Source: Sediminihabitans luteus
GTDB lineage: Bacteria > Actinomycetota > Actinomycetes > Actinomycetales > Cellulomonadaceae
Direction of reading: 5' to 3'
NCBI RefSeq assembly: GCF_002797595.1
Contig: NZ_PGFE01000001.1
Location: 62,001 to 126,000, forward strand
Length of the DNA stretch: 64,000 nt
In this document: one piece after another, positions 1 to 64,000 of the stretch
Position numbering within the stretch: position 1 is the first letter of the stretch
Layout: each line of letters begins with the position of its first letter
Notes under the pieces: model-generated
Told to the model about the DNA's origin: nothing
Databases searched by the model: none
The model's input: the letters and a program-made list of their open reading frames with translations, nothing else
Translations under genes and position numbers: made by a program

Positions 1-978
1 GGCGATGCCCGTGACCCATTCGGGCAGCGCGGCGAGCGAACCCTTGAGCGTGCGCACGATGACCGAGCGCGAGCGTTCCGACCCGCCGAGCATCGACAGC
101 CAGCGCGTGATCGGGGTGACGTGCTCGGGCGCGAGCATGCCCTCGTGCGGGCCCATGTCGGGCACCACGAAGAGCGGCACGTTGTCCATGCCGTGGTCCT
201 TGAGCCGCTGCAGCAGGTCCGCCCGGATCGTCACGAGGTTCTTGCGCGGCACGCGGTTGAGCACCAGGGCGACGCTCGCACCACGCTCGCGCGCACGGCC
301 GAGGGCCTGCCACGGCAGTGCGTCGCCGTACCGGGCGGCGGTCGTCGCGAACAGCCAGAGGTCGGCCGCCTCGAGCAGCGACTCGGCGGTCGACCGGTTC
401 TCGTCGAGCAGCGAGTCGAGGTCCGGGGCGTCGACGAACGCGATGCCGCGCGGCACCGCGTCGTGCGCGACCAGGCGCGCGTCCGCGGTCGCCGGGCCCG
501 GCGCGAGGACGTCCTGGTCGAGCGGGTTGTACGCGAGCACCGGGCGCCGGGTCGTCGGGCGCAGCACGCCCGCCGTCGAGACCTCCTCGCCCAGGATCGA
601 GTTGTACAGCGTCGACTTGCCCGCGCCCGTCGACCCGGCGAGCACCACGAGCGCGGGCGACGACAGCTCGCGCAGCCGCGGCAGGAGGTGCTCGTCGAGC
701 TGGATCACGAGCCGGTCGCGCGCCGACGCGGCCTCGTCGGCACCGGCCACGTCGAGCGGGAACCGGACCTCGGCCACGGCACGACGCAGGTCGCGGGCGA
801 CGTCGTGCACCGTGACCCCGAGGTCGCCGGACGCCGCCGCGGCGTCGGCGTCGCCGCGCACCGCCGCACGGTCGCCCGTCTCGGGCCGCCGCGCGCGTCG
901 CGTCGCACGCGGTGCGGCCGCAGCCCCGGGGGCGTCGGTCGTGGTCTCACCCGTCGAGGGGACGTCTTGGCTCGTCAC
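1..978 (-). CDS. Dynamin/YfjP-like GTPase, N-terminal part (cut by window edge)
   Basis: Only the first 326 codons are in the window. The protein starts with about 50 low-complexity residues and then enters a GTPase domain. The P-loop GSTGAGKST is at residues 115-123, the G3 motif DAPD at 183-186, and NRVP near 241 occupies the G4 position with a degraded consensus. This resembles the YfjP/dynamin-like GTPases of actinobacteria rather than a translation factor. Its cellular role is not evident. The GTG start at 978 is chosen because it opens the continuous frame and a CAGGAT element (985-990) lies 6 nt upstream, the spacing seen at many other starts here. Upstream on the plus strand is tRNA-Arg, transcribed divergently. 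Confidence 0.75.
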   Translation of the reverse strand, partial: MTSQDVPSTGETTTDAPGAAAAPRATRRARRPETGDRAAVRGDADAAAASGDLGVTVHDVARDLRRAVAEVRFPLDVAGADEAASARDRLVIQLDEHLLPRLRELSSPALVVLAGSTGAGKSTLYNSILGEEVSTAGVLRPTTRRPVLAYNPLDQDVLAPGPATADARLVAHDAVPRGIAFVDAPDLDSLLDENRSTAESLLEAADLWLFATTAARYGDALPWQALGRARERGASVALVLNRVPRKNLVTIRADLLQRLKDHGMDNVPLFVVPDMGPHEGMLAPEHVTPITRWLSMLGGSERSRSVIVRTLKGSLAALPEWVTGIA

Positions 979-1094
979 GGACTCATCCTGTCTGTCCCGG
1001 CGGCTGACGCAAAAGATGCGCGCCGCGCACCCACCCGATCCGCAGGGTGGACCGCGTCACGGAGCCTGCGCGGTCCCACTAGGATCGGTGTCGC

Positions 1095-1169
<75 letters not shown>

Positions 1170-1187
1170 GTTCTTGCTCCCGGGCCT

Positions 1188-1386
1188 TGACCCCGTGAGG
1201 TGGACACGCTGATTCCGGGTCTGGCCCGGGGGAAGCGAGAACTTCTGGTCATGGCCAGGAAGACGTACACGGCGGAGTTCCGTCGTGATGCTGTCGAGTT
1301 GTATCGCTCGACGCCGACTGCCACGGTCGCGGGGATGGCCGCGGACCTGGGGATCAAGGATGCAATGTTGTCGGGCTGGATCAAGT
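1188..1386 (+). pseudogene. IS3-family orfA remnant, truncated
   Basis: A TGACCCC end like those of IS3 elements at 1188 is followed by an orfA start (ATG 1251). The peptide begins MARKTYTAEFRRDAVELY and looks like the HTH N-terminus of an IS3 OrfA. After about 45 codons it runs into the inverted repeat of another IS at 1387. No continuation is found beyond that element at 2719, so the rest of this older IS has been deleted. Confidence 0.75.
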
Positions 1387-1401
1387 TGTTGCGCCCCGGG
1401 T

Positions 1402-2337
1402 TCAGTGGAGGCTCGGAACTGACGCTTCGACGGTAGTCGCAGCGGTGTTGTGACGGTAGTAGGTGTCCTCGAGCTCGGCGGGCGGGACCATGCCGATCTC
1501 GCTGTGCAGGCGTCGGTGGTTGAACCAGTCGATGTACTCCGCGGTGGCGATCTCGAGGTCGTCGATCGTCTGCCACGGCCCCTTGTTGCGTACGAGCTCA
1601 GCCTTGAACAGCGAGTTGAACGCCTCAGCGGCGGCATTGTCATACGAGTCGCCCGTCGAGCCGACCGAGGCGACCGCGCCGGCCTCGGCCAGGCGCTGGG
1701 TGTAGCGAATAGCGACATATTGGACGCCCTCGTCGCTGTGGTGCGTCAGTCCGGTGACGTCGTGCCCGTCGTGGGTGCGGGTCCAGATCGCCATCTCCAG
1801 GGCATCCAGCGCCAGATCGGTGCGCAACGACTTCGACAGCTGCCAGCCGACCACGCGACGGGAGAAGACGTCCGTGACGAAGGCGGCATACGCCCAGCCG
1901 GAGAACGTGCGGCAGTAGGTGATGTCGCAGACCCACAACCGGTTCGGAGCCTCGGCGGTGAAGTCCCGCTCGACCAGGTCCGGGCGGGTGTCCTTTCCGC
2001 TGCCTGGGATCGTGGTGCGTGGCCCCTTGGCGCGGCTGATGCCGCGCAGCCCGGCGGCGCGCATGAGCCGTTCGACCGTGCAGCGCGCCACCGGCCGCCC
2101 GCGCCGGCGCAGCTCGGCATGGACCTTGCGGGAACCGTAGACCCCGTAGTTCTCTACGTGGACCTGCTGGATCAGGGTCGTCGTGGCCGCGCCGGTGACC
2201 GACCTGGGTGAGGGCGGCCGCGTCTTGGCCGCGTAGTACGTGCTCGGAGCGACCTGCATCCCTGCACCGGCAAGGACCCTGCAGATCGGCTCGACCCCGA
2301 ACACCTCGCGGTGCTGGTCGATGTAGTCGACCAGCAC
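1402..2337 (-). CDS. IS3-type transposase OrfB (DDE integrase domain)
   Basis: The frame encodes the rve/DDE catalytic domain. An HTH_21-like segment is near the N-terminus (FGVEPICRVL). The first Asp is in WVCDITY, the second in HHSDEGVQY, and the Glu in YDNAAAEAFNSLFK. All three catalytic positions are intact. The GTG at 2337 is the first in-frame start. The reading frame is open further upstream into orfA, consistent with expression as a -1 frameshift fusion. The stop lies inside the left inverted repeat, as is common in IS3 elements. Confidence 0.9.
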   Translation of the reverse strand: MLVDYIDQHREVFGVEPICRVLAGAGMQVAPSTYYAAKTRPPSPRSVTGAATTTLIQQVHVENYGVYGSRKVHAELRRRGRPVARCTVERLMRAAGLRGISRAKGPRTTIPGSGKDTRPDLVERDFTAEAPNRLWVCDITYCRTFSGWAYAAFVTDVFSRRVVGWQLSKSLRTDLALDALEMAIWTRTHDGHDVTGLTHHSDEGVQYVAIRYTQRLAEAGAVASVGSTGDSYDNAAAEAFNSLFKAELVRNKGPWQTIDDLEIATAEYIDWFNHRRLHSEIGMVPPAELEDTYYRHNTAATTVEASVPSLH

Positions 2338-2666
2338 CGCGGTACTGACTTGATCTTGCGGTCGAGCTCCGCCGCGGCGAAAAACGCTGACGCCGTCCGC
2401 AAGATCTCGTTCGCCCGCCGCAACTCGCGGACCTCACGCTCGACCTCGTTCATCCGCGCCTGCTCCAGCGTCGTGGTCCCGGGCCGCTCGCCAGCATCGA
2501 CCTCAGCCTGGGTCACCCAGTTACGCAGCGTCTCGGGGTTAATCCCGAGTTGCTCACCGACCCTGGCCAGCGCGCCCTTGCGGGTCGCAGGGTCACGACA
2601 CAGATCGACCGCCATCCGGATGGCGCGGTCCCGGAGCTCGTCCGGATACTTCCTCGGTGCAGCCAT
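2172..2666 (-). CDS. IS3-type transposase OrfA
   Basis: The protein starts MAAPRKYPDELRDRAIRM and has an N-terminal helix-turn-helix (about residues 10-60) and a leucine-zipper-like segment (about 75-105) ending FFAAAELDRKIK, as in IS3 OrfA. The useful part is about 110 residues. The frame stays open to 2172 because it overlaps orfB, and the fused OrfAB transposase would need a -1 frameshift in the overlap. An alternative start three codons upstream is at 2675. Confidence 0.85.
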   Translation of the reverse strand: MAAPRKYPDELRDRAIRMAVDLCRDPATRKGALARVGEQLGINPETLRNWVTQAEVDAGERPGTTTLEQARMNEVEREVRELRRANEILRTASAFFAAAELDRKIKSVPRCWSTTSTSTARCSGSSRSAGSLPVQGCRSLRARTTRPRRGRPHPGRSPARPRRP

Positions 2667-2747
2667 GACTCTCATCCTTCCGTGGAATGAGAGCCTCCAT
2701 CAGACCCGGGGCGCAACAGACTGCGGGTCGACGCGTGGGTGACCGAC

Positions 2748-3143
2748 CTAGTGACTTGAGTAGCTAATAGTCAGGATCGCCACCACCTTGTGCACATCAC
2801 CGTCCGCATGGTTCTTGTAGTTGTCCTTGTACTGATAGTCGATCCGGCACATGCTGGACACTTCATAGTGCACGGTGCGAGACCAACCTTCACCCTTTGG
2901 CGCACCCGCCTTGCCCCGAAGTATGCAGGAACCGTTGATTTCGGGCATCTGGCCAGGAGTCATCGACACGTGATCCCAAAACTGGTTGGCGCTCTCAACG
3001 CCAACCCTATCCGCGAGCTCCATCCACTTCTGGTAAAAGCGTCGTTCGACTAGGACCCGATACTCAGGCGCAACATGCGGCTTGCCTCCTGGGCGTCCTG
3101 TTACCCATAGAGGGTGGTACGCGTGCGTCGCATCCGGCTTCAC
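2748..3143 (-). CDS. Putative toxin of a type II toxin-antitoxin-like pair
   Basis: A 131-residue protein with no family that I can name with certainty. The C-terminal half is rich in beta-strand-like stretches ending in KVVAILTISYSSH, which resembles the last strands of RelE/ParE-fold toxins. The middle has a conserved-looking Gly/Trp segment (RGKAGAPKGEGWSRTVHYE). The GTG start at 3143 overlaps the upstream stop as GTGA, so translation is coupled to the antitoxin. Base composition is well below that of the core genes. The toxin assignment rests on gene order and size; it could instead be an accessory island protein. Confidence 0.5.
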   Translation of the reverse strand: MKPDATHAYHPLWVTGRPGGKPHVAPEYRVLVERRFYQKWMELADRVGVESANQFWDHVSMTPGQMPEINGSCILRGKAGAPKGEGWSRTVHYEVSSMCRIDYQYKDNYKNHADGDVHKVVAILTISYSSH

Positions 3144-3607
3144 TCCCCCCTCGAACTCCCCGCGTCTACGTAACTGAGCGGGTCGAACCGCCCCGTTAGT
3201 ACTGCACGGCGCACCGGGTCCTCGAGCTGAGACGCTGTCACGCGCCAAGCACGGACAACTTCGCGAATCGGCGCTGCGTCGTTGTCGGCCATTGCGATGA
3301 TGAGCGTCTCCTGCAGTTCCTCCGCGAACGCGCGCATGTCGTCGCGATCGAAAGCGCGAAGCCACGCTAGAGAGCCCAGGGTAGCCACGCCGAGTTGGCC
3401 TCCAGCATCCACGAGTTGCACGAGGCGCCGATGCTCAGCCGACCAGTGCGCAAGCTGCTCAAGCACCTCTAGGTCGCTCGCAGGCAGCGCAACGATGCTC
3501 GTGCCGTCGGCATCCCGCAGATGAGCGCGTCCCGTCTTCGCGGCATCGAGGAACTGACGGCGTTTGGTGTTAGTTAGGTCACTTGCCTGGAATATAACGT
3601 CCGGCAT
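3140..3607 (-). CDS. Phd/YefM-like antitoxin (155 aa)
   Basis: The first 50 residues follow the Phd/YefM pattern: a short beta-alpha DNA-binding head (FQASDLTNTKRRQFLDAA) and then a strand ending SIVALPASDLEVLE. The remaining 100 residues are helical and longer than in most Phd antitoxins, probably the toxin-binding part. A GGAGAGG ribosome site precedes the ATG. The gene sits directly behind a palindromic operator (3627-3660), as expected for autorepression by an antitoxin-toxin complex, and overlaps the putative toxin gene by 4 nt. Confidence 0.6.
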   Translation of the reverse strand: MPDVIFQASDLTNTKRRQFLDAAKTGRAHLRDADGTSIVALPASDLEVLEQLAHWSAEHRRLVQLVDAGGQLGVATLGSLAWLRAFDRDDMRAFAEELQETLIIAMADNDAAPIREVVRAWRVTASQLEDPVRRAVLTGRFDPLSYVDAGSSRGE

Positions 3608-3626
3608 GATTGCCTCTCCATCTCAG

Positions 3627-3660
3627 CAGGATCATACCTATGATCCTGCGCAGGATCGTA
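3627..3660. promoter_or_regulatory. Operator of the toxin-antitoxin pair: three spaced half-sites
   Basis: CAGGATCATA (3627-3636) and its exact inverted copy TATGATCCTG (3639-3648) are separated by CC, and a further half-site CAGGATCGTA follows at 3651-3660. The half-sites repeat every 12 bp. The position 20 bp before the antitoxin start suggests cooperative binding by the Phd-like protein. Confidence 0.65.
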
Positions 3661-3670
3661 CCGCACAACT

Positions 3671-3697
3671 TGTAGCACGGACGCCACTCGTGCTACA
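3671..3697. promoter_or_regulatory. Inverted repeat in the divergent promoter region of the TPR gene
   Basis: TGTAGCAC (3671-3678) and GTGCTACA (3690-3697) form perfect 8-bp arms around an 11-nt spacer. It lies just upstream of the TAGACT -10 element (3711-3716) of the TPR gene, where a repressor or activator would bind. It is unrelated to the antitoxin half-sites. Confidence 0.45.
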
Positions 3698-3722
3698 GGC
3701 CACACTTCCCTAGACTCTCGGC

Positions 3723-4937
3723 ATGCACGAGGACCCTCGCGGGACGATCAGCCCGAGCGAACTTGCCAAGACAGGCCCTGCCGGCCTTGTCGCAACCCTG
3801 CGTGGCGTGCTTCAGCGACGAGACGGGACCACCCCTCTGGAGGATCCGAACGCGCTTGTAGTGCACGCACTGCGGGTGCTGGAGCGACACGGCATCGATG
3901 GCGAAGCGTTCGTGCGTTACGGCATGGGGCCAACTTTGGTTTGGCCCGCACTGGGCGCTGTAGCCGTGTCGGCGATCCTTGAGCACGACAAGGTGGAGTA
4001 CAAGTCGCACATCGACGTGGCCGGATGGAAGGCCGCCCTCGGTTCACCCACGATCACACTCGACGACTCGATCGAGCTCGACTGGTTCGGCACGAGCACC
4101 TCGCTCCTGACAGCGTGGGCTCTATCGGCCCCCTTCAAGGACGTGTTGGCGCTCAAGCCCCCAGAGGCGAAGCACCTTCACTCCCTCCCCGCGCTCACCC
4201 AGGCCGATCACGACCTTACGGTCCGGTACCGCTGGCTCGTCGAGAGGTCGTCGGGAACCGAACTCGAAGCTTGGCACGCTGCTGAACTTCACCTCGAGTA
4301 CATGTGGGCTGACGGCAAGCTCGAGGCCCCCGTGCCTGCATCGCTGATGGCGGCACGCACGGTCGATCACGATCACCTCTGCCGCCTCATTGCAGAGCAC
4401 GCGGTTTACAACCCATTGGACGAAGAAGCAGCAGGCTGGCGCCGACTACTTAGCCGCATGCAGGAACAGGCACGGACCTTCCTTAAGCAACGTCGCTATG
4501 TCGAGGCCGCCGCCCTCTTCGAGTATCTTCTAACTCAGCGCCCAGGCGACCCTCAGGCTGCCAACAACTTGGGTTTCTGCCTCATCCCCGTCGACTCAAC
4601 GCGAGCAGCGGCCTGCTTCCGGGAAGCGCACAACGGCGGGTTCGAAGTCGGGTCACTGCTGCTATATAACCGGCTTTGCGCCGCGCAGGACGACGACGAG
4701 CTCGGCGACCTGATCCACACAGCCGATCGGCACTGGGTTAGCACTCTCGAGGAATCGCCCGAACCCGCGCTTGTCTGGAAGCGTACCTCGGATGGGACGT
4801 GGACCGAATTCGACACGAGGGACGTCAGAGGTGAACTCGCGCGACTGGCTTTGGAGGTGGCCGAGAGTCTCGGTCGCTTCGACCGGGTAGCAACCTGGCG
4901 CGAACGCGGCGCTTCCTTCCTAACGGCTGGCGAGTAG
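3723..4937 (+). CDS. Island TPR-containing protein of unknown function (404 aa)
   Basis: I cannot assign this protein to a named family. The first 230 residues are mixed alpha/beta without a recognisable catalytic motif. Residues about 245-310 contain two tetratricopeptide-like helical pairs (FLKQRRYVEAAALFEYLL and DPQAANNLGFCL), a scaffold for protein contacts. There is no signal peptide or membrane segment, so it should be cytoplasmic. TAGACT at 3711-3716 lies 6 nt before the ATG with no ribosome site between, which suggests a leaderless mRNA. It is the only gene in the island that is neither IS nor toxin-antitoxin, hence the likely cargo. A defence or stress role would be a guess. Confidence 0.6.
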   Translation: MHEDPRGTISPSELAKTGPAGLVATLRGVLQRRDGTTPLEDPNALVVHALRVLERHGIDGEAFVRYGMGPTLVWPALGAVAVSAILEHDKVEYKSHIDVAGWKAALGSPTITLDDSIELDWFGTSTSLLTAWALSAPFKDVLALKPPEAKHLHSLPALTQADHDLTVRYRWLVERSSGTELEAWHAAELHLEYMWADGKLEAPVPASLMAARTVDHDHLCRLIAEHAVYNPLDEEAAGWRRLLSRMQEQARTFLKQRRYVEAAALFEYLLTQRPGDPQAANNLGFCLIPVDSTRAAACFREAHNGGFEVGSLLLYNRLCAAQDDDELGDLIHTADRHWVSTLEESPEPALVWKRTSDGTWTEFDTRDVRGELARLALEVAESLGRFDRVATWRERGASFLTAGE

Positions 4938-5081
4938 CTCTAACCGCATCACACCTATGCGCCTCGCCCCGCTAGCCGACACTTCACAAAATCCGGACAA
5001 TGCATCGCAATTGCCATTTCACTTGGCTTGGGCAATCGTCGCGCGGCACCGCGTCTCGGGACGCAAGTTCAAGCCCGCCCG

Positions 5082-5119
5082 ATCCCTAGGTTGCAGGTTC
5101 GAGTCCTGCTCGGGGCACC
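5082..5119 (+). repeat. attR-like direct repeat (displaced tRNA-Arg 3' end)
   Basis: The second copy of the 38-bp repeat has no 5' tRNA half in front of it, so it is the original tRNA end pushed away by the insertion. The sequence changes character here: upstream is the lower-GC island, downstream the very GC-rich core operon. Confidence 0.85.
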
Positions 5120-5257
5120 ACGCACGACGGGTGGCCGTACGCCACGGACGACGCCCGGGCGACCACGCGCGATCGCGTAGCATCCCAGCACCGCACGCCC
5201 CGCCCGGCCGTACCCGGCCCGCACCTCACGCACCGCACGCACTGACCGAGGACGACG

Positions 5258-6268
5258 ATGACCGTTCCCCCGCGCGCCCCCGCCGCGGTGAGCGCCCTCG
5301 ACCCCCGGCAGGCCGTCGCCGCCGGCCCTGCGATCGACGCGGCCACCGAGGCCGCCCTCGCCGACCAGGCCGCGCGTGTGGTCGCAGCCGTGCTCGCGAC
5401 GACGCCGGGCACGCCCGCCCACGACCAGGCCTGCCGCGACGTGCGCACCATGGGGGACGACGACCTGCGTGCCCTCGCCGCGGCCGCGGAGCGCGTCGGC
5501 GCGCTCACGGCGCGCGCGCTCGACGGCCCCGCGCTCGCGCCGGCCGGCGTGCTCACCGCAGCCGTCGAGGCGCTGCACGCAGCCCTCGCACCTGCCGCCC
5601 CGTCGCGCCGCCGCCTGTTCGGCCTGCTGCCCGCCCGTCGTGGGCCCAGCACCCCCGCAGCACGGCTCGGCTCGGTCGCGGACGACGTGGCCGCGGCCCT
5701 GGCCTCGTTGCGCGCCGCCCGCGACGTGCTGGCCCGAGACGCCGTCGCGCTGCGTCTCGACCAGGAGCGGCACGCCGGGACCACGGGCCGTATCGCCCGC
5801 TTCGCGCGCCTCGCGGCGCTCGTCGACGCAGGCCTGCACGACGCCCCGACGTCCCCTGCCACGTCCGTCCAGAACCCGATGACTGACACAGCCCTGATGA
5901 CCGACCCGACGGCAGGCCCGGCCTCGCTCGACGAGGCCCAGAGCGCCGCACGCCACCGGCACGCCGAGCTCGTGACCGCGCTCGCGGTCGCGGTCCAGGG
6001 CGACCTCGCGCTCGACCAGCTCGTGCGGACCGACGACGCGCTCGACGCCGCCGCGGATCGCGCGATCCGCACCGCGAGCGCCGCGCTCGACGCCGCGACG
6101 GCCGCCGGCGGGCTGGGCACCGCGGCACGGGAAGCGGCGGAGGCGCAGACCGCGCTCACCTCGGCGTTCGAGGCGCTCGCCGGGATCGAGGCCCTGCACG
6201 CCGACGCCCGCACCGCGGTGAGCGCGACGGGACGGGTCCTGACCACGACCGCACCGCTAGGCTCATGA
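5258..6268 (+). CDS. TelA-like (toxic-anion-resistance family) helical protein
   Basis: A 336-residue, Ala-rich, almost all-helical protein without signal or membrane segment. The order of segments fits the TelA family: a mid-part RRRLFGLL followed by a long helix with RDVLARDAVALRLDQER, then helices near 225-280 ending in a conserved-looking EAQTALTSAF. TelA proteins are linked to tellurite, antibiotic and envelope stress, but no biochemical activity is settled. It opens the ten-gene operon. The start has GAGGACGACG before the ATG. A possible -10 TAGCAT is at 5178-5183. The assignment is by pattern and moderately secure. Confidence 0.6.
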   Translation: MTVPPRAPAAVSALDPRQAVAAGPAIDAATEAALADQAARVVAAVLATTPGTPAHDQACRDVRTMGDDDLRALAAAAERVGALTARALDGPALAPAGVLTAAVEALHAALAPAAPSRRRLFGLLPARRGPSTPAARLGSVADDVAAALASLRAARDVLARDAVALRLDQERHAGTTGRIARFARLAALVDAGLHDAPTSPATSVQNPMTDTALMTDPTAGPASLDEAQSAARHRHAELVTALAVAVQGDLALDQLVRTDDALDAAADRAIRTASAALDAATAAGGLGTAAREAAEAQTALTSAFEALAGIEALHADARTAVSATGRVLTTTAPLGS

Positions 6269-6333
6269 CGCACTCCGCGACGTCCGACACCGCGACGGGA
6301 CGTCCGACACCCGAACGAGGAGCACCGCACCGC

Positions 6334-6927
6334 ATGGGCTGGTTCCGACGCACGATGGCCCGCCTGAGCGGCACCCCGCACGAGTCCGCCGCGCCGGTCG
6401 CGCCGCCGGCTCCCGCCGCGCCGACGAGCGCCGAGATCCTCGCCGCGGTCGACCGCGTGCAGGAGCGTCTCGACGCGAGCGTGCCGCGCGCCGTCACCGC
6501 CCGGGTGCAGCGCATCAGCGACACGGTCGACGAGATGGTGCCGCGGCTCGACCGGCTCGCGGTCGGCAGCGCGCAGGCGCACACCGTGGTCGCGACCGCG
6601 ACGAGCTACCTGCCCGAGGCCGTCGGCGCGTACCTGCGCCTGCCGCGCGACTTCGCGGACACGCGTCCCGTCGACCAGGGCCGCACGGCCCTGATGCTGC
6701 TGTGCGACCAGCTCGACCTGCTGGGCAGCACGCTCGACCGCATCTCGGACGCCGTCTCGCGTCAGGACGCCGACGCGCTCGTCGCGCACGGGCGGTTCCT
6801 CGCCGACACGCTCGGGCGGTCGTCGATCACGCTGCCCGACGTGCCCGCCGACCCGACCGCACCCGCAGACCCGCCCGCACCCGCACACCAGCCCGCGCAC
6901 CGACCGACGAACCAGGACCCCGCATGA
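6334..6927 (+). CDS. XpaC-like partner of the TelA-like protein
   Basis: A 197-residue protein. The N-terminus is basic (MGWFRRTMARLSG), followed by a Pro/Ala linker and a helical region with SYLPEAVGAYLRLPRDF, the kind of segment found in XpaC-type proteins that often accompany TelA. The C-terminus is a Pro/Ala tail. A GAGGAG site 11 nt before ATG 6334 supports this start. The alternative ATG at 6265 would overlap the upstream stop by 4 nt, as most junctions in this operon do. Function is unknown. It is cytoplasmic or membrane-peripheral. Confidence 0.5.
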   Translation: MGWFRRTMARLSGTPHESAAPVAPPAPAAPTSAEILAAVDRVQERLDASVPRAVTARVQRISDTVDEMVPRLDRLAVGSAQAHTVVATATSYLPEAVGAYLRLPRDFADTRPVDQGRTALMLLCDQLDLLGSTLDRISDAVSRQDADALVAHGRFLADTLGRSSITLPDVPADPTAPADPPAPAHQPAHRPTNQDPA

Positions 6928-8642
6928 GCGACCGTCTCGCCCGCGCCCTCGACGCGCTCGCCGCCGCGGGCTCGCGCGCGGGCCTGCCCGCGTCCGCCGC
7001 CCGTGACGAGGGCGCCGCGCTCGCCGCCGCCGTCGCCGCGTCGGCCTCGGGCGCCGCGCCCGCGTGGCTCGCGGCGTGCGAGCTGCCCGCCGAGCCGCTG
7101 CGCCCGTTCTTCACCGCAGCGGCACGCGGCCGACGCTGGCGCGCCGCGCCGACCGACCTCCTGGCCGCGCTCGCACGCGACACGTCGCCGCACGCCGCGG
7201 CCTACGGTGCTGCGCTCGCCGACGTCGTCGACGCCGCAGCCACGCTCGGGACCCCCGGTGCCGGGCAGCAGAGCGCGGCGCTCGCAACCGCCGCGGTGCA
7301 GCGCGCGGGCGGAGCGTCGCCCCTGCCGTCCGGCGCGCTCGCGGACCTGCCCGCCGGTCCGACGTCCGGCACAGGCACGGTCGCACCCACCAGCACCAGC
7401 ACCAGCACCGGCACCGGCACCGGCACCGGCACCGGCACCGGCACCAGTACCGCGGGCCGCGCTCCAGGGGTCGACCCCGCGCTCACGCGCATCCCGGGCG
7501 TCGCCGAGATCCTCGCGCGCCTCGACGAGGTCGGGGCATCGCTCGACCCGCTGAGCACCGGACCGTACGGCACGGCCCCGACCCCGCCGGTCGACGTCCG
7601 GCAGGACGCTCCGGGTGGCCAGCACGACGGGGCGACGGACCACGGGACGCCGAACCACGGGGCGACGGACCCTGCAACCACGGCCGCCGCGGGGGCGCCG
7701 TCCGACACGACCACCGAGGCCGCCGAGGCGCACCCGCCCCGCCCGCTCGCCGAGCTGCTGGCCGAGCTCGACGCGCTCGTCGGGCTCGAGGGCGTCAAGC
7801 GCGAGGTGCGCCGGCAGACCGAGATGCTGCGCATCGAGAAGCTGCGCGTCGAGGCCGGGCTCAACGCGCCCGCGCTCACGCGCCACCTGGTGTTCGTCGG
7901 CAACCCGGGCACGGGCAAGACGACGGTCGGCCGGCTCGTCGCCGAGATCTACCGCTCGCTCGGGCTGCTGAGCTCGGGGCACCTGGTCGAGGTCGACCGG
8001 TCCGAGCTGGTCGCCGGGTACCTCGGGCAGACCGCCGCGCGCACGACCGAGGTCGTCGAGCGCGCGCTCGGGGGCGTGCTGTTCATCGACGAGGCGTACT
8101 CGCTCGCGGGCGACCAGTACGGCCAGGAGGCCATCGACACGCTCGTCAAGGACATGGAGGACCACCGCGACGACCTCGTGGTCGTCGTCGCGGGCTACCC
8201 TCTGCCGATGGCCGACCTCATCGCGACGAACCCGGGGCTCGAGTCCCGGTTCTCGCGCGTCATCGGGTTCGAGGACTACGCGGTCGACGAGCTGCGCGAC
8301 ATCTTCGCGCGCATCGCCGCCAAGGCGGACTTCGTGCCGACCCCCGAGGCGCTCGAACGGTTCGAGCAGCTCGCGCGCGACGAGCCGCGCGGCCCGGGGT
8401 TCGGCAACGGCCGCTGGGCGCGCAACGTCCTCGACGCCGCGATGGCGCACCACGCGTGGCGGCTGCGCGACGTCGAGGCGCCCACGCTCGACGAGCTGCG
8501 CACGCTGCTGCCCGAGGACCTCGACGCCACGGACGGCACCGACGCCACGGACACGGCCAACGCACCGCCCGTAGCCGAGGCGCCGTCCGGGACGAGCACC
8601 GACGAGCAGGACCAGGCCCCCGCGCCCGAGGAGGACGCATGA
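6924..8642 (+). CDS. AAA+ ATPase of the CbbX/SpoVK type
   Basis: A 572-residue protein. The N-terminal half is Ala/Gly-rich and includes a Ser/Thr-Gly linker made by ten hexamer repeats (7392-7451). The C-terminal half is a CbbX/SpoVK-like AAA+ module: VGLEGVKREV entry, Walker A GNPGTGKTT (about 326-334), Walker B VLFIDEAYSL (about 385-394), and sensor-like ATNPGLESRFSR. Members of this class remodel or release partner proteins in an ATP-driven way. The ATG overlaps the previous stop (ATGA). In this operon it may remodel the kinase-phosphatase or TelA-like complex, but that is inference. Confidence 0.85.
   Translation: MSDRLARALDALAAAGSRAGLPASAARDEGAALAAAVAASASGAAPAWLAACELPAEPLRPFFTAAARGRRWRAAPTDLLAALARDTSPHAAAYGAALADVVDAAATLGTPGAGQQSAALATAAVQRAGGASPLPSGALADLPAGPTSGTGTVAPTSTSTSTGTGTGTGTGTGTSTAGRAPGVDPALTRIPGVAEILARLDEVGASLDPLSTGPYGTAPTPPVDVRQDAPGGQHDGATDHGTPNHGATDPATTAAAGAPSDTTTEAAEAHPPRPLAELLAELDALVGLEGVKREVRRQTEMLRIEKLRVEAGLNAPALTRHLVFVGNPGTGKTTVGRLVAEIYRSLGLLSSGHLVEVDRSELVAGYLGQTAARTTEVVERALGGVLFIDEAYSLAGDQYGQEAIDTLVKDMEDHRDDLVVVVAGYPLPMADLIATNPGLESRFSRVIGFEDYAVDELRDIFARIAAKADFVPTPEALERFEQLARDEPRGPGFGNGRWARNVLDAAMAHHAWRLRDVEAPTLDELRTLLPEDLDATDGTDATDTANAPPVAEAPSGTSTDEQDQAPAPEEDA
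7392..7451 (+). repeat. Hexanucleotide tandem repeat inside the AAA+ gene
   Basis: Ten 6-bp units: three AGCACC, six GGCACC and one AGTACC. They encode an alternating Ser/Thr and Thr/Gly linker between the N-terminal region and the ATPase module. Length change by slippage would keep the frame. Confidence 0.9.
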
Positions 8643-9970
8643 CCGTCACGACCACCCCGCCCGGCCCGGCGCCGTCCGCGGCCGTGGCCCCGGGTACCGA
8701 CCCGGGGCCCGCGGCAGCGCCCGCTCCGCCCGGGCGCCTCGCGCGCGCGGCGCACGCGCTCGCGCGGACGCCGGGCCGGCTGCGCCTCGCGCTCGCGGTG
8801 AGCGTGCTCGCGTGCCTCCTGGTCGGCGCCCTGGCGTACGAGACCGCACGCTCGCAGGCCGACGCGGTCGAGGCCGTGCGCGGCGGCACGCAGCAGGTCG
8901 TGGGCGGCCAGTCGGTGCGCGCCGACCTCGTCGCGGCCGACGCGACCGCGACCAACGCGTTCCTGGTCGGCGGTCTCGAGCCGCCCGAGCGCCGGGCCGC
9001 GTACGACGCGTCGCTCGCCGACGCCGCCGACATGCTCCGCACGCTCGCCGCGTCACGGCTCGGGGACGGCGCCCGGACCCCGCTGCCCTTCGCCGCGCTC
9101 ACCCGGTACACCGGCGAGATCGAGCAGGCGCGGGCCAACAACCGGCAGGGCTACCCCGTGGGTGCCGCCTACCTCGACTCGGCCTCGACGTCGCTGCGCA
9201 GCGACGTGCTCGCACCGCTCGCGACCGCGACGAGCGCCGAGCAGGCGCGCGTGGCCGCCGCGTTCGACGAGTCGTCGGGCGCCTCGCGCGCACTCGGCTG
9301 GTGCGCGCTCGCGATCCTCGCCCTCGTGGCCGTCCAGGTGTGGGTCGCCCGCCGCACCCGGCGCGTGCTCAACCCCTGGCTCGTGACCGCGACCGTGCTC
9401 GTGCTCGTCGTGACCGCGGGCGGGGCCGTGCTCATGGCCTCGATCGGGTCGACGACCGACGCGGTGCGCGACGGCCGCTACGCCGCCGCGAGCGCCGTGC
9501 TCTCGGCGCAGGCCGCGGCCAACGACGCGAAGTCGCAGGAGAGCGTCGGCCTGATCCGTCGCGGCAGCGGGCCCGACGTCGAGGTCGGGCTCGTCGAGTC
9601 GCTCGACGAGGCCCGGGCACACCTGGCCGACGCGGACGCGACCGGCGTGGGCGACCCCGCGCTCGGTGACGCGCTCGACGCGTGGGTCGACGCCCACGCA
9701 GGCGTGCGGGCGCTCGACGACGGCGGCGACTGGGACGCCGCGGTCGCCGCCGCGTCGTCCGACGACCCCGGGTCGTCGAACGACACCTTCGCCGCGTTCA
9801 CGTCGGCCGCCGACACGTTCGTGACCGACACCGTCACCACGCTCGACGCCGACCTCGACGAGTCCGCGGCCGTCGCGGACGCCGCCGCGGTGGTCGCCGT
9901 CGTGCTCGCGGCACTGGCCGCGCTCGCGGCCTGGCGTGGCATCCACCGCCGACTCGAGGAGTACCGATGA
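8639..9970 (+). CDS. glnX: GlnX-like four-helix membrane sensor
   Basis: A 443-residue protein with membrane segments at about 49-70, 215-235, 245-268 and 410-432. Two extracytoplasmic helical loops lie between TM1-TM2 and TM3-TM4. This is the architecture of GlnX, which links the amino-acid-binding lipoprotein GlnH to the cytosolic kinase PknG in mycobacteria and corynebacteria. The neighbours are exactly those partners: glnH follows with a 4-nt overlap and pknG is two genes further. The two loops have similar lengths and composition, as if duplicated. The family call rests mostly on topology and context. Confidence 0.75.
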   Translation: MTVTTTPPGPAPSAAVAPGTDPGPAAAPAPPGRLARAAHALARTPGRLRLALAVSVLACLLVGALAYETARSQADAVEAVRGGTQQVVGGQSVRADLVAADATATNAFLVGGLEPPERRAAYDASLADAADMLRTLAASRLGDGARTPLPFAALTRYTGEIEQARANNRQGYPVGAAYLDSASTSLRSDVLAPLATATSAEQARVAAAFDESSGASRALGWCALAILALVAVQVWVARRTRRVLNPWLVTATVLVLVVTAGGAVLMASIGSTTDAVRDGRYAAASAVLSAQAAANDAKSQESVGLIRRGSGPDVEVGLVESLDEARAHLADADATGVGDPALGDALDAWVDAHAGVRALDDGGDWDAAVAAASSDDPGSSNDTFAAFTSAADTFVTDTVTTLDADLDESAAVADAAAVVAVVLAALAALAAWRGIHRRLEEYR

Positions 9971-11022
9971 GCCGCTGGACCGCACGGACGGGCACGCGCC
10001 CGCCGCACCGCACCGCACCGCGGACGACGGCCGGCGCCCTCGCCGGGGCGCTCGCGGCGGCGCTGCTGCTCGCCGGCTGCGCAGCCGGCGGCACGGTGGA
10101 CCCCGGGACCGCGGCCGGGTCGACGGGCACGGGCACGGACTCGGCCACGGGCACGACCAAGGCCACGGACGCCGCGACCGCGGCTGCGCCGTCCGCCGCC
10201 CCGACCTGCGACGACGCGCTCGAGTCGTACGCGCCCGCGGACTCGCTGCCCGCCCCCGGGTCGATGCCCGCGGGCAGCACGATGGAGGCGATCCGCGAGA
10301 GCGGCGCGCTGCGCGTGGGCGTCTCGGCCGACACGCTGCTCATGGGGGCACGCGACCCGATCGACGGCGAGATCGAGGGCTTCGACATCGACGTCCTCGA
10401 GGACGTCGCCGAGGCGATCTTCGGCGAGCCGGGGCACCTGCGCCTCAAGGTCATCACGTCCGGTCAGCGCATCGACGTGCTCCAGGACCGCGAGGTCGAC
10501 ATGGTCGCCCGGGCGTTCAGCATCACGTGCGACCGCTGGGACCAGGTCGCGTTCTCGGCCGAGTACCTGCACGCCGGCCAGCGCCTGCTGGTGCCCCGCG
10601 ACTCGGACGTCACGGACTTCGGCGACCTCGCCGGTCGGCGCGTGTGCGCGCCCGAGGGCACGACGACGCTCGCCAACCTCGAGCGCTACCCCGACGTCGT
10701 GCCGGTGCCCGCGAGCACGCACACGCGGTGCCTGGTCATGTTCCAGCGCGGCGAGGTCGACGCGATCACGGGCGACGACACGATCCTCGCGGGCTTCGTC
10801 GCGCAGGATCCGTACGCCAAGGTCGTGGGCGAGCCGATCAGCGACGAGGCGTACGGGGTCGGCATGAACGCCGACGACGTCGACCTCGTCCGGTTCGTCA
10901 ACGGCGTCCTCGCCCAGCGCGTCGCGGACGGCGCGTGGCGCGCCTCGTACGACGAGTGGTTCGGTGTCGCGGGAGAACCCGCCCCGGCCCCGCCCACCCC
11001 GCTGTACGGGCGGACGCCGTGA
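9967..11022 (+). CDS. glnH: GlnH-like amino-acid-binding lipoprotein
   Basis: A signal peptide with lipobox LLLAGC (lipidated Cys 38) is followed by a Ser/Thr/Gly linker and a type-3 solute-binding domain (about 90-345). Typical segments are GALRVGVSADT, GFDIDVLEDVAEAIFG, FSITCDRWDQVAFS and GRRVCAPEGTTTLANL. GlnH proteins bind aspartate, glutamate, asparagine or glutamine outside the membrane and signal through GlnX. No transporter permease or ATPase accompanies it, which supports sensing rather than uptake. The ATG overlaps the glnX stop. Confidence 0.85.
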   Translation: MSRWTARTGTRPPHRTAPRTTAGALAGALAAALLLAGCAAGGTVDPGTAAGSTGTGTDSATGTTKATDAATAAAPSAAPTCDDALESYAPADSLPAPGSMPAGSTMEAIRESGALRVGVSADTLLMGARDPIDGEIEGFDIDVLEDVAEAIFGEPGHLRLKVITSGQRIDVLQDREVDMVARAFSITCDRWDQVAFSAEYLHAGQRLLVPRDSDVTDFGDLAGRRVCAPEGTTTLANLERYPDVVPVPASTHTRCLVMFQRGEVDAITGDDTILAGFVAQDPYAKVVGEPISDEAYGVGMNADDVDLVRFVNGVLAQRVADGAWRASYDEWFGVAGEPAPAPPTPLYGRTP

Positions 11023-12146
11023 GCGGCGTCGTCCCCGCGCCCGCACCCCCCGGTCGGCTGGGCGAGGCGCCGAGCGTGCTCGCGATCGAGACGTTCCTGC
11101 AGGGCCTGCGCGCGTGGTGCGCGGACCGTCGCGCGACGCTCGACCGCCTCGACGCGGCCGTCGGCACGGCCGACGACCCGTCGGCGCACACCTCCGACGT
11201 GCTGCTCGCCCTGACGCTGTGGCGCGCGGTCCAGGACCGGGCCGTCGAGCTCGACCGGACGTGGGCCGCGGGCGGCACCGACGTGCCCGCGCGCGAGACC
11301 GTGACCGGTCTGGTGTGGGGCCGGCTCGGCTCGGGCGACGGCTCGGCGCTCGTGTCGCTCGTCGAGGCCGTGCGCCTGTGCGACGCGCTCGTCACCTCCC
11401 TGTCGGCGCGGCTCGCCGGGACGCTCGACGCGAGCGAGGCGGCGACGCGGCTGCGCGCAGTGGGCGCAGCGCTCGCCCGGTGCGCCCGGCTGGGCGACGA
11501 CGCGGCCGTCACCGCGCTGCGCGCACGGCTCGACCGGGTGGTCGCCGACGCGGCGCGCGGCGCCGACGTGACCGGGCCGCTCGGCGAGATCGAGCGCGAC
11601 GTCGCGCGGACCGAGCGCGACCTGATCGTCGGGGCGTCGCGGCGCCACGCTCTCGGCACGGACCAGGCCTCGGCCGCGGCCCGCGCGGCAGCCCTCGAGG
11701 CACGCGAGCCCGTGCTGCGCGAGCTCGCGGAGCGCACCCGGGTCGAGGTGCTCGACCCTCCCCCGCACGCCGTGCCCGACGTCTCGCGCCTGGGCCCGGT
11801 GCCCGACGAGCGCGCCGCCCTCGACGCCTACATGAGCCGTCTCGACGCCGTCGAGCGCGCGATGGAGGTCGTCGAGGACGTCTACACCGCGCCGCTGCGC
11901 GAGCGCGCACGCCTGCGGTTCCGCATCGGTCAGCTCCTCGAGCGGGCCGTCGAGACCGGGCGCGCCGGGTCGCCGACGACGATCGCGGGCCACGCCGAGG
12001 CGCTCGCCGCCGTCGAGCGGACGCCCTGCGACCTGGCCGTCGCCCGCCACCTCACCGACCAGCTCGAGGTCGTCGTCCGGCCGTTGCCGACGACCACCCC
12101 GCACCGCACGGCGCACGCCGCCGGCCAGGAAGGACTCACCGCATGA
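11019..12146 (+). CDS. Helical protein of unknown function in the PknG operon
   Basis: A 375-residue, cytoplasmic, Ala/Arg-rich protein predicted to be almost all helix, with no catalytic motif that I can identify. Heptad-like stretches near 215-345 could form coiled coils (for example RLDAVERAMEVVEDVYTAP). The GTG start overlaps the glnH stop (GTGA) and the end overlaps the pknG start (ATGA), so it is made together with the sensor and the kinase. An adaptor between GlnX and the kinase module is plausible, but nothing in the sequence proves it. Confidence 0.7.
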   Translation: MSGVVPAPAPPGRLGEAPSVLAIETFLQGLRAWCADRRATLDRLDAAVGTADDPSAHTSDVLLALTLWRAVQDRAVELDRTWAAGGTDVPARETVTGLVWGRLGSGDGSALVSLVEAVRLCDALVTSLSARLAGTLDASEAATRLRAVGAALARCARLGDDAAVTALRARLDRVVADAARGADVTGPLGEIERDVARTERDLIVGASRRHALGTDQASAAARAAALEAREPVLRELAERTRVEVLDPPPHAVPDVSRLGPVPDERAALDAYMSRLDAVERAMEVVEDVYTAPLRERARLRFRIGQLLERAVETGRAGSPTTIAGHAEALAAVERTPCDLAVARHLTDQLEVVVRPLPTTTPHRTAHAAGQEGLTA

Positions 12147-14635
12147 GCGTCGAGAGCAGCACGTGCGCCACGCCCGCGTGCCCGGGCTCGATCGAGGACG
12201 GCTACTGCGACTACTGCGGCGCGCCCGAGGTCGACGCGTCCGGCGCGGGCTCCCCCGGTGACCCGCTCGACGAGGGCGCGACCCAGGCGGCGGCGTACAC
12301 CGGCTCCCCCGACCCGGCCGCGCACCCCGGGTCGTGGGCGGCGTCGGCCGCGGCTGCGCCGTCCGGCACCTCTGCGGGCGGCCCTGCAGGTGGGTCTGCC
12401 GGCGGTGGACCCGCGGCAGGTCTGTCCGCGTCAGGCGCCCCGGCGGCAGGTGCCCCGGCGGCAGCCGGCCGCGGATCGTCGAGCACGCGCCAGGAGTCCG
12501 AGCACGCGACCCGCGGGAGCAGCTCGGCCCGGCTCGCCGCGACCGCTCTCGGCTCGGCGCGCACGCGCGAGACCGGCAGCCGCGCGACGCGTCGGGTCGG
12601 CACGGGCTCGACCCGGCTGCGCGAGCACCGGCTCGGCGCCGGCCTGACGACGGTGCCGCCCACGACCGTGGGCGACCCGCGCGCCGCGGTCATGGCCGTG
12701 CCCGAGGTCCCCGAGCACAAGCGCTACTGCCCGAGCTGCAGCGCGCCCGTGGGACGCTCGCGCGAGGGCGTCGAGGGGCGCACGCAAGGGTTCTGCCCGC
12801 AGTGCGGGGTCCGCTTCGACTTCACGCCGCAGCTCGCGCCGGGCGACCTCGTCGGCGGGCAGTACGAGGTCGTCGGCTGCCTCGCGCACGGCGGCCTGGG
12901 GTGGATCTACCTCGCGCAGGACAAGAACGTCTCGGACCGCTGGGTGGTGCTCAAGGGCCTGCTCAACGCGGGCGACGCCGACGCGTACGCGGCGGCGATC
13001 TCGGAGCGGCAGTTCCTCGCCGAGGTCGAGCACCCGCTGATCGTCGAGATCTACAACTTCGCGATGCACGCCGGGGCCGGGTACACGGTCATGGAGTTCG
13101 TGGGCGGGCCCTCGCTCAAGGAGCTCCTGACGGCGCGACGTGACGCGAACGGCGGCGTGCCGGACCCGATGTCGCCCGAGCACGCCCTCGCGTACGTGCA
13201 CGAGGTGCTCCCCGCGTTCTCGTACCTGCACGACAAGGGGCTGCTGTTCTGCGACTTCAAGCCCGACAACGTGATCCAGCAGGGCGACGGGGTCAAGCTC
13301 ATCGACCTCGGCGGCGTGCGCCGGGTCGAGGACGTCGAGTCCGCGATCTACGGCACCGTCGGGTTCCAGGCGCCCGAGATCGCGTCGCTCGGCCCGTCGG
13401 TCGCCTCGGACGTCTACACGATCGGCCGGACGCTCGCGACGCTCGTGCTGGACTTCCGCGGCAACACGACGACGTACGTCGCGGCGCTCCCCCCGGTCGA
13501 GGACACGCCGCTGTTCCAGCGCCACGACTCGCTGTACCGGCTGCTCGCCAAGGCGTGCGCGGTCGACCCGTCCGACCGGTTCGGCACGATCGACGAGATG
13601 CGCGCCCAGACCCTCGGCGTGCTGCGCGAGGTCGTCGCCGCACGGGGCGGCGGGGGCGCGGCGCCGACGTCCGCGTCCTCGGTGCACTTCCACCCGCCCG
13701 TCGCCGACGTGCCCGACCGCCCGCTGCACTGGGACGAGCTGCCCGCGCTGCGCGCGGACGACGACGACCCGGGCGCGGGGTGGCTCGCCGGGGTCAACGT
13801 GCTCGACCCCGACGACCGTGTGCGTGCCCTCTCGGCCGCCCCCGTCGAGAGCCCCGAGGTGCGCCTCGCGCGCGGCCGCGCCGCGATCGAGGCGGGACGC
13901 CCCGGGGTCGCGCGCACCGCGATCGCCGACATGCTCGCCGACGACCCGTGGGAGTGGCGTGCCGCGTGGCTCGCAGGTCTCGTCGACCTCGCGACGGGCG
14001 ACGCCGCGGGCGCCTCGCGCTCGTTCAACGCCGTCTACGGCCAGGTGCCGGGCGAGCTCGCGCCCAAGCTCGCGCTCGCGACGGCGTGCGAGGGCCTGGG
14101 CGAGCTCGACGTGGCCGAGGCGCTGTACGACGTGTGCGCGCGCACCGACGCGAACTACGCCGCGCCCGCGGCGTTCGGCATGGCACGCATCCGCCTGAGC
14201 CGGGACGACGTCGACGGGGCGCTCGACGCCCTCGACAAGGTCGGCGCGACCCGCGGCTCGTACGTCGAGGCACGCCTGCGACGCGCCCGGATCCTCGCGG
14301 CCTCGGGCCGCGGGCTGCCCGCGCTCGCCGCGGCCCTCGAGAGCGTCGCGCACGTCGAGCTGCCCGCGCGCGAGGACGCCGGCCTGCGGGCCACCGTGCT
14401 CGCGTCGGCGCTCAACGTGGTCACGTCGGGCACGGTCGATCCGGGAAGCACAGTCGACCCTGCTGGCACCGCAGGCCCTGCCAGCACGGTCGGCGGTGTC
14501 CCCGCCCAGGAGGGGCCGCTGCGGGACGCGCTCGAGCGTGCCCTGCGCGACGTCGCGCTGCTCACCGACGACCACGACGAGCGGATCCGCGTCGTGGACC
14601 GCGCCAACACGGTGCGCCGCTGGACGCTGCGATGA
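12143..14635 (+). CDS. pknG: Serine/threonine protein kinase PknG with zinc ribbons and TPRs
   Basis: An 830-residue protein. An N-terminal zinc ribbon (CPGSIEDGYCDYCG, about 13-26) and a long disordered linker precede a rubredoxin-like pair (CPSC and CPQCG, about 194-220). The kinase domain (about 236-500) shows the PknG signature AHGGLGWIYLAQDKN, lysine in VVLKGL, FCDFKPDN in place of the HRD loop, LIDLGGVRR in place of DFG, and GTVGFQAPEI. The C-terminal 300 residues are TPR helices, as in known PknG. Known PknG phosphorylates the FHA protein GarA/OdhI and so controls 2-oxoglutarate metabolism in response to external amino acids. It is larger than mycobacterial PknG (750 aa) because of the extra zinc ribbon and linker. 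Confidence 0.92.
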   Translation: MSVESSTCATPACPGSIEDGYCDYCGAPEVDASGAGSPGDPLDEGATQAAAYTGSPDPAAHPGSWAASAAAAPSGTSAGGPAGGSAGGGPAAGLSASGAPAAGAPAAAGRGSSSTRQESEHATRGSSSARLAATALGSARTRETGSRATRRVGTGSTRLREHRLGAGLTTVPPTTVGDPRAAVMAVPEVPEHKRYCPSCSAPVGRSREGVEGRTQGFCPQCGVRFDFTPQLAPGDLVGGQYEVVGCLAHGGLGWIYLAQDKNVSDRWVVLKGLLNAGDADAYAAAISERQFLAEVEHPLIVEIYNFAMHAGAGYTVMEFVGGPSLKELLTARRDANGGVPDPMSPEHALAYVHEVLPAFSYLHDKGLLFCDFKPDNVIQQGDGVKLIDLGGVRRVEDVESAIYGTVGFQAPEIASLGPSVASDVYTIGRTLATLVLDFRGNTTTYVAALPPVEDTPLFQRHDSLYRLLAKACAVDPSDRFGTIDEMRAQTLGVLREVVAARGGGGAAPTSASSVHFHPPVADVPDRPLHWDELPALRADDDDPGAGWLAGVNVLDPDDRVRALSAAPVESPEVRLARGRAAIEAGRPGVARTAIADMLADDPWEWRAAWLAGLVDLATGDAAGASRSFNAVYGQVPGELAPKLALATACEGLGELDVAEALYDVCARTDANYAAPAAFGMARIRLSRDDVDGALDALDKVGATRGSYVEARLRRARILAASGRGLPALAAALESVAHVELPAREDAGLRATVLASALNVVTSGTVDPGSTVDPAGTAGPASTVGGVPAQEGPLRDALERALRDVALLTDDHDERIRVVDRANTVRRWTLR

Positions 14636-15732
14636 GCGGCACGCGCACGACCCGGTGCCCCGGGTGCGACGAGGCGGCCCCGCCGGACGCCCGCTTCTGC
14701 GAGGCCTGCGGCGCCGCGCTCGACCCGTCGACCGCGCCCGACCCCGCCCCGGCCCCCGCTCCCGAGCGCTCGGTCGCGTCGTCGACGACGTGGACTCGAC
14801 CTCCGAGCGCGACCTGCCGCGCGTGCGGCGGCCGCGTCTCCGCCGACGGCTACTGCGACACGTGCGGCACCCCGACGGTCCCGCCCCGCGACCACTGGGC
14901 CGAGTCGCCCGCACCGTGGGTCGCGGGCGTGTGCGACCGGGGCGTGCGGCACGCGCGCAACGAGGACGCCATGGCGATCGCCGTCACGGGCGACCGCGCG
15001 GTGCTCGTGGTGTGCGACGGCGTGTCCTCGGCCCCCGACTCCGACATCGCGAGCCTCGCGGCGGCGACCGCGGCACGCGACGCGCTGGTCGACCCCGCGG
15101 GCGCCCGGACCTCCGATGCTCTGGTCGCGGCCGCCGCCGCGGCGGAGCAGGCGATCCTGGACCACGTGGGCGACCGGGCGCAGCGGGTCGACCCGCCGTC
15201 CTGCACGTTCGTCGCGTCGGTCGTCGAGGGCTCGCGCGCCACGACGGCCTGGCTCGGCGACTCGCGCGCCTACTGGGTGCCGGACGGCGCGACGGCCGTG
15301 CCACTGACCGTCGACGACTCGTGGGTCGAGGAGATGGTCGCCCGCGGGATCGACCGCGCGCAGGCCGAGTCGTCGTCGCAGGCGCACGCCATCACGCGGT
15401 GGCTCGGACCCGACTCGGGCGACCACCCCCCGCGCGTGGTCGAGCACGACCTCGACACGCCCGGCTGGCTCCTGCTGTGCTCGGACGGGTTGTGGAACTA
15501 CTGTCCGGACGCGGCAACGCTCACCGACGTCGTGCGCCAGGCCCTCGCCCCGGTGGACGGCGGACCGGCGGACGGCGGACCGGCGACCCCGGCGAGCGCC
15601 GCGCAGCGCCTGGTGCGCTGGGCGGTCGAGCAGGGCGGGGCCGACAACATCACCGTCGTCCTCGCACGGCACGACGGCGATACGCTGCACTGCGACGAAG
15701 TGTCCGACGACGCCACGAACGAGGAGCCGTGA
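14632..15732 (+). CDS. PP2C-type protein phosphatase with double zinc ribbon
   Basis: A 366-residue protein. Two N-terminal zinc ribbons (CPGCDE...FCEACG and CRACG...GYCDTCG) are followed by a complete PP2C domain from about residue 98: VRHARNEDA, VVCDGVSS, GDSRAYW, LLCSDGLWNY and ADNITVVLA carry the metal-binding Asp residues. The usual DGMGG is DGVSS here. Overlap with pknG by 4 nt makes it the natural counter-enzyme of that kinase. It is cytoplasmic, with no transmembrane segment. Confidence 0.9.
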   Translation: MSGTRTTRCPGCDEAAPPDARFCEACGAALDPSTAPDPAPAPAPERSVASSTTWTRPPSATCRACGGRVSADGYCDTCGTPTVPPRDHWAESPAPWVAGVCDRGVRHARNEDAMAIAVTGDRAVLVVCDGVSSAPDSDIASLAAATAARDALVDPAGARTSDALVAAAAAAEQAILDHVGDRAQRVDPPSCTFVASVVEGSRATTAWLGDSRAYWVPDGATAVPLTVDDSWVEEMVARGIDRAQAESSSQAHAITRWLGPDSGDHPPRVVEHDLDTPGWLLLCSDGLWNYCPDAATLTDVVRQALAPVDGGPADGGPATPASAAQRLVRWAVEQGGADNITVVLARHDGDTLHCDEVSDDATNEEP

Positions 15733-15734
15733 CC

Positions 15735-17003
15735 ATGGCAGAGTTCACCGCCGAGGTCTTCCAGAACCCGTACCTCGGTCCGGGCGGCACCGACCTGCAC
15801 GCGATCGTGACGATCACGGCGCAGGGTGTCGAGGGCACCTCGCCCGAGGCCGCCGAGATCATCCTGGTCGACACCTCCGGGTCGATGACGGGCCCCGCGC
15901 TCGAGGCCGCGAAGCACGCGGCGCAGGTCGCGGTGGACCAGATCGCCGACGGCACGTGGTTCGCGATCGTGAGCGGCAGCCACGTCGCGCAGCGCACGTT
16001 CCCCTACCCCAACGCACGCCTCGCGATGGTGCCCATGGAGCCGGGCGCCCGCGCCGAGGCCAAGCGCGCGATCTCGGGCATGCGCGCGCAGGGCGGCACC
16101 GCGATGAGCACGTGGCTCGCGCTCGCGGACGAGCTCTTCGCGACCGTCCCCCAGGCGACGCGACGCCACGCCGTGCTGCTGACCGACGGGCGCAACGAGT
16201 CCGAGCCGCGCGCCCGCCTGAGCGAGGTCGTCGCGCGCTGCGCAGGGCGCTTCCAGTGCGACGCGCGCGGCGTCGGGTCGCACTGGCAGGTCGACGAGCT
16301 GCGAGAGATCGCGACGGCCCTGCTGGGCACGGTCGACCTCATCGCCTCGCCGCAGGAGATCGCGGCCGACTTCGAGCAGCTCGTGCGCGCCTCGATGGCC
16401 CGCGGCGTCGCGGCGGCCGACCTGCGCGTGTGGACGCCGGCGGGCGGCCAGGTGCTGTTCGTGCGGCAGGTCGCACCGACGCTCGACGACCTCACGTACC
16501 GCCGCACCCCGGTGGACCCCCTCACGGGCGCCTACCCGACCGGGTCGTGGGCCGACGAGTCGCGCGACTACCACGTCGCCGTCAGGCTGCCGTCGAAGCC
16601 CGTGGGCTCGGAGCAGCTCGGCGCGCGCGTCCAGCTCGCGGTCGACGGCGAGGTCGTCGTCTCGGGTCTCGTCAAGGCCCTGTGGTCGGACGACGACGCG
16701 CTGACCGCCCCGATCAACGACGAGGTCGCGCACTACACCGGGCAGACCGAGCTCGCGGCCGTGATCCAGGAGGGCCTGGCCGCCAAGGCCGCCGGGGACG
16801 AGGCGACCGCGACGACACGGCTCGGGCGCGCCGTCCTGCTCGCGAAGGAGACCGGGAACGACGAGGCCACGTCACGGCTGCGGCGCGTGGTGGACATCGA
16901 GGACGAGGAGCTGGGCACCGTGCGGCTACGACGCGAGGTCGACCGTCTCGACGAGATGGCCCTCGACACGGGCTCGACCAAGACGACCCGGGTGCGACGA
17001 TGA
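15735..17003 (+). CDS. VWA-domain protein with intact MIDAS
   Basis: A 422-residue cytosolic protein. The von Willebrand A domain spans about 35-220 with MIDAS residues in DTSGSM, the Thr in GGTAMS and the Asp in LLTDGRNE. The second half is a beta-rich domain followed by a helical tail. VWA proteins often act with AAA+ ATPases of the MoxR or CbbX kind, and one is encoded in the same operon. ATG 15735 is preferred because GAGGAG lies 8 nt upstream. A GTG at 15729 overlapping the previous stop is an alternative. Confidence 0.85.
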   Translation: MAEFTAEVFQNPYLGPGGTDLHAIVTITAQGVEGTSPEAAEIILVDTSGSMTGPALEAAKHAAQVAVDQIADGTWFAIVSGSHVAQRTFPYPNARLAMVPMEPGARAEAKRAISGMRAQGGTAMSTWLALADELFATVPQATRRHAVLLTDGRNESEPRARLSEVVARCAGRFQCDARGVGSHWQVDELREIATALLGTVDLIASPQEIAADFEQLVRASMARGVAAADLRVWTPAGGQVLFVRQVAPTLDDLTYRRTPVDPLTGAYPTGSWADESRDYHVAVRLPSKPVGSEQLGARVQLAVDGEVVVSGLVKALWSDDDALTAPINDEVAHYTGQTELAAVIQEGLAAKAAGDEATATTRLGRAVLLAKETGNDEATSRLRRVVDIEDEELGTVRLRREVDRLDEMALDTGSTKTTRVRR

Positions 17004-17980
17004 CCGCGCTCGTGTGCCCGGCGGGGCACGTCACGCAGGCGACCGACTACTGCGACACGTGCGGCGCGGTGCTCGTGGCCGCGGGAACGCACGCCTCCCC
17101 CGGCACGCCGGACGGCGCGGCCCCGGCCCGCACGGGTGCGACGAGCACCTCGGCCGCACGGCCCGGCGGGATCGGGTCGACCGACGTGCTGGGTGCGACC
17201 GTCGCGAACGGGGCGTGCCCGACGTGCGGTGCCCCGGCACGCGCGCGTGCGCTGTTCTGCGAGAACTGCGGGCACGACTTCACGACCGACGCGCCGCCCG
17301 CGTCGCCGTCGAGAGCCTCGTTCTCGGGGTCTTCGCCGTCCGGGTCGTCGCCGTCCGGGTCGTCGCCGTCCGGGTCATCGGTTCCCGGGTCATCGGTTCC
17401 CGGGGCCGCCCACGCCCCGTCGTCCGACCCGGCTGCGGGAGAGGTTCCGGCGGCCGAGACGGACCTCCCGTCGTCGTCGGCCCGCCTCAGCCGCGGGTGG
17501 ACGGGGTCCGCGCGCATCTCGACGCCCACGCACGCCCCCGAGTCGACGTCGCCGACCGCTCCGAGCCCGCCCGCGAGCGAGCCCTGGGTGGTCGAGGTGT
17601 GGACGGACCCGCAGTGGTACGAGGCGCAGCAGGCCGCCGAGCCGCTGCCGGCCCCGGCCCCGCCGGGACTCGTGCTGATCCGCGAGCGCAGCGTGCTCGT
17701 GGGACGCACGTCGCACTCGCGCAACATCCACCCGCAGGTCGACTGCGGCGACGACACCGGGGTCTCGCGCCGGCACTGCCAGCTCAACACCGACGGGCGT
17801 CGGTGGTGGGTCGAGGACCTGCGCTCGTCGAACGGCACCTACGTGGGCACGGCCGGGGCACGCCTGCCGTCCGAGGCCCTGCGGCCGGGCGACCGGCGTG
17901 AGGTGCTCGAGGGCGACCGCGTGTACCTCGGGGCGTGGACCCGGCTGTCGATCCGCAGGGCGCTGCCCGGCGAGTTCTGA
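17000..17980 (+). CDS. FHA-domain protein with zinc ribbons
   Basis: A 326-residue protein. Two zinc-ribbon modules (CPAGHVTQATDYCDTCG near the start and CPTCG...LFCENCG near 73-93) are followed by a Ser/Pro/Gly linker made by a 15-bp repeat. An FHA domain lies at about 228-315 with GRTSHSRNIHPQ, VSRRHCQL and SSNGTYVG, the phosphothreonine-binding loops. It is not a GarA/OdhI orthologue: it is more than twice as long and has no N-terminal ETT-type phosphorylation motif. As the last gene of the operon it is the likely reader of PknG phosphorylation. Confidence 0.88.
   Translation: MTALVCPAGHVTQATDYCDTCGAVLVAAGTHASPGTPDGAAPARTGATSTSAARPGGIGSTDVLGATVANGACPTCGAPARARALFCENCGHDFTTDAPPASPSRASFSGSSPSGSSPSGSSPSGSSVPGSSVPGAAHAPSSDPAAGEVPAAETDLPSSSARLSRGWTGSARISTPTHAPESTSPTAPSPPASEPWVVEVWTDPQWYEAQQAAEPLPAPAPPGLVLIRERSVLVGRTSHSRNIHPQVDCGDDTGVSRRHCQLNTDGRRWWVEDLRSSNGTYVGTAGARLPSEALRPGDRREVLEGDRVYLGAWTRLSIRRALPGEF
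17327..17401 (+). repeat. 15-bp tandem repeat inside the FHA gene
   Basis: Five 15-bp units: three close to GGGTCGTCGCCGTCC and two GGGTCATCGGTTCCC. They encode a flexible Ser/Pro/Gly linker between the zinc ribbons and the FHA domain. Confidence 0.9.
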
Positions 17981-17996
17981 GCCTCGGCCGAGACGT

Positions 17997-18079
17997 TTGT
18001 CGGTTCCGTCAACGCGCGGCCGGGACCACGGGGCGACCTTTGGACGGATCCCCCAACGGGTTGTCGGCACCTGCCAACG
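17997..18079. promoter_or_regulatory. Three related boxes upstream of bioY
   Basis: TTGTCGGTTCCGTCAACG (17997-18014), TTGGACGGATCCCCCAACG (18040-18058) and TTGTCGGCACCTGCCAACG (18061-18079) share the form TTG-N-CGG-NNCC-N-CAACG. The first is a near-perfect palindrome. Their starts are 43 and 21 bp apart, so all lie on one face of the helix. They occupy the only non-coding stretch between the FHA operon and bioY and are probably operators for a biotin regulator. Confidence 0.5.
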
Positions 18080-18182
18080 CACGGCACCCGGCGTCGTCGG
18101 GCACGGCGGCGCCGTGACGTCGCGCGCTGGGCAGAGTTGTCGTGGGGCGCGCACGCGCCCGCCGACCCGACGAGGAGCACCC

Positions 18183-18983
18183 ATGACCAGCACGCCGCCC
18201 GCGCCCGGGACCTCAGCGCCCACGACCGCGACGACCGCGACGACCGCGACGGCCAAGACAGCCGAGACAGCCGCGACGACCAAGACCGCAAAGACAGCCG
18301 CGACGACCGCGACGGAGCCGACCCCGGTCGTCGCCACGCCGAGCGCGCCCACGGCCCGCCGGCCCCGCCGCTCGCGCTGGGCGCTCGACGCGCGCGACCT
18401 CGCGCACGTCGCGACGTTCGCGGCACTCACCGCCGCGCTCGGCCTGGCCCCGCCGCTGTACGTGCTCGGCGGCGCCGTGCCGATCACCGCCCAGACGCTC
18501 GGCGTGATGCTCGCGGGCACCCTCCTGGGCGCCTACCGCGGCGCGCTCGCGATGGCGACGTTCGTCGCGCTCGTCGCCGCGGGCCTCCCGCTGCTCTCGG
18601 GCGGCCGTGGCGGCCTCTCGATCCTCCTGGGCCCGTCGGGCGGGTACGTCGTCGCCTGGATCGCGGGCGCAGCGCTCGTGGGCTGGCTCGTGCAGCGTAC
18701 GGTGGCCCGTCGCGGACTGTCGCACGGCGTACCGCGCAGCGCGTCGCGCACCCTTGCGCTCGACGTCCTGGTCGCGGCGCTCGTGGGCGGCGTCGCGTTC
18801 GTCTATGCGTGCGGCATCCCGTGGCAGGCCGCCATGCTCGGCCTCCCGCAGACCACGGTCGCGCTCGGGGCCCTCGCGTTCGTCCCCGGCGACCTGCTCA
18901 AGGCCGTCGTCGCGGCGTCCGTCACGGTCGCCGTCCTGCGCGCCTACCCGGCCGCACCCGTGCTGCGCGCGGCCCGGGGCTGA
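18183..18983 (+). CDS. bioY: BioY biotin transporter (S component)
   Basis: A 266-residue membrane protein. After a Thr/Ala/Lys-rich N-terminus of about 65 residues, itself made of short repeats, the BioY domain begins: DLAHVATFAALTAALGLAP, PITAQTLGVMLAG, LLGAYRGALAM, GRGGLSILLGPSGGYVVAWI and a final helix. There are about six membrane segments. BioY binds biotin and works with the ECF ATPase and T component encoded by bioM and bioN at the end of this operon. The ATG has GAGGAG 6 nt upstream. The long polar N-terminal extension is unusual for BioY, which is normally about 190-200 residues. Confidence 0.92.
   Translation: MTSTPPAPGTSAPTTATTATTATAKTAETAATTKTAKTAATTATEPTPVVATPSAPTARRPRRSRWALDARDLAHVATFAALTAALGLAPPLYVLGGAVPITAQTLGVMLAGTLLGAYRGALAMATFVALVAAGLPLLSGGRGGLSILLGPSGGYVVAWIAGAALVGWLVQRTVARRGLSHGVPRSASRTLALDVLVAALVGGVAFVYACGIPWQAAMLGLPQTTVALGALAFVPGDLLKAVVAASVTVAVLRAYPAAPVLRAARG
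18220..18318 (+). repeat. Short in-frame repeats in the 5' part of bioY
   Basis: Imperfect units based on GACCGCGAC and CCAAGACAG run for about 100 bp. They encode a Thr/Ala/Lys tract before the first membrane helix. The tract is low-complexity and probably disordered. Confidence 0.65.
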
Positions 18984-18986
18984 ACC

Positions 18987-20384
18987 GTGCCCGTCGCCCG
19001 CGAGGTGCTCGCGCACGCCGCCGACCCCGCGACCGCGGGGCGCGCCGCGCTGCTCGCCGACACCCGCCGCCGCACGTGGTCGCAGCTCGCGGACGACGTG
19101 CGCGCGGGCGCGGTGCACCTGCAGGGTGCGGGCACGGTCGCGGGCGACCTCGTCGCGGTGAGCATCGCGGACCCGGTCGACGCGGTCGTCGCGATGCTCG
19201 CGGTCGACCTCCTCGGGGCGACGGCGCTCGTGTGCGACCCGACCTGGACGCGTCCGCACCGCGCCGAGGTGCTGCGCGCGGTCGAGCCGACGACGTTCTG
19301 CGACGTCGCGCTGCCGCGCGGGCTCCCCGGCACGGCCGGTCCCCGCGACGCGCCCGCCCCCGCGGACGACGACCGCCCGTGGGCGGGGTTCAGCTCGGGC
19401 AGCACGGGCCGTCCGCGCGCCGTGGTGCGCACGCGCGCCTCGTGGGCGGGCTCGTTCGGGGCCGCGGCCGCGTTGACGGGGACCCGCCCGGGCGACGTCG
19501 TCGTCGTGCCCGGCCCGCTCGCGTCGTCGCTGTACTGCTTCGCGACCGTGCACGCGCTCGCGACGGGCGCGAGCGTGCGCTTCGCGCGCGGCGGGGCGTC
19601 GCTCGTCGCGGCCCTCGCCGACGGGTGCGTGGTGCACACGGTCCCGGCCGACGCGGTCGAGGTGCTCGACGCGATCGAGGCGGGCGCGCCGTCGGCGCTG
19701 CGCACCCTCGTGGTGGGCGGCGCGTCGTTGCCCGAGGGCGTGCGCGAGCGCGCCGACCGGCGCGGGATCGCGACGTTCGCCTACTACGGTGCGGTCGAGC
19801 TGTCGTTCGTCGCGTACGACGACGACGGCGCCGGGCTGCGCGCGTTCCCCGGCGTCGAGCTCGACGTGCGTCCCACGCCCGGTTCACGCCTGGGCCAGGT
19901 GTGGGTGCGCTCGCCGTGGGTCGCGCTCGGCTACCTCGCGCGCGCGTCCGGGCCGTTCGTGCGCGAGGGCGGGTGGGCGAGCGTGGGCGACCTCGCCGAG
20001 GCACCCGGCGGCCCCGGCCAGGACGCCCCGCTCGTGCTGCGCGGCCGCGGCGACGGCGCGATCCTCACGGGCGGCGCGACCGTGGTGCCCGAGGACGTCG
20101 AGGTCGTGCTGCGCCGCGTGCCGGGCGTGCGCGACGTCGTCGTGGTCGGCACCGCGCACCGCCGGCTCGGCGCGGTGGTGACGGCCGTGGTGGAGTGCGA
20201 CGCACGCCCGGGCCTGCGCGCGCACCTCGAACGGGTCGCACGCTCGAACCTCGCGCCCGCACAGCGCCCGCGCCGCTGGTACGGCGTGCGCACGCTCCCC
20301 CGCACCGCCTCCGGCAAGGCGGCCCGCGCGGCCGTGAGCGAGCTGCTGCTCGACGGGCCCGGCACCCTCGAGGTGCTGCGATGA
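18987..20384 (+). CDS. Acyl-CoA ligase-like (AMP-binding) enzyme of the biotin operon
   Basis: A 465-residue member of the adenylate-forming family with the main motifs present: SSGSTGRPRAVV (phosphate loop), YYGAVE (A5), VGDL and GRGDGAILTGGATVVPEDVE (hinge), and RTASGK near the C-terminus with the catalytic Lys. It should activate a carboxylic acid to the acyl-AMP and then the CoA thioester. Bacillus subtilis has the same gene order in yhfU(bioY)-yhfT-yhfS, so the pair with the thiolase is an old part of the biotin regulon, perhaps tied to pimeloyl precursors. The substrate is unknown. GTG start, 3 nt after bioY. Confidence 0.82.
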   Translation: MPVAREVLAHAADPATAGRAALLADTRRRTWSQLADDVRAGAVHLQGAGTVAGDLVAVSIADPVDAVVAMLAVDLLGATALVCDPTWTRPHRAEVLRAVEPTTFCDVALPRGLPGTAGPRDAPAPADDDRPWAGFSSGSTGRPRAVVRTRASWAGSFGAAAALTGTRPGDVVVVPGPLASSLYCFATVHALATGASVRFARGGASLVAALADGCVVHTVPADAVEVLDAIEAGAPSALRTLVVGGASLPEGVRERADRRGIATFAYYGAVELSFVAYDDDGAGLRAFPGVELDVRPTPGSRLGQVWVRSPWVALGYLARASGPFVREGGWASVGDLAEAPGGPGQDAPLVLRGRGDGAILTGGATVVPEDVEVVLRRVPGVRDVVVVGTAHRRLGAVVTAVVECDARPGLRAHLERVARSNLAPAQRPRRWYGVRTLPRTASGKAARAAVSELLLDGPGTLEVLR

Positions 20385-21634
20385 GCCGCCCCGAGGTCGT
20401 GGTCGTCGCGGCCCGCCGCACCTGGATCGGGTCCATGGGTCGCGGGCACGCGGGCACGGACGCCGCGGGCCTCGCCGCCCCCGTGCTCCGCGCGGTGCAT
20501 GACGATGCGGCCCCCGTCCTGCGCGCCGTGCGCGACGCCGCGGTGCACGACGACGCAGGGCTCGACGACGCAGGGCTCGACGACATGGGGCCCGACGACG
20601 CAGGGCCCGGCACGCGCGGCGCGTGCGACGACGTCGTGCTCGGCAGCAGCGCCGGGCCGGGCGGCAACGTCGCCCGCGCGGCCGCGCTCGGCGCCGGCCT
20701 CGGCGCACACGTGCCGGGGCTCACGGTCGACCGGCAGTGCGCGAGCGGCCTGGCGGCGGTGCTCGTGGGCGCGCAGGCCGTGCGCGACGGCGCCCGTGCG
20801 GTGCTCGCGGGCGGCGTGGAGAGCCCCTCGACGGCCCCCGCCCGCGCGCACCGCACCCCCGGGGGCCTCGTGCCCTTCGACCGTGCGCGCTTCACCCCCG
20901 AGGGCTGGGACGACCCCGACATGGGACCGGCGGCCGACGCGGTCGCCCGCGAGCGCGGCGTCGGGCGTGCACGCCAGGACGCCTACGCGGTGCGCTCGCA
21001 CGCGCGGGCCCTCGCCGCGCACACGGCCGGTCGGTTCGCGGCCGAGACCGTGGGCGTCCCCGGTGCGCGCGTCCCGCTCGACCGCGACGAGCACGTGCGC
21101 GCGCTCGACCTGCGGCTCGCAGCCCGGCTGCGGCCCGCGTTCGGCGGGACGGCGACCGCGGCGTCGTCCGCGCCCGTGAGCGACGGCGCGGCGGCCGTCG
21201 TCCTCGTGCCGGGGGCGGCACGGGCCGCGGCGGGCGTGCCCGGCCTGCGCCTGGTCGCGGGAGCGGTGCGCGCGAGCGACCCCCGCCTGCCGGGCCTGTC
21301 CCCCGTGCCCGCGGTCGAGGCGGCCCTCGCGGCGGCGGGCTGCACGGTCCGCGACCTCGCGGTGGTCGAGGTCGTCGAGGCGTTCGCCGGGCAGGTGCTC
21401 GCCGTGACCGACGCCCTGGGCCTCGACCCGCTCGGCGCCGACGACGCGCGCGTGTGCCCCGCGGGCGGCGCGATCGCGCTCGGTCACCCGTGGGGCGCGA
21501 GCGGCGCGGTCGCCGTCGTGCGGCTGTTCACCGAGCTCGTGCGCGGCGGCGCGCCCGCCGGCACGCTCGGCCTCGCGACGGTCGCCGCGGGCGGCGGCGT
21601 CGGGGTCGCCGCGGTGCTGGAGGTGGTCCGGTGA
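20381..21634 (+). CDS. Thiolase-like protein lacking two canonical active-site residues
   Basis: A 417-residue thiolase-fold protein overlapping the ligase gene by 4 nt. The nucleophilic Cys is present in VDRQCASGLAAV and the His in IALGHPWGASG. The final Cys of the usual CIGGG motif is replaced (ATVAAGGGVG), and the Asn of NEAFA is Val (VVEAFAGQ). A repeat-derived Asp/Ala/Gly loop sits at about 57-76. Without the second Cys normal thiolysis should be impaired, so a KAS-like or altered chemistry is possible. It is comparable in position to YhfS of Bacillus. Confidence 0.8.
   Translation: MSRPEVVVVAARRTWIGSMGRGHAGTDAAGLAAPVLRAVHDDAAPVLRAVRDAAVHDDAGLDDAGLDDMGPDDAGPGTRGACDDVVLGSSAGPGGNVARAAALGAGLGAHVPGLTVDRQCASGLAAVLVGAQAVRDGARAVLAGGVESPSTAPARAHRTPGGLVPFDRARFTPEGWDDPDMGPAADAVARERGVGRARQDAYAVRSHARALAAHTAGRFAAETVGVPGARVPLDRDEHVRALDLRLAARLRPAFGGTATAASSAPVSDGAAAVVLVPGAARAAAGVPGLRLVAGAVRASDPRLPGLSPVPAVEAALAAAGCTVRDLAVVEVVEAFAGQVLAVTDALGLDPLGADDARVCPAGGAIALGHPWGASGAVAVVRLFTELVRGGAPAGTLGLATVAAGGGVGVAAVLEVVR
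20549..20608 (+). repeat. 15-bp tandem repeat inside the thiolase gene
   Basis: Four 15-bp units of the type GACGACGCAGGGCTC, the last two diverged. They encode repeats of DDAGL/DDMGP in a surface loop that ordinary thiolases do not have at this length. Confidence 0.85.
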
Positions 21635-22350
21635 GGTTGTTCACCCGGCGCACGGGCCAGCATCCGGTTGACGAGCGGATCGTGCTCGACGACGTCCACG
21701 TCCGGCTCGGCGAGCGCGACGTGCTGCGCGGCGTGACGCTCGACCTGCCCGAACGCCGCATCGCGGTGGTCGGGGCCAACGGCTCGGGCAAGTCGACGCT
21801 CGCTCGCCTGCTCAACGGCCTCGTCCTGCCCACCGGGGGCTCGGTGCGCGTGCACGGCCACGACACCGCGGACGACGGCGCCGCGGTGCGCCGCGCCGTC
21901 GGGTTCGTCTTCACCGACCCGGACGCGCAGATCATCATGCCGACCGTCGCCGAGGACGTCGCCTACTCGTTGCGCCGCCACGGCCTGAGCCGCGCGGAGG
22001 TCGACGACCGCGTCGCGGCGGCGCTCGACCAGGTGGGGCTCGCCGAGCACCGCGACCACCCGGCCCACCTGCTCTCGGGCGGCCAGAAGCAGCTCCTGGC
22101 GCTGACGTCGGTACTCGTGACCGGCCCTGCCGTGCTCGTCGCCGACGAGCCCACGACCCTCCTGGACCTGCGCAACACGCGCGACGTCGGACGCCGACTG
22201 TGGGACCTCGACCAGCAGGTCGTGGTCGTCACGCACGACCTCGACGTCGCGGCCGGCGCGCAGCGCGTGCTCGTGGTGGACGAGGGTCGCGTCGTGGCGG
22301 ACGACGCCCCCGGCCCCGCGCTCGCGGCCTACCGTCGGCGCATGGCGTGA
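21631..22350 (+). CDS. bioM: BioM, ECF-type ATPase for biotin uptake
   Basis: A 239-residue ABC ATPase: Walker A GANGSGKST (about 50-58), Q-loop region FTDPDAQIIMPTV typical of ECF ATPases, signature LLSGGQKQLLAL, Walker B VLVADEPTT and the switch His in VVTHD. It energises BioY together with BioN. The GTG start overlaps the thiolase stop and the stop overlaps the bioN start, so the two coupling subunits are translated together. Confidence 0.9.
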   Translation: MRLFTRRTGQHPVDERIVLDDVHVRLGERDVLRGVTLDLPERRIAVVGANGSGKSTLARLLNGLVLPTGGSVRVHGHDTADDGAAVRRAVGFVFTDPDAQIIMPTVAEDVAYSLRRHGLSRAEVDDRVAAALDQVGLAEHRDHPAHLLSGGQKQLLALTSVLVTGPAVLVADEPTTLLDLRNTRDVGRRLWDLDQQVVVVTHDLDVAAGAQRVLVVDEGRVVADDAPGPALAAYRRRMA

Positions 22351-22955
22351 CCGGGTCGCTCGCGGGGGCGTACTCGCCCGGCACGTCGGTGCTGCACCGT
22401 GCCCCCGCCGGGGCCAAGCTCGTCGCGCTGCTCGTCGCCTCGACCGCGCTGCTCGCGGTCCGGTCCGCGACCGGCGTCGGGGTCGCGCTCGCCGTCGTCG
22501 TCGCGCTGTACGCGCTCGCGCGTGTCCCGTGGCGGCTCGCGTGGGGTCAGGTGCGCCCCGTGCGGCTCGTGCTGGTGGTGCTCCTCGCGGTCCAGTGGTG
22601 GCTCGCGGGGCCCACGACCGCGGTCGTGACCTGCACGCGGCTCCTCGTGCTCGTCGCGCTCGCCGGGCTCGTGATGCTGACCACGCGCACGTCGGCGCTG
22701 CTCGCGGCGTTCGAGGCCGCGGCTCGTCCAGCCGCCCGCGTCGGCGTCGACCCGACGCGCGTCGGCCTCGTGCTCGCCCTCACGATCCGCAGCGTGCCCG
22801 TGCTCGTGGACCTCGTGGGCCGGGTCCGCGACGCCCAGCGGGCCCGCGGCCGCGAGAACGACCTGCGGGCGCTCGCCGTGCCCGTCGTGGTCGGGGCCCT
22901 GCGGCAGGCCGACGCGCTCGGCGAGGCGCTCGTCGCCCGCGGGCTCGACGACTGA
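22347..22955 (+). CDS. bioN: BioN, ECF transporter T component
   Basis: A 202-residue membrane protein with four to five hydrophobic helices. The C-terminal half carries the coupling-helix region (RDAQRARGRENDLRAL), where T components show their Ala-Arg-Gly motifs. The last residues ALVARGLDD match the second such motif. It joins BioM ATPase to BioY. After its stop come degenerate GACGACCGAGGGCGACC-type repeats (22953-23037) between the convergent genes. Confidence 0.88.
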   Translation: MTGSLAGAYSPGTSVLHRAPAGAKLVALLVASTALLAVRSATGVGVALAVVVALYALARVPWRLAWGQVRPVRLVLVVLLAVQWWLAGPTTAVVTCTRLLVLVALAGLVMLTTRTSALLAAFEAAARPAARVGVDPTRVGLVLALTIRSVPVLVDLVGRVRDAQRARGRENDLRALAVPVVVGALRQADALGEALVARGLDD

Positions 22956-23038
22956 CGGGCTCGACGACCGACCGTCTCGACGACCGAGGGCGACCTCGAC
23001 GGACGAGGGCGACCGTGGGCGACCTCGACGACTGACGC

Positions 23039-23764
23039 TCAGGCGGTCGGTGCGACGTCGTGCGAGGGCTCCCCGGCGCCCTCGCCGACCCGCAGGTCGT
23101 GCCAGCGGGTCAGCGCGACGACCCCGCCGAGCACGACGACGGCCACGCAGATCCCCGCGAGCACGTCGGTCAGGAAGTGGTACCCGAGGTACATCCGGCT
23201 GCCGCCGACGGCCGCGACCACGACGACCGACGCGAGGGCCCACAGCACGACGGCCCGCCGCGACCCCGACCGGTGCTGGATCAGGTACCCGCTGACGAGC
23301 ACGAGCGTCGCCGCCCCGGTGGTGTGCCCCGACGGGAACGAGAACGTGGTCTCGAGCCCCGGCACCGCCATGAGCTCGTCGTCGGGGCGAGGACGCCCCA
23401 CGAGCACCTTGAGCAGCGAGCTCAGCAGGGTCGAGACGACCATCGCGCCCGCGAGCACGAGCGGCTCCCACCACCCGCGCGCGAGCCGCGCCCACACGAC
23501 GCACCCGATCGCGACCAGCACGGGCAGCACGATCGGGCCGAACGTGTCCGTGACCACCGTCATGACCGTCGTCATCCCCGGGGTGCGGTGCGCGGCGAAC
23601 CACTCGACCAGCGGGGTGTCGGTCTCCCACAGGTCGTCCTGCTCGACCAGCGCGTCGTACAGCGCCACGAACGTGAGCACACCCACCGCGACGAGCACCA
23701 GACCCGGCCACACCGCTCCCAGCACACGGGCGCGCCCCGTCGTCCGACCCTCGTCCGTGTCCAT
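23039..23764 (-). CDS. PAP2-family membrane phosphatase
   Basis: A 241-residue protein with about six membrane helices and the full type-2 phosphatidic acid phosphatase motif: KVLVGRPRP, FPSGHTTGA and SRMYLGYHFLTD. It probably removes phosphate from lipid phosphates such as undecaprenyl pyrophosphate or phosphatidic acid at the outer face of the membrane. TAGCCT (23771-23776, minus strand) ends 6 nt before the ATG, so the mRNA should be leaderless. It is convergent with the biotin operon. The 136 bp up to the next plus-strand gene hold nothing else recognisable. Confidence 0.9.
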   Translation of the reverse strand: MDTDEGRTTGRARVLGAVWPGLVLVAVGVLTFVALYDALVEQDDLWETDTPLVEWFAAHRTPGMTTVMTVVTDTFGPIVLPVLVAIGCVVWARLARGWWEPLVLAGAMVVSTLLSSLLKVLVGRPRPDDELMAVPGLETTFSFPSGHTTGAATLVLVSGYLIQHRSGSRRAVVLWALASVVVVAAVGGSRMYLGYHFLTDVLAGICVAVVVLGGVVALTRWHDLRVGEGAGEPSHDVAPTA

Positions 23765-23913
23765 CCGGCGAGGCTAGCCGTCGAAAAAGTCGTGCGCCCG
23801 CCCGGGAGGTCGTGGTTGTCTCAGATCACACCGCGGTGGCGTTCGTCCGGCTCACGACCGGGCGGTGGGGGCCCGGCCAGGCCCGACATCCCGACGTCAC
23901 GAGAGGCATCACC

Positions 23914-24063
23914 ATGCACCCTGGAACCACGTACGACATCGCCGTCCTCGAGAGACGGCTCCAGCTCGAGGAGCTCGCCCACCGCCGGGAGGCGCTGCGC
24001 CGCCTCGGCGACCGGGCACCCGCCCGCACGCGCCGCGGGCTCCTGCCGCGACGCGGCGCATGA
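23914..24063 (+). CDS. Small basic protein, 49 aa
   Basis: A short, charged, helix-prone protein starting MHPGTTYDIAVLERRLQLEE and ending in an Arg-rich tail. A GAGAGG site 7 nt before ATG 23914 supports this start over the longer frame from 23812. A strong terminator follows at 24101-24138, so this is an independent single-gene transcript. I do not recognise a family. Confidence 0.55.
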   Translation: MHPGTTYDIAVLERRLQLEELAHRREALRRLGDRAPARTRRGLLPRRGA

Positions 24064-24100
24064 GCGCCGCACCGCCCGCACCGCGGGCACGCACGACCCT

Positions 24101-24138
24101 GGGCCTCGTCCCGGACCTCGCCGTCCGGGACGAGGCCC
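24101..24138 (+). terminator. Strong hairpin terminator after the 49-aa gene
   Basis: A perfect 16-bp stem (GGGCCTCGTCCCGGAC, 24101-24116, with its complement 24123-24138) and a 6-nt loop CTCGCC. It ends transcription before orn. Confidence 0.8.
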
Positions 24139-24215
24139 TTGGTCTGCCCGGCGGACGGCGCGTGGCCGGGACGCGTCCCGGCACCCCGCGCCCCGACACG
24201 CTCTAGGGTGTCCCT

Positions 24216-24866
24216 GTGAGCCCTGTGACGCCGAACGCCAACGACCGCATCGTCTGGATCGACTGCGAGATGACCGGACTCGACCTGGGCGCCGACGCGC
24301 TCGTCGAGATCGCCGCCGTGGTCACCGACTCCGAGCTCACCGTCCTGGGCGACGGGGTCGACGTCGTCGTCCGCCCGCCCGCGGCGGCGCTCGAGCAGAT
24401 GAACGACTTCGTGACCGCCATGCACACCACGTCGGGCCTCATCACCGAGCTCGACGCCGGGACCACCCTCGCCGACGCCGAGGCCCAGGTGCTCGACTAC
24501 GTGCGCACCTGGGTGCCCGAGCCCGGCAAGGCGCCGCTCGCCGGCAACTCGGTCGGCACCGACAAGGCGTTCCTCGACCGCGACATGCCCGGCCTCGTCG
24601 AGCACCTGCACTACCGCATCATCGACGTGTCCTCGATCAAGGAGCTCGCACGACGCTGGTACCCGCGCGTGTACTTCGCGAGCCCCGAGAAGAACGGCGG
24701 CCACCGGGCGCTCGCGGACATCCTCGAGTCGATCGACGAGCTGCGCTACTACCGTGAGGCGCTGCTCGTCGCGCCGCCCGGCCCCGACACTGCGACCGCC
24801 CGCGCGATCGCCGCGCGCGTCAAGGAGACGAGCGTCACGCGGGGCACCGGCGCAAACCCGTCCTGA
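24216..24866 (+). CDS. orn: Oligoribonuclease
   Basis: A 216-residue DEDDh 3'-5' exonuclease that degrades 2-5-nt RNA and pGpG-type dinucleotides. Catalytic residues are visible in [10 protein letters not shown] (Asp, Glu), [13 protein letters not shown] (Asp) and [10 protein letters not shown] (His, Asp). The length is slightly above the usual 180-200 because of a C-terminal tail. The GTG start is supported by TAGGGT at 24204-24209, 6 nt upstream, with no ribosome site. tRNA-His lies 80 bp downstream. Confidence 0.95.
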
Positions 24867-24945
24867 CCCGGGCCGTTCCTCCGGTATGCTTTTCGACGGT
24901 TGATCATCCGTCACGAGCTAGCACGGGCGGCTGGTCTCCACCAAT

Positions 24946-25022
24946 GGTGGGTATAGCTCAGCTGGTAGAGCACCTGGTTGTGGTCCAGGGGGTCGCGGGT
25001 TCAAGTCCCGTTACTCACCCCA
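24946..25022 (+). tRNA. tRNA-His (anticodon GTG), CCA encoded
   Basis: The acceptor arm is GTGGGTA (24947-24953) paired with TACTCAC (25012-25018). The extra G at 24946 pairs with the discriminator C25019, the hallmark of tRNA-His. Anticodon GTG is in TTGTGGT. Unlike tRNA-Arg and tRNA-Lys here, CCA (25020-25022) is encoded. Confidence 0.95.
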
Positions 25023-25026
25023 GCAC

Positions 25027-25058
25027 GAAGGCCGCCTCGCGACTGCGAGGCGGCCTTC
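25027..25058 (+). terminator. Terminator after tRNA-His
   Basis: A perfect 14-bp stem GAAGGCCGCCTCGC / GCGAGGCGGCCTTC around a GACT loop, 5 nt after the tRNA. It lies between convergent units, so it can also serve the minus-strand ATP-grasp gene. Confidence 0.85.
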
Positions 25059-25114
25059 GTCGTTCGTGGCCCGTCGTTCCGGGCCCGGCGTTCCGGGCCC
25101 GGCGGGCGCGCGGG

Positions 25115-26071
25115 TCAGTCGCCGGAGCCCCCCGAGACCCGCGCCGCGATCGCGTCGGCGAAGCGCTCGAGCGCCCCGGGCGCCGACGACAGGTAGAGCG
25201 AGGCCTCGGTGAGCTCGAGCTCGAGCACCGTCGCCGAGCCGTCCGCGCCCCACACGAGGTCGACGCGCGCGTACAGCAGCGGGTCGACGCCCGGCACGGA
25301 CTCGGCGGCGACGGCGAGCGCCCGGCGGGCGACGTCGACCTGCGCGTCGTCGGGCTCGTGCACACGCATGGACTCCTTGCGGTACAGGCCCTGCGTGGGG
25401 CGGTGCGGCCCGGTCAGGCGCGTGCTCGTGCTGACGGCGTGCGAGAGCTCGCCGTCGACGAACACGAGACGGGCCTCGCCCTCGGTGTCGATGCTCATGA
25501 CGTAGGGCTGGACCATGACGTGCCGGCCCTGCGCGAGCAGCTTCTTGGCGTGCAGGATCGCGAGGCCGCGCGACTCGGCGTCGATCGCCTCGTAGCGGCC
25601 CGTGTCCTTGGCTCCCGCGCTCACGACGGGCTTGATGACGAAGTGCCCGTGCGCGGGCATGCGCGTGTGGATCGCGCGCGAGCTGAGGTTGCGCTCGGGG
25701 TCGAGCCACACGGTCGGGATCACGGGGATCCCGGCGGTCTCGAGGTCGCGCAGGTAGAACTTGTGCGTGTTCCAGCGCAGCACGGCCTCGGGGTTGAGGA
25801 TGTTCGGCACGCTCGCGGCCCAGGACACGAACTCGTCGCGGCGGGCCGAGTAGTCGTAGGTCGAGCGCACCACGACGGCGTCGAAGGACTCCCAGTCGAC
25901 CCCCGGGTCGTCCCACACGGCGGGCACGGCCTCGACGCCACGCTGGTCGAGGGCTCCGACGAGCGGTGCGTCGTCCGGGTCGAGGCGCGGGAGCACCGAG
26001 CAGGTCGCGAGGGCGACGCGGGGGCGCGCGACGCTCTGGTCCGGGGCGGGGTCAGTCGTGGAGTTCGTCAC
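25115..26071 (-). CDS. ATP-grasp domain protein (RimK/glutathione-synthase-like)
   Basis: A 318-residue cytoplasmic protein. The N-terminal 100 residues form a pre-ATP-grasp domain (RVALATCSVLP, VVVRSTYDY). The ATP-grasp fold follows with FVIKPVVSAGAKDTGRY (nucleotide-binding Lys), MVQPYV and a C-terminal metal site region YARVDLVWGADGSATVLELELTEASLYL. Such enzymes join a carboxylate to an amine with ATP. The substrate is not predictable, and there is no partner gene nearby. The GTG start has TAGGCT (26078-26083, minus strand) 6 nt upstream. Confidence 0.82.
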   Translation of the reverse strand: MTNSTTDPAPDQSVARPRVALATCSVLPRLDPDDAPLVGALDQRGVEAVPAVWDDPGVDWESFDAVVVRSTYDYSARRDEFVSWAASVPNILNPEAVLRWNTHKFYLRDLETAGIPVIPTVWLDPERNLSSRAIHTRMPAHGHFVIKPVVSAGAKDTGRYEAIDAESRGLAILHAKKLLAQGRHVMVQPYVMSIDTEGEARLVFVDGELSHAVSTSTRLTGPHRPTQGLYRKESMRVHEPDDAQVDVARRALAVAAESVPGVDPLLYARVDLVWGADGSATVLELELTEASLYLSSAPGALERFADAIAARVSGGSGD

Positions 26072-26219
26072 GCGCCGAGCCTAGTCGGTCGCGCCGGAGG
26101 CGTCCGCCCGGCGGTCCCGGGCGGCCGGCGGTCGAGGGGTGGTCAACGCTCCCGGGCGGCCGGCGCCCGCGGGGCGGTCGACGCTCGCGGGGGCGGACGA
26201 CGCCGGGCGTGGACCCGCG

Positions 26220-27260
26220 TCAGGCGTCGGCGGTCTGCGCGGCGTCCGCCGTCCGACGCAGGGCCGCCAGGATCCCCTCGGCCGTGAGCGAGCCGACGAC
26301 GGTCCCGGCGTCGTCGACCACGGGCACGCGGCCCGTGGCGCGCGACGAGAGCGCCGCGATGGCCTCGAACGCCGTGGTAAGCGTCGACCCGAGGGTCACG
26401 GGCTCGGGCGCGGGCTCGACGACGCGGTCGGCCGGTTCGAGGTCCTCGCGCTGCACGGTCGCGAGCGAGAGCATCCGCACGGGCGCGCCCTCGCCGATGA
26501 ACTCCCGCACGGGGTCGCTCGCGGGGTGCGCGAGCACCGTGAGGGGCTCGGCGAGCTGCTCGAGGTGCCCGCCCACGCTGAAGACCGCGACACGGTCGCC
26601 GAGCTGCACGGCCTCCTCGATGTCGTGCGTGACGAACATGACGGTCGTGCCGACCTCCTGCTGGATGCGCCGGAACTCGGCCTGCAGGCGCCGTCGACCC
26701 GCGGGGTCGACCGCCCCGAACGGCTCGTCCATGAGCAGCACGGGCGGGTCGGTCGCGAGCGCGCGCGCGACGCCGACGCGCTGGCGCTCGCCGCCCGAGA
26801 GCTCGTGCGGGTAGCGGCGCGCGTACGTGTCGGGGTCGAGACCGACCAGGGCGAGCAGCTCGGCGGTGCGAGCCGCGGTCCGTTTCTTGTCCCAGCCCAG
26901 CAGGCGCGGGACCGTGCCGACGTTCTGCCCGACGGTCCGGTGCGGGAACAGCCCGACGTTCTGGATCACGTACCCGATGCGTCGGCGCAGCGCGACGGGG
27001 TCGGCGTGCGTCACGTCGGTGCCCTCGAGCAGGATTCGCCCGCCGGTCGGCTCGACGAGCCGGTTCGCCATGCGCAGCGTGGTCGACTTGCCGCAGCCCG
27101 ACGGACCGACGAGCGCGAGCAGCTCGTGCTCGCGCACGTCGAGCGAGAGCTCGTGGACGGCGACCGTGCCGTCCGGGTAGACCTTGCGGACGGCGTCGAA
27201 CTCGATGACGGGCGTACCGACGGGCGAGCTGGCGGGCGGGCTGACGGTCTCGGCAGGCAT
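26220..27260 (-). CDS. opuCA: Glycine-betaine/proline-type ABC ATPase with CBS domain
   Basis: A 346-residue OpuCA/ProV-type ATPase: Walker A GPSGCGKST, Q-loop VIQNVGLFPHRTV, signature LSGGERQRVG, Walker B VLLMDEPFGAVDP and His switch VTHD. The C-terminal 90 residues contain a CBS-like segment (ATGRVPVVDDAGTVVGSLT), which in this family responds to ionic strength or nucleotides. It is transcribed away from the two permease genes, separated by 78 bp. TAGCGT (27268-27273, minus strand) ends 7 nt before the ATG. Confidence 0.92.
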   Translation of the reverse strand: MPAETVSPPASSPVGTPVIEFDAVRKVYPDGTVAVHELSLDVREHELLALVGPSGCGKSTTLRMANRLVEPTGGRILLEGTDVTHADPVALRRRIGYVIQNVGLFPHRTVGQNVGTVPRLLGWDKKRTAARTAELLALVGLDPDTYARRYPHELSGGERQRVGVARALATDPPVLLMDEPFGAVDPAGRRRLQAEFRRIQQEVGTTVMFVTHDIEEAVQLGDRVAVFSVGGHLEQLAEPLTVLAHPASDPVREFIGEGAPVRMLSLATVQREDLEPADRVVEPAPEPVTLGSTLTTAFEAIAALSSRATGRVPVVDDAGTVVGSLTAEGILAALRRTADAAQTADA

Positions 27261-27338
27261 GGCCCGCACGCTACCCGCGCACGCGGCCGCAGGCCCGTGG
27301 GACTGCGTGGTGCGCGCGCGGCGGGTACGTTCGAGCGC

Positions 27339-27998
27339 ATGTCGTCCAACCCCTGGTTCTCGTGGGACTACGTGCAGACCAACTGGGACGACATCTCGGC
27401 CCGGCTCGTCGAGCACACGACGCTCACGATCGAAGCCGTCGTCATCGGGTTCGTCATCGCGCTGCCGCTCGCGGCGCTCGCCGCGAACGTGCGCTGGCTC
27501 TCGGGCGCGATCATCGGCACCGCGTCGGTGCTCTACACGATCCCGTCGCTCGCGCTGTTCGCGATCCTCGCGCCGATCCTCGGGATCGGGCGCACGCCCG
27601 TGCTGGTCGGGGTCGTGGTGTACGCGTTGCTCGTCATGATCCGCAACACCGTCGCGGGGCTCGCGGGCGTCGACCCGGACGTGGTCGACGCCGCGCGCGG
27701 TCTCGGCTACGGGCGCGCGCGGTTGTTCTGGACCGTCGAGATGCCCAACGCCCTGCCCGGTGTGATCACGGGCCTGCGCCTGGCGACCGTGTCGACGGTC
27801 GCGCTCGTGACGGTGGGCGTGGTGGTCGGGTACGGCGGGCTCGGCCAGCTCATGTTCCGCGGGTTCCAGACGTTCTACCGGGCCGAGATCGTGACGGCGA
27901 CCCTGCTGTGCGTGCTGCTCGCGCTCGTGCTCGACCTGCTGCTGTGGGCGCTGGGTCGGGCGATGCAACCGTGGCTGCGGACGAGGAGCGTGGCATGA
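27339..27998 (+). CDS. opuCB: Osmolyte ABC permease 1
   Basis: A 219-residue inner-membrane permease with six hydrophobic helices and the coupling segment GVDPDVVDAARGLGYGRARLFWTVEMPNALPG. It belongs to the OpuCB/OpuCD (ProW-type) family. TACGTT at 27326-27331 is 7 nt before the ATG, so it begins a leaderless message divergent from the ATPase gene. It overlaps the next permease by 4 nt. Confidence 0.9.
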   Translation: MSSNPWFSWDYVQTNWDDISARLVEHTTLTIEAVVIGFVIALPLAALAANVRWLSGAIIGTASVLYTIPSLALFAILAPILGIGRTPVLVGVVVYALLVMIRNTVAGLAGVDPDVVDAARGLGYGRARLFWTVEMPNALPGVITGLRLATVSTVALVTVGVVVGYGGLGQLMFRGFQTFYRAEIVTATLLCVLLALVLDLLLWALGRAMQPWLRTRSVA

Positions 27999-28738
27999 GC
28001 ACGATCGACGACGCACTGGTCTGGCTCAACGACCCGTACAACTGGACCGGCCCGGGCGGCGTGCTCGAGCTCGGCGCCGAGCACCTGCGCATGACGGCCG
28101 CCGCGGTGGGCATCGCGGCGGTGCTCGCGCTGCCGCTGGGCGTCTGGCTCGGGCACACGGGCCGCGGCGCGGGCGTGACGATCCTCGTGGCGAACTCGAC
28201 CCGGGCCGTGCCGACGTTCGGGATCATCCTGATCCTCGCCACGACCGGGCTCTTCGGCAACGGTGCGGCGATCATCGCGGCCGCGGTGTTCGCGTTCCCG
28301 GTGATCCTGGCGAACACGTTCACGGGCGTGCACGGCGTGGACCGCGACGTGCGCGACGCCGCGCGCGGCATGGGCATGTCCGGGCTCAGGATCGTGGGCC
28401 TCGTCGAGCTGCCGCTCGCGGTACCCCTCATCGCCGCGGGCCTGCGCACCACGATCGTCCAGGTCGTCGCGACGATCCCCCTGGCCGCGGTCGCGGGCGG
28501 CGGCGGCCTCGGGCAGATCATCAACTTCGGCATCGGCAACCAGCGGTACGGGCAGGTGCTCGCGGGCGGCCTGATCATCGCGGCGCTCGCGCTCGTGATC
28601 GACCTGCTGCTGGGCCTGGTCCAGCGCGCGGTCACGCCGTCGTACCTCGACGCCCCGCGCGGGGGTCGGCGCCGACGTCGGACGCCGCAGCCGGGCCCGG
28701 CTCGCCCCGTGCCCGCCGGCGAACCCGGACGTCCGTGA
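27995..28738 (+). CDS. opuCD: Osmolyte ABC permease 2
   Basis: A 247-residue permease paralogous to the preceding one, with the coupling loop GVDRDVRDAARGMGMSGLRIVGLVELPLAVPL and about six helices. The final 30 residues are a basic, Pro-rich cytoplasmic tail not shared with its partner. Together the two form the transmembrane channel of the system. Confidence 0.9.
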   Translation: MSTIDDALVWLNDPYNWTGPGGVLELGAEHLRMTAAAVGIAAVLALPLGVWLGHTGRGAGVTILVANSTRAVPTFGIILILATTGLFGNGAAIIAAAVFAFPVILANTFTGVHGVDRDVRDAARGMGMSGLRIVGLVELPLAVPLIAAGLRTTIVQVVATIPLAAVAGGGGLGQIINFGIGNQRYGQVLAGGLIIAALALVIDLLLGLVQRAVTPSYLDAPRGGRRRRRTPQPGPARPVPAGEPGRP

Positions 28739-28764
28739 CGTTCCGCACATGACGATCCGGTGAC

Positions 28765-28801
28765 GGCGCCCCTCCCCCGGTTGCCGGGACGCGGGGGCGG
28801 C
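28765..28801 (+). terminator. Hairpin between permease and binding-protein genes (possible attenuator)
   Basis: CCCGG/CCGGG around TTG with outer C-rich/G-rich arms forms a moderately stable imperfect hairpin. It may adjust expression between the permease genes and the binding protein; promoter elements cannot be fixed here. The rest of 28739-28887 shows nothing clear. Confidence 0.3.
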
Positions 28802-28887
28802 GGTCGAATGGCTCACGTGCGTCCGCCCCGCGGACGAGTTCTCGAGGTCGCCCCCGCGACCGCCCCGTCGAGCACCAAGGTGAAGCC

Positions 28888-29913
28888 ATGAAGACCACAC
28901 GCACGTCCCGCTCGGCCGCCGTCCTCGCGACCGCGGCCGTCCTCGCCCTCCTGACCGCGTGCGGCGACTCCGGCTCGTCCGGCACGGGCGGGGGTGCCAC
29001 CGCGTCGTCCGACGGCGGCGAGGCCGCCGCGACCTGCGAGGCCGTCCCGGGCGACGAGCTCGTGGTGCTCGAGGACGACAAGAACCTGCAGACCGTCGAC
29101 AACATCATCCCCGCGGTCAACGCCGCCGCGATCGAGGGCGACGACGCGATCCTGCCGCTGCTCAGCAGCGTCTCGGAGGCGCTCGACACCGACAAGCTCA
29201 TCGCGCTCAACAAGGCCGTCGACGTCGAGCGCGAGAGCTCCAAGGACGTCGCCGCGCAGTTCGTCGCCGACGAGGGCCTCGCGTCCAAGGACCAGCCGGG
29301 CGACGGCACGGCCGTCGTCGTCGGGGCGGGCAACTTCTCGGAGAGCAGCACGCTCGCCGAGATCTACGCCGCGGTGCTGACCAGCGCCGGGTACGACGCG
29401 AGCACGCAGACCATCGGCAACCGCGAGACGTACCTCCCGGCGCTCGAGGACGGCACGCTGACCGTCGTCCCCGAGTACGTGGGCACGCTCACCGAGTTCA
29501 TCAACAAGGCCGAGAACGGTGCGGACGCCGAGACTCTCGCGAGCAGCGACCTCGACGCGACCGTCGACGCACTGACCACGATCGGCGAGACCGTCGGCCT
29601 CACGTTCGGTACCGCGTCGCCCGCGCAGGACCAGAACGCGTTCGCGGTCACGAAGGGCTTCGCCGAGGCGAACGACCTGACGACGCTCTCCGACCTCGCC
29701 GAGGCGTGCGGTGGCGTGATCCTCGGCGCCGGCCCCGAGTGCACCGAGCGGCCCTTCTGCCAGCCGGGCCTCGAGGAGACCTACGGGATCGACGTCGCGT
29801 CGTTCGAGGCGCTCGACGCGGGCGGCCCGCTCACCAAGACCGCGCTGCAGCAGGGCAAGATCACCCTCGGCCTCGTCTTCTCCTCGGACGGCCAGCTCAG
29901 CACCGACGCCTGA
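28888..29913 (+). CDS. opuCC: Glycine-betaine-type binding lipoprotein, apparently circularly permuted
   Basis: A 341-residue secreted lipoprotein (lipobox LLTAC, Cys 25). The segment order is unusual. Residues about 56-132 (DELVVLEDDKNLQTVDNIIP ... VAAQFVADEG) correspond to the C-terminal part of ordinary OpuCC/OsmF proteins. Residues about 141-341 (VVVGAGNFSESSTLAEIY ... GLVFSSDGQLSTDA) correspond to their N-terminal lobe and hinge, stopping just where LVVLEDDK would normally continue. All structural parts seem present, so a functional permuted protein is more likely than a broken one. Context says it serves OpuCA-CB-CD for osmolyte uptake. Confidence 0.85.
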   Translation: MKTTRTSRSAAVLATAAVLALLTACGDSGSSGTGGGATASSDGGEAAATCEAVPGDELVVLEDDKNLQTVDNIIPAVNAAAIEGDDAILPLLSSVSEALDTDKLIALNKAVDVERESSKDVAAQFVADEGLASKDQPGDGTAVVVGAGNFSESSTLAEIYAAVLTSAGYDASTQTIGNRETYLPALEDGTLTVVPEYVGTLTEFINKAENGADAETLASSDLDATVDALTTIGETVGLTFGTASPAQDQNAFAVTKGFAEANDLTTLSDLAEACGGVILGAGPECTERPFCQPGLEETYGIDVASFEALDAGGPLTKTALQQGKITLGLVFSSDGQLSTDA

Positions 29914-29964
29914 CGCTCCGCCGTCGGCGCGCGATCCGCGGCGGCGGCCCGCCGCGCCGACACC

Positions 29965-30004
29965 ACGACGCCCTCGCCCCGGTTCTCCGGGGCGAGGGCG
30001 TCGT
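29965..30004. terminator. Bidirectional terminator between opuCC and the disulfide reductase gene
   Basis: A perfect 18-bp stem (ACGACGCCCTCGCCCCGG and complement) with a TTCT loop, placed between convergent genes. Confidence 0.85.
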
Positions 30005-30008
30005 CGTC

Positions 30009-30112
30009 GGTGCTCGTCGTCGGTGCTCGTCGTCGGTGCTCGTCGTCGGTGCTCGTCGTCGGTGCTCGTCGTCGGTGCTCGTCGTCGGTGCTCGTCGTCG
30101 GTGCTCGCCGTC
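30009..30112. repeat. 13-bp tandem repeat array, 8 copies
   Basis: Eight head-to-tail copies of GGTGCTCGTCGTC, seven identical and the last with one change, directly after the terminator. The 13-bp unit does not preserve a reading frame and the array lies outside genes. Confidence 0.95.
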
Positions 30113-30132
30113 CGGGCCGGGCGGCCGCGACG

Positions 30133-31818
30133 TCAGAGGCCGTAGCCCTCGAGCAGCCGCAGCCAGGCCTCGCTCACGGTCGGGTAGGCGGGCACCGCGT
30201 GCCACAGGCGCTCGAGCGGGACCTCGCCGACGACGGCGACCGTGGCCGCGTGCAGCATCTCGGCGACCTCGGGGCCGGCGAACGTCGCGCCGACGATCAC
30301 GTGCCGCGCCTCGTCGACGACGATCCGCGCGGTGCCGCCGTACGACGGGCCCATGAGGTACCCGCCGGCGACGCCCGCGAGGTCGACGTCGACGACGCGC
30401 ACGTCGAGGCCCTCCTCGCGTGCCTGCGCCGCGGTCAGCCCGACTGCGGCCACCTGGTGCCGCGTGAACACGACCTGGGTCTTCGCGGGACCGTCGGCGG
30501 TCGACGCGTAGCGGGTCCACGGCTCGGGGTCCGTGCCGGCGGCGGGTACCGACCCGCCCCAGGCCGCGACGCCCTCGCGCTCGTCGGTGCCGAACCGGGC
30601 GGCGATCGCGTCGCCGCACACGCGCGCCTGGTACTTGCCCTGGTGCGTCGTGGCGATCGAGCCGAGCACGTCGCCCGAGGCGTAGAGCCAGTCGCCGTCG
30701 ACGCCGCGCACGAGCCCGGTCGCGTCGACCCCGAGGCCGCGTGGCAGGTCCTCGAGGGCGTCGGCCGGGAGCCCTGCGGCCTCGAGCCCGAGGTCGGTCG
30801 TGCGCGGCACGCGGCCCGTTGCGACAAGGATCTCGTCGGCCTCGACGACCGCGCCACCGTCGGGCCCGTCGTACGCGACCCGCACGCGTCCGTCCGTGCG
30901 ATCGACCCTGCTCGGGCTCGCCCCGAGCACGACGTCGACCCCCGCGCCACGCAGCGACTCGGCGACCTGCTCGCCCGCGAACGACTCCATCGCACCGAGC
31001 AGCCCGCTGCGGGCGAGCAGCGTGACGTGCGACCCGAGCGCGGCGAACGCGTCGGCCATCTCGACCGCCACGACCCCGCCGCCCACGACCACGAGCGACG
31101 CGGGCACGGTCTCGACGCTCGTCGCCTCGCGGCTCCCCCACGGTGCCGCCCTGAGCAGCCCGGGGACGTCCGGCAGGCGCGGGACGCTGCCCGTGGCGAC
31201 GACGACCGCGCGCCGGGCGACCAGGGTGCGCGGCGCGCCGTCCGCGGATGACTCGTTCGAGGGTGATCCGTTCGAGGGTGATCCGTTCGAGGGTGATCCG
31301 TTCGAGGCTGAGTCGCCGGAGGCTGACGACGCGTCGTCCTCGACGCGCGAGACGGCGGTCGCCTCGACCTCGACGGTGCGGGGCGCGACGATCCGGCCGA
31401 AGCCCCGCACGAGCGTGATCCCGGTGCTCTCGATCCAGTCCGCCTGGCCCGAGTCGTCCCAGTCGTGCACGACCTCGTCGCGGTGCGCGAGCACCGCGGC
31501 CCCGTCGATGCTCGGGGCGCTCACGCCGGGCACGTCGCGCGCCGCGGCCGCCACGGCGCCGGGCCGCAGGAGCGCCTTGGACGGCATGCACGCCCAGTAC
31601 GAGCACTCGCCGCCCGCGAGCTCGGCCTCGACGATCGCGACGCTCAGGCCGGTGCGGCTCGCCCGGTCGGCGACGTTCTCCCCGACGGGGCCCGCGCCCA
31701 GCACGACGACGTCGTACGTCTCCTGCCGGGAGTGCTCATGGCCTCTGCGGTCCTCGCCCGGCACGCCGTCGCGGGTCTGGTCCTTGTCGGTGCTGTTCGT
31801 GGTGTTCACGTTCGCCAT
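30133..31818 (-). CDS. FAD/NAD(P)-dependent disulfide-reductase-like oxidoreductase
   Basis: A 561-residue protein. The FAD-binding GAGPVGENVA is near the N-terminus, the redox motif GGECSYWACMPSK has both cysteines spaced as in lipoamide dehydrogenase, NAD-binding VVVGGGVVAVEMADAF lies in the middle, and the second FAD motif is in LYASGDVLG. The C-terminal interface has VPAYPTVSE where classic members have HAHPTLSE, so the catalytic His is Tyr. A repeat-derived SNGSP insert lies near 175-200. The physiological electron acceptor is unknown. The ATG at 31818 is chosen; a GTG at 31845 is in frame. Confidence 0.82.
   Translation of the reverse strand: MANVNTTNSTDKDQTRDGVPGEDRRGHEHSRQETYDVVVLGAGPVGENVADRASRTGLSVAIVEAELAGGECSYWACMPSKALLRPGAVAAAARDVPGVSAPSIDGAAVLAHRDEVVHDWDDSGQADWIESTGITLVRGFGRIVAPRTVEVEATAVSRVEDDASSASGDSASNGSPSNGSPSNGSPSNESSADGAPRTLVARRAVVVATGSVPRLPDVPGLLRAAPWGSREATSVETVPASLVVVGGGVVAVEMADAFAALGSHVTLLARSGLLGAMESFAGEQVAESLRGAGVDVVLGASPSRVDRTDGRVRVAYDGPDGGAVVEADEILVATGRVPRTTDLGLEAAGLPADALEDLPRGLGVDATGLVRGVDGDWLYASGDVLGSIATTHQGKYQARVCGDAIAARFGTDEREGVAAWGGSVPAAGTDPEPWTRYASTADGPAKTQVVFTRHQVAAVGLTAAQAREEGLDVRVVDVDLAGVAGGYLMGPSYGGTARIVVDEARHVIVGATFAGPEVAEMLHAATVAVVGEVPLERLWHAVPAYPTVSEAWLRLLEGYGL
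31261..31320 (-). repeat. 15-bp tandem repeat inside the oxidoreductase gene
   Basis: Four identical GGGTGATCCGTTCGA units with one degenerate unit on each side. They encode the repeated Ser-Asn-Gly-Ser-Pro insert in a surface loop. Confidence 0.95.
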
Positions 31819-31879
31819 CGTCGCCCGGGTGCGGGGTGGACGCACCCGGGCGACGACCCGGCACCGACCGGCACCGACC

Positions 31880-31949
31880 GGTCGGTGTCGGCCGGTCAGC
31901 GTCGGCCGGTCAGAGTCAGCCGGTCAGTGTCAGCCGGTCATTGTCGACC
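31880..31949. repeat. 14-bp tandem repeat array between actP and the oxidoreductase gene
   Basis: Five units of the form GGTCAGNGTCRGCC end 2 bp before the stop triplet of actP. Immediately before them CACCGACC/GGTCGGTG (31872-31887) is a perfect palindrome. The array could fold after transcription of actP; no promoter element is evident in it. Confidence 0.85.
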
Positions 31950-31951
31950 GG

Positions 31952-33616
31952 TCAGTGCTCGGTGGCCTTCTCGGCCCCCGCGCCCGTGAGCGAACGCACC
32001 TCCATCTCGGCGAACTTCTCGGGGTGCGGCTTCTCCTTCGACAGGTAGGTGCCGACCACGCCGAGGACGAACGCGAGCGGGATCGTGATGAGTCCCGGGT
32101 TCTCGAGCGAGATGAGGTGGAAGTCGATGCCCGTGTCCTTGATCATCGACAGGCTCTCGCCGGTGACGGGGTCGACCTTGCCCGAGACGACGGGCGAGAA
32201 CGTGATGAGGACGATGCACGAGATCATGCCGCCGTACATGCTCCACAGCGCGCCCGAGGTGTTGAACCGCTTCCAGAACAGCGAGTAGATGATCGTGGGC
32301 AGGTTCGCGCTCGCCGCGACGGCGAACGCGAGCGCGACCAGGAACGCGACGTTCTGGCCCTGCGCGAAGATCCCGCCGACGATCGCGAGCACGCCGATCA
32401 CGACGACCGTGATGCGCGCGACGCGCACCTCGCCGTCGCCCGAGACCTGGCCCTTCTTGATCACGCTCGCGTAGATGTCGTGCGCGAAGCTCGCCGCGGC
32501 GGTGATCGTGAGCCCCGCGACGACCGCGAGGATGGTCGCGAACGCGACCGCGGAGATCAGGCCGAGGAGCACCTCGCCGCCGAGCTCGTACGCGAGCAGC
32601 GGGGCCGCGGAGTTGACCCCGCCGGGGGCCGCCTTGATCGTGTCCGCACCGACGAGCGCCGCGGCCCCGTAGCCGAGGACGAGGGTGAACAGGTAGAAGA
32701 TGCCGATGAGCCAGATCGCCCAGACCACGGACCGGCGCGCGGCCTTGGCGTCGGGCACCGTGTAGAAGCGCATGAGCACGTGCGGCAGACCCGCGGTGCC
32801 CAGCACGAGCGCGAGCGCGAGCGACAGGAAGTTGAGCTTCGACAGCGACGTGGCGCCGTACGCCTTACCCGGCTCGATGAGTGCCTCGCCGCCCTCGCCC
32901 GCCCGGTCGATCGCCGCCTGGAACAGGTCGGAGATGTTGAACCCGAACTTCGCGAGAACCCAGGCCGTCATGACGGCGGCGCCGATGATGAGCAGCACGG
33001 CCTTGACGATCTGGACCCAGGTGGTGCCCTTCATGCCGCCGACCAGCACGTACAGGATCATGAGCGCGCCGACCACGGCGATGACGACGCTCTGCCCGGC
33101 CGTCGAGGAGATCCCGAGCAGCAGGGCGACCAGGCCGCCCGCGCCCGCCATCTGCGCGAGCAGGTAGAAGAACACCACGAGCAGGGTCGCGAGCGCCGCG
33201 GCCATGCGCACGGGGCGCTCCTTGAGCCGGAACGACAGCACGTCGGCCATCGTGAAGCGGCCCGTGTTGCGCAGCAGCTCGGCGACGAGCAGCAGCGCGA
33301 CGAGCCACGCGACGAGGAACCCGATCGAGTACAGGAACCCGTCGTACCCGTTGACGGCGATCGCGCCGCAGATACCGAGGAAGCTCGCGGCCGAGAGGTA
33401 GTCGCCCGCGATCGCGGTGCCGTTCTGGGCGCCCGTGAAGCTGCGGCCGCCGGCGTAGTAGTCCTCGGCGGACTTGTTCTGCCGCGACGCGCGCAGCACG
33501 ATCACGAGCGTCACGGCGACGAACGCGCCGAAGATCGCGATGTTGACGGCCGGGTTGCCGATCTTCTCGGTCTCGGCGGCGGCGTGCAGGCCCGCGGCCA
33601 GGGTCAGGGCGCTCAC
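31952..33616 (-). CDS. actP: ActP-type sodium/acetate symporter
   Basis: A 554-residue member of the solute:sodium symporter family with about 13-14 membrane helices. Typical stretches are YYAGGRSFTGAQNGTAIAGDYLSAASFLG, GTAGLPHVLMRFYTV and AFAVAASANLPTI. The pairing with a small DUF485 gene directly upstream (4-nt overlap) is the standard actP arrangement, so import of acetate or another short monocarboxylate is likely. No catabolic gene for acetate is adjacent. Confidence 0.9.
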   Translation of the reverse strand: MSALTLAAGLHAAAETEKIGNPAVNIAIFGAFVAVTLVIVLRASRQNKSAEDYYAGGRSFTGAQNGTAIAGDYLSAASFLGICGAIAVNGYDGFLYSIGFLVAWLVALLLVAELLRNTGRFTMADVLSFRLKERPVRMAAALATLLVVFFYLLAQMAGAGGLVALLLGISSTAGQSVVIAVVGALMILYVLVGGMKGTTWVQIVKAVLLIIGAAVMTAWVLAKFGFNISDLFQAAIDRAGEGGEALIEPGKAYGATSLSKLNFLSLALALVLGTAGLPHVLMRFYTVPDAKAARRSVVWAIWLIGIFYLFTLVLGYGAAALVGADTIKAAPGGVNSAAPLLAYELGGEVLLGLISAVAFATILAVVAGLTITAAASFAHDIYASVIKKGQVSGDGEVRVARITVVVIGVLAIVGGIFAQGQNVAFLVALAFAVAASANLPTIIYSLFWKRFNTSGALWSMYGGMISCIVLITFSPVVSGKVDPVTGESLSMIKDTGIDFHLISLENPGLITIPLAFVLGVVGTYLSKEKPHPEKFAEMEVRSLTGAGAEKATEH

Positions 33617-33954
33617 AGGGCACCGTCCTCGATCTCGCGACGCAGCGCGTCAGCCGGCGGGTCGAACTTCTTGTTGGCCCAGCGCGCGTAGACCATCGTG
33701 ATCACGAAGGTCGAGACGAACTGGCCGAGGCCGAGCAGCAGCCCGACCGTGATCGTGCTGTCGCCCACGCGGATCGACATGAAGTCGTGCGCGTAGTCGG
33801 CGAGCAGGACGTAGACGAGGTACCAGACGAGGAACAGCGCGGTCATCGGGAACACGAAGTTCCGGAACCGGCGCCGCAGCTCCTGGAACTCGGGTGATCG
33901 TTGGACGCGCTGGTACTCGGTCTCCTGGACGGGTACCGCGGTGTCGTCGGACAT
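33613..33954 (-). CDS. DUF485 membrane protein, ActP partner
   Basis: A 113-residue protein with two membrane helices (about 33-55 and 70-95) and the DUF485 pattern (SPEFQELRRRFRNFVFPMTALFLVWYLVYVLLADYA is the core, residues 20-54). It is encoded directly before the symporter, its usual place. Role unknown; probably a subunit or stability factor of the transporter. Confidence 0.9.
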   Translation of the reverse strand: MSDDTAVPVQETEYQRVQRSPEFQELRRRFRNFVFPMTALFLVWYLVYVLLADYAHDFMSIRVGDSTITVGLLLGLGQFVSTFVITMVYARWANKKFDPPADALRREIEDGAL

Positions 33955-34116
33955 GACGCCTCCGGGTGTCGGGGTCGGTCCGCGTCGTCGCGGACCGTCG
34001 GGCTTCGTCGCCCGAGGCCACTATGACCCCGATCACACCGGGTGAGAATTCACGATCTCTCCACACATGGGCACAGGTTCTGCACCTTTGCTACAAAGCG
34101 GGTGCAGCCCCCGGCG

Positions 34117-34908
34117 TCACGAACGGACGTAGGTCAGGTCGACGACGTCGCGGCCGGCCTTCGCGGCCTTGTTCTCGAAGCCCGTCAGGACGCGCCCCTC
34201 GAACCGCGGCGCGTGCGCGCCCGGGCCGTGGGCGTTCGTGAACGCGCTGCTCGCCTCGACGACCTCGATCATCTGCTCGGCGTACTCGGCCCAGTCGGTC
34301 GCGAGCCGCCAGGTGCCCCCGGGGCGCAGCGCACGCGCCGCGAGCTCGACGAACGGCGGCGCGACGAGCCGTCGCTTGGTATGCCGCGCCTTGTGCCACG
34401 GGTCCGGGAAGAACACCCAGAGCTCGTCCACCGACCCCGGGGCGAGCGCGTGCTCGAGCACCTCGGGCGCGTTCGCCTGCATGAGCCGCACGTTCGTCAG
34501 ACCCGCCCTGATCGAGCGGTAGACGGTCTGCCCGAGGCCCGGGGTGTAGACCTCGAGGGCGAGGAAGTCGCGCTCGGGCGTCGCCGCCGCGGCCGCGACC
34601 ACGGCCTCGCCCTGGCCCGAACCGACCTCGACCACGAGCGGCGCCCGGCGCCCGAACGACGCCTCCGGGTCGAACGACCAGCGCGGGTCGACCGACGTGC
34701 GGGCCGCCAGACGCGGCACCTCGACCACGAACTCGTCGCGACGGGTGTCCCACGCCTCCTGCTGGCGCACGTTCATGCGTCCGCTGCGGCGCACGAACGA
34801 CACCGGGGTCGTGCGGAACGCCGGCTGGTCGGCGGCCCCGACCGGCGGCTCGCCCGGGCGGGCGGCGTCCGGCACGAGCGACGGGAGGGACTCGACGTTC
34901 TCAGGCAT
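34117..34908 (-). CDS. trmB: tRNA (guanine-N7)-methyltransferase TrmB
   Basis: A 263-residue SAM-dependent methyltransferase forming m7G46 in tRNA. The SAM-binding VEVGSGQGEAV lies at about 92-102, and the diagnostic LWVFFPDPWHKARHTKRRLV lies at about 160-180. The first 60 residues are an extension typical of actinobacterial members. TATCCT (34915-34920, minus strand) lies 6 nt before the ATG. A terminator separates it from the chitinase gene upstream. Confidence 0.93.
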   Translation of the reverse strand: MPENVESLPSLVPDAARPGEPPVGAADQPAFRTTPVSFVRRSGRMNVRQQEAWDTRRDEFVVEVPRLAARTSVDPRWSFDPEASFGRRAPLVVEVGSGQGEAVVAAAAATPERDFLALEVYTPGLGQTVYRSIRAGLTNVRLMQANAPEVLEHALAPGSVDELWVFFPDPWHKARHTKRRLVAPPFVELAARALRPGGTWRLATDWAEYAEQMIEVVEASSAFTNAHGPGAHAPRFEGRVLTGFENKAAKAGRDVVDLTYVRS

Positions 34909-34938
34909 CCGTCCAGGATATTCGCCGCGGAGTCGGCC

Positions 34939-34974
34939 GTGCCCCGGCGAGCGGACGAACGCTCGCCGGGGCAC
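34939..34974 (-). terminator. Terminator after the chitinase gene
   Basis: A perfect 15-bp stem GTGCCCCGGCGAGCG and complement around a GACGAA loop, 40 bp beyond the chitinase stop. The trmB promoter (34915-34920) follows it. Confidence 0.85.
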
Positions 34975-35013
34975 GATCTCGGTGTCGGCGACCTCGGTCG
35001 CCGCACCGGAGGG

Positions 35014-36009
35014 TCAGCAGGTCAGGTTCGACCCGGTCGTGGTGCCGAGGATCTGCGTGAAGCGCTGGAACGACGCGACACGGCTGTTGACCTGGGCGGT
35101 GTTGCCGCCGTTGCACTCGAGCGAGCCGTTGATCGAGCGGATGGTCTCGCCGAAGCCACGGTTGTTGACGATCGCGGCGTGCCCCGTCATCGTGCCCGGG
35201 CCGGTCTGGGTGTTCCAGTACCACAGGCCGGTCGCCATGGCGACGGCCGGGTCGGTCTGGACCAGGTTCGGGTTGTTGAGCAGGTCGATGCCGAGCGCGT
35301 CACCCGCGGCCTTGTAGTTGTAGTTCCAGCTCAGCTGGATCGGCCCGCGGCCGTAGTACATGGCCTGGCCGGCCGGGCAGCCGAACGGCTGCGTCGGGTC
35401 GCAGTAGTGCGGGTAGTTCGCCGTGTTGATCTCGGTGATGTAGCGCAGGCCACCGGTCTCGTGGTCGACGTTGGCGAGGAACGCCGCGGCCTCGCGCTTG
35501 GCGATCTCGGTGCCGCCCGTCGTCGCGAAGGCGGGGTACGACTTCGTCGCCTCGACGAGGCCCTCGTAGGTGTAGAACGCGTTGCGGTTCGGGAACATCT
35601 GCTCGAACTGCGCCTTGGACACCACGAACGAGCCCGGGTTCTGCGTGGGGCTCACGGTCGGCGTGGGCGTCACGGTCGGCTTCGGCGTCGTCGTGGGCGT
35701 GGTCGTGGGCGTCGGGGTGCTCGTGCCGCCGCACGCGCCCTGGTCGCGCCACACGCCCCACTCGCCGGTGCTGCCGGGCTTCTCGCCCGTCGTCCACCAG
35801 CCGGCGCGCCAGTTCTTGCCGTCCTGGGAGACGACGGCGCCGCCGGTGTACACCGACGACGAGGACCACGCGGCGGCGCACGCCGTCGCGGCGGCGGCGC
35901 GCTGCGGCGAGACGACGGACAGGGTCAGGGCGATCGAGGCCACGAGGCCCAGGATCGCCAGGAGCACGGACGCGCGCTGCGCGACGTGCGGGGTGGATGC
36001 GGTACGCAT
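35014..36009 (-). CDS. Secreted GH19 chitinase with CBM5/12 domain
   Basis: A 331-residue secreted protein. The signal peptide ends near residue 41 (SPQRAAAA). A chitin-binding CBM5/12 module (about 43-93; CAAAWSSSSVYTGGAVVS, WWTTGEKPG) is followed by a Thr/Pro linker (about 95-125) and a GH19 domain. Catalytic region VDHETGG contains the general acid Glu, and YYGRGPIQLSWNYNY is the family signature. It cleaves chitin outside the cell. The amino-sugar uptake locus at 53682-60123 could take up the products. Confidence 0.93.
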   Translation of the reverse strand: MRTASTPHVAQRASVLLAILGLVASIALTLSVVSPQRAAAATACAAAWSSSSVYTGGAVVSQDGKNWRAGWWTTGEKPGSTGEWGVWRDQGACGGTSTPTPTTTPTTTPKPTVTPTPTVSPTQNPGSFVVSKAQFEQMFPNRNAFYTYEGLVEATKSYPAFATTGGTEIAKREAAAFLANVDHETGGLRYITEINTANYPHYCDPTQPFGCPAGQAMYYGRGPIQLSWNYNYKAAGDALGIDLLNNPNLVQTDPAVAMATGLWYWNTQTGPGTMTGHAAIVNNRGFGETIRSINGSLECNGGNTAQVNSRVASFQRFTQILGTTTGSNLTC

Positions 36010-36120
36010 CGGAACCTCCGGGAGGATAGGGACGAATTCACCCGAGCCTGACCCTGCTCACCCGACGTGAGCAACCCCCGTACGCGGTTCCCCCTACGGG
36101 GACGGCGCCCGCTCCCGGTA

Positions 36121-36190
36121 CGACGAGACTTCCGGAACGACGAGACTTCCGGGAACGACGAGACTTCCGAGAACGACGTGACTCCCGGAA
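36121..36190. repeat. 17/18-bp tandem repeat upstream of the chitinase gene
   Basis: Four units of CGACGAGACTTCCGGAA with one extra base in two copies, between the tRNA-Lys terminator and the chitinase promoter region. The remaining part of 36010-36196 contains no gene. The repeat could carry a regulator site or be a simple slippage product. Confidence 0.85.
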
Positions 36191-36196
36191 CGACGA

Positions 36197-36230
36197 AGGC
36201 CCCGGCCGGTGTCTCCACCGGCCGGGGCCT
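36197..36230 (-). terminator. Terminator after tRNA-Lys
   Basis: A perfect 15-bp stem AGGCCCCGGCCGGTG and complement around TCTC, 10 nt beyond the tRNA 3' end on the minus strand. Confidence 0.85.
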
Positions 36231-36239
36231 CGTGCACTG

Positions 36240-36312
<73 letters not shown>

Positions 36313-36423
36313 AACAGGAAGAACGTTAGCAGCGGTCGGGCCGCGGTGTGAAATCGGATCCGGCCACCAGCGCTGTGACCTGCACGACAACCCTTCCGGA
36401 CTCGCCCGCGACGCCCTGGGAGG

Positions 36424-36759
36424 TCACATGTAGAGCCCGGTCCCGCCGCCGTCGTCCGGCACGTGCGCGACCCCGTGCACGTCGCGCTCGCGCAGCAGCA
36501 CGAGGTCCTTGCCGCCGAGCGTGACCTCGGCACGGTCCTCGGGGTCGAACAGCACGCGGTCGCCCACCGCGACCTGGCGCACGTGCTCGCCGGCCGCGAC
36601 GACCACGGCCCACGCGAGCTTCTTGGGGCCGGCCGCGGTCGCGGGGATCACGAGGCCGGCGGACGACTGCCGCTCGGAGGCGTCCTTCTCGGGGTCGACC
36701 AGGATCCGGTCGTGCAGCATCCGCACGGGAGGCGGGGTGTCGGGGGTGTTCGCGTTCAC
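36424..36759 (-). CDS. GroES-like (chaperonin-10 fold) small protein
   Basis: A 111-residue protein with the Cpn10 pattern: MLHDRILVDPEKD at the start of the fold, SSAGLVIPATA as mobile-loop equivalent, VAVGDRVLFDPEDRAEVTLGGKDLVLLRERDVHGV as the closing barrel (residues 63-98). It is not the main groES, since no groEL is nearby and the loop differs; probably a stand-alone GroES-like paralogue known in actinobacteria. TAGCGT (36767-36772, minus strand) lies 7 nt before the GTG. Confidence 0.82.
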   Translation of the reverse strand: MNANTPDTPPPVRMLHDRILVDPEKDASERQSSAGLVIPATAAGPKKLAWAVVVAAGEHVRQVAVGDRVLFDPEDRAEVTLGGKDLVLLRERDVHGVAHVPDDGGGTGLYM

Positions 36760-36832
36760 GCGGTCCACGCTACCGGCGTCGGTGCGGTCGCCTAGGCTCG
36801 TGCCGCACCCGCACACCGATCCAGGAGGACCC

Positions 36833-37309
36833 ATGTCCGCTCGTCTCGCCGTCGGCGACGTCGCCCCCGACTTCACGCTCCCCACCGCGGACGGCGGCAC
36901 GGTCAGCCTGTCCGCGCTGCGCGGCCGGTCCGTGGTGGTCTACTTCTACCCCGCCGCCGCGACGCCCGGCTGCACCACGCAGGCGTGCGACTTCCGCGAC
37001 TCGCTCGCGTCGCTCGCCGGCGCCGGGTACGAGGTCGTCGGCGTCTCGCCCGACCCGGTCGCCAAGCTCGCGACGTTCGCCGCGGACGAGTCGCTCACGT
37101 TCCCGCTCGCGTCCGACGTCGAGCGGACCACGCTCGAGGCCTACGGCGCGTGGGGCGAGAAGAAGCTCTACGGCAAGGTCGTCACGGGCGTGATCCGCTC
37201 GACGGTGGTCGTGGACCCCGAGGGCAAGGTCGCGCTCGCGCAGTACAACGTCAAGGCCACGGGGCACGTCGCCAAGCTCCGCCGCGACCTCGGCATCGAC
37301 GCGCGCTGA
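36833..37309 (+). CDS. bcp: Thioredoxin-dependent peroxiredoxin Bcp/PrxQ
   Basis: A 158-residue AhpC/TSA-family protein: peroxidatic Cys 47 in TPGCTTQACDF with resolving Cys 52, the PrxQ spacing. It reduces hydroperoxides using thioredoxin, which is encoded 1.7 kb away. The usual Lys/Asp just before TPGC are both Ala (YPAAATPGC), a mild deviation. AGGAGG lies 5 nt before ATG 36833. Confidence 0.92.
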   Translation: MSARLAVGDVAPDFTLPTADGGTVSLSALRGRSVVVYFYPAAATPGCTTQACDFRDSLASLAGAGYEVVGVSPDPVAKLATFAADESLTFPLASDVERTTLEAYGAWGEKKLYGKVVTGVIRSTVVVDPEGKVALAQYNVKATGHVAKLRRDLGIDAR

Positions 37310-37341
37310 GGCGGGCCCGGCCGTCGCGGCCGGACGCGACG

Positions 37342-37372
37342 GAGCCCGGCCGGACGTCGTCCGGCCGGGCTC
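37342..37372. terminator. Terminator between bcp and tRNA-Leu (convergent)
   Basis: A perfect 14-bp stem GAGCCCGGCCGGAC and complement with a GTC loop. It can end both bcp (plus) and tRNA-Leu (minus). Confidence 0.8.
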
Positions 37373-37379
37373 GGCGTCG

Positions 37380-37461
37380 TGCGCGAGGCGGGACTCGAAC
37401 CCGCACGCCCGAGGGCACCAGGACCTAAACCTGGCGCGGCTGCCAGTTACGCCACTCGCGC
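37380..37461 (-). tRNA. tRNA-Leu (anticodon TAG)
   Basis: An 82-nt class II tRNA on the minus strand: acceptor GCGCGAG/CTCGCGC (37461-37455 with 37387-37381), long variable arm TGCCCTCGGGCGT, anticodon loop TTTAGGT with TAG. CCA is not encoded. Confidence 0.93.
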
Positions 37462-37563
37462 GCGCAGCCATCCTATGCGGGACGCCCGGATGCACCGGTG
37501 CGGGCCTACGGATAGCGTCGACGGTGCCCCGGGTCCGGGGCGCACCGACACCAGGGGGCGACG

Positions 37564-38550
37564 ATGCCGACCACACCCGTGCCTGACGGCTGGAAGGGTG
37601 GGTTCTCGACGTCGGACCCCGCCTTCGAGTACCCGGACCCCGACCTGAGCTCGCTACGGCTGCTCGACAACATGGCGAACATCGACCGCCTCACGCGCCA
37701 GCAGGCGGTGCTGTGGCCCGAGTTCAGCTGGCAGACCGTGAGGGGCGACGAGGCGTCCCGGTGCTTCCAGATGTTCGCCCCGGACATCTCGCGCCTGGGG
37801 TACGACGACGCGGGTCGGGTCTGGTCGATCATCTGCCCCCAGCAGGGCACCTGCTCGCCGACGGTCGGCGCGCTCAACGTCGAGGTCTCGGTCACCGGGC
37901 AGCGTGGCTGGGTCGACGAGCCGTCGCGCGCACGGGCCGCCGACCTCACGGTCGAGGGCAAGGTCTGGTTCTCGCCGAGCGCGACCGCCTCACCGCTCGT
38001 CGCCGTGCTGTGGCGTCTCTTCGCCGACAACGGACTCCCGTTCCCCGCGTCCAAGGAGCACGCGATCCGGGTCAGCACCCACCGCGTCGGCGTCCCGGAC
38101 GACGCCGCCTTCTCGCTGCGGGACGGGCTCAGCCCGGACTTCACCAACCCGACCTTCGCCCTGCACGACGTCGAGGCGTGGGCGGTCGGCAACCTCTCGG
38201 TGCAGATCGGCGCGGTCCGGCCGAGCGGCGACGCGGTCGTCGACGAGTTCAACGCGCTCGTGATCGACGCGTTCAACCTGTGGACCGGCAACCTGCTGCG
38301 CGAGGGCAACGTGCTGACGTGGAACGTGTGGTTCAACCAGCCCGAGCTCGTGTGCGTGAAGGAGTGGAAGGACCACGCCGAGAGGTGGCGCCGGTCGATC
38401 GACGCCGACCACGGCAGCCCGGACGGTGACGGCACCCCCGCCCGCTACTTCAACGGGCGGCCCTTCGCCGCGGACGTCGCCGCCGAGGCCGCCGAGCGCG
38501 AGGCGATCGTGCGGTTCCTCGACCGTCACCTCGCGCTCGGGCGCGACTGA
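37564..38550 (+). CDS. Conserved-looking protein of unknown function (328 aa)
   Basis: I do not recognise a family. The protein is soluble, with no signal or membrane segment, a balanced globular composition and many aromatic residues (LWPEFSWQTV, VWFSPSATASP, TGNLLREGNVLTWNVWFNQPELV). Two cysteines lie close together in ICPQQGTCSP (about 97-106). The tail 300-328 is an acidic/Ala helix. A GGGGGCGACG stretch precedes ATG 37564. It stands alone between tRNA-Leu and the convergent thioredoxin gene. Confidence 0.7.
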   Translation: MPTTPVPDGWKGGFSTSDPAFEYPDPDLSSLRLLDNMANIDRLTRQQAVLWPEFSWQTVRGDEASRCFQMFAPDISRLGYDDAGRVWSIICPQQGTCSPTVGALNVEVSVTGQRGWVDEPSRARAADLTVEGKVWFSPSATASPLVAVLWRLFADNGLPFPASKEHAIRVSTHRVGVPDDAAFSLRDGLSPDFTNPTFALHDVEAWAVGNLSVQIGAVRPSGDAVVDEFNALVIDAFNLWTGNLLREGNVLTWNVWFNQPELVCVKEWKDHAERWRRSIDADHGSPDGDGTPARYFNGRPFAADVAAEAAEREAIVRFLDRHLALGRD

Positions 38551-38617
38551 GGCCCAGTCAGCGGGTGCCGACCGGGCCTCGGGACGCGTGGCGACGCGGG
38601 TTCCGCCGCAGCGGGGA

Positions 38618-38995
38618 TCAGGCCTGCGCGGCACCGTCCTGCTGCGCGGCGATCTGCTGGCGCACGTCGTCCATGTCGAGACCCTTGACGGCCTCGACGA
38701 CCTGCGCGAGCTGCGGCGCGGGCAGCGCACCGGGCTGCGAGAAGACGAGGATGCCCTCGCGGAACGCCATGAGCGTCGGGATCGACGTGATGTTGGCGGC
38801 CGCGGCGAGGCCCTGCTGCGCCTCGGTGTCGATCTTGCCGTGCACGATGTCCGGGTTCGCGTCCGAGGACTTCTCGAACACGGGACCGAACTGCTTGCAC
38901 GGGCCGCACCACTCGGCCCAGAAGTCGACCAGGACGATGTCGTTGTCCTTGATCGTCTGCTCGAACGTGGTGTCGGTGAGCTCCAGGGTGGGCAT
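38618..38995 (-). CDS. trxA: Thioredoxin
   Basis: A 125-residue thioredoxin with FWAEWCGPC (Cys 30, Cys 33) and the cis-Pro in TSIPTLMAF. The C-terminus is about 18 residues longer than E. coli TrxA (DVRQQIAAQQDGAAQA). It is a general disulfide reductant and likely electron donor for Bcp. It is convergent with the preceding unknown gene. Confidence 0.93.
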   Translation of the reverse strand: MPTLELTDTTFEQTIKDNDIVLVDFWAEWCGPCKQFGPVFEKSSDANPDIVHGKIDTEAQQGLAAAANITSIPTLMAFREGILVFSQPGALPAPQLAQVVEAVKGLDMDDVRQQIAAQQDGAAQA

Positions 38996-39130
38996 GGTGG
39001 TCCTTCCGTCGGTGTCACCTAGGGCAGCACGCCACGCGCGCCAGGTATTCCCGGGTGCCCCCGGGGGCTCGCCGCCAGCCGACACGCGCCCGATGGCAGC
39101 GCTCCCGCTCCGAACGCTTACCCTGCTCGC

Positions 39131-40525
39131 ATGAACAGGCCCGCGCAGCTGCGCCCCGGCACCGTCGCCCGCTACGCCGTCGGGTCGGTCGGCACGGGCG
39201 GGTTCGCGACCCTGCCCGGGCTCGTCCTGATCTACTACCTGACCGACGCCCTCGCCGTGCCCGCGCTGCTCGCGGGCACCATCGTCACGGTCGCCAAGAT
39301 CTGGGACGTGCTCGTCTCGCCCGCGGTCGGGCAGCTCAGCGACGCCGACGCCGCGCGCACCGGGTCGCGGCGGCGGCTCATGCTCGCGGGCGGGCTCACG
39401 CTGCCCGTGTTCTTCGCGCTCACGTTCGCGGTGCCGCGCTCGCTCGACCCCGGCGCGGCCGGGCTGTGGGTGCTCGTCGCGTTCCTGCTCACCGGGACGG
39501 CGTTCAGCCTCTTCCAGGTGCCGTACATCGCGCTGCCCGCCGAGATCGCGCACACCTACGACGACCGCACGCGCCTGCTCTCGTGGCGTGTGGCGATCCT
39601 CGCGGTCGCGATCCTCGCGTTCGGGGCCGGCGGGCCGCTCCTGCGCGGGGAGTCGACCGACTTCGCGGGGTACCTGCGCATGGGCGTCGTCGCGGGGCTC
39701 GTGATCGGCGTCGGCATGGTCGTCGCGGCCGGCGCCGCACCCCGCGCTCCGCTGACCGGCACGGTCGCCGCCGCGCGTCGGCCGACGGTGCGCGGGGTGC
39801 GCGAGGTCGTCGTCGCCTCGGTCCGCGAGAGCGCGGCGGCGCTGCGCCGCAGCCAGCCGTTCCGCACGCTGTTCACGACGTTCGCCCTCCAGGCGCTCGC
39901 GACCGGCCTCATGCTCGCCGGCGCGCAGTACGTCGCGACCTACGTGCTCGACTCCGAGGCCGCGGTGAGCATCCTGTTCGCGGCGCTCATCGCTCCCGCG
40001 CTGCTCACCATGCCGCTGTGGACCCGCCTCGCGGGGCGGGTCGGCAAGGAGCGCGCGTTCGTCGTCGCCACGGTCCTGTTCGTCGTCGGCGCCGCCGCGA
40101 TGCTCCCGCTCGCGTGGGTGCCCGGCGTCTGGGTCTACGCGACCACGGCCCTGGTGGGCGTCGCGTACGCGGGCATGCAGGCACTGCCGCTCGCGATGCT
40201 GCCCGACGTGATCCAGGACGACGCCGAGCGCACCGGCACCGCGACGGGTGCCGACGGCGGCACGTTCAGCGGGCTGTGGACCGCGGGCGAGACGACGGGC
40301 ATGGCGCTCGGCGGCGGCCTGCTCTCGCTCGTGCTCGCCGTGACCGGGTTCGTCTCGACCACGAGCGGCGTCGACGCGACCCAGCCCGGCTCCGCCGTCC
40401 TCGGCATCTCGCTCGCCTTCTCCGTGCTGCCGGCGACACTGGCCGCTGTCAGCATCGTGCCGCTCGTGCGGTACGGTCTGCGACGGGGGCACTTCGAGGA
40501 AGCCCGACCGATGGAGACCCCGTGA
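39131..40525 (+). CDS. MFS transporter of the GPH/MFS_2 type
   Basis: A 464-residue protein with 12 membrane helices. The N-terminal motif YYLTDALAVPALLAGTIVTVAKIWDVLVSP and GQLSDADAARTGSRRRLM (loop 2-3) match the sugar/cation symporter MFS_2 family, as does LPLAMLPDVIQDDAERTG. TACCCT (39119-39124) lies 6 nt before the ATG. It overlaps the PLP enzyme gene by 4 nt, so the two are co-translated, and its cargo may be the substrate or product of that enzyme. The family can carry sugars, but also lipids and other amphiphiles. Confidence 0.82.
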   Translation: MNRPAQLRPGTVARYAVGSVGTGGFATLPGLVLIYYLTDALAVPALLAGTIVTVAKIWDVLVSPAVGQLSDADAARTGSRRRLMLAGGLTLPVFFALTFAVPRSLDPGAAGLWVLVAFLLTGTAFSLFQVPYIALPAEIAHTYDDRTRLLSWRVAILAVAILAFGAGGPLLRGESTDFAGYLRMGVVAGLVIGVGMVVAAGAAPRAPLTGTVAAARRPTVRGVREVVVASVRESAAALRRSQPFRTLFTTFALQALATGLMLAGAQYVATYVLDSEAAVSILFAALIAPALLTMPLWTRLAGRVGKERAFVVATVLFVVGAAAMLPLAWVPGVWVYATTALVGVAYAGMQALPLAMLPDVIQDDAERTGTATGADGGTFSGLWTAGETTGMALGGGLLSLVLAVTGFVSTTSGVDATQPGSAVLGISLAFSVLPATLAAVSIVPLVRYGLRRGHFEEARPMETP

Positions 40526-42087
40526 CGCACGACGCCACCCCCCTGACCCCGACGGACGACGTGCCCGTGCGCACCGCCGGGATCCTGGACCGGCTCGCCG
40601 AGCTCCGCCGCGCCGACGCTCCCACGCACGGCGGTCGCGTGCTCTCCTACGTCTACGACCCGGGCCTCGCCGAGCTCGACGAGCTCGCCGCCGCGGCGAT
40701 CCGCGCGGTCCAGCCCCTCAACGGGCTCGACCCGACGACGTTCACCTCGATCGCCGTCATGGAGCGCGAGCTCCTCGCGTTCGCCCGGACCGTGCTGCAC
40801 GGCGACGACGACGTCGTGGGATCCGTGACCGCGGGCGGCACCGAGAGCTGCATGCTCGCCGTCAAGACGGCGCGCGACGCCCTGCGCACCCGTCACCGTC
40901 GCGCCGGGACCACTCCCCCGCGCCCGCGCATCGTCCTGCCGACGACGGCGCACGCGGCCTTCCGCAAGGCCGCGGCGTTCTGCGACATGGACCTCGACCT
41001 CGTCCCCGTCGACCCCGCGACCGGCGTCCCGAGCGCGGCCGACATGATCGCGAGGATCGGGGACGACGTCGCGCTCGTCGTCGTCTCCGCCCCCGCCTAC
41101 CCGCACGGCGCGATCGACCCCGTCGTCGAGGTCGCCGCGGCCGGCGCCGCCGCGGGCGTGCCCGTGCACGTCGACGCCTGCGTGGGCGGGTGGGTCCTGC
41201 CGTTCTGGGACGCCGCCGGCGGCGGCGAGGTGCCCCCGTTCGACTTCCGGGTGCCAGGCGTGACGAGCATCTCGGCCGACGTGCACAAGTACGGGTACGT
41301 GCCCAAGGGCACCTCGGTGCTGCTCGTGCGCGGCCGCGACCTGCACCGGCACCAGTTCTTCGCCGTGACCGACTGGCCCGGCTACCCCGTCGTCAACGCG
41401 ACCCTCGCCGGGTCCCGCTCGGCAGGCCCGCTCGCCGCCGCGTGGGCCGTGACGCAGGCCCTCGGCGTCGACGGCTACACCGCCCTGACCCGGCGCTGCG
41501 TCGAGGCGACCGCACGCCTGCGCGAGGTCGTCGACCAGATCGACGGGCTGCGCGTCGTCGGCTCCCCCACCGGCCCGCTGATCTGCGTCGCGGCCGACGA
41601 GAGCGTGTCCGCCGAGCGACAGGTCGACCCGCACGTGTGGGCCGACGAGACCAAGGCGCTCGGCTGGATCATCCAGGCCCAGCCGGGGCTCGCGCAGTCC
41701 GACGGCACCCACCTGCCGCACACCACGCACCTGACCGTGACGCCCGTGACGGCGTCCGTCGTCGACGACCTCGGGGCGGTGCTCGCGACCGCCGCCGACC
41801 GTGCGCGCGGCGTCGCCCGCCCCGCGCCCCACGACGTGCTCGCGCAGCTGCTCGCGTCGCTCGCCCCCGGCGCGACGCCCGAGCAGGCGCTCGCGCTGTT
41901 CGAGCAGGCGGGGTCGGACGACGCGTGGGCGATCGTCCAGGGAGTGCTCGGCGCCGCCGGCACGCAGCCCGCAGGCACGCTGCCCGCGCGCATGGCGCCC
42001 GTGCTCTCGCTCGTCGAGGCCCTGCCGCCGCACGTGAGCGGACGCCTGCTGGTCGAGATCATCGCGCGCCTGACCGAACCGTCCTGA
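40522..42087 (+). CDS. PLP-dependent decarboxylase/lyase (sphingosine-phosphate-lyase-like)
   Basis: A 521-residue fold-type I PLP enzyme of the group II decarboxylase superfamily. Seen: TAGGTESCMLAVKTAR (phosphate binding), VHVDACVGGWVLPFW (PLP Asp) and SISADVHKYGYVPKGTSVLL with the Schiff-base Lys. The details (YPHGAIDP, GYPVVNATLAGSRSAG) are closer to sphingosine-1-phosphate lyase than to glutamate decarboxylase. The last 90 residues form an additional helical tail. GTG start overlapping the MFS stop. Confidence 0.85.
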   Translation: MTHDATPLTPTDDVPVRTAGILDRLAELRRADAPTHGGRVLSYVYDPGLAELDELAAAAIRAVQPLNGLDPTTFTSIAVMERELLAFARTVLHGDDDVVGSVTAGGTESCMLAVKTARDALRTRHRRAGTTPPRPRIVLPTTAHAAFRKAAAFCDMDLDLVPVDPATGVPSAADMIARIGDDVALVVVSAPAYPHGAIDPVVEVAAAGAAAGVPVHVDACVGGWVLPFWDAAGGGEVPPFDFRVPGVTSISADVHKYGYVPKGTSVLLVRGRDLHRHQFFAVTDWPGYPVVNATLAGSRSAGPLAAAWAVTQALGVDGYTALTRRCVEATARLREVVDQIDGLRVVGSPTGPLICVAADESVSAERQVDPHVWADETKALGWIIQAQPGLAQSDGTHLPHTTHLTVTPVTASVVDDLGAVLATAADRARGVARPAPHDVLAQLLASLAPGATPEQALALFEQAGSDDAWAIVQGVLGAAGTQPAGTLPARMAPVLSLVEALPPHVSGRLLVEIIARLTEPS

Positions 42088-42105
42088 TCGACGTAAGGTC
42101 CCGAG

Positions 42106-42150
42106 CCGTGCCGTCCTGAACCGTGCCGTCCTGAACCGTGCCCTCCTGAG
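42106..42150. repeat. 15-bp tandem repeat after the PLP enzyme gene
   Basis: Three units of CCGTGCCGTCCTGAA, the third diverged, in the 154-bp gap before the next gene. A further copy of the core (ACCGTCCTGA) forms the end of the upstream coding sequence. Confidence 0.8.
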
Positions 42151-42241
42151 CGGTGAGCTTCGGAGCGCGTCCGGGTACGCCCTGGGCGGACTCGCGGCGT
42201 CGCGCGTGCGGCGACCGCGAGCCGCGGGGTAGAACAGTCGG

Positions 42242-42820
42242 GTGACCGACACCGCCGACTTCCCGCCCGACGACTTCGACGACTCCTACCGGCACGAGAC
42301 CCCGCCCGCGGGCTGGCTCAGCCGCGAGGAGATCGCCGCGGCGCGCGCGCAGCTGCCCATCGTCTACGTCGACGCCGTCCCGGTGCGCGTGGACGACTCG
42401 GGCGACGTCGTCGCCGTCGGCCTGCTGCTGCGCGTCACGCCCGAGGGGCAGATGACGCGCGCCCTCGTCTCGGGCCGCGTCATGTACCACGAGCGGATCC
42501 GCGACGCGCTGCTGCGGCACATCGAGAAGGACCTCGGCCCCGTCGCGCTGCCGCAGATCCCCGCCTCGCCGCAGCCGTTCACGGTCGCCGAGTACTTCCC
42601 GACCCCCGGGATCACGCCGTACCACGACCCGCGCCAGCACGCGGTCTCGCTCGCGTACGTCGTGCCCGTGACCGGCGACTGCCAGCCCCAGCAGCACGCG
42701 CTCGACCTCGCGTGGCTCACGCCCGAGCAGGCGTGCGAGGACACGGTGCAGGTCGAGATGCACGGCGGCCAGGGCGCGTTGCTGCGTCAGGCCATGGCGC
42801 ACGTGGGTCGTCTTGCCTGA
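42242..42820 (+). CDS. Nudix-like (DUF4916) protein with degenerate Nudix box
   Basis: A 192-residue cytosolic protein with a Nudix-like fold. The box region GRVMYHERIRDALLRHIEKDLG keeps the spacing of GX5EX7REUXEEXGU, but RE is RH and EE is EK, so metal binding and pyrophosphohydrolysis are doubtful (residues 79-100). DUF4916 members are annotated in actinobacteria without known substrate. The GTG start has TAGAAC (42230-42235) 6 nt upstream. It overlaps the GNAT gene by 8 nt. Confidence 0.72.
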   Translation: MTDTADFPPDDFDDSYRHETPPAGWLSREEIAAARAQLPIVYVDAVPVRVDDSGDVVAVGLLLRVTPEGQMTRALVSGRVMYHERIRDALLRHIEKDLGPVALPQIPASPQPFTVAEYFPTPGITPYHDPRQHAVSLAYVVPVTGDCQPQQHALDLAWLTPEQACEDTVQVEMHGGQGALLRQAMAHVGRLA

Positions 42821-43232
42821 CGGGTACACGCTCTCGGACGACCCCGCGCGCCTCGACCTCGACGTCGTGTGGTCGCTGCTGCGCGAGGCCTACTGGGGGC
42901 GGTGGCGCGAGCGGGCGGACGTCGAGGCCGCGGTCGCGGGGTCGTGGCGCGTCGTCGGCGCGTACGCGGGCACCGAGCAGGTCGGGTTCGCGCGCGCCGT
43001 CTCGGACGGCGTCGACTTCGCCTACCTGGCCGACGTGATCGTCGCCCCGGCGCACCGCGGGCGCGGGCTGGGCACGCGCATCGTCGAGACCATGGTCGAC
43101 GGCGGGCCCGGGGCCGACTTCCGGTGGACGCTCTTCACGCGCGACGCGCACGAGGTCTACCGACGGTTCGGCTTCACCGAGCCGGGCCCCATGGCGATGG
43201 AGCGGCCGAGCCGGCGCGTCGCGGTGCGCTGA
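42813..43232 (+). CDS. GNAT-family acetyltransferase
   Basis: A 139-residue N-acetyltransferase. VIVAPAHRGRGLGTRIVETMV contains the acetyl-CoA loop (R/Q-x-x-G-x-G/A) at about 73-93, and FTRDAHEVYRRFGF forms the last conserved segment. The start is a TTG overlapping the end of the preceding gene by 8 nt; no better start in frame. Substrate unknown. Confidence 0.82.
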   Translation: MPDGYTLSDDPARLDLDVVWSLLREAYWGRWRERADVEAAVAGSWRVVGAYAGTEQVGFARAVSDGVDFAYLADVIVAPAHRGRGLGTRIVETMVDGGPGADFRWTLFTRDAHEVYRRFGFTEPGPMAMERPSRRVAVR

Positions 43233-43265
43233 CGAGCCGTCGACCGACCCTCGGCGGGCCGCCCG

Positions 43266-44900
43266 TCAGCGCGAGGGCGTCAGGTCGAGCACCGGCCAGT
43301 CCGCGAGCTCGGCGCGCATGCGCCGGTCGTGCGTCGCGACGACGACGGCCGCCGGGGTCACGCGCAGCGCCTGCGTGAGCTCGTCGACGAGGTCGATCGA
43401 CAGGTGGTTCGTCGGCTCGTCGAGCAGGAGCAGGTGCGGCACGTGCAGCAGCGCCCGCGCGAGGTCGAAGCGCCGACGCTGCCCGGCCGAGAGCTCCGTC
43501 AGGGGCCGGTCGAGGTCCTCCTCGGTGAGCAGCCCGAGGAACGCGACGGGCACGAGGTGGTCGGGGTCGAGCTCGCCGGCCTCGAGCAGGTCGAGGGCCT
43601 CGCGCGCGTACGCGTCGAACCCCGTGACGTCGGTCGGCACGGGCGCGCCCTCCTGGGTCACGGCCCCGACGCGCGCGCCGTCCACGACCGTGCGCGTGCC
43701 CCGGTCGAGCGGCAGCGCTCCGGCGAGCGCGGCGAGCAGGGTCGACTTGCCGCTGCCGTTGGCGCCGATCACGAGCAGGCGTCCGCTGGGCGGCACCGCG
43801 ACCCGGGTGCCGGGCAGGTCGAGCCGGACCGCCCCGGACGGCGCGACGACGCGCGGGCTGCGCACCTCGAGCACCGGCTCGGCGGGGCTCCACCCCGGTG
43901 ACATCGCGACGAGCTCGGGGAACACGAGCTCGAGCGGCGGCACGGGCACCTCGACCGCGGTCTCCTCGAGCTTCTGCGCGAGGCGGTCGGCGGACTTGAC
44001 GTGCTGGCGCGCGCGCGTCGCACGACGGTGCTTGTCGCTGCCCTTGGGCGGGCGCCACTCGTCGGAGAGGTTCTCGTACGACCGGTCGAGGATCGCGGCG
44101 AGCTTCGCGGCCCGTTCACGCTCGCTGCGGTACCGGCGGCGCCACTTCTGCACGGCCTGGTTCTTGGCGAACCGGTAGCTCAGGTACCCGGGCTGCCCGT
44201 AGAGCACGGGGCGGCCGTCGACCGACGGGTCGAGGTCGAGGATCTCGGTCGCGACGTCGTCGAGCAGCTCGCGGTCGTGCGTCACCGCGACGACGCCGCC
44301 GCGCCACGCGAGCAGCTCGCCCGTGAGGTAGTCGAGGCCCGCGTCGTCGAGGTGGTTGGTCGGCTCGTCGAGCAGGAGCAGGTCGGAGCGTTCGGCGAGC
44401 CGGCACGCCAGGCGCACCCGGAACCGTTGGCCCACGGACAGGGTCGCGAGCTCGCGCTCGCGGTCACGGCACGCCCCGAGGCGGGTCAGGGCGACGTCGA
44501 CGCGACGGTCGGCGTCCCACGCGGCGAGGTGCTCGACGCGCGCGAGGATCTCGCCGTACGCCGCGAGGTCCCCGGTCTCGTGGTCGAACGCGTCGGCCGC
44601 GGCGTCGAGCTCGGTCACGACCGCGCGCAGCGCGCGCAGCGAGGCGTCGACGACGTCGCCCACGGTCACCCCCGGCGGCGCGGCCATCTCCTGCTCGACG
44701 ACGGCGAGCGAGCCCTCGCGCTGCACCGTGCCACGGCTCGGGGCGAGCTCGCCCGACAGGACCCGCAGCAGCGTCGACTTGCCCGTGCCGTTCTCGCCGA
44801 CCACCCCGAGACGGGTCCCGGGAGAGACGGCGACGTCGACGTGGGAGAGGACGTCACGTCCGGGGTAGGAGAACGCGATGTCCTGGGCCACGAGCTGCAC
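43266..44900 (-). CDS. ABC-F family ATPase
   Basis: A 544-residue protein with two ABC domains and no membrane segment: Walker A GENGTGKST and GANGSGKST, signatures LSVGQ and LSAGQ, both LLLDEPTNHL. The interdomain linker (about 240-330) is Arg/Lys-rich, as required for reaching the ribosomal P/E site. ABC-F proteins act on stalled ribosomes and some give resistance to ribosome-targeting antibiotics. Which type this is cannot be told from sequence. TAGGGT (44907-44912, minus strand) lies 6 nt before the GTG. Confidence 0.9.
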   Translation of the reverse strand: MQLVAQDIAFSYPGRDVLSHVDVAVSPGTRLGVVGENGTGKSTLLRVLSGELAPSRGTVQREGSLAVVEQEMAAPPGVTVGDVVDASLRALRAVVTELDAAADAFDHETGDLAAYGEILARVEHLAAWDADRRVDVALTRLGACRDRERELATLSVGQRFRVRLACRLAERSDLLLLDEPTNHLDDAGLDYLTGELLAWRGGVVAVTHDRELLDDVATEILDLDPSVDGRPVLYGQPGYLSYRFAKNQAVQKWRRRYRSERERAAKLAAILDRSYENLSDEWRPPKGSDKHRRATRARQHVKSADRLAQKLEETAVEVPVPPLELVFPELVAMSPGWSPAEPVLEVRSPRVVAPSGAVRLDLPGTRVAVPPSGRLLVIGANGSGKSTLLAALAGALPLDRGTRTVVDGARVGAVTQEGAPVPTDVTGFDAYAREALDLLEAGELDPDHLVPVAFLGLLTEEDLDRPLTELSAGQRRRFDLARALLHVPHLLLLDEPTNHLSIDLVDELTQALRVTPAAVVVATHDRRMRAELADWPVLDLTPSR

Positions 44901-44953
44901 TCCCCCACCCTACGGGGCGCCGGGCTCCCAGCCGGCGGGACTACGCTCGCCGC

Positions 44954-45415
44954 ATGACCTCCCAGCCTGCCTCCCGACGGTCCGGCGACGGTCCGGGCCG
45001 CGCCGTGCGCGTCACGGTCCTCGCGGCCGTGGCGGACGTCGCGTGCGTCGTCGCGCTCGCCCTCGGGGGCTACCGCGCCCACGACACGGGTGACGTGACC
45101 GAGGCGATCCTGCGCATCGTGTGGCCGTTCCTCGCGGGCACGGCCGTCGGCTGGGTGCTCGCGCGGGCATGGCGCCGCCCGACGGTGGTCGCGCCCGTCG
45201 GGATCATCGTCTGGGGTGCGACGTGGTCGGTCGGGCTGATCCTGCGCGCGCTGACCGACCAGGGCACGGCGCCCGCGTTCCAGCTCGTGAGCTTCGGGTT
45301 CCTCGCGGTGCTGATGCTCGGCTGGCGGGGCGTGGTGCAGCTCGTCGAGGTGCTCAGCCCGCGCGACCGCCGACGCCGCGCGGCCGAGCTCGCCGGGCGA
45401 CGTCCGCCCCGCTGA
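44954..45415 (+). CDS. DUF3054 membrane protein
   Basis: A 153-residue protein with four membrane helices at about 20-40, 55-72, 80-100 and 110-130, matching the DUF3054 layout (GWVLARAWRRP and VWGATWSVGLILR between helices). Role unknown. TACGCT (44942-44947) is 6 nt before the ATG. It diverges from the ABC-F gene with only 53 bp between starts, so the two promoters nearly overlap. Confidence 0.82.
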   Translation: MTSQPASRRSGDGPGRAVRVTVLAAVADVACVVALALGGYRAHDTGDVTEAILRIVWPFLAGTAVGWVLARAWRRPTVVAPVGIIVWGATWSVGLILRALTDQGTAPAFQLVSFGFLAVLMLGWRGVVQLVEVLSPRDRRRRAAELAGRRPPR

Positions 45416-45433
45416 CCGCCGCGGCGGGGCGGG

Positions 45434-46093
45434 TCACGCCCCGAGCGCGCCGGCGATCGCGGGCGCGAGCGCCCGGAACGCCTGCCCGCGGTGGCTGATC
45501 GCGTTCTTCTCGGCCGCCGTGAGCTCGGCGCACGAGCGCTCCTCGCCGTCGGGCCGCAGGATCGGGTCGTACCCGAACCCGCCCGCGCCGCGCGGTGCCC
45601 GCAGGAGCATCCCGCGCAACGCGCCCTCGTACACGACCTCGGTGCCGTCGGGCGTCACGAGTGCCGCCGCGCACACGAACCCGGCGCCGCGGTGCTCGTC
45701 GCGCACGTCGGCGAGCTGGCCGAGCAGCAGGGCGAGGTTCGCCGCGTCGTCGCCGTGCGCGCCCGACCAGCGGGCCGAGAAGATGCCGGGCGCGCCGCCG
45801 AGCACGTCGACCGCGAGCCCCGAGTCGTCCGCGACCGCGGGCAGGCCGGTCGCGGCGACGAGCGCCCGCGCCTTGATGAGCGCGTTCTCGGCGAACGTGG
45901 TGCCGTCCTCGACGGGCTCGGCGGTCGCGAGGTCGGCGGCCGAGATCACGGCCTCCTCCGGCAGGTCGAGACCGGGCTGGGCGCCCAGGATCGCGCGCAG
46001 CTCGGCGAGCTTGCCGCGGTTGTGCGTCGCGAGCACGAGCCGCGCGCCCGCCGGGACCACCGCGGCGTGCGCCGTCGGACCGTCCGTGATCAT
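45434..46093 (-). CDS. rdgB: RdgB/HAM1 non-canonical purine NTP pyrophosphatase
   Basis: A 219-residue enzyme that hydrolyses dITP/XTP to the monophosphate, cleaning the nucleotide pool. [13 protein letters not shown] is the nucleotide-binding start and [23 protein letters not shown] the catalytic loop (residues 82-104). It overlaps rph by 4 nt, the standard order in actinobacteria. Confidence 0.95.
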
Positions 46094-46851
46094 CGGCGGC
46101 CCGGCTCGGCGGCGAGGGCGTCCCGCTGGATCTGCGCGAGGGTCGCGGTCCCGCCGACCGCGAGGTCGAGCAGCGCGTCGAGCTCGGCACGGTCGAACGG
46201 CGCGTGCTCGGCGGTGCCCTGCACCTCGACGAACGTGCCCGCGCCCGTCACGACGACGTTCATGTCGGTCTCGGCGCGCACGTCCTCGACGTACGGCAGG
46301 TCGAGCATCGGGGTGCCGTCAATGATCCCGACGCTCACGGCCGAGACCGAGTCGGTCAGCACCTGGTGGCCGCCCGTGACGTGCCCGTGCCGACGCCCCC
46401 ACGCGATCGCGTCCGCGAGCGCGACGTACGCGCCCGTGATGGCCGCGGTGCGCGTGCCGCCGTCGGCCTGCAGCACGTCGCAGTCGAGCACGATCGTGTT
46501 CTCGCCGAGCGCCTTGACGTCGACCACGGCGCGCAGCGAGCGCCCGATCAGCCGCGAGATCTCGTGCGTGCGGCCGCCGATCTTGCCCTTGACGGACTCG
46601 CGCTGGTTCCGCGAGTCGGTCGCGCGAGGCAGCATCGCGTACTCGGCCGTGACCCAGCCCTCGCCCGAGCCCTTCTTCCAGCGCGGCACTCCCTCGGTGA
46701 ACGAGGCCGCGCACAGCACGCGCGTGCCACCGAACTCGACGAGCACCGACCCCTCGGCGTGGTCGAGCCATCCCCGGGTGATGGTCACGGGGCGCAGCTG
46801 GTCGGGGGTGCGCCCGTCGGCGCGCACGACGGCGGAGGGGTTCTGAGTCAT
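46090..46851 (-). CDS. rph: Ribonuclease PH
   Basis: A 253-residue phosphorolytic 3'-5' exoribonuclease trimming tRNA 3' ends. It has [40 protein letters not shown] (residues 76-106) and [21 protein letters not shown] (46858-46863, minus strand) is 6 nt before the ATG. It heads the rph-rdgB message. Confidence 0.96.
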
Positions 46852-46963
46852 GCCGCCAGCCTATCGGGCGGTCGGACGACGGACCGCGCGGTCCCTGCGC
46901 GCGCGGGCGACCGCCGCGCCTTCGTCACCTGGCCCGCCGCGCCTGCGGCACCGAGGCAGGCCG

Positions 46964-47776
46964 TCACACCGTGTACGTCGCCCCCGACGTCGCGACCTCG
47001 AGCGGCCCCGCGTACTCACCCGCGGCCTCGGCGGCCGTCGCGGCGCGGTCGTTCCACGGCGGCACGTGCGTGAGCACCAGACGGCGCGCTCCGGCCTCGC
47101 GCGCGACGCGGCCCGCCCGCCGCCCCGTGAGGTGGATGCCGGGCTCGACGAGGTCGTCGCGCCCCTCGTGGAACGCGGCCTCGCACAGCAGCAGGTCGAC
47201 GTCGCGCGCGAGCCCGACGACGTTCTCGCAGTAGTCGGTGTCGCCCGTGTAGGCGAGCGTCGCGCGCTCGCCCGGCCGCACGGTCGACGGACCGGTCACG
47301 CGCAGCCCGAATGCGGGCACCGGGTGGTACATCGGCACGGGCTCGACGCGCAGCGGGCCGACGTCGAAGGTGCCCGCGTACGGGCGCAGGTCGAGCTGGG
47401 CCGACATGTCCTCGTCCGGGCCGAGGCCGTACGCCTGAGCGACGCGGGCCGCGACGTCGTCCGGCCCCAGGACGGGCAGGGGCGCGCGGTGCGTGCCCCG
47501 CTCCGCCCCGGCGCCCGGGTGGTACCGCAGGTACACGTAGAGCCCGCACACGTCGACGAAGTGGTCGGGGTGCAGGTGCGAGAGCAGGACCGCGTCGAGG
47601 GCGAGCGGGTCGACGTGCCGCTGCAGCGCGCCGAGGGCGCCGTTGCCCAGGTCGAGCACGACGTTCCACGCGCGCCCGTCGGGCGAGACGTCCGCGCCGA
47701 CCTGCACCAGGTGGCAGGACGCCGGGGAGTCGGGCCCGGCGAACGAGCCCGACGTGCCGACCGTCGTCAGACGCAT
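46964..47776 (-). CDS. Metallo-beta-lactamase-fold hydrolase
   Basis: A 270-residue MBL-fold protein related to RNase Z-type hydrolases. The metal motif HLHPDH is at 67-72, further ligands in MYHPVPAFGLRV, TGDTDYCENV and LTHVPPWND. No exosite arm of RNase Z is visible, so a small-molecule or phosphodiester hydrolase is more likely (phosphoribosyl-1,2-cyclic phosphodiesterase-like). It starts one base inside the murI stop, thus co-translated with murI. Confidence 0.85.
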   Translation of the reverse strand: MRLTTVGTSGSFAGPDSPASCHLVQVGADVSPDGRAWNVVLDLGNGALGALQRHVDPLALDAVLLSHLHPDHFVDVCGLYVYLRYHPGAGAERGTHRAPLPVLGPDDVAARVAQAYGLGPDEDMSAQLDLRPYAGTFDVGPLRVEPVPMYHPVPAFGLRVTGPSTVRPGERATLAYTGDTDYCENVVGLARDVDLLLCEAAFHEGRDDLVEPGIHLTGRRAGRVAREAGARRLVLTHVPPWNDRAATAAEAAGEYAGPLEVATSGATYTV

Positions 47777-48579
47777 CAGACGGCCTCAACGGTCGCGACC
47801 TCGGGGCCCAGGAACCGGCGGGCGAGGTGGTCGAACGGCTCGGCCGAGCCGGTCGCGACGAACCGGTGCTGCGGCGGGCCCGCGTCGCGCGAGCGCTCGA
47901 GGCCGTGCGCGACGAGGTTGCGGTAGACGTCCTTGGCGGTCTCCTCCGCGCTCGAGACGAGCGTGACGTCCTCCCCCATGACGTACGAGATCGCGCCGGT
48001 GAGTAGCGGGTAGTGCGTGCAGCCGAGCACGAGGGTGTCGACGCCGGCCTCGCGGACCGGGTCGAGGTACGCGTGCGCGACGTCGAGCACGTCCGGGCCC
48101 GACGTGATGCCCGCCTCGACGAACGACACGAACTCGGGGCAGGCCTGCGAGGTCAGCGTGATGCCGGGGGCGACCGCGAACGCGTCGTCGTACGAGCGCG
48201 AGCCGATCGTGGCCTGCGTGCCGATGACGCCGATCCGGCCGTTGCGCGTGGCCGCGGCGGCGCGCCGCGCCGCGGGCAGGACGACCTCGACCACGGGCAG
48301 GCCGTGCCTGCCGGTGTAGCGCTCGCGCGCGTCGTGCAGCACCGCGGACGACGCGCTGTTGCACGCGATGACGAGCATCTTGACGCCCTGGTCGACCAGG
48401 TCGTCCATGATCGCGAGCGACATCGCCCGCACGGCCGCGAGGGGCTTGGGCCCGTACGGCGAGTTCGCGGTGTCGCCGATGTAGTACAGCGACTCGTGCG
48501 GGAGCTGGTCGAGGATCGAGCGGGCGACGGTCAGACCGCCGACGCCGGAGTCGAAGATCCCGATGGGTGCGTCGTTCAC
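47776..48579 (-). CDS. murI: Glutamate racemase
   Basis: A 267-residue enzyme making D-glutamate for peptidoglycan. The two catalytic cysteines are in [10 protein letters not shown] and LGCTHYPLL; the N-terminus [15 protein letters not shown] is diagnostic. TACCCT (48587-48592, minus strand) lies 7 nt before the GTG. Shares a message with the MBL hydrolase. Confidence 0.96.
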
Positions 48580-48675
48580 GAGTTCGAGGGTAGTCGGACG
48601 CGCCGCGGCGCACGCCCCGACGACACAGGATGTCGTGGTGACGTGCGCCGCACGCGGGCCGGGGCCCCGAGGTCG

Positions 48676-48831
48676 TCAGACCTTGCTCTTGCCCCGGTTG
48701 ACGAGCGCCAGGACGAGTCCGATCACGATCACGGCGAGCGCGATCCACAGCAGGATCTTGAGCGCAGGCACGAGCAGCCCGAACAGCGCGAGGACGACGG
48801 CGACGATGACGATGATGAGCCAGGTAGGCAT
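48676..48831 (-). CDS. Small hydrophobic membrane protein, 51 aa
   Basis: MPTWLIIVIVAVVLALFG begins a protein with two adjoining membrane helices and a basic tail (NRGKSKV). A GGAAGGGAC ribosome site lies about 8 nt before ATG 48831. There is no close family that I can name; such mini-proteins are common next to murI/DUF2017 in this group. Confidence 0.6.
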   Translation of the reverse strand: MPTWLIIVIVAVVLALFGLLVPALKILLWIALAVIVIGLVLALVNRGKSKV

Positions 48832-48948
48832 GGTGTGGGTCCCTTCCACGACGCCGGGGCAAGGTGCCCCGGTCACCTGGTGACCGTCGCACCGCCGCCG
48901 GTGACTCGCACGTCGGGAGCCCCTCGGCCCCGGACGGACCCGGGCGGG

Positions 48949-49599
48949 TCAGCGCCGCAGGTCGGCGAGCATGAGCTCGAGCAGCGTCTCCTGGAGCCAG
49001 CCCAGGGCCAGGAACACCCCGACGAGGAAGCCCCGCGCCCCGGCGTCCGACCCCTGCGCGGCCTCGGCGTGCAGCGCCTCGGCCTGCTCGTCGGTCTCCA
49101 CGCCCAGGCGCGAGGCGAGCACGAGGCGCACGTCCGTGAGCGCCGCCGCGACCGCGCGGGCCTCGCCCGGGGCCACGGCCAGCGGCGACGGCTCGCCGAC
49201 GGCCGGCTCGTCCGCGAGCAGCAGGTGCGCGAGCCGCACGAGGCCCGCCGACTTGCGCTCGGCGACGTCGGCCTGCGTGAGCCGCCGGAACTCGGCCGAG
49301 ACCTCGGGGTCGTCGCGCGAGGCGTCCGGGAGCAGGCGCGCGAGCGCCGGGTCGTCGGGCGGGCGCACCGCGTCCGGGGACGTGCCGTGCGGCGGGAGGT
49401 CCTCGAGCGGGACGCCCGCGCCCTCCTCGACCGGGGTGCCCGCGTCGTCGACCACGTCCTGCGGGTCGGGCAGCGCGGACTCGAGCATCTGCGCGACGTC
49501 GCCCACGACCTGCGCCAGGACGATCCGCTCGGTCGCGTCGAGCTCGGCCACGTACGCGGGCGCGCCGGCGTCGTCCGCGCCGCGGACGAACCTGCGCAT
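48949..49599 (-). CDS. DUF2017 protein
   Basis: A 216-residue soluble protein with an acidic middle and a C-terminal helical bundle (RGFLVGVFLALGWLQETLLELM). DUF2017 genes directly follow clpS in actinobacteria, as here (17 nt gap), which suggests a link with ClpS/ClpC proteolysis, though no biochemical role is known to me. Confidence 0.85.
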   Translation of the reverse strand: MRRFVRGADDAGAPAYVAELDATERIVLAQVVGDVAQMLESALPDPQDVVDDAGTPVEEGAGVPLEDLPPHGTSPDAVRPPDDPALARLLPDASRDDPEVSAEFRRLTQADVAERKSAGLVRLAHLLLADEPAVGEPSPLAVAPGEARAVAAALTDVRLVLASRLGVETDEQAEALHAEAAQGSDAGARGFLVGVFLALGWLQETLLELMLADLRR

Positions 49600-49615
49600 C
49601 AGCGGCCCCCGCGGG

Positions 49616-49933
49616 TCACTCGGAGCCCCGCTGCATGGTCGCCCACAGCCCGAACCCGTGCATGGCCTGCACGTCGACCTCGACCTTCTCGCGACCGCCC
49701 GACGACACCACGGCGCGGCCCTCCTGGTGCACCTGCAGCATGAGCGCGTGCGCCTTCGCCTCGCCGTAGCCGAAGTAGCTCTGGAAGACGTAGCTCACGT
49801 ACGACATCAGGTTCACGGGGTCGTTCCACACGACGGTCGCCCACGCGTCGGCCGTGCCCGTCGCCTCGTCGGTGCGCACGTCCTCGAGCACGTCCCCCGC
49901 GGGGCTGCTCGCGCGCACGTCTCGGATCCTCAC
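49616..49933 (-). CDS. clpS: ATP-dependent Clp protease adaptor ClpS
   Basis: A 105-residue N-degron adaptor. [17 protein letters not shown] (the NDxxNxM segment that binds the N-terminal residue) and [16 protein letters not shown] (Clp-binding side) are clear. The GTG start has TAGAGT (49940-49945, minus strand) 6 nt upstream. It delivers substrates to ClpC/ClpA-ClpP. Confidence 0.95.
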
Positions 49934-50042
49934 CCCACCACTCTAGGTCCCGACGCGGGCTCCGCGGGCTCGGCCGTCTCGGCCCGCGGACGCCGCCCGG
50001 GCGAGGACGGCGGGGAGGCCGCGGTGGCCCTAGGGTGGCGCC

Positions 50043-51383
50043 ATGACGAGCACCGCCCTGCTGACCGACCGGTACGAGCTGACCATGGTCCAGGCGGCGC
50101 TGGCCGACGGCACCGCGCACCGGCGCAGCGTCTTCGAGGTCTTCACGCGCAGCCTGCCCGCAGGTCGCCGTTACGGCGTGCTCGCCGGCACGGGCCGGGT
50201 GCTCGACGCGCTCGCGAGCTTCCGGTTCGGGGACGCCGAGCTCGCCTGGCTCGAGGCCGAGCGCGTCGTCGACGACCGCACGCTCGCCTGGCTCGCCGAC
50301 TACCGGTTCGGCGGCACGATCGTCGGGTACGCCGAGGGCGAGACGTACGTGCCGGGCTCGCCGCTCATGGTCGTCGAGGGCACGTTCGCCGAGGCCGTGC
50401 TGCTCGAGACGCTCGTGCTGTCGATCCTCAACTTCGACTCCGCGATCGCCGCGGCCGCGTCGCGCATGACGAGCGCCGCGGTCGACCGACCGTGCCTCGA
50501 GATGGGTGCCCGGCGCGCGCACGAGGAGGCCGCGGTCGCCGCCGCGCGCGCGGCCGTCGTCGCGGGCTTCGCCGGCACGTCCAACCTCGAGGCGGGGCGC
50601 CGCTACGGGCTGCCCACGATCGGCACGGCCGCGCACGCCTACACGCTCCTGCACGACGACGAGGAGGAGGCCTTCCGCTCGCAGGTCGCCTCGATGGGCA
50701 CGGGCACGACGCTCCTGGTCGACACCTACGACGTGCGCCGCGGCGTCCAGCGCGCGGTCGCCGCGGGCGGCACCGGGCTCGGCGCGGTGCGGCTCGACTC
50801 GGGCGACCTCGGGGTGCTCGCGATCGAGGTGCGGCGCCAGCTCGACGGCCTCGGGGCCCGCGACACGCAGATCGTCGTGACCTCTGACCTCGACGAGCAC
50901 GCGATCGCGAGCCTCGCGGTCGCGCCCGTCGACAGCTACGGCGTCGGCACGCGGCTCGTCACGGGGTCGGGCGCGCCCACGTGCGGCATGGTCTACAAGC
51001 TCGTCGCGCGCGCCGACGACGACGGCACCATGCAGCCCGTCGCGAAGGCCTCGACGTCCAAGACGAGCGTCGGCGGTCGCAAGTCCGCAGCCCGGCGCTA
51101 CGGCCCCGACGGCCGCGCGAGCGCCGAGGTCGTGGCGGGCGGGCCGGACGACGAGGTGGCCGCCTGGTCCCCCGACGACGACCTGCGCCCCCTGCACGTC
51201 CCGCTCGTGGTCGACGGCGCGATCGACCACCGCTGGACGGGGGCGACCGGCGTGCGCCTGGCCGCCGAGCGCCACCGGGCCTCGCGCGACGAGCTCCCGC
51301 GCGGCGCGCGCCGGCTCTCGGCCGGGGAGCCGACGATCCCGACCGAGCGGACGACGGTCGCCCGTCTCGCGGGCCGCCCCTGA
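50043..51383 (+). CDS. pncB: Nicotinate phosphoribosyltransferase
   Basis: A 446-residue NAD-salvage enzyme. N-terminus LLTDRYELTMVQAAL, the His-containing loop GTAAHAYTLLHDDEEEAF, and VRLDSGDLGVLA with TSDLDEHAI in the barrel. TAGGGT (50031-50036) lies 6 nt before the ATG. Its stop is only 2 bp from the stop of the convergent helicase gene, leaving no room for a terminator between them. Confidence 0.95.
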   Translation: MTSTALLTDRYELTMVQAALADGTAHRRSVFEVFTRSLPAGRRYGVLAGTGRVLDALASFRFGDAELAWLEAERVVDDRTLAWLADYRFGGTIVGYAEGETYVPGSPLMVVEGTFAEAVLLETLVLSILNFDSAIAAAASRMTSAAVDRPCLEMGARRAHEEAAVAAARAAVVAGFAGTSNLEAGRRYGLPTIGTAAHAYTLLHDDEEEAFRSQVASMGTGTTLLVDTYDVRRGVQRAVAAGGTGLGAVRLDSGDLGVLAIEVRRQLDGLGARDTQIVVTSDLDEHAIASLAVAPVDSYGVGTRLVTGSGAPTCGMVYKLVARADDDGTMQPVAKASTSKTSVGGRKSAARRYGPDGRASAEVVAGGPDDEVAAWSPDDDLRPLHVPLVVDGAIDHRWTGATGVRLAAERHRASRDELPRGARRLSAGEPTIPTERTTVARLAGRP

Positions 51384-51385
51384 CG

Positions 51386-53227
51386 TCAGCGGCGGCCGAC
51401 GAACCAGCCGCGCAGCACCTCGAGCCGCGCCTCGAGCTGCTCGACGGTCGCGAGCGCGACCTCCGGCCCCCCGCAGCGACGGCGCAGCTCGGTGTGCACC
51501 GAGCCGTGCGGCTGCTTGCTGCGGCGCGCCCACCCCGACACGAGCTGGGCGAGCTCCTTGCGCAGCTCGGCCGCGCGCCGGTGGTCCATCTCGGCGCGCT
51601 CCTGCTCGATCCGCTGCGCGTCCGCGCCGCGCCGCGAGCGTGCCGAGAGCTGGTCGGCCTGCCGCTGGCGCAGCAGGGTCGCGACCTGGTCGGCGTCGAG
51701 CAGGCCGGGCAGCCCGAGGAAGTCGAGCTCGTCGTCCGAGCCCGTCTCCGCGCCCGTGCCGAACTCGCCGCCGTCGAACAGCACGCGGTCGAACGTCGCC
51801 TGCGCGTCGAGGGCCTCGAACGTCCCCTGCAGGGAGTCCGACGCCTTCTCCTCCTTGTTCGCGGCCGCGAGCAGCGCGTCCTCGGGGTTGAACTCCTCGC
51901 CCTGCTCCTCGGCCGTGAGCGGACGGTCGAGCGCGTGGTCGCGCTCGATCTCCATGCCGTTGGCGAGCCCCACGAGGTGCGGGACGCTCGGCAGGAACAC
52001 CGACGCCGTCTCGCCGCGACGGCGCGCGCGCACGAACCGCCCGACGGCCTGCGCGAAGAACAGCGGGGTCGACGTCGACGTCGCGTAGACCCCGACCGCG
52101 AGCCGCGGGACGTCCACGCCCTCGGAGACCATGCGCACCGCGACCATCCAGCGGTCGTCGCTCGCCGAGAACTCGTCGATGCGCGCGCTCGCGCCGTCGT
52201 CGTCCGAGAGCACGACCGTGGGCGACGTCCCCGTGATGCGCGCGAGGTGCCCCGCGTACGCGCGGGCGTCCGTCTGGTCCGTGGCGATGACCAGGGCGCC
52301 CGCGTCCGGGACCGCGCGCCGCACCTCCGAGAGACGCTTGTCCGCCGCGGCGAGCACCGACGGGATCCACTGACCGTTCGGGTCGAGCGCGGTGCGCCAC
52401 GCCTGACCGGTCATGTCCTTGGTCATGTCCTCGCCGAGGCGCGCGCTGACCTCGTCGCCCGCGCGCGTGCGCCAGCGCATCTGGCCCGAGTACGTCATGA
52501 ACAGCACGGGGCGCACCACGTGGTCGCGCAGCGCGTCGCCGTAGCCGTACGTGTAGTCCGCGACCGATCGGCGGATGCCCTGCTCGTCGCGCGCGTACCG
52601 CACGAACGGGATCGCCGCGGTGTCCGAGCGGAACGGCGTGCCCGTGAGCGCGAGCCGCCGCGTCGCGTCCTCGAAGGCCTCACGCACCGCGTCGCCCCAC
52701 GAGAGCGCGTCGCCACCGTGGTGCACCTCGTCGAGGATCACGAGCGTCGGCGCGGCCGTCGTGCGCGCCGCGTGCAGCGCCGGCTTGGCCGCGACCTGCG
52801 CGTACGTGAGCGCCACACCGTCGTAGTGCGACCCGTGCCGCCCCTGGCTGTTCTTGAAGCTCGGGTCGATCCGGATGCCCACGCGCGCGGCGGCGTCGGC
52901 CCACTGGTGCTTGAGGTGCTCGGTCGGGGCCACCACCGTCACGCGCCGCACGACGCCCTGCTCGAGCAGCTCGGTCGCGATGCGCAGCGCGAACGTCGTC
53001 TTGCCCGCGCCCGGCGTCGCCACCGCGAGGAAGTCACGGGGCTCCGCGGCGCGGTACTGCTCGAGCGCGGCGGCCTGCCACGCGCGCAGCTTGGACGCCG
53101 TGCCCCACGGGGCGCGCCGCGGGAACGCGGGCGAGAGCGTCGAGGCGGCGAAGGACGACGCCGCCTGAGGTGCGGCGGGTGTCGGAGCGGGTGTGCGGTC
53201 GGTGCGGGGGCTGAGGCGGTCGGTCAC
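51386..53227 (-). CDS. Superfamily 2 DEAD/DEAH-type helicase
   Basis: A 613-residue SF2 helicase: Walker A TPGAGKTT (71-78), DEVHH as motif II, LTGTPFR as motif III, and QAVGRFVRARR as motif VI. The C-terminal 180 residues are a coiled, Arg/Glu-rich extension (QIEQERAEMDHRRAAELRK-like). It resembles the XPB/ResIII group, not a complete restriction enzyme: no methylase or nuclease partner is present. The GTG start overlaps the DUF3039 stop, so both proteins are made together. Confidence 0.88.
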   Translation of the reverse strand: MTDRLSPRTDRTPAPTPAAPQAASSFAASTLSPAFPRRAPWGTASKLRAWQAAALEQYRAAEPRDFLAVATPGAGKTTFALRIATELLEQGVVRRVTVVAPTEHLKHQWADAAARVGIRIDPSFKNSQGRHGSHYDGVALTYAQVAAKPALHAARTTAAPTLVILDEVHHGGDALSWGDAVREAFEDATRRLALTGTPFRSDTAAIPFVRYARDEQGIRRSVADYTYGYGDALRDHVVRPVLFMTYSGQMRWRTRAGDEVSARLGEDMTKDMTGQAWRTALDPNGQWIPSVLAAADKRLSEVRRAVPDAGALVIATDQTDARAYAGHLARITGTSPTVVLSDDDGASARIDEFSASDDRWMVAVRMVSEGVDVPRLAVGVYATSTSTPLFFAQAVGRFVRARRRGETASVFLPSVPHLVGLANGMEIERDHALDRPLTAEEQGEEFNPEDALLAAANKEEKASDSLQGTFEALDAQATFDRVLFDGGEFGTGAETGSDDELDFLGLPGLLDADQVATLLRQRQADQLSARSRRGADAQRIEQERAEMDHRRAAELRKELAQLVSGWARRSKQPHGSVHTELRRRCGGPEVALATVEQLEARLEVLRGWFVGRR

Positions 53228-53538
53228 TTGCCGGAGTCGCCGTCGCCGTCCCGGGGGCTGCGCAGGCCCTCGTAGATCTCCTTGCACGCGGGGCAGACCG
53301 GGAACTTGTTCGGGTCCCGCCCCGGCACCCAGACCTTGCCGCACAGGGCGATCACGGGCTTGCCCGTCATCGCGGACTGCATGATCTTCTCCTTGCGCAC
53401 GTAGTGCGCGAAACGTTCGTGGTCGCCCGGCTCGACCTGCTCGGTCGTCTCGGTGCGCTCGAGCAGCCCCGTCGAGGTGCCCGACGACGGCTCGTCGGAC
53501 GGTGCCTGGGGACCCGTGGGTGCGCTCGGTTCGCTCAT
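53224..53538 (-). CDS. DUF3039 zinc-finger-like protein
   Basis: A 104-residue protein. The conserved part is ERFAHYVRKEKIMQSAMTGK followed by ALCGKVWVPGRDPNKFPVCPACKEIY, with CPxCxxIY and an earlier Cys suggesting a zinc site (residues 73-95). TAGAAT (53546-53551, minus strand) is 7 nt before the ATG. The tight pairing with the helicase suggests a helicase partner or recruiter. Confidence 0.85.
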   Translation of the reverse strand: MSEPSAPTGPQAPSDEPSSGTSTGLLERTETTEQVEPGDHERFAHYVRKEKIMQSAMTGKPVIALCGKVWVPGRDPNKFPVCPACKEIYEGLRSPRDGDGDSGK

Positions 53539-53615
53539 GGGCACGATTCTAGGTCGCGGCACCGACGTGGCGTCGACCCCGCGCTGTGCGTCGTCTCACG
53601 ATGCGCGACCCCGGG

Positions 53616-53668
53616 AGCACGCACGAGGGCGGGCCGGCACGTGCGTGCCGACCCGCCCTCGGGTGCTC
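53616..53668 (-). terminator. Terminator of the amino-sugar operon
   Basis: A 17-bp stem with one mismatch (CGAGGGCGGGCCGGCAC, 53624-53640, with 53645-53661), loop GTGC, plus outer arms GAGCAC/GTGCTC. It follows nagB on the minus strand. Confidence 0.85.
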
Positions 53669-53681
53669 GTGCGGACGAGGG

Positions 53682-54464
53682 TCAGAGACCCTGCCACGCC
53701 GGCTTGGACGCGTACGTCTGCCGGTAGTAGTCCGCGAGCTGCAGCCGGCTCGCGGCCGCGTCGTCCACCAGGACCGTCGCGTGAGGGTGCATCTGCATGA
53801 CCGTGCCCGGCCACATGGCCGAGATCGGGCCCTCGACGAGCTGGTGCACGGCCTCGGCCTTGCCCTTGCCCGTCGCCAGCAGCACGAGGTGCTTGGCCGA
53901 CATGATCGTCGCGAGCCCCTGCGTGAGGCAGTGCTGCGGCACCTGCGAGAGGTCGTCCTCGAAGAACCGCGCGTTGTCCTCGCGGGTCTGCTGCGTGAGC
54001 GTCTTGATCCGCGTGCGCGACGCGAGCGACGAGCCGGGCTCGTTGAACGCGATGTGCCCGTCGGTCCCGATGCCCAGGAGCTGCACGTCGACGCCGCCCG
54101 CGGCCGCGATCGCGGCCTCGTAGTCGGCGCACGCCGCGACCAGGTCGTCCGCGAGCCCGTCCGGCCCGCGCACGGCCCCCTCGGCGAAGTCCACGCGCGA
54201 CGCGATCTCGGTCTCGATCACGTTGCGGTAGCGCTCGGGGTGGTCCGCGGCGATGCCCACGTACTCGTCGAGCATGAACGCCCGGGCCTTCGCGAACGAC
54301 AGCCCGGTCTCGGTGTGCCGACGAGCGAGCTCGTCGTACACCTTGAGCGGGCTCGAACCCGTCGCGAGGCCCAGCACCGCGTCGGCCTTCTCACGGAGCT
54401 TGGCCTCGATCGTGTCTGCCGCGAGCCGCGCGAGCTCGTCGGCGGGAGCGATCACAACTTCCAT
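53682..54464 (-). CDS. nagB: Glucosamine-6-phosphate deaminase
   Basis: A 260-residue enzyme converting glucosamine-6-phosphate to fructose-6-phosphate and ammonia. Seen: LATGSSPLKVY (phosphate loop), FMLDEYVG (catalytic Asp), GIGTDGHIAFNEPGSS (catalytic His and Glu). GAGGTG lies before ATG 54464, whose A is also the last base of the kinase stop. It ends the uptake operon and feeds amino sugars into glycolysis. A nagA deacetylase is not in the window. Confidence 0.95.
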   Translation of the reverse strand: MEVVIAPADELARLAADTIEAKLREKADAVLGLATGSSPLKVYDELARRHTETGLSFAKARAFMLDEYVGIAADHPERYRNVIETEIASRVDFAEGAVRGPDGLADDLVAACADYEAAIAAAGGVDVQLLGIGTDGHIAFNEPGSSLASRTRIKTLTQQTREDNARFFEDDLSQVPQHCLTQGLATIMSAKHLVLLATGKGKAEAVHQLVEGPISAMWPGTVMQMHPHATVLVDDAAASRLQLADYYRQTYASKPAWQGL

Positions 54465-55447
54465 CAGGACACCTCTTTCCGACCGGCGAGGGCAGCGCCC
54501 ACCGCGGCCACAGGAACGTCGGGCGGGCACAGGGCGACCCGATCGGCGATCGCGAGCGAGGCGATGAACGGCGAACCGTCCGCCTGCCGCGCGAGCGCCT
54601 CACGGACCCCGTCGAGCAGCGGGACGCCCAGGGCGCTCACCCCGCCGCCGAGGACGACCCGGTCGACGTCGTACGTGAGCACGAGGAGCCGGACGGCGCT
54701 CGCGACCGCCGTGACGAACTCGTGCTTGATCTGGACGGCCTCGGGCACGCCCGCGGCTGCCGCGTCGAACAGCTCGGCGGGCGCCGGGCGCCCTTCGCGC
54801 GACGGCCACCGCGCGCTCAGCGCGGTCCCCGAGACGAACGTCTCGAGGCAGCCGCGCTGGCCGCACGGGCACTCGGGGCCGGCGGGGTCGACCGGCACGT
54901 GACCGATCTCCCCGGCAGCGCCCGAGACGCCGCGGCGCAGTTCGCCCGCGAGGACGATGCCCGCGGCCATGCCCGTGCCGAGCGCGAGAAAGGCGAGGTC
55001 GCCCGACGCCGACGGAGGCGCCGCGTGGGCGGCGCCGAGCGCCGCCACGTTGAGGTCGTTGTCGACGCTCACCGCGACGCCACCGAGCTCGGCCGAGACC
55101 TGCGCGGCGAGCGCGAACGGCTTGCCCTCGATGCCGAGGTTGACCGCGTGGACGACCGAACCGGTCGCCGGGTCCACCAGGCCGGGGACGCCGATGCCCA
55201 CGCCGGACAGCTCCGTCGGGTCGACGCCCGCCGGCTCCGCAAGACCACGCACGGCCTCGACCGCGCTCGCGACGACGCCCTCGGGACCGTACCGGGTCGG
55301 GATGCGCAGCGTCGCGAGGACGTTCCCCTCGGGGCCGAGCAGGACGCCCAGGACCTTGGTCCCACCGACGTCGAGCCCGACCGAGAGCGCACCGGGAGGT
55401 CGGGTGGTCCCGTCGGACGATGGGACCACCGGGCTGAGTTCGCTCAC
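54464..55447 (-). CDS. ROK-family sugar kinase
   Basis: A 327-residue ROK kinase: LDVGGTKVLGVLL (ATP-binding), GIGVPGLVD, SVDNDLNVAALG (catalytic Asp), GEIGHVPV and the zinc motif CPCGQRGCLE. There is no HTH domain, so it is an enzyme, not a regulator. Between permease genes and nagB it is likely a GlcNAc, glucosamine or chitobiose-derived sugar kinase. The start overlaps nothing; the permease ends 1 bp after. Confidence 0.9.
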   Translation of the reverse strand: MSELSPVVPSSDGTTRPPGALSVGLDVGGTKVLGVLLGPEGNVLATLRIPTRYGPEGVVASAVEAVRGLAEPAGVDPTELSGVGIGVPGLVDPATGSVVHAVNLGIEGKPFALAAQVSAELGGVAVSVDNDLNVAALGAAHAAPPSASGDLAFLALGTGMAAGIVLAGELRRGVSGAAGEIGHVPVDPAGPECPCGQRGCLETFVSGTALSARWPSREGRPAPAELFDAAAAGVPEAVQIKHEFVTAVASAVRLLVLTYDVDRVVLGGGVSALGVPLLDGVREALARQADGSPFIASLAIADRVALCPPDVPVAAVGAALAGRKEVS

Positions 55448-55448
55448 G

Positions 55449-56375
55449 TCAGCCCTTCACCGCGCCGGAGACGAGGCCACCCGTCATCCGGCCCTGGACG
55501 ATGAGGAAGAAGATCAGGACGGGGATCGACATGAGCACCGACCCCGCCATGAGCGCCGACCAGTCCGTGCCACGCGTCGCCTGCTGGAAGTAGCGCAGCC
55601 AGACCGGCAGCGTCACGTTCTCCGGGCGGGTCATGACGACGAGCGCCAGGACGAACTCGTTCCAGGCCTGGAGGAACGCGAAGATGCCGGTCGAGACGAG
55701 GCCCGGAGCGAGCAGCGGGAACGTGACCTTCCAGAACGCCTTGCCGCGCGAGCAGCCGTCGATCATCGCCGCCTCCTCGAGGTCGGCCGGCACGCCCGCG
55801 ACGAACCCGCGCAGGGTCCAGATCGTGAAGGGCAGGACACCACCGACGTAGGCGAGCGCGAGCCCGAAGAAGGTGTTGGTCAGCTGCCACGAGTCGAGGA
55901 TCCGGTAGAGCGAGACGAACATCGCCTCGGCCGGGAGCATCTGGACCACGAGGATCGAGATGATGAACGTGCGACGCCCCTTGAAGGTGAAGCGGGCGAC
56001 GGCCAGCGCGGCCATGAAGCCGACCACGAGACACGCGACCAGCGTCATGAACGTGACGATGAGCGAGTTCTGCAGCGCGGTCGAGAACACGGCCGGGTTG
56101 GGCTCGTTGATCGCGGTGTCGAACGCCCGGAGCGTGAACTCCGTCGGGAAGAAGCTCGGCGACGACCCCATGGTGTTGCGGGCCGGCTGGAGCGAGGTGT
56201 TCAGCATCCAGTAGAACGGGAAGACCGAGAAGACGAAGACGACGAGGGCCACCAGGCCCCAGCCGACGTTGCCGACGCGTCGCTTGGTGCCCGTGCGGGA
56301 GCGTCGGGCGGCGCTCGCGGCCGACTCCTGGGACGCGCCCTTCGCGGGTGCGGGGCTGGTCATGGTCGAGCTCAC
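55449..56375 (-). CDS. Carbohydrate ABC permease, MalG/DasC type
   Basis: A 308-residue permease with six helices and the EAA loop EEAAMIDGCSRGKAFWKVTFPLLAPG. The cytoplasmic N-terminus is a 35-residue polar tail. Start GTG 56375 overlaps the upstream permease stop; ATG 56363 is an alternative. No ATPase gene is in the locus, so a shared MsiK-type ATPase encoded elsewhere probably powers it, as in Streptomyces chitobiose uptake. Confidence 0.9.
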   Translation of the reverse strand: MSSTMTSPAPAKGASQESAASAARRSRTGTKRRVGNVGWGLVALVVFVFSVFPFYWMLNTSLQPARNTMGSSPSFFPTEFTLRAFDTAINEPNPAVFSTALQNSLIVTFMTLVACLVVGFMAALAVARFTFKGRRTFIISILVVQMLPAEAMFVSLYRILDSWQLTNTFFGLALAYVGGVLPFTIWTLRGFVAGVPADLEEAAMIDGCSRGKAFWKVTFPLLAPGLVSTGIFAFLQAWNEFVLALVVMTRPENVTLPVWLRYFQQATRGTDWSALMAGSVLMSIPVLIFFLIVQGRMTGGLVSGAVKG

Positions 56376-57325
56376 AGCCCTTCCTCCTTCACGGTGCGGC
56401 GGATGTAGACGTAGGAGATCGCCATGAGTGCGATCGTCAGGATCACGCCCATCGCGCTCGCGAGGCCGTAGTTCGCGCTTGAGAACGCGGTCTGGTAGAT
56501 GTACACGCCGATCGTGCTGTTCTCGGCGGCGACGCCGCCCATGCCCTGCAGGGCGTAGATCTGGGCGAAGACGCGCAGGTCCCAGATGACCGAGAGCACC
56601 ACGAGGACCGCGATGATCGACGTCACGAACGGGATCTGGATGAGGCGGAAGGTCTTGACCTTCCCGGCGCCGTCGAGCTGCGCGGCCTCGAGGACCTCGC
56701 CCGGGATCTGCGTGAGGCCGGCGTACATCGTGAAGCACACGAACGGCACGGCGCCCCAGACGATGATGACGGCGGCGACCGCCAGGAACGAGATCGGGTT
56801 CGCGAGCCACGAGTGACCCGACCAGTCGTCGCCCGTGATGACGCTGAGCAGGTAGTTCAGGATGCCGTTGGGGTCGACGATCCAGCCCCACACGATCGTG
56901 GCCGTGAGGGCGGGCATGCCCCAGGCCAGCAGCAGGCCGACCGAGACCATGGTGCGCATCCCCTTGCCGAGGCGCATCATGAGCAGCGCGACGAGGGTCC
57001 CGAGCACCATGGTGAGCACGACGCAGACGATCATCAGGCCGAGGCTGCGCAGAATCACGCCGTGGAACTCGGGGTCGGTCAGCACCTCGACGTAGTTGTC
57101 GAACCCGATCCACTCGGCGGGTGTCCCGTAGAGCTGCGCCGCGGTGTACTCCTGGAACGACATGATCACCAGGCGGACCACCGGGTACGCGGTGATGATG
57201 CCGAGGATGACGAACGTGGGCACGAGAAGCACCCAGGGGAGCTTCGGCGCGCGCGCCTTGCGTGGGGACGGGACTGGCGGATCCGTGGTCGCGGTCCGGG
57301 TCCCCGCCGCTGCGGGAACGCTCAT
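56372..57325 (-). CDS. Carbohydrate ABC permease, MalF/DasB type
   Basis: A 317-residue permease with six helices, NYVEVLTDPEFHGVILRSL before the transmembrane core (residues 72-90) and the EAA loop EAAQLDGAGKVKTFRLIQIP. It pairs with the downstream MalG-type permease. A hairpin in the gap to the binding-protein gene (57381-57410) likely lowers its expression relative to the binding protein. Confidence 0.92.
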   Translation of the reverse strand: MSVPAAAGTRTATTDPPVPSPRKARAPKLPWVLLVPTFVILGIITAYPVVRLVIMSFQEYTAAQLYGTPAEWIGFDNYVEVLTDPEFHGVILRSLGLMIVCVVLTMVLGTLVALLMMRLGKGMRTMVSVGLLLAWGMPALTATIVWGWIVDPNGILNYLLSVITGDDWSGHSWLANPISFLAVAAVIIVWGAVPFVCFTMYAGLTQIPGEVLEAAQLDGAGKVKTFRLIQIPFVTSIIAVLVVLSVIWDLRVFAQIYALQGMGGVAAENSTIGVYIYQTAFSSANYGLASAMGVILTIALMAISYVYIRRTVKEEGL

Positions 57326-57380
57326 GATGATCTGACTCCCAGGAATGGTGGTGGAACGGTGTTCAGGGGGCCTCGGACGA

Positions 57381-57410
57381 ACGGCCGGCCGGCGTGCGCC
57401 GGCCGGCCGT
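57381..57410 (-). terminator. Attenuating hairpin between binding-protein and permease genes
   Basis: A perfect 13-bp stem ACGGCCGGCCGGC and complement around a GTGC loop. No T-run follows in either direction. Such intercistronic hairpins usually stabilise or partly terminate the message so that the binding protein is made in excess. Confidence 0.75.
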
Positions 57411-57462
57411 CGTCCTGAGGGCTGACCCGGGGCCCCCGCCCCGGGTCACGTGCTCACCAGCG

Positions 57463-58806
57463 TCAGCTGTTGAGCGTGTCCGCGATCTGCTGGTCGAGCG
57501 TCTTCGCGATCTCGGCCGGGTCGCCGCCCTGCGCGAGCTTGGTGAAGGCGTCCTTCAGGTAGCTCTTGGTCTCGACCTCGGACCACTTCGGCGAAGCCGG
57601 GACGGGCTTCGCGGTCTTGACGACCTCGAGGCCGATCTGCGTGGCCTCGTCGTCAGGGAGCGAGGAGAACGACGACTGGAGGGCCGGGATCATGGCCTTC
57701 TCGGCGATCATGTTCTGGTACTCGGCACCGACGATGATCTTCAGCGCACCGTAGGCGAGGTCCGTGTTCTTCGAGTTCTTCGCCACGGCGAGGTTCGAGC
57801 CACCCGAGAACGTCGGGGCGGCGGTGCCGGCCTCGTTGCCCGGGATCGCGAAGGCCTTGAGGTCCTTGCCGGCCCCGTCGGGGCAGCCCGCGGCGGGGTC
57901 GGAGATGACGCCGCCGAGCCAGCCGGCACCCGCGAGGTAACCGATCTTGCCCTCGCAGAAGGTGTCCGTGCCCTTCGACTCGTCGCCGTCGGCCGGAGCG
58001 ACCTTCTGGCTGTTCGCGTTCTGCAGGACGTCCTGGGCCTGCGTCAGGCCCTTGATGCCCTCGGGCGTGTCGAAGCCACCCGTCCACTTGTTGTCGGCGT
58101 CCTGCGTCGCGATCTCGGCGCCAGCGGCCCAGACGTACGTCATGACGTTGTACCAGTCCTTGCCCGGCAGGTAGATGCCCGAGAAGTCGTCCGTCTTGAG
58201 CTCCTTGCCCTTGGCGACGTAGTCGTCGAGGGTCGTCGGGGCGTCGCCGGGCACGGCCTCGGGGCTGTAGAACGCGAGGCGCGCGGCCGAGTAGTACGGC
58301 GGGGCGTAGAAGTGGCCGTCGAGCGAGCCGATCTCCGTGAAGGCGGGGAGCAGGTCGTCGCCGCCCAGGTCCTCGTACTGCGCGGTGAGGTCGAGGAGCG
58401 CGCCGATCGCGGTGAAGGCCTGCGTGTCGGTGTTACCCATCTCGACGACGTCGGGAGCGTCCGAGCCGGCGAGCGTGGAGAGGTACTTGTCCTTGTACGT
58501 CTGCCACTGCTGCTCCTCGATGACGAGGGTGTTGCCGGGGTACTCCTTCTCGAACTCCGTCTTCAGGTACTCGTTCGCAGCCTTCTGCGAGTCACCCGGC
58601 TGGATGAGCCAGACGCGGACGGTCTGCCCGGTCTTGCCCTTGGCCGACTCCTCCCAGCCCTCGAGCTGGTCGGGGATCGACGCTGCGTCGTCGGTGGCCT
58701 TGTCGCCCGAGCCTGCTGCGTCGTCGTCGCTGGAGCATGCCGTCAGGCCAAGGCCCAACGCGAAAGCCGCGGCCACGGAGGTGGCAACGATGCGGTTCCT
58801 CTTCAC
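57463..58806 (-). CDS. Sugar-binding lipoprotein of the amino-sugar ABC transporter
   Basis: A 447-residue extracellular solute-binding protein. Signal peptide with lipobox LTAC (Cys 24), then the family-1 SBP fold with EKEYPGNTLVIEEQQW, DAPDVVEMGNT and DDLLPAFTEIG. Sequence and context resemble DasA/NgcE of Streptomyces, which bind chitobiose or GlcNAc; the exact ligand is not proven. A 7-bp inverted repeat GGTGACG/CGTCACC at 58836-58856 and CGGTAC/GTACCG at 58882-58908 occupy its leader. Confidence 0.88.
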   Translation of the reverse strand: MKRNRIVATSVAAAFALGLGLTACSSDDDAAGSGDKATDDAASIPDQLEGWEESAKGKTGQTVRVWLIQPGDSQKAANEYLKTEFEKEYPGNTLVIEEQQWQTYKDKYLSTLAGSDAPDVVEMGNTDTQAFTAIGALLDLTAQYEDLGGDDLLPAFTEIGSLDGHFYAPPYYSAARLAFYSPEAVPGDAPTTLDDYVAKGKELKTDDFSGIYLPGKDWYNVMTYVWAAGAEIATQDADNKWTGGFDTPEGIKGLTQAQDVLQNANSQKVAPADGDESKGTDTFCEGKIGYLAGAGWLGGVISDPAAGCPDGAGKDLKAFAIPGNEAGTAAPTFSGGSNLAVAKNSKNTDLAYGALKIIVGAEYQNMIAEKAMIPALQSSFSSLPDDEATQIGLEVVKTAKPVPASPKWSEVETKSYLKDAFTKLAQGGDPAEIAKTLDQQIADTLNS

Positions 58807-58881
58807 TGGGGTACTTCCTCTCGGTGTTTCGCTGAGGTGACGCTGGGGACGTCACCGGAGGTGATGCGGGAGGTGTTGCGT

Positions 58882-58908
58882 CGGTACTGCGTTGTACGTC
58901 GTGTACCG
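58882..58908. promoter_or_regulatory. Inverted repeat upstream of the binding-protein gene
   Basis: CGGTAC and GTACCG separated by 15 nt, 76 bp before the start. It could be the operator for the operon but differs from the ROK regulator's own site at 60129-60149. Confidence 0.3.
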
Positions 58909-58959
58909 CTGGTCACGACTCCGAGGAGCCGCGGGGTTCCGACCTGCTGCCGCGGAGGG

Positions 58960-60123
58960 TCATGAGACCCCCAGCTGACCGGACAGGACGAGGACTGCTG
59001 CCCCGGCGAGGACGACGTCCTCGTCGAGCGACGCCATCCGCAGGGAGAAGCCGGCGCTGACCGCCGGCATCGTCCGCACGCGGATGACCTCGAACGCCGC
59101 CTCGCGCAGGGCACCGTCGAGCAGGTCCGCCGGACCGCTCAGAAGGACCTCCGCGAGGTTGAGCGCACTCACGACAGGCGCCAGCGCGATGCCGAGCGTC
59201 CTGCCGACCGACGCCAGGTGGGCGTCGGAGTCTTGGGGGTCGAGACCCGCGATCGCGCGGCGCAGCGCCGGGACCGAGGCGATGGTCTCGAGGCATCCCT
59301 CGCGGCCGCAGCCGCAGGGCTGCCCGCCGTCGGGGACGACCGTGATGTGCCCGATCTCGCCGGCCGCGTCGCCGTGGCCGCGCATCGGCGTGCCGTCGAC
59401 GAATACGCCGGCACCGACGCCCGCGCCGATCGTCACGACCATGAATCCCGTGCCCTCGGCACCGCCGAAGGTGAACTCGGCGAGCGAGGCGATGTTGGCG
59501 TCGTTGGCGACGTGGACCGGGAGCGCGAGCCGCTCCGAGAGGTCGGTGGCGAGCGGGACGCCGAACCACCCGCGGTTGGGAGCCTCGACCACCGTGCCGT
59601 CGGCGTCGATCACGCCCGGCGAGCCGATGCCCACGCCGAGCACGGGCTGGGTCGCCGACGCGATCAGGCCGCGCGTGAACCGGGCGAGGAAGTCGACGAG
59701 CTCGACGCCGCTGCGACCCTCGATCTTGAGGTTGGAGCGCACGACCACGTCGCCCGTGAGCGACATGACCGCTCCGCGCATCTCGGCGTCGTCCGTGAGG
59801 TCGACCGCGACGATCTGGTAGGCGCTCGTGCGCATCCCGACGAGGATCGCGGGCTTGCCCACGCGCTGGCCGGGACGGATCCCGAGCTCCTCGACGAGGC
59901 CCTCGGCGATGAGCACCGAGACGAGGTCCGAGATCGTGACGCGGGTCAGGGATGTCGCCCGTGCGAGGTCCGCCCGCGAGGTGGGACCCTCGTGGAAGAG
60001 GTGCTGGAGCACCAGCGAGCGGTTGTGCGCCCTGGCGTGCTCCGGGAGCACCTTGGACGTCGGCCTCAGCGTCGTGCTGAGTCCGCGTCGCTGTGCACCG
60101 CTGCGGGTGACGTCCGTCGTCAT
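58960..60123 (-). CDS. ROK-family transcriptional regulator
   Basis: A 387-residue repressor: winged HTH at about 35-85 (GPTSRADLARATSLTRVTISDLV), then a ROK sugar-binding domain with VGIGSPGVIDADG, ANDANIASLAEF, GEIGHITV and zinc motif CGCGREGCLE. Orientation and position before the sugar-binding protein suggest that it controls the amino-sugar operon (NagC/Rok7B7-like). It is probably autoregulated through the palindrome at 60129-60149. Confidence 0.9.
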   Translation of the reverse strand: MTTDVTRSGAQRRGLSTTLRPTSKVLPEHARAHNRSLVLQHLFHEGPTSRADLARATSLTRVTISDLVSVLIAEGLVEELGIRPGQRVGKPAILVGMRTSAYQIVAVDLTDDAEMRGAVMSLTGDVVVRSNLKIEGRSGVELVDFLARFTRGLIASATQPVLGVGIGSPGVIDADGTVVEAPNRGWFGVPLATDLSERLALPVHVANDANIASLAEFTFGGAEGTGFMVVTIGAGVGAGVFVDGTPMRGHGDAAGEIGHITVVPDGGQPCGCGREGCLETIASVPALRRAIAGLDPQDSDAHLASVGRTLGIALAPVVSALNLAEVLLSGPADLLDGALREAAFEVIRVRTMPAVSAGFSLRMASLDEDVVLAGAAVLVLSGQLGVS

Positions 60124-60128
60124 GTTTG

Positions 60129-60160
60129 TTAGTAGACCGCCTTTACTAAGCGCGTGTCAA
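60129..60160 (-). promoter_or_regulatory. Promoter and operator of the ROK regulator gene
   Basis: On the minus strand a consensus -35 TTGACA (60160-60155) is followed by the palindrome TTAGTA-N9-TACTAA (60149-60129), which covers the -10 region and ends 6 nt before the start codon. This layout fits negative autoregulation. It is AT-rich against a very GC-rich background. Confidence 0.6.
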
Positions 60161-60259
60161 GCGATCGGAAGGGCCGTGTCCAAACCGTTGCCGGGCCGAA
60201 ACATTCGGGCGACGTCACGGTGAAGTCCCGTCGCACGTCAGCGCACGGATCTGCCCGGA

Positions 60260-60279
60260 ATCGTTGAGAGATCAACGAT
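60260..60279. promoter_or_regulatory. Orphan perfect palindrome in the 334-bp gap
   Basis: ATCGTTGAGAGATCAACGAT has perfect 8-bp arms and a 4-nt centre. It lies midway between the ROK regulator and the DUF4349 gene. Apart from this and the promoters on each side, the gap 60161-60445 shows nothing recognisable. Confidence 0.4.
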
Positions 60280-60457
60280 CTTGCGCCGGCTCCGACGACG
60301 ACGCCACGACCGCCGGTCCGCTGCCCCGGTCCCCTGTCCCGACCCCCGGGGCGCTTGCACGCCGCCCAGCCTCGGGCGGATCACGGATACGCCACAAACC
60401 GGTCACGATCGTGCGACCCCACGTCTCCTGGACGCACCCCGGACCTAGGCTCGAGGC

Positions 60458-61378
60458 ATGCGCTCCCGTCGCCCCGCCACCGCGCGGCTCGCCCTCCTGG
60501 CCACCGCCGCCGTGCTCGCGACCGCGCTCGCGGGCTGCTCGTCGAGCGGCGACGAGGCCGTGAGCTCGTCGGCCGGCGACGACTCCGCGGTCGCGCAGGA
60601 CGCGGTCGGCCCCGAGATCGCCGGTGTGGCCGGCGCCGACACGGACGACGGCCGGAGCATCGTCACGACCGGCTCGCTCACGGTCGTCGCCCCCGACCCG
60701 GTCGCGACCGCGCAGCAGATCGCCACGATGGTGGACACCGTGGGCGGTCGCGTCGAGTCGCGGTCGCAGTCGACCGGGCCGGACGACGAGCGCACGGCCT
60801 ACGTCCGGGTGCGCCTGCCTGCCGACGCGACGGACGACACCATCCGAGCGCTGTCGAAGGCCGGCGACGTGCAGGACGTCTCGCTCGACTCGGCCGACGT
60901 GACCTCGACCGCCCAGGACCTCGACGCGCGCATCGCGGCCCTGACCACCTCGACCACGCGGCTGCGCGACCTCATGGCGGACGCCGCGAGCACGGCCGAC
61001 CTGCTCGCCGCCGAGAAGGAGCTCACGAGCCGCCAGGCGGACCTCGAGAGCCTCGAGAGCCAGCGCGCGCAGCTCGCCGACCAGGTCGCGATGTCGACCC
61101 TCGACATCGCGATCGTCCCCGAGCCGCCCGCGGAGGCCGGGAGCGGCGGCTTCACCGGTGGCATGGCCGCCGGGTGGGACGCCCTCGTCGCGACCGTCGG
61201 CGTCGCCGTGGTCGTGATCGGCGTCCTTCTCCCCTGGGTCGTCGCCGGCGCGCTCGTGCTCGGCGTGGTGCTCCTGCTGCGTCGACGTTCACGGCGTGCG
61301 GCCTCCGCCGCGCCGGACGACGCGGCCCCTGACCCCGCAGCCGCGGACGTCGCGACCCCGGCACGATCCGGGAGCTGA
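60458..61378 (+). CDS. DUF4349 lipoprotein
   Basis: A 306-residue lipoprotein: lipobox ALAGC (Cys 27), a beta domain with VTTGSLTVVAPDPV and VRLPADATDDTIRAL, a coiled coil at about 160-210, and a membrane helix pair near 240-270 with a basic cytoplasmic tail. DUF4349 proteins are anchored envelope proteins of unknown role. TAGGCT (60446-60451) lies 6 nt before the ATG. Confidence 0.9.
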   Translation: MRSRRPATARLALLATAAVLATALAGCSSSGDEAVSSSAGDDSAVAQDAVGPEIAGVAGADTDDGRSIVTTGSLTVVAPDPVATAQQIATMVDTVGGRVESRSQSTGPDDERTAYVRVRLPADATDDTIRALSKAGDVQDVSLDSADVTSTAQDLDARIAALTTSTTRLRDLMADAASTADLLAAEKELTSRQADLESLESQRAQLADQVAMSTLDIAIVPEPPAEAGSGGFTGGMAAGWDALVATVGVAVVVIGVLLPWVVAGALVLGVVLLLRRRSRRAASAAPDDAAPDPAAADVATPARSGS

Positions 61379-61380
61379 CC

Positions 61381-61683
61381 GTGCCCGTCGCGCGGTTGCT
61401 CGAGGACGGTCGCCCCGTCGGGTACCTCATGACGCGCGTGCGACGGCACTGGGACGTGCTCGGGCCTCGGCGGTACTGCGCGTTCGTGAACCCGCGCGAC
61501 GTCGTCCAGTGGTACGTCACGTGGGACGACCCCGCGGTGCCCGCCGTCTTCAGCGACGAGGTCGAGCCCCACGACCCGCTCCCCCCGGGGGAGAACGGAT
61601 GGTTCGACGTGCGAGGGCGCCGCCTCGAGCTCCGGTGGCTCGACGACGGCGCACTCGCACGCAGGTCACTGCTGGACTGGTGA
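61381..61683 (+). CDS. Unknown small protein, 100 aa
   Basis: A short globular-looking protein rich in Trp and Arg (RHWDVLGPRRYCAFVNPRDVVQWYVTWDD). No family recognised. The GTG start is 3 nt after the DUF4349 stop, so it is translated with it. Its 3' end overlaps the end of the convergent MFS gene by 18 nt, an arrangement that makes antisense interference possible. Confidence 0.55.
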   Translation: MPVARLLEDGRPVGYLMTRVRRHWDVLGPRRYCAFVNPRDVVQWYVTWDDPAVPAVFSDEVEPHDPLPPGENGWFDVRGRRLELRWLDDGALARRSLLDW

Positions 61684-63222
61684 CCCCCGGCGTCGCGGGA
61701 CCCACCACAGGAAGTACGCCGCGACGAACCACAGGAGCGCGAACACGACCGTGAAGAGCGTCATCGTCGTGCGGTACGAGTCGACGTAGGCGTCCTCGGC
61801 GGTCGAGACGATCTCGCCGAACTGCGGCGTCTGCGTCGCCCACTCGGGCAGCTCGTCGTCGCCCGCGAAGTAGCCCGTCACGACGAGCTGCTGGGACGGG
61901 GTGAGCCCCGAGTCGTCGAGCGCCTCCTGCAGCCCGTTGCCGAAGCCGCCGTACAGGAGCGTCGAGCTCAGCGCGAGGCCCAGGGCGAACGACGCCTGGC
62001 CGATCGCGGGCTTGCTCGCGACGGTCGCCCCGACGAGGTCGGGCGGCGGGACGCCCACGAAGAACTCCCCCGCCGACGTCTCGGTCAGCATGCGCGAGAA
62101 GCCGCCGACCACGAGCCCGATCCCGAAGATCCAGTACGGGGTGTCGGCGCCGGCGAACGCGAACAGCGCCATCGCGACGGTCACGCCGGCGAGCCCCGTG
62201 AGGATCGCCGTCTGCGGCGTGCCGCCGCGCGCCACGTAGCGTCCGGCGGCGAACGCACCGAGCGCCATCGCGATGGTCGCGGGGAGCTGGCCGAGCGTGA
62301 CCTCGAGCGGCCCGTACGCGTAGATGTACTGCCACAGCAGCGAGAGCTGCAGCGTCATCACGGCCTGCCACATGTTGAACGAGACGTCGGCGGTGAGCGC
62401 GCCCGCGAGGTTCGGGTCCTTGAACAGGTGCACGGGCAGCGCGGGCGAGTCGTGGTGCGTCTCCCACCACAGGAACGCGACGAGCGCGACGACGCCGAGC
62501 ACCACGGGGATCAGCACGCGGGCCTCGGTCCAGCCTCCGCTCGCGTTGCTCACGCCCCAGATGATCCCGACCAGCGCGACCGCGATGAGGCTCAGGCCCA
62601 CCGGGTCGGCCGGCCTGAACTCCTGCGCCTTCGACCGTGGCACGAAGTGCTTGTTGAGGAAGAACGCCAGGACGCCCACGACGGGGACGACGAGGTAGCC
62701 CAGCCGCCACGAGGCGCCGATGAGCGCCCCGCCCGCGATGGTCAGCGGCAGCGCGAACCCCACCTGACCGGTGAAGTAGAGCGACATCGCCTTCGCGACC
62801 CTGTCCGGCGCGACCGTCCGGATGAGCGCCATCGACAGGCACAGCGTGCCGGCGAGGCCGACGCCCGTGATCGCGCGGCCCACGACGTAGAGCCCGAAGC
62901 CCGGGGCGACGGCCGTCAGGATGCCGCCCAGGAGCAGCGCCCCGCAGGCCCACAGCAGCGTGAGGCGCCGCCCGACGCGGTCGCCGAGGCTGCCGATCGA
63001 CAGGATCGACGCCGCCATGGCGAGCGTCGCGACCGACGCCGCGAACGCCCGCTGCGAGCCGGTCATCCCGAGGTCGACCGCGGCCGACGCGATCGCGGTG
63101 TTGTGCAGCGAGACGTCGGCGGCCTGCGCGACGCCCGCGACGGTGAGCGCGAAGATCGCGAGGCCCGGGCGGTGCGCGACCCCCTCGGTCGAGCGGGTCG
63201 CGCTCGTGCCGTCGGTCGCCAT
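61666..63222 (-). CDS. MFS drug/substrate exporter of the 14-helix DHA2 type
   Basis: A 518-residue transporter with about 14 membrane helices. Motif A-like GSLGDRVGRRLTLL between helices 2 and 3, and motif C-like GRAITGVGLAG further on. The DHA2 family mostly exports lipophilic drugs or metabolites by proton antiport. An extracytoplasmic loop near 450-485 is rich in acidic residues. It overlaps the amidohydrolase stop by one base and so belongs to the same message. Confidence 0.88.
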   Translation of the reverse strand: MATDGTSATRSTEGVAHRPGLAIFALTVAGVAQAADVSLHNTAIASAAVDLGMTGSQRAFAASVATLAMAASILSIGSLGDRVGRRLTLLWACGALLLGGILTAVAPGFGLYVVGRAITGVGLAGTLCLSMALIRTVAPDRVAKAMSLYFTGQVGFALPLTIAGGALIGASWRLGYLVVPVVGVLAFFLNKHFVPRSKAQEFRPADPVGLSLIAVALVGIIWGVSNASGGWTEARVLIPVVLGVVALVAFLWWETHHDSPALPVHLFKDPNLAGALTADVSFNMWQAVMTLQLSLLWQYIYAYGPLEVTLGQLPATIAMALGAFAAGRYVARGGTPQTAILTGLAGVTVAMALFAFAGADTPYWIFGIGLVVGGFSRMLTETSAGEFFVGVPPPDLVGATVASKPAIGQASFALGLALSSTLLYGGFGNGLQEALDDSGLTPSQQLVVTGYFAGDDELPEWATQTPQFGEIVSTAEDAYVDSYRTTMTLFTVVFALLWFVAAYFLWWVPRRRGSPVQQ

Positions 63223-64000
63223 CAGGCGTCAAACACCGTGACGCCCCGCTTGAGGGTGCGCACGACCTGGACGTCCTTGATGGCGTCGGTCTCGACCTCG
63301 AGCGGGTTGTCGCTGAGCACCACGAGGTCGGCGAGCTTGCCGACCTCGATCGAGCCGCGGTCGTGCTCGGTGCGGTGCTCGTACGCCGCGTCGATCGTGA
63401 GCGCCCGCAGGCCCTCAAGCGGCGTGATGCGCTCGCCCTCGCCCAGCACGACACCGTTGAGCGACGTCCGGCTGACCGAGCTCCACAGCAGCACGAGGGG
63501 GTTGATCGGCGTGATCGGGTAGTCCGAGTGGTTCGTGGGTCGCAGCCCCTTGTCGATGGCCGAGCGCATCGGCGAGATCCCGAACGCGCGCTCCTCGCCG
63601 AAGTTCTTGATGTGGATGTCGCCGAACAGGTAGGCGTGGATCGTGAACATCGACGGCTCGAAGCCCGCGGCGACGTACTCGTCGAGCTGGTCGTGCCGCA
63701 TGACCTGCGAGTGGATCGGCACGGTGCGTCCCGGCGGGGTCACGCCCGCGGCCGTGACGGTCCGGTGCGCGGAGAGCAGCTGGTCGACCGCCGCGTCGCC
63801 GTTGCAGTGCGCGAACACCTGGACGCCGTTGCGGTAGGCGAGGTCGACGAAGTGGTCGGTCGTCGGCTGGTCGATCACCGCGAGGCCGTGCCAGTGCTGC
63901 TCGCCCCCGGGCCCGCCCGTCACGTACTCCTCGGTCACGTGCGCGGTCCGGCCCTGCGGCGAGCCGTCGAGGATCAGCTTGACACCCTGGACCGTGTGCC
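63222..64000 (-). CDS. YtcJ-like metal-dependent amidohydrolase, C-terminal part (cut by window edge)
   Basis: The last 259 codons of a larger enzyme; the start lies beyond position 64000. Features: QVFAHCNGDAAVDQLL (metal His), HSQVMRHDQLDEYVAAG, PTNHSDYPITPINPL and LTIDAAYEHRTEHDRGSIEVGKLADLVVL, the standard end of the composite domain. YtcJ-type enzymes hydrolyse N-formyl or amide bonds of varied substrates. Coupling with a DHA2 exporter is consistent with handling a xenobiotic or secreted metabolite, which is inference. Confidence 0.85.
   Translation of the reverse strand, partial: HTVQGVKLILDGSPQGRTAHVTEEYVTGGPGGEQHWHGLAVIDQPTTDHFVDLAYRNGVQVFAHCNGDAAVDQLLSAHRTVTAAGVTPPGRTVPIHSQVMRHDQLDEYVAAGFEPSMFTIHAYLFGDIHIKNFGEERAFGISPMRSAIDKGLRPTNHSDYPITPINPLVLLWSSVSRTSLNGVVLGEGERITPLEGLRALTIDAAYEHRTEHDRGSIEVGKLADLVVLSDNPLEVETDAIKDVQVVRTLKRGVTVFDA

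Follow-up and report, generated by a model that had tools for sequence, protein, structure and literature searches.

An extended PknG locus of ten genes with conserved order in actinobacteria: a putative link between amino-acid sensing and an ATPase-driven output

PknG has mostly been studied as part of a three-gene nutrient sensor, mainly in the tuberculosis bacteria. GlnH-GlnX-PknG senses external amino acids and controls GarA/OdhI, and amino-acid binding by GlnH and signalling by GlnX have been shown in mycobacteria and C. glutamicum. The DNA analysed here (a stretch of 64 kb, hereafter the window) raises the question of whether this pathway is complete, since its open reading frames include an operon with seven further genes. 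All ten lie on the + strand between positions 5258 and 17980, in agreement with the preliminary description, which had counted eight of nine junctions as tight. The junctions are indeed tight, but the count has to be raised, as a 4-nt ATGA/GTGA overlap is possible at all nine (the alternative start of gene 9 is the ATG at 15735, 2 nt past the stop of gene 8). The earlier wording of an operon "fused" with further genes overstates what is a matter of adjacency only. A promoter and terminator scan found nothing, with 0 promoters expected from the shuffles, and is uninformative. Families were assigned by profile matches against Pfam and curated NF-type models, each with its own cut-off. An anti-phage defence system was considered and set aside, the PADLOC matches being to generic kinase and ATPase models.

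We found all ten genes in 82 of the 191 loci examined, in named genera of several families, and in each of these 82 loci the order is collinear, while the genes flanking the operon in the window are common to at most 10 other loci; thus, the arrangement is not due to chance. The comparison of gene order among relatives, which the preliminary description had put forward as the way to refute it, revealed conservation across many families. Genes 7-10 are collinear in all 138 loci that possess the four of them, and of the 141 loci with both gene 6 and pknG, 139 have gene 6 immediately upstream of the kinase gene. Three lineages (G298, G464 and G330) jointly lack genes 1, 2, 3, 6 and 9; together with the conserved order, this makes a larger functional unit well supported, and to this extent the "one larger machine" proposed earlier stands. 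In a class-wide sample of 54 PknG genomes, PknG, PP2C, VWA and FHA proteins occur together in 34. Genes 1-3 form an extra module limited to one PknG clan, and as a set they are absent from 48 of these 54 genomes; therefore, the output module (see below) is optional. Six loci retain the other nine genes but not GlnH, i.e. this sensor is replaceable. The textbook glnX-glnH-pknG arrangement alone was found in only 14 of the 54 genomes, which nevertheless is in line with an alternative explanation, namely that the genes are only co-regulated neighbours: glnX-glnH-pknG would keep its GarA role and genes 1-3, 6 and 8-10 would serve a separate process from the same promoter.

The sensing chain recognized earlier was confirmed for all three families by profile or PDB matches. 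Gene 4 (8639..9970, 443 aa) encodes a membrane protein with four transmembrane segments predicted from hydropathy, which matches the GlnX family NF058618 (274.6 bits, cut-off 250) and falls below the narrower equivalog NF041460 (105.4 bits vs 780). Gene 5 (9967..11022, 351 aa) encodes a solute-binding protein of family 3 (SBP_bac_3, PF00497) with a lipobox-like LLLAGC sequence, whose best solved match is GlnH from M. tuberculosis (6h1u, E 9e-69). Its pocket keeps Arg147, Arg169 and Asp250, but differs from that of the known pathway at the equivalents of Trp232 (His in the window and in 64 of the 82 ten-gene loci) and Thr162 (Ala in the window). As in Mycobacterium and Corynebacterium, the lipoprotein is accompanied by a GlnX-family protein and a PknG with kinase and TPR domains, and a GarA/OdhI homologue is encoded elsewhere in the source genome (G000:C2; 155.8 bits, under the curated cut-off of 200; the TT motif can be read). 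GarA homologues occur in 38 of 39 relatives whether or not PknG is present, all 38 under the 200-bit cut-off, which again agrees with the explanation by neighbourhood, as does the presence of TelA without PknG in 95 of 297 genomes of the order.

It is gene 6 (11019..12146, 375 aa), left undescribed in the preliminary account, that argues against mere neighbourhood, as it was found without a PknG match in none of the 297 genomes: 36 of them have such a match, and all 32 genomes with gene 6 are among these 36. Its product matched no known family in Pfam and curated profile searches, and its predicted structure (pLDDT 91.5) is an all-helical coiled coil with no PDB match at E <= 0.001. Gene 6 represents a new helical family, and according to the model its product is a putative scaffold. 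A further argument comes from the N-terminal zinc ribbon that PknG has in common with the PP2C and FHA proteins. PknG of the window (gene 7, 12143..14635, 830 aa) exceeds the cut-offs for the rubredoxin, kinase and TPR domains (PF16919, PF00069, PF16918) and differs from that of the known pathway by the extra ribbon and another linker; the ribbon cysteines 8, 13, 22 and 25 are invariant in 16 sequences. The ribbon is present in 85 of 87 loci with genes 1, 6 and 9 vs 3 of 30 loci with none of them, and is absent from PknG of the three reduced lineages mentioned above; a tree-aware independent-pairs test of the ribbon against gene 9 was not significant (11 pairs, 4.2 in the same and 1.0 in the opposite direction, median p 0.375). 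The cluster also survives reordering, since three loci (L072, L078, L193) with the order 6-7-8-9-10-4-5 are still clustered. On balance, we regard the explanation by co-regulation alone as doubtful.

The writer, eraser and reader set named in the preliminary description is borne out by Pfam matches of genes 7, 8 and 10. Gene 8 (14632..15732, 366 aa) encodes a PP2C phosphatase with metal-site motifs and a double zinc ribbon (PF13672, PF12773), and gene 10 (17000..17980, 326 aa) a protein with two zinc ribbons and a C-terminal FHA domain (PF00498, PF13248), in which the ribbon and FHA residues are conserved among 21 sequences. The reading of the gene 10 product as a GarA paralogue was rejected, as it scores 28.6 bits against the OdhI model (cut-off 200) and no TT motif was seen at its N-terminus. 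The AAA+ ATPase and VWA protein reported earlier were likewise recovered by profile matches. Gene 9 (15729..17003, 424 aa) matched VWA models only (VWA_3, VWA_3_C, VWA_2, VWA; PF13768, PF18571), with the MIDAS motif DxSxS present in all 82 ten-gene loci, and the kinase, phosphatase, AAA+, VWA and FHA motifs are retained in most or nearly all of these loci. The TerY-P triad combines a VWA protein, a PP2C phosphatase and a Ser/Thr kinase, the TerY-type VWA protein bearing a C-terminal zinc domain. The window resembles it in the clustering of VWA, PP2C, kinase and zinc ribbons, but its kinase is PknG, the profile search of gene 9 gave no match to TerY_C, and GlnX/GlnH, FHA, gene 6 and AAA+ proteins are added.

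Gene 3 (6924..8642, 572 aa) possesses Walker A and B motifs and is best matched by the AAA, AAA_lid_6 and CbbX/SpoVK/EccA models; among PDB entries it matches CbbX (3syk, E 1e-53) and EccA1 (9lur). It shares the AAA+ core and lid with these proteins but remains below all three curated equivalog cut-offs (CbbX 206.9, SpoVK 243.4, EccA 236.9 bits), and has other neighbours and a long N-terminal region. It matched no model of MoxR, the AAA+ type of the MoxR-VWA chaperones. The closeness of such a CbbX-type ATPase to known protein remodellers would also suit a narrower explanation, in which the FHA, PP2C, VWA and gene 6 proteins regulate the kinase, the output stays with GarA and central metabolism, and genes 1-3 act as an assembly chaperone; a GarA with the TT motif was encoded in all 12 cases inspected. 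This tuning of PknG alone we consider unlikely, as 9 of 21 three-gene loci but 0 of 80 ten-gene loci have the mycobacterial-type stretch T[QA]xx[FY]RPxF in the PknG tail, and in 77 of these 80 a basic SxRxR takes its place, a sequence change hinting at another docking partner.

TelA is a widespread protein of uncertain function. Of the TelA- and XpaC-like genes said to open the operon, only the first could be upheld. Gene 1 (5258..6268, 336 aa) encodes a diverged, C-terminally truncated TelA homologue, which scores 30.6 bits against PF05816 (cut-off 30); the domain was matched in 21 of 21 aligned members, with orthologues matched up to 5.6e-94. The window protein is 25-29% identical to its orthologues (mean column identity of the alignment 65%), and dN/dS is 0.78-1.28. 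TelA is degenerate in this genus, and the unit there may therefore do without its function. Gene 2 (6265..6927, 220 aa) encodes a small helical protein (AlphaFold model, pLDDT 80.4) with no Pfam family over cut-off in 21 members and no PDB match at E <= 0.001. Its reading as XpaC is not supported: PF10112 was matched neither by these 21 members nor by eight TelA neighbours, and by 0 of 98 class genomes over the cut-off. Weak homologues of gene 2 follow standalone TelA genes, and we regard it as a TelA-partner family. As in TelA-XpaC pairs, TelA is thus followed by a small helical protein, but one that Pfam does not identify as XpaC and that is tied here to AAA+ and PknG. According to two reports, TelA and XpaC homologues of Firmicutes (lmo1966-lmo1967 in Listeria, telA1/xpaC-like genes in Lactococcus) belong to envelope-stress regulons, and an lmo1967 mutant is nisin-sensitive (PMC12791056, PMC3139573); an envelope-stress system switched by PknG, in which the TelA-AAA+-VWA part shields the membrane from toxic peptides or anions, is nonetheless improbable, because its evidence is family membership, the partner seen here is not the XpaC one and the sensor retained is an amino-acid binding protein.

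We therefore return to the ten genes as one functional unit, an extended GlnH-GlnX-PknG pathway, to which, with the mechanism outlined here, we assign a probability of about 0.5. The linkage of the genes is well supported; that their products form a physical complex, which substrates are involved and in which direction control runs are matters of inference. The observed base of the model consists of the composition, the conserved order, the joint absence and the kept catalytic motifs. In the sensor module (genes 4 and 5), GlnH would bind an extracellular amino acid and pass the signal on via GlnX. In the core module (genes 6-10), the TPR domain of PknG would couple to GlnX, and PknG, the phosphatase and the FHA protein would act as writer, eraser and reader. 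The related zinc ribbons at their N-termini, along with the rigid helical product of gene 6, would hold these three together. The output module would comprise genes 1-3 and the VWA protein. Phosphorylation and FHA docking could recruit or release the CbbX-type ATPase and the VWA protein, which in turn may remodel the pair of TelA and gene 2 product; the cytoplasm or the membrane is the probable site. It is plausible that amino-acid sensing is in this way tied to an ATPase-driven output, with the control of the ATPase by PknG being putative. GarA is probably still a separate target of PknG, because genomes with the ten genes encode it. The literature searched contains no description of the extended operon, and the earlier remark that the system may be undescribed fits this literature, which covers only a minor part of the subscription papers and preprints.

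These results suggest that the three-gene PknG pathway, well studied as it is, does not stand alone in many soil and marine actinobacteria but forms only one part of a larger machine. A bolder and tentative reading is that a nutrient-gated remodelling machine of several proteins had PknG as its ancestral switch, and that glnX-glnH-pknG of mycobacteria and corynebacteria is a reduced remnant of it. The ancestral machine would have included a helical scaffold, a zinc-ribbon-tethered kinase, phosphatase and FHA reader, and a VWA protein, with a CbbX-type ATPase acting on TelA in one clan only. If the three-gene form is such a remnant, some of what is known of PknG may stem from partners that the model organisms have lost. 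If most PknG loci beyond the model organisms carry a phosphatase, an FHA reader, a VWA protein and a scaffold, the operon names the missing partners, and binding partners of GlnX and of the TPR and N-terminal regions of PknG become directly testable; TelA would likewise gain a regulated setting.

The window (G000:C1:62001-126000, from a genome of 3.42 Mb) carries on its + strand, at 5258-17980, ten genes with a possible 4-nt overlap at every one of their nine junctions, which bears out the preliminary description of ten co-directional, tightly joined genes (there with eight of nine junctions close or overlapping). Pfam and NCBIfam assigned their products to TelA (gene 1), CbbX-type AAA+ (gene 3), the GlnX family (gene 4), solute-binding proteins (gene 5, GlnH), PknG (gene 7), PP2C (gene 8), VWA (gene 9) and FHA (gene 10), and returned no family for genes 2 and 6, whose products are predicted to be a small helical TelA partner and a helical coiled-coil protein, respectively. 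Among 38 ten-gene loci from the fetched stretches, the overlap is possible in 24-37 at seven of the nine junctions and in only 1/38 and 3/38 at the junctions of genes 1-2 and 8-9, respectively; thus, the window is packed more tightly than most ten-gene loci. Downstream, at 18183-20384 and outside the conserved unit, lie a BioY gene and a gene for an AMP-binding enzyme.

PknG_TPR searches were positive in 56 of 197 genomes of the class, 36 of 297 genomes of the order (35 above the cut-off) and 12 of 39 relatives. We compared 111 stretches (up to 20 kb) around these matches, except at four sub-cut-off places in the class sample, at G320 (order sample) and at the second part of the G415 match, and added 80 further loci, the best 80 of 579 from one genome scan. 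All ten genes are present in 82 of these 191 loci (a count that includes repeats of the same genomes across the two sets); GlnH alone is missing from six, 39 possess genes 4, 5 and 7-10 without genes 1-3, 21 possess only genes 4, 5 and 7, and 43 are composed otherwise or interrupted by contig ends. Conserved order in relatives had been set as a check in the preliminary description, and it was found: all 82 ten-gene loci keep the order on a single strand, every one of the 138 loci with genes 7-10 has these four collinear, and the flanks, which served as a control, are not conserved, any flanking reading frame being common to at most 10 other loci. The ten-gene carriers include Cellulomonas, Oerskovia, Promicromonospora, Pseudactinotalea, Serinibacter, Kineosporia, Kribbella, Nocardioides, Terrabacter, Intrasporangium, Phycicoccus and Granulicoccus. 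The extended PknG operon is real and widely conserved, and we regard its ten genes with high confidence as one functional unit; confidence in the mechanism proposed for this unit is moderate at best. The operon may be likened to the TerY-P triad.

Gene 6 was detected in 32 of the 297 order genomes, all of them among the 36 with a PknG match; the four others are G298, G464 and G330, with reduced loci, and G320, whose PknG match is below the cut-off. Strong matches to gene 2 (>=226 bits) occur in 31 order genomes; 30 of these have PknG, and the other, G205 (89% complete), has genes 1-3 on a 16-kb contig. TelA, present in 95/297 order genomes, is not specific. Weaker homologs of gene 2 adjoin standalone TelA genes on their 3' side in genomes without PknG, and in four such loci (L220, L221, L222 and L223) TelA is followed by tandem gene 2-like paralogs.

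In the class sample, genes 7-10 share one locus in 34 of the 54 PknG genomes and all ten genes in 6, and 14 lack genes 1, 8, 9 and 10 at every fetched PknG locus. The corresponding order figures are 30/34 and 26/34, several of the others being interrupted by contig ends. Among the carriers of a seven-gene form (genes 4-10) are Actinomadura (L193, in the order 6-7-8-9-10-4-5) and Kitasatospora (L186, L192), Actinoplanes and Paractinoplanes species, whose gene 6 gives a weak match or none. In an unrooted FastTree tree of 120 PknG cores, in which some placements are unsure owing to long branches (L111, L100, L101 and others), the loci with genes 1-3 are united in a single 61-row clan with support 100, which also takes in the reduced loci L010, L023 and L029 and a second copy, L037. 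Another clan, beside the seven-gene loci, comprises 14 of the three-gene (glnX-glnH-pknG) loci and two pknG-only loci; as the tree is unrooted, the three-gene form can be called only a possible reduction. Some large genomes (f23 g28) carry second, distant PknG copies (L108-L113), of which L111-L113 are accompanied by a VWA gene and L108-L110 by none of the other ten.

PknG of ten-gene loci bears an N-terminal C-x4-C-x8-C-x2-C zinc ribbon (window spacing) ahead of the rubredoxin domain, and similar ribbons start the PP2C and FHA proteins: the pattern [DG].?[YFW]C..CG occurs in 79/79 PknG (three loci without anchor dropped), 81/82 PP2C and 79/82 FHA sequences. By locus class (11 loci without anchor dropped), the PknG ribbon is present in 85/87 loci with genes 1, 6 and 9, 35/38 with genes 6 and 9 only, 3/30 with none of the three, and 7/13, 4/5 and 7/7 of smaller mixed classes. 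It is absent from G298, G464 and G330, whose loci lack genes 1, 2, 3, 6 and 9, and retained in L037, from a genome that carries a further, ten-gene locus (L008). The link between ribbon and gene 9 is suggestive only, since a tree-aware pair test was not significant (median p 0.375). The PknG tails also differ: 9/21 three-gene and 0/80 ten-gene loci have the mycobacterial-type T[QA]xx[FY]RPxF, and the corresponding counts for a basic SxRxR stretch are 0/21 and 77/80.

The window GlnH retains the equivalents of Arg147, Arg169 and Asp250 of M. tuberculosis GlnH (residue roles as given in PMC6069109), with Trp232 replaced by His, as in 64/82 ten-gene loci, and Thr162 by Ala; its ligand is likely an amino acid. 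Six loci (L161, L162, L166, L178, L155 and L034) possess the other nine genes without GlnH and with a diverged GlnX, L034 having further GlnX-like membrane proteins in place of GlnH; the input module therefore looks replaceable.

On the output side, the nearest PDB structures to the AAA+ protein are CbbX and EccA1, and passages of PMC12791056 and PMC3139573 place TelA and XpaC homologs of Listeria and Lactococcus in envelope-stress responses. The window TelA is diverged (25-29% identity to its orthologs) and is missing its C-terminal part. Its dN/dS is higher than that of the other nine genes (0.78-1.28 vs 0.28-0.69; only the ranking is meaningful, given nearly saturated synonymous sites at such a G+C content); a full-length TelA is encoded elsewhere in the genome (C7:55095-56057). 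Thus, the TelA part may be eroding in this genus, another member of which (G298) has a locus without genes 1, 2, 3, 6, 8 and 9. Upstream of TelA, the last 38 bp of tRNA-Arg(tct) are repeated (1132-1169 and 5082-5119, 97% match) on either side of a 3.95-kb stretch with a G+C content of largely 59-66% vs ~75% around it, likely a small island inserted between the tRNA gene and the operon; in the congener locus L043, 22 bp separate tRNA and gene 1. Within the stretch lie transposase genes: an IS3-like pair, HTH_Tnp_1 (2175-2675) and an rve integrase core (1405-2337), and a second HTH_Tnp_1 fragment (1200-1433).

Passages of PMC6069109, PMC8546545 and PMC9769921 that mention no other operon genes describe glnX-glnH-pknG as a three-gene operon, reportedly conserved across Actinobacteria. 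The open-access literature searched yielded no description of the extended operon, in agreement with the earlier suggestion that it may be undescribed. Replacement of GarA by the FHA protein of gene 10 was considered and rejected: a GarA/OdhI homolog is retained in 38/39 relatives, including genomes without PknG, all scoring below the curated 200-bit cut-off. All 12 homologs inspected have the TT motif, and PknG may therefore still act on GarA.

Follow-up and report, generated by a model that had tools for sequence, protein, structure and literature searches.

The window, by which we mean the whole 64,000-nucleotide stretch of DNA that was analysed, encodes a 341-residue lipoprotein that is a true circular permutation of the OpuC/ProX/OsmF-type substrate-binding proteins (SBPs). 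The order of its two homologous parts is swapped relative to canonical proteins, this derived order is conserved among homologues, the operon is shared with canonical-order relatives, and two extra cysteines, Cys50 and Cys274, co-occur perfectly with the permutation. We consider it likely that the gene encodes a functional lipid-anchored SBP serving an OpuC-type ABC importer, that its permutation took place in an ancestral actinobacterium, apparently once, while the operon stayed unchanged, and that the hinge lost in this way was re-tied by a Cys50–Cys274 bond. The cysteine pair accompanying the permutation is the most interesting part of this finding.

Gene organization and swapped chain order

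Parts of the gene, in window coordinates, are as follows:

28888..29913, + strand: open reading frame for the permuted OpuC/ProX-type substrate-binding lipoprotein, 341 aa, ATG start (sequence, profile and PDB searches, model)
28888..28962, + strand: signal peptide and lipobox LTAC, acylated Cys at residue 25 (sequence)
28963..29034, + strand: low-complexity tether, Gly/Ser/Ala-rich, residues 26-49 (sequence; variable among homologues)
29035..29037, + strand: Cys50 codon, 5 residues before residue 55 (50/50 permuted proteins and 14/14 further loci)
29059..29283, + strand: residues 58-132, homologue of the canonical C-terminal part (second half of lobe 1)
29284..29310, + strand: new linker from the old C-terminus to the old N-terminus, 7-10 residues among homologues
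29311..29628, + strand: residues 142-247, homologue of the canonical N-terminal part (first half of lobe 1), stopping at the one hinge crossing that is left
29629..29898, + strand: lobe 2, residues 248-337, with the former second hinge, VFSSDGQL, at its end (alignments, including VIA to 1sw1 chain 6-200)
29707..29709, + strand: Cys274 codon in EACGG context, probable disulfide partner of Cys50 (50/50 permuted, 0/20 canonical; DSSP change on truncation)
29740..29760, + strand: Cys285...Cys291 (CTERPFC), probable older disulfide (conserved in permuted and close canonical relatives)

Two independent search methods bear out the natural circular permutation that an earlier note on this DNA had claimed. 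A phmmer search against the PDB aligned query residues 142-309 with residues 7-170 of AfProX (1sw1) and residues 56-132 with 199-274 of the same chain, that is, in reversed order; for 4nd9, query 143-337 matched 8-206 and query 35-132 matched 188-285. The Pfam profile PF04069 (OpuAC) matched in two swapped stretches, with query 143-338 on profile positions 3-184 and the upstream stretch on 187-256, and its 129.2 bits against a curated cut-off of 21.2 place the protein in this family. Searches with a family profile returned the same swapped order with stronger scores, and whole-protein E-values (2.8e-37 for Pfam, 2e-17 for AfProX, and 3.7e-31 for the family profile) were far beyond chance. None of the PDB, Pfam, or family-profile searches placed residues 58-132 over the N-terminal lobe, the standard alignment that the earlier note had named as grounds for abandoning its claim. 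The C-terminal-type block that it recognized in the first part of the protein is real, though its LVVLEDDK motif starts at residue 58 and not at about 56; its description of signal peptide, lipobox, and operon as intact also stands, the lipobox cysteine being residue 25. A similar lipobox was seen in other permuted members. The permutation break lies inside the canonical link between SSD and LVVL, which spans exactly 7 residues in 20/20 canonical proteins, and both chain ends of the permuted proteins run past this link point.

Fold, lobes, and lipid anchor

The structure prediction that the earlier note had proposed was made with AlphaFold2 and 30 homologues as input, giving a confident two-lobe fold (pLDDT 91.9, pTM 0.85). 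In VIA-align comparisons, model residues 97-299 matched ProX and EgtUC (Z 11-13.5) as well as OpuBC, and residues 3-230 matched B. subtilis OpuAC (2b4l; Z 16.2, rmsd 4.3, 195 residues), with the matches to ProX/EgtUC and to OpuAC jointly covering the whole chain. By these matches (VIA Z 11-16), the predicted model has the two-lobe fold of type II binding proteins.

Lobe 1 of canonical ProX is made of the N-terminal and C-terminal segments (type II fold; AfProX, Schiefner et al. 2004). Judged from the alignments, the permuted chain would run through lobe 1 (58-247) and then lobe 2 (248-337) with one backbone crossing, as against the canonical two of the ProX/OpuCC topology, the break falling in the second crossing. 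A cut in this second inter-lobe hinge would turn lobe 1 into one continuous stretch, and since the canonical N- and C-segments both lie in lobe 1, the lipid anchor would remain on lobe 1 by backbone. The suggestion that permutation moved the anchor to the other lobe must therefore be revised: it is the crossing count that changes, and any link from the anchor to lobe 2 would depend on the probable Cys50–Cys274 disulfide.

Distribution and conservation

A scan of GTDB genomes yielded 43 loci, and after later loci had been added, the set came to 70 distinct proteins, of which profile searches with N-type and C-type segments assigned 50 to the permuted and 20 to the canonical order. Permuted proteins were found in Cellulomonas, Promicromonospora, Isoptericola, Oerskovia, Xylanimonas, Myceligenerans, Krasilnikoviella, Actinotalea, Georgenia, Luteimicrobium, Actinoplanes, Symbioplanes, and Blastococcus, as well as in several MAGs; these 50 distinct homologues, of the same-order kind that the earlier note had proposed to look for, span several actinobacterial families. 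Full-length permuted matches were present in 17/395 genomes of the class, most others matching in canonical pieces only, and in 75/121 genomes of the window's family with 0 internal stops (a hand count from the list); several permuted-form genomes of the family also carry a canonical relative. Comparison with the nearest relative gave dN 0.14 and dS 0.45, with both segments similar (NG86, rough). The shared order among homologues and dN below dS agree with the earlier view that the gene is not decayed.

One permuted gene, in a MAG titled Spirochaetaceae (L026), is nested among actinobacterial ones. Apparently the same 10,908-bp contig is listed in the window's class (G097), so the contig is probably actinobacterial.

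Operon and origin of the permutation

The neighbouring features are as follows:

26220..27260, - strand: ABC ATPase of ProV/OpuCA type with CBS domain, divergent
27339..27998, + strand: permease 1 (BPD_transp_1)
27995..28738, + strand: permease 2 (BPD_transp_1), 4 nt overlap with permease 1
29965..30004, + strand: 18-bp perfect GC-rich hairpin, probable operon transcription terminator (z = -6.25 for the 97-nt stretch)

A CBS ATPase, two permeases, and an SBP are thus clustered as in OpuC-type importers. This ATPase and permease set is common to permuted and canonical SBP loci, and the canonical L034, L035, and L038 have the same divergent ATPase beside the SBP. Because the closest canonical-order relatives share the operon, the permutation probably arose in place, and the occurrence of the same partner genes beside both SBP orders suggests that the change in order affected the SBP alone and left its partners as they were. 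The extension of both ends, together with the new 7-10-residue linker, fits a tandem duplication whose two ends were later trimmed; no fused double-length intermediates were present among the collected loci.

Directly after the terminator-like hairpin, window positions 30001-30112 hold a tandem repeat with the 13-bp unit TCGTCGTCGGTGC (8.6 copies, 98% matches). An Rfam search gave no match, and a promoter scan was uninformative in this GC-rich DNA. The same genome encodes a ProX/OpuA-type binding protein (L044) in canonical order with typical Trp motifs; it is adjoined by a permease-like frame on contig C4, separate from the window's contig.

The tree was built from unpermuted columns with the Cys274 column excluded, and OpuAC was not among its sequences. 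We found that 49/50 permuted proteins group together inside canonical actinobacterial proteins, with canonical Chloroflexota outside. A long-branch MAG protein that is permuted and has both cysteines (L064) was placed elsewhere, and a long-branch canonical protein (L038) adjoined the permuted group. A single permuted clade was not rejected (p-AU 0.148), and when L064 was left out a branch with support 79 separated the permuted group from the rest. The permuted state is derived, apparently with a single origin in an actinobacterial ancestor, although L064 and L038 blur the claim of one origin.

Ligand pocket

The aromatic box of AfProX consists of Y63, Y111, Y190, and Y214, and its binding residues are listed in PMC10087775. 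Equivalents of AfProX Y63, D109, and R149 are kept in the permuted protein, those of Y63 and D109 each in 50/50 permuted and 20/20 canonical proteins. The Y111 equivalent is N in 50/50 permuted and 19/20 canonical proteins, the Y190 equivalent is F or L, and the Y214 equivalent is non-aromatic in 50/50 permuted proteins (V, T, A, or S, or D depending on the gap). An AfProX-type aromatic box is therefore incomplete, with two of its four residues replaced by non-aromatic ones, and the OsmF equivalog NF049931 scored 80 bits, below its cut-off of 400. Most of these changes are also found in the canonical sisters, so the pocket appears to be older than the permutation; given this likeness, both kinds of protein probably bind the same solute, which may be something other than glycine betaine. 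The label "glycine-betaine-type" given in the earlier note suits the fold but may not extend to the ligand, the aromatic box being partly replaced.

The cysteine pair

An equivalent of Cys50, exactly five residues before residue 55, and Cys274 were both present in 50/50 permuted proteins; Cys274 occurred in 0/20 canonical proteins, and Cys285/Cys291 in 70/70 proteins. The cysteine-pair idea had been set down before the later loci were fetched, and among these the pair was found in 14/14 permuted and 0/6 canonical ones, although L086 and L090, which are among the 14, seem to come from species counted earlier. Pooled, at least 62 permuted proteins carry both cysteines, and Cys274 is present in 0/26 canonical ones.

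In the full AlphaFold2 model, DSSP reported residues 49 and 275 as isolated bridge residues. A control model without the N-terminal arm lost the bridges at G275 and S338, kept those at 247, 266, and 337, and had a pTM of 0.81 in place of 0.85. DSSP names no partners, so residue 49 could pair with 275, 338, or both; these changes fit a modelled N-terminal arm lying against lobe 2, beside Cys274. The genome has two VKOR genes, which makes extracellular disulfide formation plausible. Co-occurrence and the predicted secondary-structure changes make a Cys50–Cys274 disulfide likely, and we hold with moderate confidence that it substitutes for the lost hinge.

Cysteines of other kinds were also seen. 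Four of the 20 canonical proteins (L039, L041, L042, and L043, from Chloroflexota) have a different extra pair in lobe 2, at profile columns 172 and 191. The canonical relatives L073, L074, and L077 have a cysteine in the N-terminal tether; profile column 27 is Cys in 3/20 canonical proteins, perhaps these three, and this would point to another kind of N-terminal staple.

Proposed mechanism and alternative explanations

We suggest that, once the second inter-lobe hinge had been cut to leave a continuous lobe 1, lobe 2, and a single crossing, Cys50 on the new N-terminal arm would bond Cys274 in lobe 2 and regain a second covalent tie between the lobes. The same bond would place the exit of the lipid tether next to lobe 2, and the permuted protein would still close on a small solute and hand it to the two permeases. 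The fuller proposal, that a disulfide staple replaces one peptide hinge, with the tether then leaving from lobe 2 and lobe closing perhaps responding to the extracellular redox state, is tentative, and we give it slightly under an even chance.

The strongest contender, scarcely less probable than its opposite, is that the permutation was selectively neutral: a tandem duplication lost its outer parts, leaving a protein equivalent in function to its canonical sisters, with cysteines that just mend a weakened fold. This overlaps with our preferred explanation and differs solely in denying a new function, and it is favoured by operon and pocket positions that are the same in permuted and canonical proteins. 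On the other side stands the missing double-length intermediate among the collected loci; long retention across many genera is unable to separate neutral from useful. We think it unlikely that Cys50 and Cys274 are not bonded to each other and that Cys50 forms a disulfide-linked dimer or takes another partner. Room for this is left by a pairing inferred solely from co-occurrence and secondary-structure changes; however, the two cysteines are found only jointly and only in permuted proteins, and the close canonical sisters, which lack the new pair, already have an invariant Cys285/Cys291.

Descent from the permuted B. subtilis OpuAC lineage, instead of from OpuC/ProX-type proteins, is very improbable, even though OpuAC (2b4l) aligns across the new join with Z 16.2. 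The sequence is closest to canonical OpuC/ProX/OsmF types, the canonical actinobacterial sisters are ~50% identical, and hhalign of A1 against OpuAC gave a weak local match only. The breaks differ as well: residues 6-147 of OpuAC, whose sequence is identical to 2b4l (PDB check), correspond to Pfam 114-256 and place its break at ~113/114, versus 184/187 here, so the present protein is not a permutant of the OpuAC kind. Separate origins of OpuAC and the present group are most likely. Gene decay, a chimera, or an assembly error is ruled out by independent assemblies in which 50 distinct homologues share the order, the junctions, and a fixed Cys spacing, decay also being opposed by dN below dS.

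A permuted, disulfide-tied SBP would represent a natural cut of one Venus-flytrap hinge, kept in dozens of species beside ~50%-identical canonical sisters in the same operon. Such permuted/canonical pairs permit a direct test of whether two hinges are needed for binding-protein function, and of whether the exit point of the lipid tether matters for docking. For biosensor design they hint at a permuted binding protein in which a disulfide replaces a hinge.

Comparison with known systems

The permuted protein resembles ProX, OpuCC, OsmF, and EgtUC (PF04069; 1sw1, 4nd9, 4wep, 7txl) in the sequence match of both halves, in fold, and in its OpuC-type operon with a CBS ATPase; it differs from them in having the order swapped at the second hinge, Cys50 and Cys274 added, and the aromatic box only partly kept. 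Its canonical sisters in other Actinomycetota (L065-L069, L034, and L035) are ~50% identical and have the same pocket residues and the same operon (checked for L034 and L035), but they have the normal chain order and no Cys274.

The earlier note had left it undecided whether permuted members had been described before; they had, since CPSARST (2008) found B. subtilis OpuAC (2b4l) to be circularly permuted relative to ProX 1r9l and 1sw1 (PMC2395249), with another break point. OpuAC is likewise a naturally permuted lipoprotein of the same Pfam family in which the old C-terminus is joined to the old N-terminus, whereas its own break lies inside lobe 2 (helix/strand) and its ligand site is Trp-rich. 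By eye, the natural break of OpuAC appears to coincide with the Cys274 site of the permuted family, so the tether may leave near the same spot on lobe 2 in both.

TpMglB-2 (Tp0684) of Treponema pallidum, termed "type Ic", is a permuted type I binding protein (PMC4990184). It too is a tethered ABC-importer binding protein with a naturally permuted chain, but it has a type I sugar-binding fold, and its permutation raises the number of crossings to four, whereas here one crossing would be lost. No type I folds were among our structure matches, which by itself excludes nothing; the strong sequence and structure matches are all to type II betaine/choline/ergothioneine binders, and the PF04069 match argues against a type I or type Ic fold. 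Our literature search, for which subscription journals were mostly out of reach, found no description of the present permuted group. The group joins OpuAC and TpMglB-2 as another case of natural permutation in an ABC-importer binding protein; permuted relatives in the same protein family were already known, and what is new is the break site and the cysteine pair that accompanies it.
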